Positions 1 to 64,000 of a stretch of 64,000 nucleotides of DNA are shown here, one piece after another. The position numbers and the translations under genes are program-made. The DNA is taken from contig NC_088921.1 of assembly GCF_038396675.1 (NCBI RefSeq), forward strand, positions 35,716,501 to 35,780,500, given 5' to 3'. Below the pieces are notes generated by a model. It saw only the letters and a program-made list of their open reading frames with translations, was not told the origin of the DNA and made no database searches. Each line of letters opens with the position of its first letter. The stretch's first letter is position 1. This DNA comes from Hydra vulgaris (Eukaryota > Cnidaria > Hydrozoa > Anthoathecata > Hydridae).

Positions 1-1440
1 GTTATTTATCTTTAACTTCAAAAAATTTAAAATGACACTAATATTTCTGGTAAATTTTGTTTTTGCAAATTTTATCTTTTAGGAGTTTTACCGTTGTCAC
101 ATAATCTAGATGAAGACAATATATTTAAAGAAGACTTCAGAAACTTAATAAAGATAATAATATTAATGTTGATTAAGGTAGGTGACTATTAATGAACAGG
201 GGGCATGTGTGCATTTGGTTCATTTAAATATTATGTATATTTTATATTTATATTTATTACCTATATTTGAGTGTATATTAGTCTAATTTATCTTAAAACA
301 GGATATTTGCACTTTAACAAGCAACAAAACCTAAATGAGATGGTTTCGAATCAACCTTTAAAGATTTCTATATTTATAAGCAAAAATCAATTAAGAGAGG
401 ATTTACATCCTGGTACAAATGCTAATGAAAATACTTGTGAATACTCGGGCTTCTGGGTCTTTCCAAAGTAATAACTTATTTGCATTTAATTTAAAAGTTT
501 ATAATATTTAAAAAGTACAATAGTATATTTGATGATTTATGTTTCTTAATGGGTTTCATAAATTCTTAAAGGGCGTCTCTTATTTAGGTTGAAGTTGGTG
601 GCTCTGAAAAACAATTTGAAAAGAAGAATGAAGGGTTGATTCCGTTTAAATGTACAGACACAAACAAGCGTGATTAATATGGAAAAAATCAATTTTACTC
701 TTCCATCGAATCATTACTCTGGTTTTTTCAAACAGTATTTTTTATAGTGCATTTATTTAGATAAAATACAAAACAATAGACTAAGATAATCATTTATTTT
801 GTTATTTATTATAAAACTTGTTTTTTTTTTTAAAATAGATTAAGGCGAATCATCAAAAACCATTACCAATACAGATCGACCAAAAAATCAGACAAACGAA
901 ACTTCTCCCGTGGATGATGCCATGTTTTAGCGTAAAATGATTGTCACACCATTACATAAAAAGAAATTTGGGCTACTGCAATAGTTTTTAGATAAAGATT
1001 TGAATGAAATTAAATTTGAACAGGTTACCTCAATTGAAGAATTAGTAAAGTTAGAGATCCGACTTTTAAGAAAAATTAAAAAGAACATTTGATGCTACTG
1101 GAATTGTTTGTAAAAATGCGAAAGCGTATTGTTATACGATTTTAGATTTTATAATGACGTAAGAGGCGATCAATCGAAATTAAATATTATGTATGGTAAC
1201 CATGTGCCAAGCGTCTTTTATTAGCTTATTTTTAATGATTTGGTTTTTTATTTCTTTGTTTATTTTTTCTTTGTAGTATTATTGTAAAATAATTTACCTT
1301 AAAAAACAAAAATAAAACAACTAAATTGTCGTAAATATAATGTAGTATATATAAAAAAAAGTTTAAACGGTTTAAAGCTATACGTGTCTAACAAAACCTA
1401 CGTATTTTTGGTTTATCATTAAACCGTGCTGAACAGCTGT

Positions 1441-1479
1441 TAGTTCAGGCATAAATTTGGAAAACTTATGCCTGAACTA
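1441..1479. repeat. Perfect inverted repeat (14-bp arms)
   Basis: The arm TAGTTCAGGCATAA (1441-1454) is repeated as its exact reverse complement at 1466-1479 with an 11-base loop. It would form a hairpin in either strand. No function is evident. Confidence 0.8.
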
Positions 1480-1544
1480 ACTTATGACGTTAACTAAAGT
1501 TTCCGTTTGGAAACTTTATTAAATGCCGTAAGTCCGTTTTAAAC

Positions 1545-1740
1545 TATAGAAAACACAAATTTAAAACCTCATAAAACACGAGTTTAGAACCTCAAAACAC
1601 GTATTTAAAACATAAAAATACTCGTGTTTGAAACCTTAGAAAACACGTGTAAAACTCCAGTTAAACTTCCCGTGAAATCCACGTGTTTTTGGTTTACGCC
1701 TGGATCGTAACAAACACGTGTTTATACGGGTTTTAAATCC
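1545..1740. repeat. Block of repeated CACGTG-type palindromes
   Basis: About 200 bases carry many near-copies of AAACACGTGTTT and AACACGAGTTT in both orientations. The pattern resembles the subterminal motif arrays of MITEs. Related ends (ATGTATGGTAAC near 1191 and GCAACCATACATGATG near 1782) could be the inverted termini of one ~600-bp non-autonomous element, but this is not proven. Confidence 0.4.
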
Positions 1741-2008
1741 GAGATTAAAACCAGATGTGCCGTCTTTAGTTTTAAGTAATAAGCAACCATACATGATGTC
1801 AAACTATTTAAAAGGTTAGAAGAAAAATTAATATCTTTGTTACAATTACGCTGATTAACAAATAAATTTTTTGTTGTTGAAATCTTGTTAACTAGCACAA
1901 ATTAAATATGTTGATTTCAAATATGTAAACCATTTCTTTCTATCCCCCTCAGTTTTTGAAATATAGGCATAACGCATTTATGCATATTAAATCAATTTTA
2001 ATATAATA

Positions 2009-3505
2009 CAGTGGTTTTTATAAATTTAGACGCACTCATTTTTTGTACATATATGTAAAAAAATACTTAAAATAATAATAAAATAAAAGTGCTACCGCTA
2101 TGTTTGATATATAATTTAATAGAGGAAGTGAAACTCTATTATAGAGTACCTTAATTTTTTTTACAGGATGTTTATTACTCATTCTATACCAATTAACACA
2201 AAAAAGTTTATTGATAAGCTTGATTTTATTTTATTCATAAATTTAGACGCACAACCGAAAAAGTCTAATATCTTGTTAATTGATAGTTAATTAGTAGTTT
2301 ATTTCCTATATTTCTCATTAATAGGCCTAAATTAATTGATTTTGTCAAAAAACCTTGTATCAATATAACTTACCTGGAATTAGTTAATCATTATTTAATA
2401 AATAAACAAAAAATAAGTTAGTTTTGCGCTAAATAGACGCAAAAAATGGGCAAAAGACGTGCCACTCAAGGTGAAAGATGGCAAATTTTTGCTCACATCA
2501 AAGAAGGAACCAAAAGTAATAAAGAAATCGCCAGGTCAATTGGAGTTTCTGAGAAATGCAAAACTTTCTTCACACTGGTGGTGCCAGTGAGAAAACGAGG
2601 CCAGTTAGACCCTTGTCAACCACCAGAAAGGACGATAGTGCCCTTTTTAGAGCTGTCAGAGCTAATCCAATAATTAGTAACAAAGAATTGACCACAGAAT
2701 TCAATACAACGCGAAATACATCTATTTTTTTAAAAGCACAGTCCGCCGAATACTTATCAAATACAAGATTGGAGTCTACTCTGCTTTGAAGAAACCGCTC
2801 CTGCGTCCATATGATAAACAAAGAAGACTAAAATTGTGTTGTGAAAGAAGGTATTGGATAATAGAATAATGGAAAAACATTATGTGGAGTGATGAGAGTA
2901 ACTTTGAGCTTTTCCATCGCAAATCATAACAGTCAAAAGAATGGCTCACGAAAAGTATTACGCCAGGTACATTAGACCGACTGTACAAAATGGAGGAGGC
3001 TCGATAGGAATCTGGTCATGCTTTAATTACAAAGGTGTTAGTATGTGCCAAACATACACCGGAAGAATCAACTCCAGAATATACGTAGAAGTACTGGAAA
3101 ACAAGCTAATTCCATCAATTGACCTGGTTATGCTCAATGATAAACCATGGAAACTTCAACAAGATGGCGCTACTACACATACTGCACACTATACAAAGGA
3201 GTGGTTAAACGATAATAATATGAAGACAATACCGTGGCCTCCATACTCACCTGATTTGAACCTAATTGAAAACATTTGGGCTTGGATTGACCGTAAATTG
3301 GCAAAGGTTAAAATTTCCACACTTGGCCAGCTGAAGGACATCTTTAAGGAGACCTGGTATAGGGTCCCAGAAGCGATGTGCAAAAATCTTGTTGAGCCTA
3401 TGCCTAGAAGATTTCTTAGTTGTATTAAAGCAAAAGGCGGATACACAAAATATTGATTGGTTCATAAATTACGCCTCCTATTGTATCGCGCGTTTAAATT
3501 TATGA
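2009..3505 (+). mobile_element. Tc1/mariner element, right end eroded
   Basis: The left end reads TA then CAGTGGTTTTTATAAATT, typical of a Tc1 element next to its TA target. The motif ATAAATTTAGACGCAC occurs at the outer left end (~2020) and again inside (~2238). A reverse-complement relative (GCGTTTAAATTTATGAAT) lies near 3490. A motif present twice at the left end recalls the inverted-repeat/direct-repeat termini of some Tc1 elements. The matching right terminus is not recognisable, so the end is approximate. Confidence 0.7.
2446..3456 (+). pseudogene. Tc1-like transposase, frameshifted
   Basis: This is the DDE transposase that would have moved the surrounding Tc1 element. The N-terminus begins MGKRRATQGERWQIF, a helix-turn-helix start of Tc1 type, and a GRP-like linker lies near 2600. 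The catalytic residues are recognisable: Asp in WSDESNFELF (~2890), Asp in LQQDGATTHTA (~3165) and Glu in SPDLNLIENIW (~3260), the DD34E spacing of Tc1. The reading frame shifts near 2555-2575 and again between ~2760 and 2930, with stops, so the protein cannot be made. The last 171 codons (2941-3456) are open. Family assignment is firm, and inactivity is read directly from the sequence. Confidence 0.85.
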
Positions 3506-4054
3506 ATAATTTTTTTTGTCTTATTTTTTTAATACCATGTAGTGGTACCTAATTATTACTTAGTATTTGTATTTTTTTTGTAATTTTTTTTTAAATTTTG
3601 TATTCTGTATGTATTTATCTAATAAATAGAAAAAAAATAAACCAAAATCATTATTGTTTTATCGAGAAAAAACTAAAAACTCCTATTCTCAAATAATACA
3701 TGGAAATCTTTATAGTGACATTACTATAATGATTTACATGTATTATTTATTATAATTTTAAGCAATTTAAGTTATTAATATATCATTAATCTTATATTTT
3801 GTTTTTTATAAGTTAAGTAAAATATTATAATTGCTTTAAGTAATTTGTTTAACTTCGTGATTATAAATTTAAAGCTAATTAAATCCTAATTAAATCCATC
3901 CTAGTAGCTAATTAAATTAAATCCTAGTATCTAATTAAATCCTAAAAATGGTTTTTAACTATAACTGTATTATATATAAACTTTTTTTTATTTTTAAATT
4001 CGATTAAAGACAAAAAAAAGCACCATTTTTTTATATTAAAAATAAGGTTTAATG
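3506..4054. other. AT-rich spacer with short tandem repeats
   Basis: No gene is seen. Positions ~3870-3948 contain an imperfect array of AGCTAATTAAATCCTA-like units. The rest is AT-rich spacer between the Tc1 element and the minus-strand pseudogene. Confidence 0.5.
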
Positions 4055-5736
4055 TTAATAAATATTGTTTGGTTTAAATTTTTTGGCTTTAGATTTGTGA
4101 CGAACGTTCGGCAAATTGCGTTGAAGTGTCCACCAGTAATCCGTTAACATTGTTGCACTCAAACGACCTTGATAACGCGACTCCATTACCATTATATATT
4201 GATGAAAGCGTTCACCATGTTCGTCGGTTACAGAACCAAGGTTTTCTGGAAAGAAATTAAGATGCGAGTCAAGGATGAATTTTGAGGGACATGTTGCATC
4301 CCATATCTCTATAGGCATTTATGCCATTTTTAACCACATCTTCAAAATTTACAGACTATTTCCGAGAAAATTAGCAACGACTGATTTAAATGCCAGCCAG
4401 GCATTTTTTTCAATTCCACTAAATAAATTTTCAAAGTGGATGTCAGTAAAAATCTTTTTTATTTGAGGACCTATAAATATACCTTCTTTCACCTCAGCGT
4501 CACTCAATTCAGGAAATTTGTTACGTAAGTACATAAACGACTTTGATTCATTGTGTTGCGCTTTAACAAATTTTTTTCATAAGTTGTAATTTTATATGGA
4601 GTGGTGGCATAATTATTTAATCATGTTCAACTAATGGCAATCGAAGGACATTTTTTTTCCTGGCTGCATTCTATCTCTGATTGGCCATCCTTCTTTATGT
4701 AGTATTGCTTTCTATCTCTACTGTCTCATTCACATATAAAGCAACAATACTTTGAGTAGCCTGTTCGCATTCCCATGAGAATTGTAATTACTTTTAAATC
4801 ACCACATATTCTCAAGTTATATTTACCATAATCAATTTTATTTAATAGCAGCGTCATTGTATTGTATGTTTCTTTTAGATTGGCAGAATATGCAATTGGT
4901 ACAGACGCATGTATACTTCCGCTGTGAAGCAATACTGCTTTTAAACTGCTTTTTGATGAATCAATAAATAATCTCCATTATTATATATAGAGTTCAATGC
5001 CAAGGTTTTTCATAAGATTCTCAATATCGATGCAATAACATATATTCTCATTAACTGTAAAAAACATTACCAATTTTTTGTGACGGTTTCGAAATTTAGA
5101 AATTGTTGTACCTGGTGCCCATAAGTTAAACTCTTAAAGTCGAGATCCAAGTAATTCAGCTCGGCGTTTTGTCAGCACCATGTCTCGCACAAGATCGCAA
5201 AGTTCCGCATTATTAATTAAATGGACGTTTTCGTCGTGCTTGTTGTAATCAGAGTCTGAGCTACTGACAGAAGACGCAACTTGAAGTTCGTCTAACATTT
5301 CTATATCAATATTATATTCAGTAGATGCAGTAGGTATTGGCAAAGTGGCAGGATTATGAAGTATTGGCTTTGAAACTAATGCCACTTCAGGATATTTAAC
5401 AGACAATCAAGTTTTATATGAAAATCCAGCAATGTTTACAGAACAGAAATAACAACGCGTAGTATGGTTGTTAGACTCCCCCCATATTATTGGAACACCA
5501 AACAAAAAATGGTTGTTCTTTTTTGCTTTTCTTACCCAACCACGCAAGTTGCTTGCACATGCTGAGCAGATAAATTTTGGTTAACAAGCCTTATCCAAAT
5601 GTACTTTTGAATCAAAATATTATTCATACGCTTTTTTTAGAAATGGTGTAAAGGTTTTCCGATGAGATTTGTCTGTTAGATAGCTGCTGACATAACAAAA
5701 CATATCTTTTGAATTAATACAGCCTCTGAAAGCCAT
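4055..5736 (-). pseudogene. Degenerate copy of a repeat-borne invertebrate protein family (EHGERFHQ family)
   Basis: Read on the minus strand from a plausible start MAFRGCINSKDMFCY (5736), the remains run the length of a protein family found in many copies in arthropod and cnidarian genomes and presumed transposon-derived. Landmarks in order: CSACASNLRGWVRKAK (~5560), a zinc-binding-like TRCYFCSVNIAGF (~5440), LCDLVRDMV...RRAELLGSRL (~5150), IPIAYSANLKETYNT-like and GYSKYCCFICE (~4870-4730), KEGIFIGPQIKKIF (~4480), and SVTDEHGERFHQYIMVMESRYQGR (~4200). Several stops and frameshifts, for example near 5400, 5110 and 4720, break it. The biochemical function of the family is not known to me. Identity rests on recall of the family's motifs, not on a search. 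Confidence 0.7.
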
Positions 5737-6156
5737 AATATTAACTTACAGTTCAATTTAAGTTTAAATAATGATAAAACTATGTAAACCTTTTAGAATA
5801 AATTAAAAAAATAAATAAAATACAACAAAAAATAGAAATATTTCTATGCTTAGTAAAAACATAGAAAATACAACTTTACAAGTATATCAAAAAGCTGACG
5901 TGATACAAAAAAATGGTTTTCAGATTTGAAATCAGCGCTAAAAACTACATTAGAGTATATAAACCACATATTAGATTTCCACAACTTGTTTATTAGTGTT
6001 ATCAGTTTTAATACTATCTGCAATTAAATAATTTTTAACATTATCTGGTAAACTCTGCTGTAGAAAACCAAAAAATCGTAAACTCCTGCTTAATCTTCAT
6101 GTATTGCCATTTAAACTAACACTTTTGGTGACAAAATAGCATGTTTAACACTATCA
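5737..6156. other. AT-rich spacer
   Basis: No gene or clear repeat is seen. It ends at the 8-bp target sequence of the hAT element. Confidence 0.5.
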
Positions 6157-6454
6157 GTTTCCTCAAGAGGCGGCCTTTGGGGGGGGGGGGCATTCCAGAT
6201 TTTGCCGGGGCCTCAGGATTTTTAGGGCCTCATAATTTTAAAATTTAAATATATATTTTTTAATAAAAAAATTAATATTTTTACAAAAACTCATTAGACA
6301 AACATTTTTATCAAAACTCATCAGACAGACATCTTGAAGATCCACAACCTCAAGATGGTCTTGACAATCTTCCTGCACTTGAAAATGATCCAGATACCCT
6401 ACCTCATAATCATGGAGAAGATTATCTAGGTCCAATACAGCTTGAAGAAGATCC

Positions 6455-6523
6455 AGATACACTACCTCATTATCATAGAGAAGACGATCAAGGTCTTCTC
6501 TATGATAATGAGGTAGTGTATCT
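6455..6523. repeat. Perfect inverted duplication, 31-bp arms
   Basis: Positions 6455-6485 are repeated as an exact reverse complement at 6493-6523 around the 7-base spacer GATCAAG. It lies in the 5' part of the hAT element, in sequence that otherwise reads as acidic coding sequence (repeats of DPDTLPH). Arm identity is 31 of 31, which suggests a recent templated inversion event. Confidence 0.9.
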
Positions 6524-6665
6524 CATTATCATAAGGATTTATGGCCCTCAAACCGAAGATGATCAACAGCCCCTCTATGTTCCAGAAAATAATCTTGTTG
6601 AAGAAAATATTACGTTTCCATCAACATCACAGTAAGTAGGAAATTATTTTTGTATGAAAACAGTA

Positions 6666-6957
6666 CAGTCCCTGTTATCCGTCACACGTTTATCCGAAAA
6701 GAACTTTTTTTCCCATTTTTTTATTTTTTATTTGTTATTTTACCTTTCCTTTTCATAGTTTCTATTGATATTTTGCATATTTTTGCTTTATTTTGCGTTA
6801 TTTAAATAATATAAATACGCAAAATCACATTAAGAACTGTAACCTACTTATGCATATAATTTTTTTTTTCATTCTCCATATCCTTGTTATCCGAAAATTT
6901 TTTCTCTTATCCGACACCTCTTCGTCCCCTATTAGTCGGATAATCAAGACTTTACTG
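6666..6957. mobile_element. pogo/Tigger-type MITE inside the hAT element
   Basis: The left end is TA then CAGTCCCTGTTATCCGTC. The right end, read on the other strand, is CAGTAAAGTCTTGATTATCC, followed by TA. Both ends carry the TTATCCGA repeats typical of pogo/Tigger termini. It is 292 bp long with TA duplications at 6664-6665 and 6958-6959, and has no coding capacity. Confidence 0.8.
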
Positions 6958-7004
6958 TATAAATCTTTATTCTCTTATGAAAGATCCAATTCTAATTTCC
7001 TTAA

Positions 7005-8982
7005 TTGTTGCATTTCAGAATTGAGGATCCTGCTCTTTTGCCCAAAATCTTAATGAATTCATTTAGAGAAATTCTGGTTCAACAAGGTCTTATAAAACTG
7101 AAGGAGGAAGATTTTCCAAAAGATGACCATGGACAAAAATTCTCTGTGATGTATTATAAAGGGCATTTTCCAAATGGGGAAACCTATCAAAGAAAATGGT
7201 TATTTTATTCCAAGCATTCAAACAGCATATTTTGTTTTCCTTGCAAAACATTTTCTATCGGAAAAAAGAGCACAAAATTAACTGAGAATGGATATTCTGA
7301 TTGGAAACATATAACATCAGATCTCAAGGATCATGAGAAGTCCGTAAACCACAAGGAATGCTTTATAAAGTGGATGGATTTGGCTGCAAGAATGAAGAAA
7401 AATGAGACTGTCAATGAATGCAACTTAAAAAAAAAAATCAAATTAGAAGTGGAGTATTGGCAAAACATTTTGAAGAGAATAATTTCAGTTATAAAATTTC
7501 TTGCATCTCACAATTTAGTATTCCAAGGACACACTGATAAATTATTTTCTAAAGGCAATGGAAATTTTTTGGGCTTGATTGAAATGATTTCAGAACTTGA
7601 TCCTATACTTCAAGAGCATCTAAGAAAAATTAAATCACACGAAGTAAGTGATCACTATCTTGGGAAAAACATTCAAAACCAAATTATTTAACTTTTGGGT
7701 TCAGAGATAAAGAAATCTATAATTTTAAATTGTCAAAATATTATTCAATAATTATGGATTGCAATACAGACGTAACTCACCAAGAACAATTAACCCTAGT
7801 TCTTCAATTTTACAACTGCAAGTTATTTCCAGTTGAAGAACATTTTATTGGATTTGTTGATGTAAATAGGACGACCGGTGAAGTTTTAACAAAAACTTTC
7901 CTGAAACATTTCACAGAAGCAGGTCAAGATATAATAGATTGTCAAGGTCAATCATATAATAATAAAGCAAACATGAAAGGGATTCATTCTGGAGTGCAAA
8001 AAAGAATAAGAGACATTAACCCTAGAGCGTTTTTTGTGCCATGTAGTGCCCACAGTTTGAATTTGATGGTATGTGATGCTGCAAAATCTTCTTCAAAAGC
8101 AGTGTCATTTTTTGGTTTGGTACAATAAGTTTCTAACTTTTTCTCAGGTTCTAATATCAGTGGGCCATTTGAATGAAATCAGTGCAAACTTTGACTTTGA
8201 AGCCACTGTCTGATACTCGATGGGAGTATCGAGTGGAAAGCTTAAAGACATTAAAATATGAATATTCCAAAGTTTATGATGCTCTAGTTGAAATTGCTAA
8301 CAGTTCAGAGTATGATACATCTACCAAATATCAGGCAAATAATCTTGCCTGATATTTGGTAAGCTTGAGTGTATGGTATGACATATTATTTCAAGTAAAT
8401 TTGGTCAGCAAAAAAATGCAGTCTCCAGACTATGATCTATCAACGGCACAAAGTGAAATTGACCAACTACTCAAGTATTTTAATGACTTTCGTGATAAAG
8501 GAAATAAGAATGTCAAACTTTTTGCTATGGAAATTGCAGAAAAATTATAAGTAAGTCCTCATTTTGAAGCTGAAAACACAATTCGTCCCCGAAAGAAAAA
8601 AACTCTTTTTTCCTATGAATTTGCAGATGAACCAATTTTAAATCCAGAAACACAGTATGTAGTGGAAGTTTGCAATGTACATTTAGATCAAGTGCTATCA
8701 TCTTTAACAAGTCGATTTAATCAACTGAAAGAACTTTCTGAGCTTTTTGGATTCTTATATAAAATTCCAGAAGTCACCCAAAATACTGAAGCACTTAAGA
8801 AACATAGCAAGGATTTAGAGGTTGCCTTAACTGAAGATGGACATTCAGATGTGATATCAAATCAATTATTTGATAAAATCAAAGCAATATCCAGTATGGT
8901 TCCTGGAAAATTCCTCCCTTAGGCACTGATTAAGTTTATTTTAGAAAATCACTACGAACAATATTTTCCAAATTTAGTTATA
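7005..8982 (+). pseudogene. hAT transposase with TTF-type zinc finger, N-terminal and central parts
   Basis: This is the transposase of the outer hAT element, resembling the ZMYM1-like/DUF4371 group. An intron-like TTTCAG precedes the open stretch. A TTF-type zinc finger is visible: KRWLFYSK-like, then IFCFPCKTFSIG, then SDWKHITSDLKDHEKSVNHKECF (7190-7370). The catalytic domain follows (YYSIIMDCNTDVTHQEQLTL, 7735-7795; NPRAFFVPCSAHSLNLMVCDAA, 8017-8090) and then LVSLSVWYDILFQVNL (8358-8408). Frame breaks occur near 7690, 8130-8345, 8550 and 8920. The coding sequence stops at NLV-I (8979-8982), where the Sola-like element entered. It continues at 18229 with no codon lost if one TATA copy is ignored. 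The gene is dead. Confidence 0.85.
8322..8361. repeat. Inverted duplication in the hAT coding region, 17-bp arms
   Basis: TACCAAATATCAGGCAA (8322-8338) is copied in reverse complement at 8345-8361 around ATAATC. The second copy puts a stop and a frame change into the transposase just before the LVSLSVWYDILF segment, so the inverted copy appears to be an inactivating mutation. Confidence 0.85.
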
Positions 8983-9497
8983 GGGTCATTCCACGCCAGG
9001 TGGTCCAGAGGTCCCCGCACTACCATCTCCGATTTTAATAAAATTTTGACAGTATGTTGTTAAAAATGTTTTATAAACATTGCCAAAATTTCAGATCAAA
9101 ATAATTATTATTTTGGATTTTGTGGTACTTTTTGTAAAGCTTACCCAAACATCAATATATGTCAGTAGCTAAAAATTGAATTTTTGGGGTCCTATATTTT
9201 TGCAATGAAAGGATAATATATCTTAAAAACGTGGTTTCTTAGTAAACCGAAGGTGCAGATCACAAATAATTTATTACAAGTTTCATATTATGCCTACAAT
9301 TGAGTCTATGGTTCGCCAAATATCGTCACAAACCCAACACTATAAATATTTTTTATTTATTTGTAGGATCATATCTCTAAAACTAAAGGTTTTTGAATAT
9401 TGCTATTTTTTCTAAAGGTTCTACATACTATCATAATGATATGGATTAAAAATTTGCTATTTTGAAAATTTTTCTGCTGAGTTATTCTGGAAGCTGA
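8983..9497 (+). repeat. Left inverted repeat of the Sola-like element, outer part
   Basis: It matches the reverse complement of ~17710-18228, with small differences such as GGTGGTCCAGAGGTC against a diverged segment at the right end. The match stops where the LINE begins and resumes at 13312 (GCAATATGGCG), which runs on to ~13490. Confidence 0.85.
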
Positions 9498-9518
9498 GTT
9501 ATTCTGGAAGTTATTCTG
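9477..9518 (+). repeat. 17-bp tandem repeat at the LINE 5' junction
   Basis: CTGAGTTATTCTGGAAG occurs at 9477-9493 and 9494-9510, followed by a partial third copy (TTATTCTG). The intact right repeat has only one copy, so the extra copies were made at the junction during LINE insertion. Confidence 0.8.
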
Positions 9519-9682
9519 TAAAGTATCTTAAAGGAACTGGCCTATACATAAATGAAGACTTCGCTCAAGAAACAATATATCATCGAAGAAAGCTCTGGGA
9601 AGAAGTTAAAAAACTAAGAAGCGAAGGTAAATACGCCATTTTAAAATACGATAAAATATTTACACGAGATTTTAAAAAATAG
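9519..9682 (+). pseudogene. C-terminal remnant of LINE ORF1
   Basis: The open frame ends with LKGTGLYINEDFAQE, HRRKLWEEVKKLRSEGK and YAILKYDKIFTRDFKK, then TAG. The charged pattern ending in an ILKYDKI-like motif is typical of ORF1 proteins of this type of LINE, which are RNA-binding chaperones. The start is missing because the element is 5' truncated. Confidence 0.65.
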
Positions 9683-9740
9683 CGCAACACACTTTTGTTT
9701 TACTGAGTTAAACGCGTTCTAAATTTTACATTCTAAAATA

Positions 9741-12700
9741 ATGGCAATAAAAAATAAAACAATAGATTTTGAAACGATGCGCTTTAATGTCTTTGAAACC
9801 GCGAATAATATTCTCAATGACGCTGATACGCAAATTTTTCAAACGTATAATTTTAACTCTCGATATTTTGAAACAGAAACTTTCAAAACTGAACTTGAAG
9901 CTTATAAAAATAATTTTACGATAATTCACATAAATATAAGAAGCATAAATAAAAATTTTGACAAACTTAAACATTTCCTAATTGATTGCAATTATTCATT
10001 CAGTATGATTTGCCTAACAGAAACTTGGTGTTCTGATGAATCAATCCAAAATAACTCTAACTTTCAAATTCCAAATTATAAATTATTATCTTCTGAAAGG
10101 AAAGCATACAAAAAAGGAGGAGGGATTGCAACTTATGTTCGGAATGATCAAGTGATAAAAGTGAGAAAAGATCACTCCATTTCTAACCCCGATAGTGAGG
10201 TCTTTACAATAGAGATCATCAACTCCAAATTTAAAAATATTATAGTCTCTACCTGTTATAGGCCACCTGAAGGTAATATTAAAAAATGTTCTAATTATCT
10301 AGAAGAAATTTTTCTTAAAATCAATAAAGAGCAAAAAAAGTTGTTCTGTATCGGGGACTTAAACATAGATTGTTTAAAATACAAAGAGTGTCCGATCACT
10401 AAATTATTTTTTGATAACATGTTTCAACATTGTATTTTACCAATTATTAATAAACCCACACGGGTAACCTCGAATACTATTTCTGCTATAGATAACATAC
10501 TAACAAACTCATTTCTAGATACCTCCTTAAAAGCAGGAATAATAAAAATTGATATAACAGATCATTTTCCAGTTTACTTTACAATAAAACATGATACAAA
10601 AATAAATAATAACTCGAAAAAAAAAATTTATAAAAGAAAAATAAATAAAAATTCTATTAAATGTTTTAAAGACGCACTATCGGCAGTAGATTGGGTTAAA
10701 GTGTATCAAGAATGTAACCTTGGGAACACAAACTCTGCATATAATACTTTCACAGATATTTTTCTAAAACACTATTATAATCATTTTCCAATCAAAGAAA
10801 AAGAAATAAAAGTAAAACATTTGAGCTGTCCATGGATCACCCGCGGAATCAAAAAATCTTCAAAAACTAAACAAAGACTATATGTTAAATATTTGAAAAA
10901 CAGAAATGAAGAAAACCTATCTACTTATAAACAATATAAAAATCTTTTCGAAAAAATCAGAAAACATTCTAAAAAAGTTTATTATTCTAAATTACTTCAA
11001 AAAACTAATGGAGATACCAAAAAAACATGGAACATCATGAAAGAAATAATCGGAAAAAAGTATATAAAAACAAACAGCTTACCAGATAGAATTATTATAA
11101 ATGAAATAGAACACAACGATCAGAACTCTATTGCCGAACAATTCAACAATTTCTTTGCAAATATTGGCCCTAACATGGCGTCTAAAATTCAAACCGCAAA
11201 TAACTCCTTTGAAAATTATTTTACTGATCTAAATAGCGAACTAACTTTCAACGGATTAAGCTATGAAGAACTCGAAAATGCAAAAAACTCTTTAAAAATC
11301 AACAAAGCACCAGGAATTGATGAAATTTGTAGCAATATTGTAATGAGTATCTTTCCGATAATAAAGAAACCCCTCTTCGAAATATTTAAATCTTCAATTA
11401 CAACAGGAACCGTTCCAGAGAAATTGAAAATTGCTAAAATTGTACCAATATATAAAACTGGAGAACCATACTTACTAAACAATTATAGACCAATCTCAAT
11501 TCTTCCTGTATTCTCAAAACTCCTCGAACGAATAATTTATAATAAATTATACCAATATATAACAAACAACAATATCTTAAATACAAAACAATTCGGCTTT
11601 CAAAAGCAACATGCAACCGAACATGCAATCGTAGATCTTGTAAATAGCATCAACTACTCATTTGTTAATAAAGAATTTGTTTAAGGAATCTTTATAGATT
11701 TATCGAAAGCATTCGATACTGTTGATCATGCTATCCTGCTAAAAAAATTGGAAAAATATGGCGTAAAAAATGTTGCATTACTCTGGTTTAAAAATTTTTT
11801 GCTAAACAGGCAGCAATGTGTTAATACTGATGAAAATATCTGTTCAAAATTGCTTAAGATTAAATGTGGCGTTCCCCAAGGTTCCATTCTAGCTCCCTTA
11901 TTGTTCTTAATATACATTAACGATCTTCCAAAAGTCTTAAACAAACTTGATGTAATAATGTTTGCAGATGATACTAATTTATTTTATTCATCTCAGTCTA
12001 TTGAAGAACTCTTTGAAACAACGAATATCGAACTTGAAAAACTTAATATCTGGCTAAAATCTAATAAATTATCTTTAAACACAGAAAAAACCAATTACAT
12101 TTTATTCCATCCCAACCAAAAAAGAAAAAAAATACCTAATATATTACCATTGCTAAAAATAGAAAACAAAAATATTGAAAGAGCCTCAATAACAAAATTT
12201 CTAGGTTTACTAATTGACGAAAATATTTCATGGAAAGCACACATTGACTATTTAAATACAAAAATAACCAAAAACATTGGCGTGCTATACAAAGCTAGAC
12301 CAATGTTATTCCAAGAAAATCTAAAACATCTTTATTTCTCATTTATACAGACCTATTATACATATGGTAATATAGCATGGGCAAGTACCAATAAATCCAA
12401 TTTGAAATCACTTTATCGACGTCAAAAACATGCCTTTAGAATTGTCTATAAAAAAAGACAAATTCACTCATGCTGAACCTTTGTTTAAACTCCTTAATGC
12501 ACTAAACGTCTATAGAATTAACATTTATCAAAACTTATTGTTTATGCTGAAATATAAACTCGGGCTTGTCCCATCACATTTCTCAAATGATTTCTTTAAA
12601 AGCAATAGAAATAGATATGACACTCGAGAAGTAGGAAACTTTAATATACCGTTTAGAAAAACAAAACTATCGCGTTTCACAATTTCATATCGCGGTCCCT

Positions 12701-12822
12701 ATCTCTATAATAAACTGATATCCAGAAATACCATAATTACAAAATTAGATAACCAAAATTGTTTGAAAATCTTACTAAAAAAATTCGTTTTAAATATAAA
12801 CAATTATATGAACTTACACTAA
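9741..12822 (+). pseudogene. LINE ORF2: endonuclease-reverse transcriptase, one stop and one frameshift
   Basis: The N-terminal APE-type endonuclease is clear: FTIIHINIRSINKNFDKL (~9915), ICLTETWC (~10007), GGGIATYVRN (~10120), STCYRPPEGN (~10250), FCIGDLNIDCL (~10345) and a C-terminal ITDHFPV (~10555). The reverse transcriptase follows: NKAPGIDEICSNI, NNYRPISILPVFSKLLERII (~11480-11540), FIDLSKAFDTVDHAIL (~11690), CGVPQGSILAPLLFLIYIND (~11870) and the catalytic MFADDTNLF (~11960). A TAA at 11682-11684 interrupts the frame just before the RT A motif. A one-base shift near 12440-12460 moves the last ~125 codons to another frame. It is otherwise intact, so this is a young insertion compared with its hosts. 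Confidence 0.9.
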
Positions 12823-13293
12823 ACTAATACTGAAACTAGAGCCAAAATTAACGTTGAAGCGAAAATCCCAAAAAACTTCAATAACAAATATTAATGTAAA
12901 AAATATATAAATCAAAAATAATTTTATTTATGCCTAATCATATATTTATGTGTGCAAAATCTAGCATTTATCAATTATTTTTTATCTTACATTTTATTAT
13001 ATGTGAATCCAATATAAAATGAACTACCATTATATTTTGTGAAACTAGAAACATGTAAAAACAAAAATACAAAAAATATTACTAGTACAAGCGGTTTCTT
13101 GATGACAAGACCATCTGGTCTTCTGCAAGTTTCCCGCGTTCTTTTAATAATAATGATACCCTGCAGTTATATTCTTTGTATTCTATAAAGTTGTGAGATT
13201 TTATTTTTTCTCCTACCATCATATATTTTATAAAAATTGTAAATTTGTATCAGTTATATAGATAGAATCACAATATTGTAAAGATAAAAGAAC

Positions 13294-13311
<18 letters not shown>

Positions 13312-13324
<13 letters not shown>

Positions 13325-13490
13325 CGAAAAAAGTGAAAAACCCTAAAATAACGTGTGTTTGAACCCCTAAAACTTGATGTGGGCAAATTTTGTTTGTTTT
13401 TTCAATTGCATTATTGGAAAGACCTTATTTCAAAATTTTAGAAACAGTAAAAACTGTCTTGGAGAGATCTTTCTTATGAACGAAAAAAAC
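13312..13490 (+). repeat. Left inverted repeat of the Sola-like element, inner part
   Basis: It continues the left repeat after the LINE. The stretch from GCAATATGG to TTTCTTATGAACGAAAAAAA matches the reverse complement of ~17533-17708. Homology to the right end fades after ~13490. Confidence 0.85.
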
Positions 13491-13629
13491 TTGGTCAATA
13501 TATAAATTTTTTGAGTTTTACAATTTCGTCCTAAACATAAAGATTTATCATACTGCATCAAAATCAAAGCTTACTGTGCCAAAAATCAAAATGTTTTAAT
13601 GTTCAAAAAATATTATTTAACATTTGCTT

Positions 13630-13860
13630 GAGTTATTTCTAGGGATTTTCGGGTCTGGGTACCCGGACACGGCGAGTCTGTGGCTGAATACCCGGTCTAA
13701 GACTCGGGGAGTCTCGTGATTTGAATGCCTGGACTTGTTTCGGACGCATCAGGGTGTTTTTTGAATCCCTGACCTCTCTAGTCATCTGTATGTGATGCAT
13801 AATAGCATGCTTAGATAATGCTGTAGTTATATTATTGCTAGGGCAACCCACGGTAAAAAA
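13630..13860. other. Locally GC-rich stretch inside the Sola-like element
   Basis: About 200 bases (GGGTCTGGGTACCCGGACA and neighbours) are much more GC-rich than the surroundings. The minus strand is open for 70 codons, but the protein is low-complexity (repeated Arg/Pro/Ser) and unrecognised. It may be a separate small insertion. No termini are seen. Confidence 0.35.
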
Positions 13861-14049
13861 AGTTCATAAAATTAACGGTTGGATCAAAACTGTCAATTAC
13901 AAAATAGTTGAGTAAATCTAATCCAGAAAGAGGCAAAATATAAATTATAATATTTTCTAATGTATTTTAAAACAATTTTGTATCATTTAAGAAACTCTTC
14001 AAGGTATTGGAAGTGTGCACTTTAAGAAAATATTATTATGGAACATGAG

Positions 14050-14395
14050 TTGACAATACGCTAAAGCCTATTAAATTAAATGTTGAAGCTTTTAGTTGAA
14101 ACGCTGCTGATCTTGCAACAGCCCGATTAGTAATTGATTTTATGTTAAGAAAATTAAAAGAATCTAATGGTACTTTAAGTAGAGAGCTATTAATGACAAT
14201 AAAAACTAGAATATATAGCCATTAAATTCAAGATTTAGACGAGCTATTTTAATCTCTTGAAAATGGTACTACGCCAAGGAAAAGAAAAAAACTTACAACA
14301 GATTTATTGAAGAGATTATAAAATACTGCGAATAAATGCATGTTATTGGCAACTTAAAATACTAGAGAAGTTGAACCAAAAAGGGGCGCTTGTTT
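14050..14395 (+). pseudogene. Fragment resembling a hAT transposase
   Basis: One frame reads LATARLVIDFMLRKLKESNG, then LSRELLMTIKTRIYSH and IQDLDELF, then TPRKRKKLTTDLLKRL, with stops in between. The pattern recalls the helical region before the catalytic part of some hAT transposases. It is short, broken and without visible ends. The call is tentative. Confidence 0.35.
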
Positions 14396-14682
14396 TTTTT
14401 GTTATATATGTATTTTTTTAAATTTTATTACGAAATTTTAGGCGACGATTATTCATATGCCTAAGAGCACCGTCAATTCAACACGTCACAAATGCGGTCC
14501 TGGTTATAGATGCAAAATCTAGTTAAAAAATACAGCTTTTACAACACATTTTCTGCAACAAAAAACTAAAAACAAATATTTTTATGTTAATATATTGTTT
14601 CTTATCTACAAAAAAAAAAAATTTGTGATAGAAAAAATTCAGTTGTACGAAACTATAATCAACTTGATTCCAAATTACATAT

Positions 14683-17237
14683 TTAAAATAGCTTCAAATT
14701 TGGAATTAATGTCTAAAACAACAATTGAAGGTAAATTGTAATATCGACCTGTTGCAGAACTGATTGGATTTGGAATGACTGCAATAACATGCTGCTCAGG
14801 AACCCAACAATTGTCCTTGGTGCTAGGTGCCAGTAAAATGACTGAGCCATACCATGTGGATGCATAAAATCAATGAAAACATCTTCCTGTTCTTCTGAAA
14901 TTTCACAAACATGTCCAACCCATTAATGTGCATCGTAAATACATGCAACAAAATTTCCAGGACTAAGATCAGACAGTGAAACTAATTTGGTTGAGTTGTT
15001 GTTGTAACTCTCATTAACGTTTGCAATAAAAGATGTATTGTCATTTGAAATACAACTGACACAAACCTGATATTTATTTACAGGTACAAATTTGTGATTA
15101 TCGCGAGTACCTGCAACTGTGTTTCCAGTGCTAAATCGTTTCTCTTGATTGTCTTTAATATTGTCTACTTCATCACTATCAACATAAATAAATGAAATAT
15201 CTGTGATACTTTCCTTGCAAAAATCATATAAATTTAAGGGCGTTAAAATTTGATTATCAATTGGCTGTTGAAGACTGGCACGTGTTGCTAAACGCTTTAC
15301 AGTTCCTCCAATTCCATCACAGGGAGATTTTCCATGACTAGTTGCAAAGAAATTCCATTCTGCTCTAATACCATAGTCAGTATAATGGTGACATAAATTC
15401 ATAAAATTTTTGAAATTTTTGTACTGTGCAGCTGAACCGTCACTGAAATAATGAATAAGTTCAAAAGATAAAAAGTTTTAAGTTCAGTTAATAATTTACT
15501 AAGAAATACATGAACAGAAATAGTATCGTGATGCATGCAATTAAGGATAACACAATAACATTTATTTTTAAGTATGTCATTAAGTTTGTAGTAAACAACA
15601 AAAGGATGCATAGTTGTTTGGCTGTTTTCCCAGTAAAACCCTTGAACAGCATCTTGCACAACAAATGAATAGTTTTCAGAAAAATCCATCAAAATGATCA
15701 ACTCATTTGATTTCAGTTCATTTTTCAATAATGGCAAATATTTGTTTTGGTTTTTGGCAATAAAATGATGCTTAGATAAAATAAATACTTTTGAAATTAA
15801 ATCATCTATGAAGTCGTCTACTGGTAATTGCAAACATTCTAAAGTTTCACGATCTACTTTTATCCATTGCTTGAATGTTATAGTTTCATCACATTTAAAG
15901 TCTTTAAATTGCTCTTCAAGATAAGTCTTTAACATTTCATTCCCTGGACATTTATCGCAACGATGAAGCATACATTCTTTAGATTCAATATCACAAACTA
16001 TTTTTTCAGTTAGACATTTATAGTCTACCGTAACTGGGCTACTTGCAAGCATTAATTTTATATTCTGGTGAATCGTACATACACAAAAAGGATGGGTACA
16101 TGAAGATCAAACAGTTATACACCATTTTGGACGTAACTCGTAGAATTTAGAAAATCCGACTTCAGCTCCATTTTCTTTTTTATGCTCCAAAAAAAGTTCC
16201 TTTAAATTAACTAACAGTAATTTTTTTTGCATATGCACTTTTTTTGCACCAATGCGTACAGATACAAAATCCTTTTTACCTGGACATATTCTGCTAAAAG
16301 CTTCGTGTTCATAAAATTTCAAAATTTTTTCTTTAACATGTTCTGGCAATTTCTTTGCTGCATTTCTTTCTGGAAGTGCTAAAATTCCACTTTTTGCTTT
16401 TAACTTTTTTGCTGCTTTAGCCATTCTGTCTGATACTTTAAACTCACTACATATTTTTATTCTTGACCAACTGTTTGGTATAAGAGTTAAAACTTGAACT
16501 TTTTCACGTGGATTACTGATTGTAGATATTTTATCTTTCAATTCTAATATCAAATCTGACCAGTCAATGCAATTCTCACACTCTACACTTGCATTGCTTA
16601 ATAGTAGGACACTATTATCTGGTGATAAACCATTAACAACAGCTATTTTTTCTGCAACTGTTATTTGCACTTGCGAAATTTTGCTTTTTACATAACTAGC
16701 ATGATCTCTCTTACTAACACGTTTTCTTAAAGGTGAAATTCCAAGCTCAGAAAGGCAAGTATTAATAGTGTCAGTTGAACAAAATATATCATCTATGTCA
16801 TCAATATCGTCAATTTTTTCACTTGAAGAGCTTGTGGTTGAATAAGCTTTGCGGCAATTTGGACACAATTTTTGACCTGGACAAATAACTTTATTTGTTA
16901 AATTCGAAAGACAGTCTGGCAGACTATTAATACTGCAGACTGTCTGCAGTCTCTTGGTCAATACATCTCAAGCCTTTAACTGAGCAACGATTGGCGATAC
17001 CAAAAGGGTTTAAACAATGACGCTGTAAATGCGTGTATTTAACCAACAGCAGTGATTTGTGGTGGAAACAAATTAGAGTAATATTTTAAAGTTCGCCTCA
17101 CAATCAAACTCTGTTCCTCGTTCGAAAGTTCTGAGCAAGTCAATAAAACCCTTTTTTCGAGAATAAGTACTTAAATGACATAAACTTCCACCAAATTTTC
17201 TAATAAAACAAGTAGTTAAGTTTTGTTCAACAGACAT
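14683..17237 (-). pseudogene. Sola-like transposase, frameshifted
   Basis: This is the transposase of the middle-layer element, about 850 codons on the minus strand from a plausible start MSVEQNLTTC (17237). Landmarks in order: RCLNPFG-like and a CPGQKLCPNC zinc knuckle (~16870), helix-turn-helix-like WSRIKICSEFKVSDRMAKAA (~16440), RICPGKKDFVSVRIGAKK (~16260), FSKFYELRPKWC (~16130), CTIHQNIKLM (~16060), then the catalytic-type segments ELIILMDFSENYSF (~15690), HYFSDGSAAQYKNFKNF (~15420) and FFATSHGKSPCDGIGG (~15350). The C-terminus has VGHVCEISEEQEDVFIDFMH (~14900). Frame breaks lie near 16960-17090, 16100, 15450-15480, 14920 and 14820. The Asp residues of the three segments are probably the acidic catalytic residues. 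That assignment follows the family pattern and was not tested. Confidence 0.75.
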
Positions 17238-17532
17238 GTCAGGATAAATTTAAAATAACTCTTATTATAACATCTATTCTAATTTTCGTTTTCGAATATT
17301 AGATGTTTGTGATGAACTTAAATATTTGAAATTAATTTAGAGAGATTTGTCCGTAGAATAAAAATATATTTACTTACTAAAATTACCTCTACATGGCAAT
17401 AGTTAATATACGGATCTACGTTAATATACGGACCATGGCAATAGTTAATATACGGACCTACCATCTTAATATACATCGTTTTTAAAATATCAAAGGCTTT
17501 GCAGACTTAACTTAGCTTATAAAAACTAGATT

Positions 17533-18228
17533 TTTTTCGTTGATAAGAAAGATCTCTCCAAGACAGTTTTTACTGTTTCTAAAATTTTGAAATAAGGTCT
17601 TTCCAATAATGCAATTGAAAAAACAAACAAAATTTGCCCACATCAAGTTTTAGGGGTTCAAACACATGTTATTTTAGGGTTTTTCACTTTTTTCATCATA
17701 TTGCTTTCAGAATAACTCAGCAGAGAAATTTTTAAAAAAGCAAATTTTTAATCCATATCATTATGATAGTATGTAGAACCTTTAGAAAAAATAGCAATAT
17801 TCAAAAACCTTTAGTTTTAGAGATATGACCCTACAAATAAATAAAAAATATTAATAGTGTTGGGTTTGTAACGATATTTGGCGAACCATAGACTCAATTG
17901 TAGGCATAATATGAAACTTGTAATAAATTATTTGTGATCTGCACCTTCGGTTTACTAAGAAACCACGTTTTTAAGATATATTATTCTTTCATTGCAAAAA
18001 TATAGGACCCCAATACGAATATACGAATTTTAGCTACTGACTGAAGTTGAAGTTTGGGTAAACCTTACAAAAAGTACCACAAAGTCCAAAATAATAAACA
18101 TTTTGATTTGAAATTTTGGTAATCTTCATGAAACATGTTTAACAACATACTGACAAAATTTTATCAAAATCTGAGACGGTAGTGCGGGGATTATATCGGA
18201 AATTGAACCGTTTGGCGTGGAATGACCC
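17533..18228 (-). repeat. Right inverted repeat of the Sola-like element
   Basis: It is the reverse complement of 8983-9497 plus 13312-13490, undisturbed by the LINE. It therefore shows what the left repeat looked like before the LINE entered. Confidence 0.85.
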
Positions 18229-18423
18229 TATAGCATTGCGAATTTTATTGACATTATTACTCACTGTTGCTTCCGCAGAAAGAAGTTTCTCAAAACTTAA
18301 ATTAATTAAAACCTACTTAAGGTCAAATATGTCTCAGTGCAGACTTACAGGCTTAGCAGAGATATCAATTGAAATTGACGAGTTAAAGAACATAGATATT
18401 AGTACATTAGTTATTTGCTAATA
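18229..18423 (+). pseudogene. hAT transposase, C-terminal dimerisation part
   Basis: After the TATA duplication the hAT reading frame resumes as IALRILLTLLLTVASAERSF, then SKLKLIKTYLRSNMSQ. This is the hAT C-terminal dimerisation domain with its signature ASAERSFSKLK. It ends with a stop at ~18420. It joins directly to NLV at 8979, so the insertion removed no bases beyond the duplicated TATA. Confidence 0.85.
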
Positions 18424-18575
18424 TTATAGCTCGTTAAGTCAAGTTTCAATGAAGTCATGACTTTAATAATAATTTAATAAATATACTTAAAAAAAAAAAT
18501 TTTTCATTTCAGGGGGCCTCACATTTTGATCTTGCCCAGGGCCTCCAAAGTTCAAAGGCAGCCTCTGGTTTCCTC

Positions 18576-19550
18576 CGCACTATCAAAAATCTTTTCCACA
18601 AGAGATACATTTTACTTGGAAAAGCGCTTTCTAATAAATAAAATAAAGCAAAAAAAAAATAAAATAAAATAAAATTGTCAAATTTGATCAGTGATAACCA
18701 AAAGGTGTAATATAGCTAGACTATTGTACCTCTGGTAATGTTTTTTAACTCTTACAATGTTTATTACCTCTTTGGTAAAGTTTATTACAAATTTCAGATA
18801 ATGTGCCACTTGGATTTGCAGTTAAAAATACAATTTTTTCAGCAAATACTCTTATAATTCAAGACATGTATGTCTTGGGTTATCATTATTGAATATTAAA
18901 TATTGAAAATTGATCATGGTCAATATTCAGCTTAATACTAGCCTTTCTAACACCCAAATATAGAAATTAGGATCTATTTTGAACAAGTCAACAGGGTTCA
19001 GACTTGTTGAGCCGTATTTTGTACAAAAACTAGTAGCGAAAAGAAAAACTACTAGAACTTGAAACAGTAGCCAAAAAAACAGATATTGTCAATTGCATGA
19101 ACTTGACAGAGCTAAGCAATCATGTTGAAAGAATTCTACAAATATTAAGGCGTTACTAGATTTAATTAATAAAACAATCTTAGGTTCATAAATGCATGCA
19201 AACATAAAATTGCTAATCCTTTGTGTGGGTTTCTTAACCACATTTTGTGTGGGTTTCAATCACATTTAAACAAACATATTTGTTGTTGGTCTGACATTTG
19301 ATCAGAAAATCTTTCCAAAGGAGCATTTTAAAGTCTAACGTCAAATTACAATAAGTTTGTAGCCTGGATCAAATAAAAGCAAATCCAAGCAATTCAACAA
19401 CGTGATTGAACCTTTTTTAATTAAAACTGAAGACTCTGAGATTGTTCTTTTTTTTTGATTTGACCTTTCTAGTGGAGCTTCATTTTTATTTTGGGTGTTA
19501 ACCATTTTATTTTTTTAAAAGCTTCTATGGTGTTAGCCAGGAGCAAGAAA
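18576..19550. other. AT-rich spacer
   Basis: No gene is recognised. A small imperfect inverted stretch around ACATGTATGTC lies near 18880, and TTTGTGTGGGTTTC is repeated at ~19218 and ~19243. Confidence 0.4.
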
Positions 19551-19554
19551 CTGG

Positions 19555-19930
19555 CCTAGAAAACAAAACTTTCAATTTGTAGGGAATGAGCGCAGTATCC
19601 TATTAAAGAATGTTGATATACTTCAAAAAATGCCAGAAGAATCCGGTGCATTTTAAGGAAGATTTAGTTAAAATATTCAAGCTCTTTAGAAGCGTAGCTG
19701 TTTCATGTTTTGGACTAACTTTGTATGACAGTTTTTGTAACTAATCTAACAGTTCAAGCAATTCTGTCTCTTTTTCCAGTCACTGCAACTCCTAAAGCAC
19801 ATACTGTTTTCTACCTCGTTCTAGAACTCATTAAACGCCACGGTACTTCAGTTGGATTATTCAGCCTAAAGTCAAGAGAAGCAATGTAATCATTGTTCAA
19901 AGATCATTGGAAAAGATCATTAATAAAGTC
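19555..19930 (+). pseudogene. Broken coding region of a repeat-borne protein family
   Basis: Pieces in different frames read QETGLENKTFN, then LVKIFKLFRSVAVSCFGLTL, then FPVTATPKAHTVFYLVLELI and KRHGTSVGLFSLKSREAM. The order, particularly VTPK-H-VFYHV followed by a G-LG-S-QA-E motif, fits a C-terminal segment seen in many multi-copy cnidarian and insect repeat proteins. The enzymatic role is unknown to me. Frameshifts and stops make it non-functional. Confidence 0.5.
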
Positions 19931-20079
19931 ATTAAGGTGGTCCTTTACTAATAAAATCGAAACTTTAAAAATGTATTTATATTGTTTTTATATAAGATAT
20001 ATTATTTCATATTTAAAGCACAGTGAATAAAAAAATAGAAATCAGAATAAATCTCATTTAAAAAAATCAGAATAAATCT

Positions 20080-21295
20080 CATTTAAAACATGTTGATGGA
20101 CTCTTCTGCAGTTTAACTAAAAAATATATTGAAAATTTTTGTTCTATCTTGGGACCAGATGAAGTGTGTTTCTTTAGCCAAAACGACAAGGCCAGAGTGC
20201 CGATTGGAATCAGAGCAGTCAAAAAATAAATGCCGCTGTTAATGCATTTGGAGTACCGGTTAACTCTTTCAGACCTCGATTGGGTTGTGGCTGCTAAACA
20301 CAAGCTCGGAAAAACAGATGCTGTTACTTATTCTGGACCTACCTACATTGCTGTTTGATAAGAAAAACACGCATCTTCAACCGCTTTTACACATGGGTTA
20401 GACTTTCAGCGGCTCTTGGAAATCAAAGAATTCGACTATATTACCAGAGGTTCTCAAACTAATATGGTTAAGCTTATTGTTGTGTTTAGTGTCGATGGGG
20501 ACCCAACAAAAATCCTAAGTTCCAGAAAGTAATGAAATCGGAATTCACCATTTCTTGAAGAATAACCTCGACAGTCTTTTCACCATGACGAACACTAAAA
20601 AGTTAATTTGTAATATATAAAATAATTTTTAACCTTTAATAACCAAAATATCTTTTCAAATCAGGCAGGACAAGAGATGAAGATTTTGAAAAAAAGAACT
20701 TTAGTTTTGCCGGTCAGGCATTAGCAGATATTTAGTCTGGCCTAAAAATTGACGGTTATCCAATTGTCGCAGAGTATATTAATTCAGAGCAATCAGAGCT
20801 TGAGTCAAGGAACCTTTTATCACAAGATCAATGTTGGATTGCCCATCATCTTCATATGAGTCATTATTTTACTCAAATTGTGAAATGCGAAAATCGTTCT
20901 TATTGTCGGACTATAAGAAGCTCTATGAAAATATACTTTACTCTAACTAGAGCACGCTATCTTCCGCTAACTGTCCTGTTCAGCCAAACAAGAGATGATC
21001 TCAAAGCAGTAGATGTTTCAGAAGGAGCTAAAGAGTTGTTTCCATCATCCCTGTTTATGCTTATCGCATCAAACATTGAAAGTATTCTGCCTCGACCAGC
21101 TAAAATATTTCCAATTTTTCTGTATGATGCGTTTTTTCCATCAGTTCAGTCTAGTCTAGCTGATAGAATTTGTAAAAAGTGCAATATCTACTTTGCCTCT
21201 CAAGCTATGCTGAAAAAGGACGTTTTTTATCCATTCTTCCGCCTTAACACTCCCTCCTATCAAAAGGGTACGACCAGTTCGCATCGCTGCTAAGT
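20080..21295 (+). pseudogene. Broken coding region of a second repeat-borne protein family
   Basis: Landmarks on the plus strand are IENFCSILGPDEVCFFSQND, KARVPIGIRAVKK, VVAAKHKLGKTDAVTYSGPT, FISVDG-like VFSVDGDPTK, LEKKNFSFAGQALADI, YFTQIVKCENRSYCR and, at the end, LYDAFFPSVQSSLADRICKK with CNIYFASQAMLKK. This is the order of a large repeat-borne protein known from cnidarian genomes in many copies. Its ICKKCNIYFAS segment is a zinc-finger-like C-terminus. Stops and frame changes occur near 20245, 20355, 20530-20650 and 20735. The last 145 codons are open. I recognise the family by pattern only and cannot give it a function. Confidence 0.6.
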
Positions 21296-22076
21296 GTCAG
21301 ACAGAATTTATGGCAGTTGTCGCTTTGCAGGAGAATTCGGAAACTGCTTAGTGGTTAGATGAAAATGAAATTGATGCATGTGATCTGATTACCTCAAGGG
21401 GACGATAACCAGTAAGTTCGCAGAGAGGATTCACAACCAATTGTTTCAATTAAAGATCACTACAACAACCCATAGAAAGATGATGAGTGAGTGAATTTAC
21501 ATTATAAATATAAAAAAAATCTTAGTTTGTTTATCATTTAATAAGATATCAACTGTTTTATAATATAATTTGAACTACTATTATATAAATGTATAATTTA
21601 ACCAGAAAAAAATCAATGATGTTTACGCATATTTTAATTGTTATTTTAGGGATAAAGGGGAGGGATGCAAAAACTGACATCATATATAAGGGGTAGCCAA
21701 AAATTAACCGAGTTTGACAAAGGGGGGAGGCGGGTGAAAAAATTTAAAATTATCTTTGACATCATTTATGGATAGAAAACTGTTGGCTTTATTAACGGCA
21801 ATTTTGATTGCCGTAATTTAGTTTAAAGTACCGTAATTTTAAGTTGGCGCTGCCAAGAGAAATCGAAATTAACATGAATTTAGTATGAAGAATTCAAACA
21901 TGTGCGTTGTATTTTTAAAAGGATAATTCGAGAACGTACATTATTTAATGTAATTTACACACGATGACCTATTCCTAAATTTATTTTTGTTAATAATTCA
22001 TTATTTCCAATTTTTATTGATTATTTTCAAACTATTAAATCACATTACGTTACTTTTATTTTTAGATTTATTTAAG

Positions 22077-22078
<2 letters not shown>
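21296..22078. other. Spacer upstream of RUVBL2
   Basis: No gene is visible. Positions ~21650-21770 (AGGGGAGGGATGCAAAAACT and AAAGGGGGGAGGCGGGTGAA) look like the G-rich terminal region of an unidentified repeat. Confidence 0.4.

Positions 22079-22168
<90 letters not shown>
22079..22168. repeat. (TA)n microsatellite
   Basis: A pure TA tract of about 90 bases ends ~190 bases upstream of the RUVBL2 start codon. The open frames of alternating I and Y across it are an artefact. Confidence 0.95.
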
Positions 22169-22170
<2 letters not shown>

Positions 22171-22354
22171 CCTTTTTTTAATGATTAAGTAATAATTATT
22201 ATTAGTTAATCATTAATAAAGTCAATGATCAATAGTAACATCTGTAGTATAATAAAAACAATGGTACTATTTAATGAAAAAAACACTTCTTTTTGTCATC
22301 TATAGTTGTAATTTATAAAAGTTAAAATTTTTATAGTTTAATCTAAGAATTAAA

Positions 22355-38591
<16,237 letters not shown>

Positions 38592-38974
38592 CTCTTTATA
38601 GGTCATTACTCTCAAGTTTTTTATCTCTTTTGTTCCGAACAAATTTTGTAAAGTTGATGTAAAATAGTTTAGAAGATCAAAAAAGCTTTAAGTTATTGAA
38701 ATTTTAGTTCCCTTAAAAATGGGGTGAAAAATGTTTTCATATAATAACTAACTATAGATGTGTGTGCAATTTTTATTTATAACAAAATACTACATTAAAA
38801 AAATTGTATCTACGCAAATCAAATTCTCTATATACTTCAAACGGCAAATTAAATGGTGGTTTCTGCATTTCATACCTCATTTGGTAAGTTTACTTTTTAT
38901 TGATATAGAATGATTAAAAAGTTGTGAAATATATTAGTCTAATATAATAGTGTTTGGTAAATAGACTAAAGTTT

Positions 38975-39364
38975 TCAATTTACCAGGTTTCGAAGCATGA
39001 CATCACTTGGTACTATGCCCGTCTTCCAAGCGCCTATACCTGTGTTTCCCAAATAGCAAAGTTTTGATTCTAAACTTTTTGTAAAAAAACGATGCTTTTG
39101 ACATAAGCCAAAGCAAAAATTTGCACACGGACTCCCATCAGCTTCGATTTCCTCGCTTTCTATATACGAATCAAGTTGATCTTCTTTTAAGTTATTGCTA
39201 GTCGTAACATGATGATGATCGTATATTGTTGAATCTTTACTTACTAATGGTTGGTCATCTTTTTGTTTTGTTTCTTCATCTGAAATTATTTTATCTACCA
39301 TTTCAGAAAGAAGTGTTTCCACTTCTTGTTGGACTTTTCTCGTTTCTTTGCTTTCTTCGGCCAT
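38975..39364 (-). CDS. Hypothetical 129-aa protein, convergent with RUVBL2
   Basis: An uninterrupted minus-strand frame starts MAEESKETRKVQQEVETLLS and ends DVMLRNLVN. It is highly charged, with an acidic/helical N-terminal half (possible short coiled coil, residues ~5-35), a His cluster (DHHHV, ~49) and a C-terminal part with four Cys (CANFCFGLC, LCYLG). No signal peptide or membrane helix is evident. Its stop lies 384 bases from the RUVBL2 stop in the opposite direction. I do not recognise the family. Balanced composition and a good start context (AAATTATGG) argue for a real gene, but only transcript data can settle it, and further exons are possible. Confidence 0.55.
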   Translation of the reverse strand: MAEESKETRKVQQEVETLLSEMVDKIISDEETKQKDDQPLVSKDSTIYDHHHVTTSNNLKEDQLDSYIESEEIEADGSPCANFCFGLCQKHRFFTKSLESKLCYLGNTGIGAWKTGIVPSDVMLRNLVN

Positions 39365-40928
<1,564 letters not shown>

Positions 40929-41149
40929 CATTTAATCAAAGTTCAAGCCTGCAATAGCATTTAATCAGAATTTAATCACAAAGCAAAATAAGGAATTCAA
41001 AAAATCAGGAAGTTCACGCCTTTTTTCTTATTAATGATACTTATATGACCAGAGCCGGCCTCAAAACACGGGCCTTCAGTTCTTAAGCTAGAACACAACA
41101 CCACAGCTGCTATAAATTATATTTTGTCTTACAAAAGCTTAGTGCCAAG

Positions 41150-42680
41150 ATTCAACTTAATAATTATTAAGTTATTAATCAAATTAGAGGAAATGTAAAA
41201 TCCGGTGGAGAAGTGTGTGTTTTAATCCATATTCCTAAAATTTCAAACTACGCATAGAATTATGCTTAATGATAAACAAATAGCCATTAAAATGATAGAC
41301 GGCACCAGCAAAAACGTCATATATTTATCACCTTCGAGTAATACAAAATCATTTAATAAATGATCTGATTGCTTAACTTCAAACAATTATATGTAGCAAA
41401 TGGAATTATTTATTACATGAGTGATTTTAATTTAAGCTTGCTCAATTATGAAAAAATTAAAAAAGTTAGAAACTTTAACTTTAATGTTCAACACAGTGTT
41501 CAACCGACTTTGAAATCAAATTTTTTCTTATTAATAATCATTTAAAATTCTTTTTAACTTAATGATTCATCTGAGGCCGGCTAACGGCTCCATATATGAG
41601 GGCTAACGGCTCCCTGATGGTTAACGGCTCCATTATGCTTTAATCCAGTTCTGTACGTACTAATTATTTTAACTATAAAAATGATGTACAAAAATCATGG
41701 CGCATAATGAAGGTGTTAAGCATAATTTAGGTTTACTTAATAAACTTTATTAAAACATAATAATCTTCCGAAAAAACTTATTGTAAATAATTGTGAAATT
41801 ACTAATGATTCTTTAAACGCTAAGTCTTTTAAACATACGTTTGTTAATACAGGTCAAATATTTGTCTTTAAAAGTTAGGCTAAACCTTTTCTAAATAAAA
41901 AATATCTAAAAAAATTACATTTCTCCTTCATTCACAGTTACATGTCTCCTCCTTAATTCACAGTTATATGTCTTACTGTAATATTGCTGGGCTAGTTCAA
42001 GCCATACAAAACTAACGAAAATGTTCAATAAACAAAAATATGCGTGCTAAATAGTATTTAAAGTCGACAGAAAATTTCCTTGCGAACCACTTATACGTGT
42101 GCTTGGTCTTTTAACGTGTATGAACTCAACATACACCAAGTTTTGTTATTCGTGATTAAAACAGAAATGAGATAAAATATTTCAATCTTGTTTTCGCAAA
42201 ATAAAGCATAACCACTCAACAAATTTTTCAGAAAACAACTTTGTTGAGCTAAAATACAAGTTAAAGTTAACTTTCTACTCGATAGAATACCGTGGACTTT
42301 ATCTGTGGAAAGAATTTCCAGATATTGTTAACAAAAAGAAGATTACATTAGAGCAATTTAAAAATGAATGCGATTATAAATGCGATTATTATTGTTCATT
42401 GATCTCATAATATCCGACTATTTTTTTTAAAGTAAACTTAATCAAATAAATGTTATATATTTCGTAAACATTTTATTAATTGTAAGCATTTTAACGCTTC
42501 TTAATTATTTATTTTTTTAATTTTCTTTATTCTAATGGTTTATCCGTAAACAATAATCGTATTGAATCATTTCTAACTGTTATTTTTATAATTGTGTGTT
42601 ACAGTTACGTAGAATTTTTTGAATGAGGCTCGGCAATAAGGTAAAATGTACCTTCTTCTTGCTCCATTTTTTATTTAAAA
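41150..42680 (+). pseudogene. Heavily decayed LINE of the same type as the 9.5-kb copy
   Basis: Pieces in several frames match the LINE layout: NQIRGNVKSGGEVCVLIHIP (endonuclease, ~41175), DFNLSLLNYEKIKKVRNF (~41420), YKNDVQKSWRIMK (~41680), and near the C-terminus LTFYSIEYRGLYLWKEFPDI (~42260-42330), the counterpart of the ISYRGPYLYNKLI segment of the intact copy. A 3' hairpin-prone AAGGTAAAATGTACCTT lies near 42640. The reverse transcriptase core is missing. Confidence 0.6.
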
Positions 42681-42963
42681 TACACGTATATGCAACGTAA
42701 ACATTACAAAAAATAAAAAAAAACTCTGTAATGGATAATAATAAGCTAAAAATAATAATAATAAGCTAATAATAAGAAAGAGGATGATCCTAAAATCTAG
42801 ACGAGTAACTTGGGTCTTAAAGGTTATAGTTTTTTTTTTATACTACTTTAATAAGAACATATTACTAAGTTCTTGTAACTGATGCTCATCTTTATTTTAT
42901 CATTAAAGTGGAAGTTTTATACAAACAAACGTGTTTATGAAGTCGTTTGTAAAAATTATCTTA

Positions 42964-42967
<4 letters not shown>

Positions 42968-43019
<52 letters not shown>

Positions 43020-43056
43020 ATATATATATATATATATATAGATATATATATATACA
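42968..43056. repeat. (TA)n microsatellite
   Basis: About 90 bases of TA with two TCTA/GATA interruptions. Confidence 0.95.
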
Positions 43057-43156
43057 CATTTATTATAAAGTTGTTTGTAAAAATTATTATATATTATATA
43101 TACACATATATATTAATTTGGTTTTTATAAAATAAATGTATGCTGGTATTTAATCT

Positions 43157-43759
43157 TCTATATATATAAAGGGCAATGTGTGTGTGTGTGTTTGTTCTCT
43201 ATAGAAATCCAAACCGCCGGACCGATCTCGATGAAATTTGACATGGGGGTAGTCCTCGAGGGGGAGAAGGTTCTTAGCTGGGTTTTGACCCTGTACCCCG
43301 ACCCCCGGGGTCAAGGGGGCTAAAAATTGAGCCCCCCTGACCCCGGGGTCAGGGGGGCCGATTTTTTGGGCCCATTTTTGGGCCCATTTTTGTGTACAGA
43401 TATCAGGTAAGCCAGTTTAAAAATTGGCCCGGGCAACGCCGGGTAACTCCAGCTATATATATAAAGGGCAATGTGTGTTTGTGTGTGTGTTTGTTTGTTC
43501 TCTATAGAAATCCTAACCGCCGGACCGATCTCGATGAAATTTGGCATGGGGGTAGTCCTCGAGGAGGAGAAGGTTCTTAGCTGGGTTTTGACCCCGTACC
43601 CCGACCCCCGGGGTCAGGGGGCCTAAAAATAGGCCCCCTTGACCCCGGGGTCAGGGGGGCCCATTTTTTGGGCCCATTTTTTGGGCCCATTTTTGTGTAC
43701 AGATATCAGGTAAGCCAGTTTAAATATTGGCCCGGGCAACGCCGGGTAACTCATGCTAG
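43157..43759 (+). mobile_element. Non-autonomous Helitron, head-to-tail dimer
   Basis: The 5' end TCTATATATATAAAGGGCAA and the 3' end, a hairpin CCCGG-GCAACG-CCGGG followed by TAACTCATG and CTAG (to 43759), are the classic Helitron termini. Two nearly identical ~300-bp units lie in tandem (43157-43454 and 43454-43759), each with the phrase GGACCGATCTCGATGAAATT and a GC-rich inverted CCCCCGGGGTCA block. It has no coding capacity. Its GC content stands out against the AT-rich surroundings. Confidence 0.8.
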
Positions 43760-44708
43760 CTTGTTTATAAAATGGAAAAAATTTATATATTTATAAAAGA
43801 CTATCATTTTTTAGTTACAAAATTCAAAAAGAGTCACTGTGCTGATCAAGTTCATTTTGCTCATAATATTCCTGAAATATTTGATGAACATAAATATATT
43901 TTAGGTTGCTAATATTGGCCTCAGCTTTGTTGAGATCAACACTGTCAGTTGTTATAAATTATTAACTTAACTACAATTTATTATCATCAATTAATAATTA
44001 AAATTATTTTGATAAAACTATTTTATTAAAATTGTTTTATTTAAGCATTAATTTTAATTGCTTTATAAAAAAGAATGTAGGAAAGAAAATTAATTAACAA
44101 CTATTTCGATTTAAACTTTTTCTACAAGGTTGTACATAAAATCATTTTCATAAATTTTCTTACTCTACCTGCATCTTGTTCTTTAACTAAATCTTTTGGA
44201 CATAACTTATCAATTATGACTTTATTATAAGAATTTCAAGAAATGTTTTAAGTTATTCCCAATTTGATGTAAGTTGTTGCTACTGAGTTAAATTCTGATA
44301 TCATAAAAATAAATCTATCAACCTTTAATGCTAAACGCAAACTTCAAAATTTATCAGCCCTTTCAGACCCAACAATTTTATTTGGAACCGTTAATATTTT
44401 TGGCTTTATTGGTAGGTATTGTTAGTTTTTATTTACTTATGAAGGTTTTTTGCTAAATATTATAATTCATGCATGTTCTACATATTATTTAGGAGACTTT
44501 TGTGAAACAAAATCAATATGTCTGCTATACTTTAAACATCGTTCAAGTTATAGGAGACATTGATTTATAATATAATTTCAACATTACTTTTAGAAGTTAT
44601 TTTGAACTTTTATGTTAACTAAAAAATCTTCAGTAGGTATGTTTCATCTTCAGTAGGTATGTTTCTTCATTATTAAAAATAAAAAAATTAACAGCAAAAA
44701 AAGAAAAC
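43760..44708. other. AT-rich region with one exon-like stretch
   Basis: No confirmed gene. Positions ~44265-44413 are open for ~49 codons (SDIIKINLSTFNAKRKLQNL then SALSDPTILFGTVNIFGFIG) and end at a GTAGGT donor. This could be a lone exon, but no partner exons or family are seen. Confidence 0.35.
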
Positions 44709-45240
44709 AGTCTTTTTAAATTTTAAATACTCTTAAATTCTTAAAAAATTTTTTATTACATTATTGAATTGTAAAAGCTTTATGAATTTATTTCACACAT
44801 TTATTTTTAACTTTTAAAGTATTTAAAAAAATTTTTAATTTAGTAAAAAGAAAAATGTAAAGTTTTAATCTTTTTCTATTTCACAAAGGGACTTTACTCA
44901 ATAAGATAATGGTAAAGTAAATGTAAAGTGTATAGTGTAAATGTAGTATACGAAAATATATTAACAAATATTAAAAAATAATAATTAAAAAAAAAAATGT
45001 TTTAAAATTTTAAATATTCTTAAATTATTAATAAGTTTTGTATAACGTGATTGAATTGCAAATGCTTTATGAATTTGTTTTATACATTTATTTTTATCTT
45101 TTAAATTATTTAAAAATTTTTTAACTTAATAAAAATAAAAATGTTAAATTTTAAATCTTCATCTATTTCACAAAAGTACTTAGTTCAATAAGATAATGTA
45201 AAATTAATGTGAAGTGTATAGTGTAAATGTAATGTACGAA
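44709..45240. repeat. Tandem duplication, ~290-bp unit, two copies
   Basis: Positions 44709-44952 and 44998-45238 align along their length, including TTTATGAATTT, TTTCACAAA and GTGTATAGTGTAAATGTA. They have diverged by scattered substitutions and short indels. The unit is non-coding. Confidence 0.8.
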
Positions 45241-45334
45241 ATAAAAAAAAACTATTTTATTGTAATGTCATTGAAAAATTTTTTTATTGTAAACAAAAAA
45301 AAAAATTTGTTTTAAACTTTGAACTAATGGTTCA

Positions 45335-45475
45335 AAGATCTAACGGTCTTGTCACAGAGCACAGCGGAAGAGCATTTAACAAGGAAGTTCACAGCGAAAT
45401 ATGCTCAGAGCTTGCAACCCAAGATCTCTTGCTTTTAAAGCAAGCGCTCTAACCACTGCGCCACGGCCGCCTAAC
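45335..45475 (-). mobile_element. tRNA-derived SINE
   Basis: Read on the minus strand the head is GGCGGCCGTGGCGCAGTGGT then TAGAGCGCTTGC, with an anticodon-like stem CTTGC/GCAAG around TTTAAAA and a B-box-like GGGTTGCAAGCTC. The acceptor ends do not pair. A tRNA-unrelated tail follows to ~45335 and contains inverted AGCACAGCGGAAG-like copies. The head-plus-tail layout is that of a SINE, not of a functional tRNA. Confidence 0.7.
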
Positions 45476-45479
45476 TTAA

Positions 45480-47150
45480 ATACAAAAGTGTTTGAGTTTT
45501 GAGAGCTAATCTAAATATTTTTATGTTAGATTGTAAGTTAAGTTTTGTAATTTAGTTTAAGATTCCAATTGCCGCTGTCCGTTTTATAAAGTAAAGATGG
45601 AGATTCCAGTGTATTGTGAAACATACAGTAACTAACAAATCATGAAAATAAAATATTGTGTAACGTTCTAAAATCATAAGAATATATATATTGCATTGTT
45701 ATTTGTTTTATGTTTAACGCAGCTTTTTTTGAAGTGTCAAAGTGTCAAAATATTTCTTTATGGGTTATCTTGAGAATGCGTATTATTACTGCGAAGTGTG
45801 TATTAATACTACGAAGATGCAGGTAACACAAACTGTTTCGTTTTGTAACATGTAAAGTACCTAATTATTTAATTGTTGCACTGACACATAATGACCTTAA
45901 TAATCCAATTGTCGGGCAATGACATTCTAACTCTTGTTCATATTTATTTTATTAATTACGCTATGGTTTGATTTATATTTTTAAAATATAAATTATAGAA
46001 AGGGTGCGTGCATATGTACTGCATACATACAACAAAGAAATGGAAATTATGCACGTATGTATACTGAAAAGAGTATGCATGTAATGTATACATTAGAAAA
46101 TACACATTAAATGTACAGTAGCGTTAGTGAGGTCCAAGTATACATGTTTACTTTTGTAAATTAATGTATATTTTTGTTTATATAATTAAAGACCTTTGCT
46201 TTCGAAGAACAATTTTGCATTAACATTTCTAAACTTTAAATTTATTCAAATATTCTACTTTACCGCTAGAATGTTCTGCTTTTCTATAGCAGAGAGAGGT
46301 ATAAATAGACAAAAATGCTAACTAATTTTTTTTATAAAATTGCAATTATTCTAGTAGCGTTGACTACAAAAGAACCAAGTACAAAGAATATTTAAAATAA
46401 TGATAAGTTGTCAATTAAAACTTCTTCTTTAAGACGTCAAAAAACGTTTTTTCACATCTGGTTTAAAAAGTACTCAAGTAAACGTTAATTTTCCGTTGTT
46501 TTACGGACGCTTATTTTTTAATCAGAGGCAATTCTAGAATTAAAATGAGGGGAAAATCATAAAAAGTACCCACTAGTCTTTAAAAAAATGTGTCAAATGT
46601 CCAACTTAAAGGTGTCAAATGCCAGACTGAAATGTGTCAACGGCCAAACTAATCGACTATGTTCCTCAAAAAACCGACTACAATTTGAAAATTAACTTTC
46701 TTTTCACGCCCCACAACCCCCTTACAGTAGAACTGCCTCTGTTTTCAACAACCCTTTTTAAATCAGTTATTAAATTTCAATTTTAACTCAACATATCTTT
46801 TCAATTTAAAAATCAGTTTTAAATAAACATATCATTGTTAGTATTAAGAAGCTTTAAGTTTTGTAATCAGGATGCATTATGGATCTGAAATCATTTTTGA
46901 CCAGTTTTTTTTTGCTAAATATTTGTTCATTTGATGAGATTGCATTTTAATATTACCTATTAAATGCGTACATAATTATTTTCAGAGGTTGTTTCTATAA
47001 AACTGTGGGACCCATGGTTTCCGGGTGCAGCGGAGGCTTTGACTTCCGTTATATTTTTCCCGTTAGATATATATATATATATTTTTTGCGACAATTTTGA
47101 TTTTGTTTTGAAAATTTAATTTTTATTATATACGATAACGATTTTTTTTA
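45480..47150. other. AT-rich intergenic region
   Basis: No gene is supported. Positions ~46590-46650 hold three loose copies of AAATGTGTCAAATGTCCAACT. A short (TA)n occurs near 47068. Confidence 0.45.
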
Positions 47151-47154
47151 TATA

Positions 47155-47745
47155 CAATTGCATATTTTAGTATCTCATCCAAGATGCAAGATTTTTTTAA
47201 TATACAATTGCATGTTTTAGTATCTCACCCAAGATGCAAGATTTTTTTTATATACAATTGCATGTTTTAGTATCTCATCCAAGATGCAAGATTTTTTTAT
47301 ATACAATTGCATATTTTAGTATCTCATCCAAGATGCAAGATTTTTTTAATATACAATTGCATGTTTTAGTATCTCACCCAAGATGCAAGATTTTTTTTAT
47401 ATACAATTGCATGTTTTAGTATCTCATCCAAGATGCAAGATTTTTTTATATACAATTACATGTTTTAGTATCTCATCCAAGATGCAAGATTTTTTTAAAA
47501 TACAATTGCATGTTTTAGTATCTCATCCAAGATGCTAGATTTTTTTATATACAATTACATGTTTTAGTATCTCATCCAAGATGCAAGATTTTTTTTATAT
47601 ACAATTGCATGTTTTAGTATCTCATCCAAGATGCAAGATTTTTTTGTATACAATTACATGTTTTAGTATCTCATCCAAGATGCAAGATTTTTTTTATATA
47701 CAATTGCATGTTTTAGTATCTCATCCAAGATGCTAGATTTTTTTA
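47155..47745. repeat. Minisatellite, ~50-bp unit, about 12 copies
   Basis: The unit is ATACAATTGCATGTTTTAGT followed by ATCTCATCCAAGATGCAAGA and a run of T. Copies are very similar, differing mainly in the T-run length, CAATTGCAT/CAATTACAT and TCATCC/TCACCC. It contains the palindrome CAATTG. Some frames through it are open by chance. Confidence 0.95.
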
Positions 47746-47884
47746 AGAAACTTTTTCTCTCAAATAAATAAAAAATTAGTTCAATATCTTCTTTAGTTTT
47801 TATTTTATAATTTTGTTACTTTAAAGAAGCTTTAAACAAAAAAATCTAAATGCGCTTATTTAAAAAAAAAAAAAAAAAAACTCT

Positions 47885-48070
47885 AAACGCTATAATTAAA
47901 TGTTAACAACAACATCAACAACATGCGTAATAAAAGGTAACAAAAACAACATACGTAATAAAAGGTAGCAGCAATAATATACGTATTAAAAGGTAGCTGC
48001 AACAACAACAACTTACGTTTAAACAGTAATAACAACAACAACATACGTGATAAAAGATAACAACATGGTA
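47885..48070. repeat. ACA-rich tandem repeat, ~37-bp unit
   Basis: Units like CAACAACATACGTAATAAAA then GGTA recur about five times. The minus-strand frames rich in Cys, Leu and Tyr are shadows of this array. Confidence 0.75.
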
Positions 48071-48540
48071 ATTTTGGAAAAAAAGAAAAAAAAATTGCAA
48101 CGTATTTTACGTTGTAAAACAAATAACTATAATGATAATCTTATTAAAAGTATAGTTAATAGCTATATTTTTAATCAGAAGGGGCATAAAAAACTGTTTT
48201 AAAAAGTACATCAAATGCCAATAACCGGAGCTTACTATTCAGAAATAGCACAGCTATCTACATGACATAACTTTTATCTTATATAAAAGGTTTTTCAACA
48301 TGTTTTAGTTTTTTGGGACAAACTTTGATTTAAAAATATTAAGTTAGACAATGGAAAAACTTAAAAGAAAAACCAAGTGGTTTCCATACACAGACAGGAA
48401 ATCTGCAATAAACCTAAAAATAAATCTAAATGCAGTCAAAGAGTAAAAGTAAATATTTATTTCCAAATTTATCAATACAAATACTTTTACATTGGTCTAG
48501 CTTTAATACCTAATTAGTACCTCCCATGATCCGTTCCAGT

Positions 48541-48557
48541 TATAAAAATAAACACAA
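48541..48557 (+). promoter_or_regulatory. TATA-like element of T-box gene 1, conserved in gene 2
   Basis: TATAAAAATAAACACA lies 152 bases before the start codon. The same string occurs 152 bases before the start of the second T-box gene, and both have GTTCCGTT or GTTCCAGTT just upstream. Conservation in sequence and distance supports a core promoter. Confidence 0.65.
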
Positions 48558-48692
48558 TAAAAGTAATAAGATCCTCTTGCGAGCATTGAAAAGTACTTTT
48601 TAGTCATTAACTTAATAGTTAATCTATGTTAAACTGAACAAGGTGTCAAATGTGTGTGTTACGTGGTGCAATTAGTTTTTAAATATGCAAAA

Positions 48693-50277
48693 ATGAATTT
48701 TATAACTTTTAATAACAACTTTAACTTTTTGAGTGATGCAAAAAAAAACGAGCTCCTAAATGACAATTTATACTACGAGTTTATTAGTTCTAACATAACG
48801 TCTGATCAGAGAATAGAAGTAAATAATGGTAAAATACTTTTAGCTTCATTTTTGTTTTGTAATACTAATGGAAACTATATGTGTTTTTTTAATTTAAGAA
48901 CCAGGTATTGATTTTGTTTTTAATCATTCAATAACCGATGAACTATGTGTAAATCAGAATGTGCATCAAAATATCAACGCTGTATTAAAAAATTCTCGCA
49001 TCTTTGAGCAGTTCCATAGAAACACAACGGAGATGGTTGTGACAAAACAAGGAAGGTTTTTGTATTTTGAGTTTAATTTCTTTAAATGTGAATGAGTTTG
49101 TATTAGCGAAACGGTTTCTCTAGCTTAACTCTTAATTTATAATTTTTTTAGACGAATGTTTCCAGCACCTGAGATTATTTTATCGGGACTAGATCCAAAT
49201 AAGTCATATATTATTTTTATGGATATTGTTCCAGTTGACAATGCAAAGTACAAATGGACAAAAAAAAGTTGGATAATGCATGATAAAAACGACAGTTGTT
49301 GGTCTTCAGAAATATTTGTTCACCCAGACAGTCCTCTTTTAGGTTTGCAATGGATTAAAAAATCAATAAGTTTCAAGACTCTGAAGCTCACCAACAACTC
49401 ATCTAACTCAAAAGGAAATGTAATATTTTTTAAAATTATACATTTAAACTTATTTTATCAAGTTAAAGTTTAAAAGAAAAATAAACGGTATCGATAAGTA
49501 TACTTTATTTGCTTAAACGTTTCAGATTCATTTGAGCTCGATGCACAAGTATCAACCTCGTATTCATGTTACACAAACTTGCGATATGCATTTAATCAAT
49601 GTTCAGCCTTTTTGTACTTTTGTTTTTAAAGAATGCCAGTTCATAGCAGTTACAGCATATCAAAACCCTAAGGTGGATTAGTCATCGTATTAAGATTATT
49701 TGAAAATCATCTAAAAAACTTTATTTTTCGATCATTAAAAAATCATATATAATATAAGTTAAAAATTTATAATAAATAAAAATATGCTTAACTTTACTAT
49801 CTTTGTTTTTTTTAAACTTAGATTACAGATTTAAAAATTAAATACAACCCGTTTGCAAAAGGATTTCGAGATGAGTTCAATAAAAAGGTTCCTTTCAAAC
49901 TAGTGCGTTCCAAAAAGCCGTCTACGAAAAAACGAAAAATCGATGGTAAATATTTTCTATTTGTATTCAAATAACTTAAAACTATTATTACTATATTTCT
50001 TTTTTTTTAGAAAACTTCATTCTTAATTTTAAATATTTTTTTTTCTACAGACAAGTTGAACATAAAACAAACCTTAGTAAAAAGAGAACTGGTACCAAAT
50101 ATTGAACAATTAACAACTTTGTCGTCATCAGAAGGGATTGAACTGTCAGCTGAAAAGTTAATCGATGAACTTACCCTTCCTGGATCAACTTCAAGAAAAA
50201 ACTTGGAGCTTCTTTGCCAGCCTTATTCTAACTCCAGCCCTTTCAATCTCACAATTGCAAAATCAAGTTTCACATAA
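48693..50277 (+). CDS. Divergent T-box transcription factor, paralogue 1 (six exons)
   Basis: Exons by GT-AG and phase: 48693-48828, 48899-49055, 49152-49419, 49526-49672, 49822-49945, 50051-50277, giving 352 aa. The T-box DNA-binding domain spans about residues 70-255: [20 protein letters not shown] (80-99) then [71 protein letters not shown] and [11 protein letters not shown] basic segment ([11 protein letters not shown]) after it may be a nuclear localisation signal. The canonical Leu-Trp of the T-box start is replaced by Ile-Phe, a sign of rapid divergence. An in-frame ATG upstream (48654) is not matched in the paralogue, so I start at 48693. The exon 2 donor (GTTTTT) is weak. The subfamily is undecided between Tbx1/20-like and Tbx2-5-like. 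Confidence 0.9.
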
Positions 50278-51127
50278 GAATCAATTTATAATAACAGTTT
50301 CATGTAAAATTTTATTTGAATATTTTTATGAAAAGTGATAAACGATAACAGTTTTAAATAATAGTTTAACAGTTAATAGTTATGTAAATAATGTGAATAT
50401 AAAAAAGTATTTAAAAAAAATTTAGATATTGTTCACCCGTTGTTCATACAACTTCATAGTTATTTTCTTGAGGTCTAATTTTAAACAAAAAACCAACCGA
50501 AGCTTTTGGAGTTGGTGCAAAGCTTCACAATCGACATCGAATTCATTTTTATTTTATCAAGTATTAATTTGCAAAAGAACATTATTATTTGATAAAATAT
50601 TTATAAGATAACTATCTGAAATATATTTTTTAAGCTACAGGAATAAAGTTGATTTAAGTTTTACCTTTTTTACAACAACAATAATAAAAAACCATTAAAA
50701 TTCTCTTTATCAAATATGTTTTATTGCTGAATCGCAGTTTTGCAATTCTTGTATAACATCATAACATCATTTTGGATTCTTGCAAAACAACATCCATGAA
50801 TATTATTATTCGCTGATAATGTTATGCATTTCATATAAATATTTACTTCTTTTTTGGCTACAGTTTTTTGTTTCTTTAAGATATTTTTTGCTGTTCATAC
50901 AATTAATAAAATGAAATACAAAAAAACGTCTTCAAATACAAATAAACATAATCATAAAATAAAATAAAAGTTTATATAAATAGATAGGGGTTCAAAGAAG
51001 ATACGGATGACCGGAGTCACCACAATCTTTTCATAGAACTTTTATTTGGGCTTTTAACATGTGTAAAGTAAAATAAAGTTGTTATAAAAAATTATAAAAC
51101 TCCATTAAAATATGAAATAACCATCTC

Positions 51128-51206
<79 letters not shown>

Positions 51207-54200
51207 AAAGGATGATAAATAAAATGTAATATAAGAAATTAGGTTTAAAAAAAAAGTGCATATATCAAATTTCAGAGGTTTCATTTGATTTCATTTAAAT
51301 TTTGCATTTTATGGGAAACAAATGAGTTTACTGATTTCACTATATTGTGAAATAGTTATTTTTAATACTGTTCCGTATCTTAGGCCCTCTATCTGTTATG
51401 CTGTACTCTTTAAGTGATATAAGTTCAATCAATCTTTAAGCAGTATAAGTTGCTAATCGTTCTCAGTTTTTCTTTTTTAGGAAAATTTGCAATGTCATTA
51501 ACAGTTAATTGATGCTCTTGTTTAGTCTAAGCAACCCATATCGAAATCTAGCAATAACGTATTAACGTTGAAAAGTTTGTCACTGATGTTTGACATCTGT
51601 TTCAATAACGGAAAAAAATTTTCAAAAATGAAATTCTTAAATTTTGTGTTTTAGTAACGTCTGGTAAAAATTGCCTTTTTAACGTAGTTAATGTAAGTTC
51701 TCATGTATGTTTGTACCGTTTAGCCTCAGTAATCCCGGGAAGAAAAATTTTAGTTTTTCTGATAATATTTGTTCAAAATTCGTTTCAAATTTCGAACAAA
51801 TATTATCAAACCCAAAACAATTGCATTTGACTTAAAATTTGAACTTCATATTAAAGTAAAGACCTAATAGCTTAGACTAAACTATAAGCTAAAGCTTATA
51901 TTTAAAAATTTTGTAATCATTTTGTAAATTTTGTAATAATTTTTACATTTCCATGTAGAGATATTACTTTGTATTAGTACAGTGTGAGAAACACCTATGT
52001 ATAAAATATGCTATTATTAAATTATGCTTTTAAATGTTTATTCTTACTGGTTTGTTTACAATTGGAATGAAATTTTATTATAAAGGAGTTTCAACAAAAT
52101 ATTTAACATTTTAAACTGAATTTTGCTTTAAAATATCTAATTTGACGTCTATATTTATATGTTTCAGTGTTTTCTTTACTTTGGTCAGAAAGTGCGTAAG
52201 GAGTCGTCCACAAATTACGTCACGCAATTTTCGACCGTTTAAGGCCTCTTCCCCCCCCCCTCACCACCAAAAAAAAGTCCTGGAAAATACTTTCCTTCAT
52301 TTTTCAGCATTCTTTTATTTAGTTTCTGTCCTATTTAATTAGTCAAGAAATCCACATTAATAGAAATTTCTTTTTTTGTCTTAAAAGTATAAAACTTCAA
52401 GAACAATTATTTTTGGTTGGGGTTTGAAGCCTGCAATTTCCATAAAAACTATGGGTATTGGGTAGGGAGAAGAGTGCATACGCCTAAAAAATTTTTGTTG
52501 TTGTTCACAGCAATAAAAAGCATAATAAAAGTATATTTTAAATTTCTTCTCCTTTGCATATGCATGGTATATACAACGGAGAAATATATACTTTTTATAT
52601 GCTTGGTATAGCGGATTTACAGTTACTAACTGCTATTTCACCTGCTACCGTAGCAGGTTGAAAGTAATTTTGAAAAACTTGGAGGTTTATTTTCTAAACA
52701 CCGAGTGTTAAGGTTAGATATTAGATAACATGGTAAAATCATGACATTTTAAATATCTTATAAAAAACTTATTTTCATAGTTCTATTAAAAAATGCGTAT
52801 AAACCATGTCAAATTGTAAAAACAAAAGTAGGTATATAATACATTATAACAAAATAAGTGAGGTTGTTGAGTAGCTGAATGATGGGGTTAACCAATGTCT
52901 ATGAATATGTCATCACCTGTAATTTTCGGATGATTAATATTGTTGATGTTTGTTCTCAGATAAAACGTTCCTCATTAAATACTGTACTATGGTTTTTCAT
53001 TACAATATTGTTGGAGTACTTTAAAAACCTCGCACGCTTTCAATTAATGCTCCAAATTGATGTGAAGAGTCTTTGCAAATTGTTTCATAATCTCAAATTA
53101 GATTTCTTTAAGTGGCATTAATGCCTTAACAATATTTACCATTAGCTCATTACATTTTTTTTTACTTCAGTTTAATATTAGTTCCTAAAGTTACAACAAC
53201 AAGGTATCGGAAAATCTTGTAAAACCCCCGGAAGACCCACAAAAATCCCAACAACAAACAAAATTTCTGAAGACTTTCCAATGAAGCTCATCATGTTTAA
53301 CTCTTGGAGCAAAATCTTTCTATTTGAATAATAAAGAGATTTTATTAAATGATGCCATTATAAAAATGGACAACCAGAAGCTCTTGTACTAACTGTTTGT
53401 TCATTCGGCATGTACAACAACCTCTAACTAATCTTTTGCAACATTGCAAAAACACAGTTAAAATGTTAAAAAGCTTCTTTTAAACTGACGCACATACTCT
53501 TTTGTCCATAAACTAACTTTAAAAAAAAAAAAAAAATAGGTGGATCACAAGTACGAAGGTATAGAAATATAATTGATACATATAAATACAGATATAAATA
53601 CATAGATACATAGATATTAATATACTGGTAAAAACAAATGTGATGCATAATAAATAATTAATTAATTTTTTTTTTTTTTTAATCTTTTGATAAAGTAATG
53701 AAATACAAAAAAAATTAATTTTGATTTAAAAATGAACTTTAAAACACAGAGAGAGTATAAAGGATATATATGTATTAAAACATTTTTGTTGTTTAAATGA
53801 ATTTTATAATTTTTATGGCATTATTCTATTTATAAAACTAGAGGATGAAAGAATGATAAACTATTAGTAAAAAGTTATATTTAGAGTTTATAGCAGCTCC
53901 AGTTGTATTAAAAGTATAAAATCAGTCTTATTTTTAAGGAGCTCTGACAACATTTTTTTTATTCCACAAAAAAATATTGTTGCAAACAATTTCACTCAAA
54001 TTATAAGTATGTTTATTTACAAAATTATTATGCTTTGATTCAAAATTTAATTAAAAAAAATGAGAAAAATCTAATTTCAATAAGTAGATAAAAAACCCTG
54101 CTATTTGCCTAAAAATATAAATTAAAATACTATAAATAAAGACTATATACTAAAAATAAATATTCGTTTCCGGATTAAAGATATAAACGGCATAAATAAA

Positions 54201-54263
54201 AAAACGCATTAAATTAGTGAAGTTTAATTACCAGAAGTGATACAACCCTTGTTCCGTTGCTTT
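50278..54263. other. Spacer between the two T-box genes
   Basis: No gene is supported in these 4 kb. Contents seen: a (TA)n tract (51133-51201), a 15-bp-arm inverted repeat (51760-51774 and 51794-51808), a piece resembling the end of a widespread invertebrate DNA transposon (GTCGTCCACAAATTACGTCA, ~52204-52224, then a C-rich run), a hairpin CCTGCTACCGTAGCAGG (~52640), and ~53190-53340 which loosely recalls a Tc1 helix-turn-helix linker. Any regulatory DNA of the T-box pair would be here but is not recognisable by eye. Confidence 0.5.
51133..51201. repeat. (TA)n microsatellite
   Basis: About 69 bases of pure TA. Confidence 0.95.
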
Positions 54264-54280
54264 TATAAAAATAAACACAT
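54264..54280 (+). promoter_or_regulatory. TATA-like element of T-box gene 2
   Basis: TATAAAAATAAACACA lies 152 bases before the start codon and matches the string before T-box gene 1. A further shared stretch (AATATT-GTTTCCG/AATATTTATTTCC) lies ~100 bases upstream of each. Confidence 0.65.
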
Positions 54281-54415
54281 TAGGGGTTTTACGACTCTGA
54301 ACTTGCTTTAAATAGAGCCTTTCTGTCGTTTCTGAACTTCAAACTGAAAAAAGTGTTAATACTAATTCAAATATAAAAATTGATTTCTGATGCTTTTGAA
54401 AACAACTTGTACAAA

Positions 54416-56526
54416 ATGTGCAATGCAAAACAAAGCGAACTTCAAAACGAAAATCTATGTTATGAGTTTATTAAATCTAATATTATGTCTTATAACTTGA
54501 CAGACACTATATATGGTAAGACTTAGAAACTTTTTCTCTATTATACTACATTTGCAAAGTTTGTTTTACAAAAAAGTAAATGGGTTGGCTTATTAGTTTC
54601 TTTATATTTATTAGAGCCTGAAGCTGAATTTGTATTTAATCAACCAATAAATAATGAAGTATGTGTAAATAAGAATGCAAGTCATTTAAAAGTAAGAGCT
54701 GTGCTTGAAAATCGTTGCATTTTTGAGCAGTTTGAAAAAAACACAACAGAAATGGTGGTGACTAAACAAGGAAGGTAAACTTAATCCAAGCAAGTGTTAT
54801 TGATGTTGTTTAAATATTGTGTTTTCTTACTTGCTTGATTATTTTTTTTTTCCTTTCTTATTCTCAAACTTAAAAACTAGTTAAAAAAACATTGATAGAA
54901 AACATAATTAATAAATACTTTATTTATTTAGACGTATGTTTCCATCACCTGAGATTACTCTGTCAGGACTAGATCCAAATATATTATATTATGTGGCTAT
55001 AGATTTTACTGCAGCTGACAATGCAAAATATAAATGGTCTAAAGAAAATTGGGTTTCGCTCGGTGAAAGGGATAATGATTGGTCTTCAAATACTTTCGTT
55101 CACCCAGAAAGTCCTCTTTTTGGTGCGCAATGGATGAAAAAAATAGTTAACTTTAAGACAATGAAGCTCACAAATAGTACATCAAATTCATTTGGAAATG
55201 TAATATTTTTGTTAATAAGGTTTTGCATGTGGAATATTTTAAATTTAAATCAATTAGATCCTAGCAAGCACACAACGTTGAAACAACGTTGAAATAACGT
55301 TGATCAACGTCGATCAACGTTATTTCAACGTTGTTTCAACGTTGTGTGCTTGCTGGGATGTATTATAAAATGTTTTGAAAAGTAGTTTTTCTAATTGTTT
55401 TAGATTGTTTTGAGCTCAATGCACAAATATCAGCCTCGTGTTCACGTTATACCAGATTGCGATGTGTATTTGAATAATTCTCATCCCATCAGCACTTTTG
55501 TTTTTACAGAATGTCAATTTATCGCTGTTACAGCATATCAAAATCCGAAGGTAGATATTTTGTTTTAATTATGAAAATAGAAGCTATTTATATACAAGTA
55601 CAAAATAATTGATTTTTTGATAACTAAATAATAAATGAAAGTATAAAACTATAATTTTTTGATAAACCAATGAGCTTATAATGAATAAAAATATTTTTTG
55701 TCTCGAAATTCAGATTACAAACTTAAAAATTAAATACAACCCTTTTGCAAAAGGATTTCGCGATCAAAGAAAACGAAAGTTCCCAATACAACAAGTGTCT
55801 TCCTTTGAACAGTCAATTATAAAAAAAAGAAAAAAAGAAGGTTAAAAAGTCTTTTATTTGTTTATTTCATATTCGAGAGCTTATTTATATGTCTGTGTGC
55901 ATTTGTGTATATTTATATTATTAACCAAATTTATACTTCAGTTAATAAAATGAAACCTCTTTAATTAACTTAATACCTTCATAGAAATAGATAGATCAAA
56001 TTTAAAAAAATCTTAATTTTAATCTTTGATTAAAATTAATTTAGATTAAGTTAGGAATTAACCGACATTAGAGAATTAAAAATTATCATTATGGCATAAA
56101 AACGTTTAACCATTTTTTATCATAATGTCATAGTTATTAGTTAGCTTTCATTTCGTGGAACCATTTTTTAATTTTTTATTTTTTTTTGTAATTTTGTAAA
56201 ATATTTTCGTTAACTTACTTTCAACAAATTCACAAAAATTCAATAATTTTAAAATATTCAAAATAAATATTTTTAAACAATTTGCTATTGCAGACGAATT
56301 TGCTATTGCAGAAGAGGGATCTATTTTTACACGTTTAATCTTACCCTCATCGGAAACGTTTGAATTATCTGCTGAAAAGTTAATTGAGGAACTCACCATT
56401 CCAGGATCAACTGCAAGAAAAAATCTGGAAATTCTTTGCCAGCCTAACTCAAATTACTGTGGTTTCAATCAAACAGTTGCAAGACCAGATTTCACATGCG
56501 ATTACATTTATAATAATTTTATGTAA
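54416..56526 (+). CDS. Divergent T-box transcription factor, paralogue 2 (six exons)
   Basis: Exons by GT-AG and phase: 54416-54515, 54615-54774, 54932-55199, 55404-55550, 55714-55840, 56294-56526, giving 344 aa. Exon phases match T-box gene 1 throughout, and exons 3 and 4 are identical in length (268 and 147 bases). The T-box shows [20 protein letters not shown] then [76 protein letters not shown] and [10 protein letters not shown]. It is followed by basic runs (KKRKKEG) likely to act in nuclear import. The C-terminus shares a 28-residue motif with gene 1. The last exon can begin at either of two duplicated acceptors (56294 or 56312), both in frame. The intron 3 extension carries a foldback repeat. 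Target genes are unknown. Confidence 0.9.
55259..55358. mobile_element. 100-bp foldback MITE in intron 3 of T-box gene 2
   Basis: The element is almost wholly palindromic: TCCTAGCAAGCACACAACGT at the left is mirrored by the right end, and AACGTTGA-type units repeat along both arms to the centre (~55308). CAACGTTG-rich foldback repeats of this kind occur in several invertebrate genomes. No clear target duplication is seen. T-box gene 1 lacks it, so it arrived after the gene duplication. Confidence 0.8.
56276..56311 (+). repeat. 18-bp duplication covering the exon 6 splice acceptor
   Basis: TTTGCTATTGCAG followed by ACGAA and then again TTTGCTATTGCAG gives two AG acceptors exactly 18 bases apart (exon from 56294 or 56312). 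Both keep the frame, and the upstream choice adds six residues (DEFAIA). Confidence 0.85.
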
Positions 56527-57267
56527 ATATGTATAAAATTTTATTTAAAGCTTTAAATAATAGTTTATTTTGTAAATAAAAAATAGAAATTATTTATATA
56601 AAAAAAAGAAATGATAAAAATAATATTCAACTATAAATAATCGTTTTTTTGTAGAATGTTTTTAGATAAAAAAAAAAAAGATAAAAATTAGAAAAAAATG
56701 CACTATTTTTTTTTTTTGAACTTAAATAGCAACTAAGTTCAATAGAATTGAAAGTTTTTTTTTAAGTAGACTTAGAATTTAGACTGGCCCTTTTTTTCTT
56801 TAAATACAATTCTATTGCGGGTTAGCGCAATGCCTAAAAACTGACGTAGTGTGCTAAATATTTATTATAATTTTAGCTAATTATAATAAGCTAAAAAGTA
56901 TAATGAGTAGAAAGCACTCTATGCCAAATTTTAAGGCTTTGATACACCAATCATATTTATTTTTAGGCTTGGATACTCTAACCATAAATATTTAAAATAA
57001 TAGAATCCATTTAGTCATTATTAATCAGAGATGTTAACCACGTTATAAAAATTCAAAGCAATATGTAAAAAACTGCAGAAAACTATAAATCTTGTTTTGG
57101 TATCAAATAGAAATTAGTTATGAATATATAAGATGACCAAAATTTTTTTTTGTTAATTTATATATTTAACTTAGGAATTGTTTGAAAACAAAAAGTAAAT
57201 TAGGCAGGCTGTTTACATGTTATAAAATGTTTTAATAAGTTTGTTTCGCGCAAAAAAGCCGGACTAA
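56527..57267. other. AT-rich spacer
   Basis: Includes the 3' untranslated region of T-box gene 2. No other gene or clear repeat. Confidence 0.5.
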
Positions 57268-57469
57268 TAGAATATGGTAGATGATAGAATCAAAAACCTA
57301 CTCCGACCTTTGAAGTTTTGTAAAAATTGATGACCGTAATATAACGAAATAACTGTTTGCCTTGATTTTTAAACACTTTTTAACACAAACTATTTTTTTA
57401 AGTGTTTAAACCGAAACCCTTTGTTGATGTATTTGCACACACTGATTGTTCTACCTATTTAGTCAATCG

Positions 57470-57770
57470 ATGAATGAACACTCCCTGAATGTTTACCTAT
57501 TTATTCAGTCGATGTATGTACACTCCCTGCATGTTTTACCTATTTAAGTCAGTCGATGTATGTACATTTCCTGCATGTTCTACCTATTTAGTCAATCGAT
57601 GTATGAACACTCCCTGAATGTTTACCTATTTAGTCAATCGATGTATGAACACTCCCTGAATGTTTACCTATTTAGTCAGTCGATGTATGTACACTCCCTG
57701 CATGTTTTACCTATTTAAGTCAGTTGATGTATGTACACTCCCTGCCTCTTCAAAATGTTTAAGTCAGTCT
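57470..57770. repeat. Tandem array, ~45-bp unit, within the MITE
   Basis: Seven units built on CAATCGATGTATGAACACTC, CCTGAATGTTTACC and TATTTAGT. Units alternate between CACTCCCTGAATG and CACTCCCTGCATG forms, hinting at a higher-order pattern. Related arrays lie at 30557-30716 and, as a single unit, at ~27240. Confidence 0.85.
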
Positions 57771-57949
57771 AAGTGTGCTCACTTCCTAATTTTTATAATA
57801 AATAAAATTTTAAAAATAACCTAACTTTTTCATAACAACAATCGTAGACATAAAACTAGAGCTAAATACTTTAAAATATAACATAAAAATATACACAAAA
57901 ACATATAACATAATAAAATGTAACATAAAAGTATACACAAAAACATATG

Positions 57950-58021
57950 CACTCAAGAGGATTCGATCCCGCGTCGCCGGGCGACAAGTCAAAATTATAT
58001 ACCGTTACACGATCCATATCT
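57950..58021 (-). repeat. tRNA-like segment inside the MITE
   Basis: On the minus strand, GATCGTGTAACGGTATATAA (A-box-like), a palindromic GTCGCCCGGCGAC, and B-box-like GGGATCGAATCC occur in tRNA order and spacing. The T-stem and acceptor stem do not pair well, so it is a relic. Confidence 0.55.
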
Positions 58022-58165
58022 GTTAAGTAGAAAATTATAAGTATGTACTTTTTTTATTACGCTACGCAATCATTTAAAACAATGATTTACTATGGGGTCA
58101 TCAATTTACACAAAACTTCAAACGTTGGAATAGGTTTTTGATTCTATCATCTACCGTAGAATATT

Positions 58166-58750
58166 GATATTTAATGTAATTTCATAGTTACATAGATAAA
58201 GACTAATTCTAAAGAAATTAACTAAAAAATTCTGAAAAGTGCATCCCCCCTTTATTTAATAATTAGGGTCAACCAAATCACCCCCCCCCCCATTTTTTCC
58301 TAAATGGTCAAGATGGGCCGAATCAAAAAAAATTTAAAATTGCCTCCTCCAAATTACTCGATGGTCTGGATCCACCCCTGATTGTGTTATTATTACTATT
58401 ATTATTATCATTATTTATATAGTTGATTATACATTTAAAAAATTTATTTTTAACTTCAAGATCACCTCCATTTTTTTAGATTCTTTTTTCCTATAAGCGC
58501 ATAATAAACACCAATTTCACATATGTTTTACATGCTTTGAAATAAATGATTTTGTATTAAGTGATAAGTAAATAAATTTCAATTTCAATTTTGTTTGATT
58601 AAAAAAATCTTGTATTTGAAACCACTTTATTTAAATAGAATTTATATACATAAATATATAAATATATAGATATATAAATATCTAGATATAGATAAATAAA
58701 ATATGTTTTTAGCGTTATGTTGCCCAAAATTATTTGCGTATTCTTTAGTC
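58166..58750. other. Spacer with possible transposon ends
   Basis: 58245-58375 (C-run, then GGTCTGGATCCACCCCTGAT) resembles the terminal part of a DNA transposon; no partner end is seen. The rest is AT-rich. Confidence 0.35.
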
Positions 58751-59110
58751 CAGGGATGTCCAACCTTTTTACAGTAAGGGCCATTAATTCGTTTCAAAAT
58801 CAACTTGAGGGCCACAAACATAAAATACCCAAAATAAAAATTATTAAATTTGAAGTTTTTATTTAAATTTAAATAAACAGTTACACTCATAGTTAAGGTT
58901 CAAAGTGAAGTTATACAAAAGTTCGATCAATGTGAAACTTGACACTGTTTTTTGCATAAATGATCTATGTCTGCTTTTATATTTGATGATGCAATTCGAA
59001 GGGTATTAGTAAGGTGTTCATCTGTCAATCTATTTCTCTGTTCTGTTTTTACATCGTTCATCTAACAAAATAGCGCTTGAACCGAAACTGATATAAAAAT
59101 AATTTTAGCA
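58751..59110 (-). pseudogene. hAT element 3' fragment
   Basis: CAGGGATGTCCAACCTTTTT and AAGGGCCATT at the left are a typical hAT terminus with the GGGCCA-rich subterminal region. On the minus strand, upstream of it, NRLTDEHLTNTLRIASSNIK then ADIDHLCKKQCQVS matches the C-terminal end of GTF2IRD2/ZBED5-like hAT transposases. Only this 3' part is left; the other end is missing. Confidence 0.65.
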
Positions 59111-59195
59111 CTATCTTGTTGGAAATTTAATTTTAAATCGGATATTATAAATTTTATGCAGCTAGAACAAAAAGCTAAATAAAAAATCAAAAAAG

Positions 59196-61600
59196 TAAAA
59201 AAACACTATTTTTTCTGATAAAACCGCACACTCGATTAATTACTTAGTTTAGTTTTTCACAAGTGACGTAAACTATCTTTATCTAATCAACTTAGTGTTA
59301 ATTCCGGTTTAATCAAAAATGAACTATAATGTTATTTGTTAACATAATCATCCCTTACTCATTAAAAACCAACTATTATATTATTTCTCGATATAATCAT
59401 CACTCACTCAGTTCATTTTAACTCACTCACTTTAACATGTCAATTAAAAAAGCAAAAGCATATAAGGAAGACGATATACTAGCTGCACTAACTAATATGA
59501 AAGATAAAAACATCACTTGAGAAAAGCTGCATTCAAACATAGTCTCAACGCTCAAAGATTGCAAAAATAAAAACAACAAAGGCTTCCATGGCTCAGGTAC
59601 AACAACAGTACTCTCAAATGAAACAGAAAGATTGATGGTGCATGCGTTCCAATTATTTGGTGACCGGGGTCATGGTTTAACCCGAAATGAAATCCTAAAA
59701 TTTGTATGTGGCTACCTTAAACGCGAAGATCATTTGCACTTATTCAAAAATGGCAAGCCTGGTAAAGACTGGTTTTATGCCTTTATGAAGAGATTTAAAC
59801 AAGAAAAGCGGATACCTTAATTTAAAATTTTAAAAGAGCATTTAAAAAAATTCTTGTACACTAGAAATAATTGATCGCTATTTTGAATGCGTTGCTAAGC
59901 AACATCAACAGACTGTTATAACTTAGAGGTCGCATATTTAGAATTATGATGAAACAGGTTTTTCGGGTGATCAAGGTAAAGCAACCGTAGTGTGTCGAAA
60001 AGGGACAAGACGTGCATTTAAACTTACTGGCAACAATGAAAAAAGTTCATTATATTGTAAACAACTGCTGCAACGCTGATGGACATTTTGCACCGCCATT
60101 TGTGATATACAAAGCCAAAGAAACTTTCGTCCTGACTGGGCAAGAGGTGGTCCAGTTGGTACCGAATATTCAATTTCAAAATCAGGTTGGATGGAGCAGA
60201 TGGATACGTTTATTGAATGGCTGGAAGAAGTGCTTATACCTAAAACTGAGCAAATTAGTGGTATTTATATTTTAGTTATTGTTTATTTTATTATATTTAT
60301 TGTTATTATATTTTATTATTTATATTATATTGGGCATACAACTCACATAGCTTTGGAAGCGGTATTGCTGTGCAAAAAACACGATATAATCTTGATTTGT
60401 CTACCAAAGCATTCTTCACATATTCTACAACCATCGGATAGAGGTGTCTATTGTCATGTCAAACAAGTATGGAAAGAAATTCTTACATAGTATTACAAAG
60501 ACTCAAAAATCTAAGAATTTAGATAAACAAAATTTTCCACCGTTGCTCAAACTGCTGTACGAGAGTGGTAAATGTTTCACACGCTTTCATGCAATCACTG
60601 GTTTCAGTACACTGGCTTAATTCCACTTAATAAAACTCAACATAAATCATAAGGCATTAGCAATCACACAAACGTTTAATCTACCTTCATCAACTTTAGC
60701 AAACTCCGCAGCACCTACACCATCTTGCTGAGACACAGCTTCATCATCTTCAACAGCTGCCGCAGCACCTACTCCAACTACACACCGATTACCATCTTTC
60801 TCAACTACACCAGCTTAAAGTTTTGATAGGTATCAAGCATGTGTTAAGCTTTGCAAAAACAGTATCGAGATAGAGTTGAAGCAGTTTTTTCAATCAAGAA
60901 ATCAATCGCATGTTAAGAAGTTGAAGCAGTGCAACATGTCAAAACTTGGCGGAAAGTGTATTACCGAAAAAAATGTGATTGAGTTCCTCAAACAAAAAGA
61001 TGAAGAAAAAGCAACAAAGGAAGCCGTGAAAGTTGCTAAACTTAACGCAAAGCGTAGACTCTCTATGCTATGCACTCAAATGCCTGAGCATAACAAGGCT
61101 GAGTAACCTCAGCAAAACAATAATGAAGAACAAGTACCAGCAGCCAAACGATTAAAAGTTGAAAAATTTAAAAAGTGTAGAGCACAGTTACACACAGAAA
61201 TGTTGCAATGCGAAATTTCGATGTGTCGGTAACGGTTGTGCAAAGAAACATGTTTACCAAAGAAATATGTGGTTGGAACTAAATTTTGTAGTTGCAAAAA
61301 ATGTATAAACTTTAATATAGTTTCCTAAATATAAGTTGTGTTAAAAAAAATAATTAAAAAAAAGTTATAATTTAAAAATTTCAATGTTTTCTCAAGTGTG
61401 CAGTTTTATCAAAAGGTTGCCTAAAACCGCACAATTTTTTTTTCTTTACATTTAACATTTTCAATAATTTTTAAAACATATATTTATATTATCTTATGTA
61501 GTTTTTTACTATCTATCTAATAAAAAAAAAATGAAAAAAATAAAAAATAAAAAAGTTATTTAATTTTTATTGATAAGTGTGCGGTTTTACTCTACTTTTT
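59196..61600 (+). mobile_element. pogo/Tigger-type transposon, decayed
   Basis: AAAACCGCACACT occurs near the left end (~59222) and its reverse complement near the right end (~61580), each preceded by AT-rich arms; an extra related copy lies at ~61400-61430. A pogo-type transposase lies between. The exact TA-flanked termini are not resolved. Confidence 0.65.
59437..61106 (+). pseudogene. pogo/Tigger transposase, broken
   Basis: The N-terminus MSIKKAKAYKEDDILAALTN resembles the pogo helix-turn-helix, followed by a CENP-B-type domain (GHGLTRNEILKFVCGYLK, NGKPGKDWFYAFMKRF; 59660-59810). The DDE part begins with NYDETGFSGDQGKATVVCRK (~59940) and ends with ICLPKHSSHILQPSDRGVY (~60395). The segment that should hold the second catalytic Asp (between YILV and HTTHIAL, ~60270-60335) is replaced by an AT-rich insertion. 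In-frame TGA at 59518, TAA at 59818 and frame changes near 60070, 60180 and 60490 also break it. A Lys/Glu-rich tail lies at 60876-61106. Confidence 0.8.
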
Positions 61601-62709
61601 TTTGTATGAAATATATTGATTGATTGAGTTTTCATTGCATTGATAAAAGTTATAACAACACATGTGTTCTAAAAATCTATACTTATAACGTGAAGTATTA
61701 ATGATATTAGGTTATCATATGATAGTAGAAAGTCCGGACCCGTAAACGGGTCATGAGAGGTCTGACTCACACCTTCCACTTATTTTTTACTCGTTTTTAA
61801 TGTGTTACAGCAAATGGTAGAAAGTAATGATCTTACCTTCATTAGAGATCTAGTTTAACATTTGCTTTTGCGTTGTTCGAAAAATTTATGCATATAGCAT
61901 AACAAAGTCAATATATATAAAAGTTGACTTTAATTTTTTGGCCTAAAACATCAAAGTTTTGTTTCCATGTGTGCGTGTGTTTTTTAAAACTATAAGCTTT
62001 TAAACTTGGTTCTGTTCTATTATTTATCTTTATTTTATTTAATAATGCGGCAGAAACTAAAAAAATAAAAATACAGTGAGCGAGTATATCGACCTACCTT
62101 AGAGCTGTTAACATATGCCAATCATATATTTATTCCAGCATTCATCCGAGTCATATTTTACTAATGCGGAAAATATTTAGCAAAAAGTATTTGTATCAAA
62201 ATAAAAATATTTTTGTTTAGGTGATGGGGTGAAAGATTAGAAAACAGATATATCTCCGTAAATATATATTTAAAATCTTTCAACAAATTCATAAAAACAT
62301 CAAGTCTTAAATTTATATATCTTTAGAATAACTTTATTTAAAATATATATATAATATTTTTTTATCTTTATTTATATGATATATAGTTAAATACTTAGTA
62401 AAATAACAACAACAAAACAACAAAAAACAAATAAAGCACAATATTTGTCTATTTTCGTAGAAAACAATTAAGATTGAAGACAACTTATACAACAAAATAC
62501 AACTTTTGTATTGAACGTACTTTTCAAAATCAGTTATAACAGCCGCTATTTGCAGGAATAAGGCCTAGCAAAGCCTAATATAAAGAAAACCATATTATAA
62601 TAATTAAAAGTATTTATTACTGATAAGGACGATTTAAAATGTATTTAAAAAACTACATAACTCCATAGTAGTGGGAAATTATAAATTGAAAAAAAAAATT
62701 AAAACATCA
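61601..62709. other. AT-rich region
   Basis: No gene. A small GC hairpin (GACCCGTAAACGGGTC) lies at ~61737-61752. TCAATATATATAAAAGTTGA at ~61910 faintly recalls a Helitron 5' end but has no partner. Confidence 0.4.
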
Positions 62710-64000
62710 AACATTGCTATGAGAGAAACATAGTTTTTTTAGATGCACACCTACACTATTAAAAGTTTGACTTTGACTTTTATTAACTGTCATTGAATAA
62801 GCCAATCTGAAAGGAAATGACTTTTCAGAACAAAAAGTAATTTAGAACCTGATTGAGCCAACTGAATTCGAGGAACAAAGACCCGTGCACCACCAGAAAC
62901 AGGTATCAAAACCTCTGCATCAACACAATTATTTTAAAGAGAATAAACTTTCATTCGAGCGCCATTGCATAACCCAGCCTATGATCATTTGTAAAATGAA
63001 GTAAAACAGGAACATGTGACCACACTTTTGAAATTCAATAACCTGAACCTGAGTTACAACTTTTCCTAATACACCATGCTTGAAAATATCATTTAGGAGA
63101 TTATTTAACTTGAGTTTAAATACTCTAGTAACTAAGTCAGGTCTATCATTTGTAGTCTGTCCTGGATATAAATTTTCAGTAACCTCGCGCTATTTGGGGT
63201 TGCAGATAAAGGTAATAAAAAGATCTGGTTTACCATACTTTTTAAGTATAGCCATAGCATCTTGAAGGTTTTCTTTTAAAGTTCTAGAGCTTTCTACATA
63301 AGTTGACGGCAAAACTACAACACACCCTGGGTCAAACATTAGGATCACTTCCTAGATTGTTTACATGTTCATGTAAGGCATTATACTGCTTGCTTCTAAA
63401 TATGTTTTGGTATTTCTGATGAAAGCAAGACGTTGCCCTTCAATTGTGACACATGCATCAACAGCATATTGCTGAAATGATTTGATTTTACAAACCACCA
63501 TCACCTTTTGGAAAAAAAGAGGGTAAACCATAGAATATAAGTTGGCTGACATACTTGATATAATTTTTAGAGGATGACCTTTTATTGCCACATTGTTGCA
63601 TTATAAAATTTACTGCTGCAAGTGGGTCATATATATATACAGTTGACAATAATATCTTGATCTGGCCTAAGATTATCTACATAATGAAAAACTTGACCAC
63701 ATGTTCTAAATAAACAAAGTTTATTTAGAACATGTGGTCAAGTTTTAGCTGTAAGTTGTTTAGCTGTAAATAAACAAAAGAAAGACACACACGCTTTATA
63801 ATTTCAAATATTTTTAAAAATTCATATTAGAACTATAATCTACATAACTCCCTGTATAAAAACTTATTTTGCTTACGGAAGTGATGAAAGTGGAGGCAAA
63901 ACTATATTTCCATTATAGCAACATAGAGAATGTGTTTTATCAGGAATTTTTTTTGCATCAAAACGCTGACAGATCTGGTTCAGTTCTCGATAAAAATTAT
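62710..64000 (-). pseudogene. Helitron Rep/helicase, internally deleted and broken, continues beyond the window
   Basis: On the minus strand, in order: a Helitron-like N-terminal zinc motif region with HSLCCYNGNIVLPPL (~63900), FRTCGQVFHYVDNLRPDQD (~63690-63650), QQYAVDACVTIEGQRLAFIR (~63470-63410), LQDAMAILKKYGKPDLFITF then ICNPK (~63270-63190), RPDLVTRVFKLKLNNLLNDI (~63140-63090) and VIEFQKCGH (~63030). It then jumps to PVSGGARVFVPRIQLAQSGS (~62910-62860) and FPFRLAYSMTVNKSQSQTFN (~62820-62770), the C-terminus of a PIF1-type helicase. The replicase HxH motif, Tyr motif and helicase motifs I-IV are absent, so a large internal deletion fused the two ends. Several stops are present, and the 5' part lies off the right edge. 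Confidence 0.75.
63688..63746. repeat. Perfect inverted duplication, 28-bp arms, 3-base spacer
   Basis: 63688-63715 and 63719-63746 are exact reverse complements around AAA, inside the Helitron coding remnant. One arm encodes part of FRTCGQVFHY; the mirror copy upstream is extra relative to the family. Confidence 0.9.

Follow-up and report, generated by a model that had tools for sequence, protein, structure and literature searches.

In the TinT method (PMC3014933), the order in which transposable elements are inserted into one another serves as a relative clock, and a TinT analysis of nested insertions in Hydra places several hAT families, Sola-2, CR1 and L2 among the putatively active elements (PMC12220107). 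Two described systems bear on how a LINE joins its 5′ end to the target. Passages of PMC2718515 report, at the 5′ junctions of Drosophila R1, duplications of 16–27 nt of upstream target accompanied by microhomology or extra bases. For zebrafish ZfL2-2, passages of PMC2666801 report extra nucleotides in about 40% of 5′ junctions and microhomology in about 50%, as well as blunt joining, and the authors ascribe the extra nucleotides largely to template jumps.

The locus described here resembles those studied by TinT in that nested insertion order is used as a relative clock (PMC3014933, PMC12220107), but the Hydra study, in the passages concerned, is a genome-wide tally, whereas the present case is a single base-resolved locus with uninterrupted relatives. 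It resembles R1 in the duplication of upstream target at a LINE 5′ junction and ZfL2-2 in the extra nucleotides and microhomology found there; however, R1 resides mainly in 28S genes (PMC2718515, in part), whereas the present LINE is dispersed and A-tailed and two of its family's junction repeats include LINE sequence, and tandem arrays lie outside the description of ZfL2-2 in the PMC2666801 passages.

The window, that is, the whole 64-kb stretch of DNA that was analysed (C2:35716501–35780500), belongs to a 911.5-Mb genome in 15 contigs, presumably that of a Hydra; all uninterrupted sites given below lie in relatives within this same genome. Three mobile elements are nested in the window, and a fourth, older layer probably lies outside them (Table 1). 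An earlier sequence-only reading had proposed three nested transposons with base-exact junctions. The nesting has proved real and nearly all of the coordinates right, but the LINE 5′ junction holds a 25-bp filler, which stays behind if, as was suggested, 9519–13315 alone is removed, and the outer PIF1-like layer was probably missed.

Table 1. Features of the nested locus (positions in the window; TIR, terminal inverted repeat).
Feature	Positions	Strand	Remarks
Probable decayed PIF1-like helicase fragment, left of hAT	6094–6156	−	
hAT target-site duplication, left copy	6157–6164	+	GTTTCCTC; exact pair with right copy
hAT element	6165–18567	+	8-bp target-site duplication; split by inner long-TIR transposon
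hAT left part	6165–8982	+	End AAGAGGC, family CAGAGGC
Perfect hairpin in hAT, 31-nt arms	6455–6523		Other sequence in the six paralogues compared
Apparent GT-AG intron of hAT gene	6632–7018	+	Predicted from sequence, without transcript
Inverted-repeat piece inside apparent intron	about 6664–6959		Common to hAT family
Perfect hairpin in hAT, 17-nt arms	8322–8361		Other sequence in the six paralogues compared
TATA, left copy of 4-bp duplication	8979–8982	+	
Inner long-TIR transposon	8983–18228		GGGTC...GACCC ends; TATA duplication; left TIR split by LINE
Left TIR up to LINE site	8983–9493	+	Most family matches of the TIR stop at or near 9494
Templated filler, 25 bp	9494–9518	+	Copy of 9477–9493 (17 bp), then 8-bp TTATTCTG
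LINE, young, 5′-truncated	about 9519–13315	+	Inside left TIR; forward ORF, then ORF2 (endonuclease, reverse transcriptase), A tail ending at 13315
Rest of left TIR	13316–13492	+	
Transposase-like reading frames	14923–16967	−	One stop, private 1-bp deletion, private 28-bp insertion
Right TIR, uninterrupted	17531–18228	+	
TATA, right copy	18229–18232	+	
hAT right part	18233–18567	+	Dimerisation domain, right TIR
hAT target-site duplication, right copy	18568–18575	+	GTTTCCTC
Probable decayed PIF1-like helicase fragment, right of hAT	18576–18628	−	

The outermost of the three elements has an 8-bp target-site duplication, a C-terminal dimerisation domain and, at its right end and in its paralogues, a short TIR of the CAGAGGC type, which is a feature of hAT elements. 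GTTTCCTC is present at two places only in the window and is absent from the other strand, and these two copies directly flank the hAT ends, as the sequence-only reading had it; five of the seven hAT paralogues fetched carry perfect 8-bp duplications of their own, the other two being L007, which lacks the left end, and L006, which lacks the right end. All seven paralogues contain TTTAGT-TATA-GCATTG with a single TATA, and six continue to the hAT end, the L006 match stopping about 10 bases past the TATA site. When the inner element is removed, the C-terminal reading frame rejoins across 8982/18233 without loss, as had been claimed, and the match to Dimer_Tnp_hAT (PF05699; cut-off 21.4) rises from 30.3 bits (profile positions 37–81) for the right piece alone to 41.3 bits (27–81) for the joined peptide. 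DUF4371 of Pfam matches the left part with 30.6 bits, just under its cut-off of 32.1. The 5′ region is, in net terms, roughly 320–380 bp shorter than in six paralogues and contains filler near 6286–6332. All 40 scored genome matches of 6636–6975 (60 candidates) extend past both ends of the inverted-repeat piece in the apparent intron, and therefore this piece, which we take to be pogo/Tigger-like, is carried by the hAT family.

The inner transposon has long TIRs; once the LINE and the filler are set aside, their alignment contains 646 matches, 41 mismatches and 18 gap columns (3 of which are an overhang of the stretch given). As proposed, both pieces of the left TIR align to the right TIR straight through the LINE junction. 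Among 20 family copies, at least one end was missed by the pattern used in 11, and perfect 4-bp duplications flank all nine copies with both ends recovered, in addition to the TATA of the window. A 4-bp duplication is shared with Sola, but the name Sola itself is not established for this element, and "Sola-like" is used only as a label. The Sola2 target is given as AWWT (PMC3627910, in part), which only two of the ten duplications examined fit (AATT, ATTT), the rest being varied (TGAT twice, CTTA, AAGA, ATAA, AACA, AGTT, TATA). Every Pfam and NCBIfam match of the transposase-like protein falls under its curated cut-off, and a PDB search with one ORF of the inner transposon gave no match; a DDD transposase similar to Sola proteins is a Sola trait. 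Two other ways of delimiting the element were rejected: a TIR that runs further outward and leaves just 2 bp of TATA as the duplication, since hAT paralogues keep one full TATA, and 13493–17530 as an additional nested insert, since 94–97% of this segment is covered in seven family copies.

The innermost element encodes PF03372 and PF00078, both above their cut-offs within one ORF, which identifies the endonuclease and reverse transcriptase of an APE-type LINE. Its A-run ends exactly at the junction, as had been noticed. Fourteen further copies match the full-length query at 99–100% (among 40 scored of 6647 candidates), so the family is young, and other members extend some 640 bases beyond its 5′ end, so the window copy is 5′-truncated. 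Compared with nine family copies, its 3762 sites contain 11 private substitutions, one of which creates the stop at 11683, and a private 1-bp insertion lies in ORF2 at 12450; the one stop and one frameshift read earlier in ORF2 are thus both present, and a further private 1-bp insertion is found outside ORF2, at 9708 between two forward ORFs. The LINE site is spanned by 34 of 35 TIR matches from the 20 inner-transposon copies, the exception being a partial match in L022. The LINE has no clear target-site duplication, at most possibly a single G on the 3′ side. Short target-site duplications are seen by eye in the family copies L041 and L048.

The order hAT, inner transposon, LINE is certain because each layer has uninterrupted relatives in the same genome, and divergence from the family consensus falls in the same direction: the K2P distance drops from 0.037 in hAT (3.7%; 7 copies) through 0.022 in the inner transposon (2.2%; 20 copies) to 0.0029 in the LINE (0.3%; 9 copies). 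Private substitutions number 82 in 2874 sites for hAT (2.85%; 6280–6350, where filler misaligns, is omitted), 86 in 5308 for the inner transposon (1.62%) and 11 in 3762 for the LINE (0.29%); Fisher tests between neighbouring layers give p = 3e-4 (hAT/inner transposon), which speaks weakly for the ages of the two outer layers, and p = 1e-10 (inner transposon/LINE). These counts include changes made before insertion and are therefore upper bounds on age. Private indels number 11 in hAT (versus six copies; the one that falls on the element's initial base may be an edge effect, and the large 5′ deletion is excluded), 3 within 14600–17000 of the inner transposon (versus eight) and 2 in the LINE (versus nine). 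The divergence order agrees with the nesting, but only the youth of the LINE is a strong age statement. Divergence between the two TIRs was rejected as a clock because, in the family consensus itself, the left and right TIRs are already unlike at 19 of 229 outer and 1 of 455 inner sites. The window copy differs at 30 of 230 outer and 12 of 455 inner sites, and 19 of the outer differences are present in the consensus, so the 30 do not date this copy; across 11 other copies the outer difference ranges from 0/201 to 29/230, and some copies look homogenised between their TIRs.

Separate successive insertions at one site almost certainly explain the stack. Composite elements do exist in general, and a single mobile unit, with the inner elements as a regular part of the outer, would give the same arrangement; none is seen here, however, and this reading is practically untenable, given that none of the seven hAT copies has the inner transposon at the site, that all but one of the TIR matches lack the LINE and that copies of the LINE abound elsewhere (40 scored of 6647 candidates). 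The empty sites predicted earlier are likewise found, on relatives elsewhere in the genome, as a single TATA in hAT copies, LINE-free TIRs and a single, diverged 8-mer outside, and the order of the three insertions is fixed, as had been argued. It is very improbable that an assembly chimera made the stack: although every layer is repetitive and able to mislead assembly, exact duplications of the right size for each family flank both DNA elements, and the sequence rejoins base-exactly with other copies. Successive insertion leaves the interval between the two older events to be weighed, since nesting alone requires just that hAT came first. That little time separated the insertions of hAT and the inner transposon, the divergence gap being family history, is somewhat unlikely; the window hAT, at 2.85%, is no outlier among its family members (1.97–2.96%), but the gap persists when the inner transposon is compared with seven random copies (1.69–1.96% in 40 draws, still under the hAT value), and the private indels are 11 in 3153 hAT bases versus 3 in 2401 inner-transposon bases.

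The pre-insertion sequence of the LINE target is known from the 34 uninterrupted TIR matches, and the 17-bp doubling at 9477–9510 is found, among 48 loci, only in the three that contain the window itself. The last three bases of the filler, CTG, are common to the LINE. LINE junctions were read in all 20 copies, among the 40 scored, that start inside the query, giving 21 with the window. A direct repeat of at least 12 bp is present at the 5′ junction in 7 of the 21, versus 1 of the 21 3′ flanks (four of which are under 90 bases) and 79 of 2000 120-mers drawn at random from the window; for repeats of at least 10 bp the figures are, in the same order, 8 of 21, 3 of 21 and 120 of 2000. In two copies (L059, L086) LINE letters form part of the repeated words, so that a pre-existing target does not explain them, as expected from repeated template jumping; in the remaining repeat junctions except that of the window, the target may already have been tandem before insertion. 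Slippage may produce a tandem duplication long after an insertion or at it, and 5′ and 3′ flanks differ weakly at the 10-bp threshold (one-sided Fisher p = 0.08), a weaker contrast than that with random 120-mers, but slippage after insertion is an improbable source of the 25-bp duplication in view of the CTG that ends its second, partial copy, the excess of repeats of at least 12 bp and the LINE letters in L059 and L086. We tentatively suggest, at a little under an even chance, that short tandem arrays are a frequent product of insertion at the 5′ junctions of this young LINE family, made by repeated jumps between the target and the LINE's own cDNA end, so that insertions seed minisatellites; the nested copy would be a clean case of this, its earlier target sequence being known.

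The hAT element was probably inserted in a decayed PIF1-like fragment, as judged from sequence similarity: in a genome search with the joined flanks, two relatives of about 80% identity cross the hAT site with one, diverged 8-mer, a PIF1-like helicase domain (E 4.4e-15) adjoins L100, the one relative at which it was looked for, in the next reading frame upstream, and the hAT flanks in the window can be read without a break, on the minus strand, as a short peptide. A protein that unites Rep and a PIF1 helicase marks Helitrons; the fragment may stem from a Helitron or be a host PIF1 pseudogene. Pfam gave no match on the piece that matches across the hAT site, nor on five minus-strand ORFs left of hAT. 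The left-flank repeat (joined-query positions 1–246) has many copies in the genome.

The stack was thus built by successive insertions. A hAT element entered older sequence, probably the PIF1-like helicase fragment, duplicating 8 bp, and a long-TIR DNA transposon then entered the C-terminal coding part of the hAT gene at TATA, duplicating 4 bp. Much later, the LINE entered the left TIR of the inner transposon, presumably via target-primed reverse transcription, and its truncated 5′ end would have been linked to the upstream side once the target had twice been briefly copied again (first 17 bp, then 8 bp). Such a stack is ordinary for a transposon-rich genome but is unusually well documented, and it offers a calibrated example, in that an uninterrupted counterpart for each layer makes junction structure and relative age readable without guessing the ancestor. 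The LINE's 5′ filler became visible because these counterparts show the ancestral sequence. With LINEs that lie in TIRs or in other multi-copy elements, LINE 5′ joining could be surveyed genome-wide, and it is the junction pattern, rather than the routine stack, that merits such a survey.

An Rfam search and a bacterial-code tRNA scan each gave 0 matches. Filtered hairpins number 8 in the window, and none is present in any of four Markov controls; other loci, some of them overlapping and 260 kb in all, contain 13. Short-range template switching is described in great apes (PMC7954356), as is the making of hairpins by template switching (PMC8794818). The two perfect hairpins of the hAT element look like such template-switch mutations, sharing with them a local switch and perfect hairpins and differing in their setting, a hAT element in an animal other than an ape.

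A pogo/Tigger-like inverted-repeat piece lies within the apparent intron of the gene carried by the hAT element, the outer transposon of the nest. This piece was probably inserted before the hAT family spread, because every one of the 40 matches scored, out of 60 candidates, continues past both ends of the piece into hAT intron sequence. At its 5′ end, the window hAT copy has a deletion sealed by filler, which consists of two imperfect copies resembling an internal hAT segment; judged from the sequence, deletion and filler together look as they would after interrupted gap repair. The sequence flanking the hAT on its left is part of a different repeat, whose numerous copies match at about 78–94%.

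Perfect hairpins that are long and have a short loop occur eight times in the window and not once in four Markov controls. Two of these hairpins lie in the hAT copy, and both are absent from six paralogues of the same family elsewhere in the genome.

Among 21 5′ junctions of the LINE family (20 5′-truncated copies and the window copy), 7 carry direct repeats of at least 12 bp, vs. 79 of 2000 random 120-mers of the window. At two of them (L059 and L086), the repeated words contain LINE letters. At the opposite end, (TA)n repeats, read by eye, directly adjoin the LINE in 6 of 29 copies; they may reflect a target preference or repeats seeded by the tail.

Features of the window and of related loci elsewhere in the genome (L-numbers)
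Feature	Window position	Related loci
Filler at hAT 5′ deletion	6286–6332	
Pogo/Tigger-like piece	6664–6959	
Hairpins, hAT copy	6455–6523, 8322–8361	
Hairpins, other	40165–40244, 55263–55354, 63688–63746, three others	
LINE 5′ junctions with direct repeat	9477–9518	L053, L059, L063, L071, L086, L088
LINE 3′ ends with (TA)n		L040, L043, L045, L046, L060, L095
hAT left flank	5757–6002	
Direct copies	48883–50308, 54596–56527	

The two direct copies are diverged versions of one sequence, matching in four pieces at 71–77% identity.
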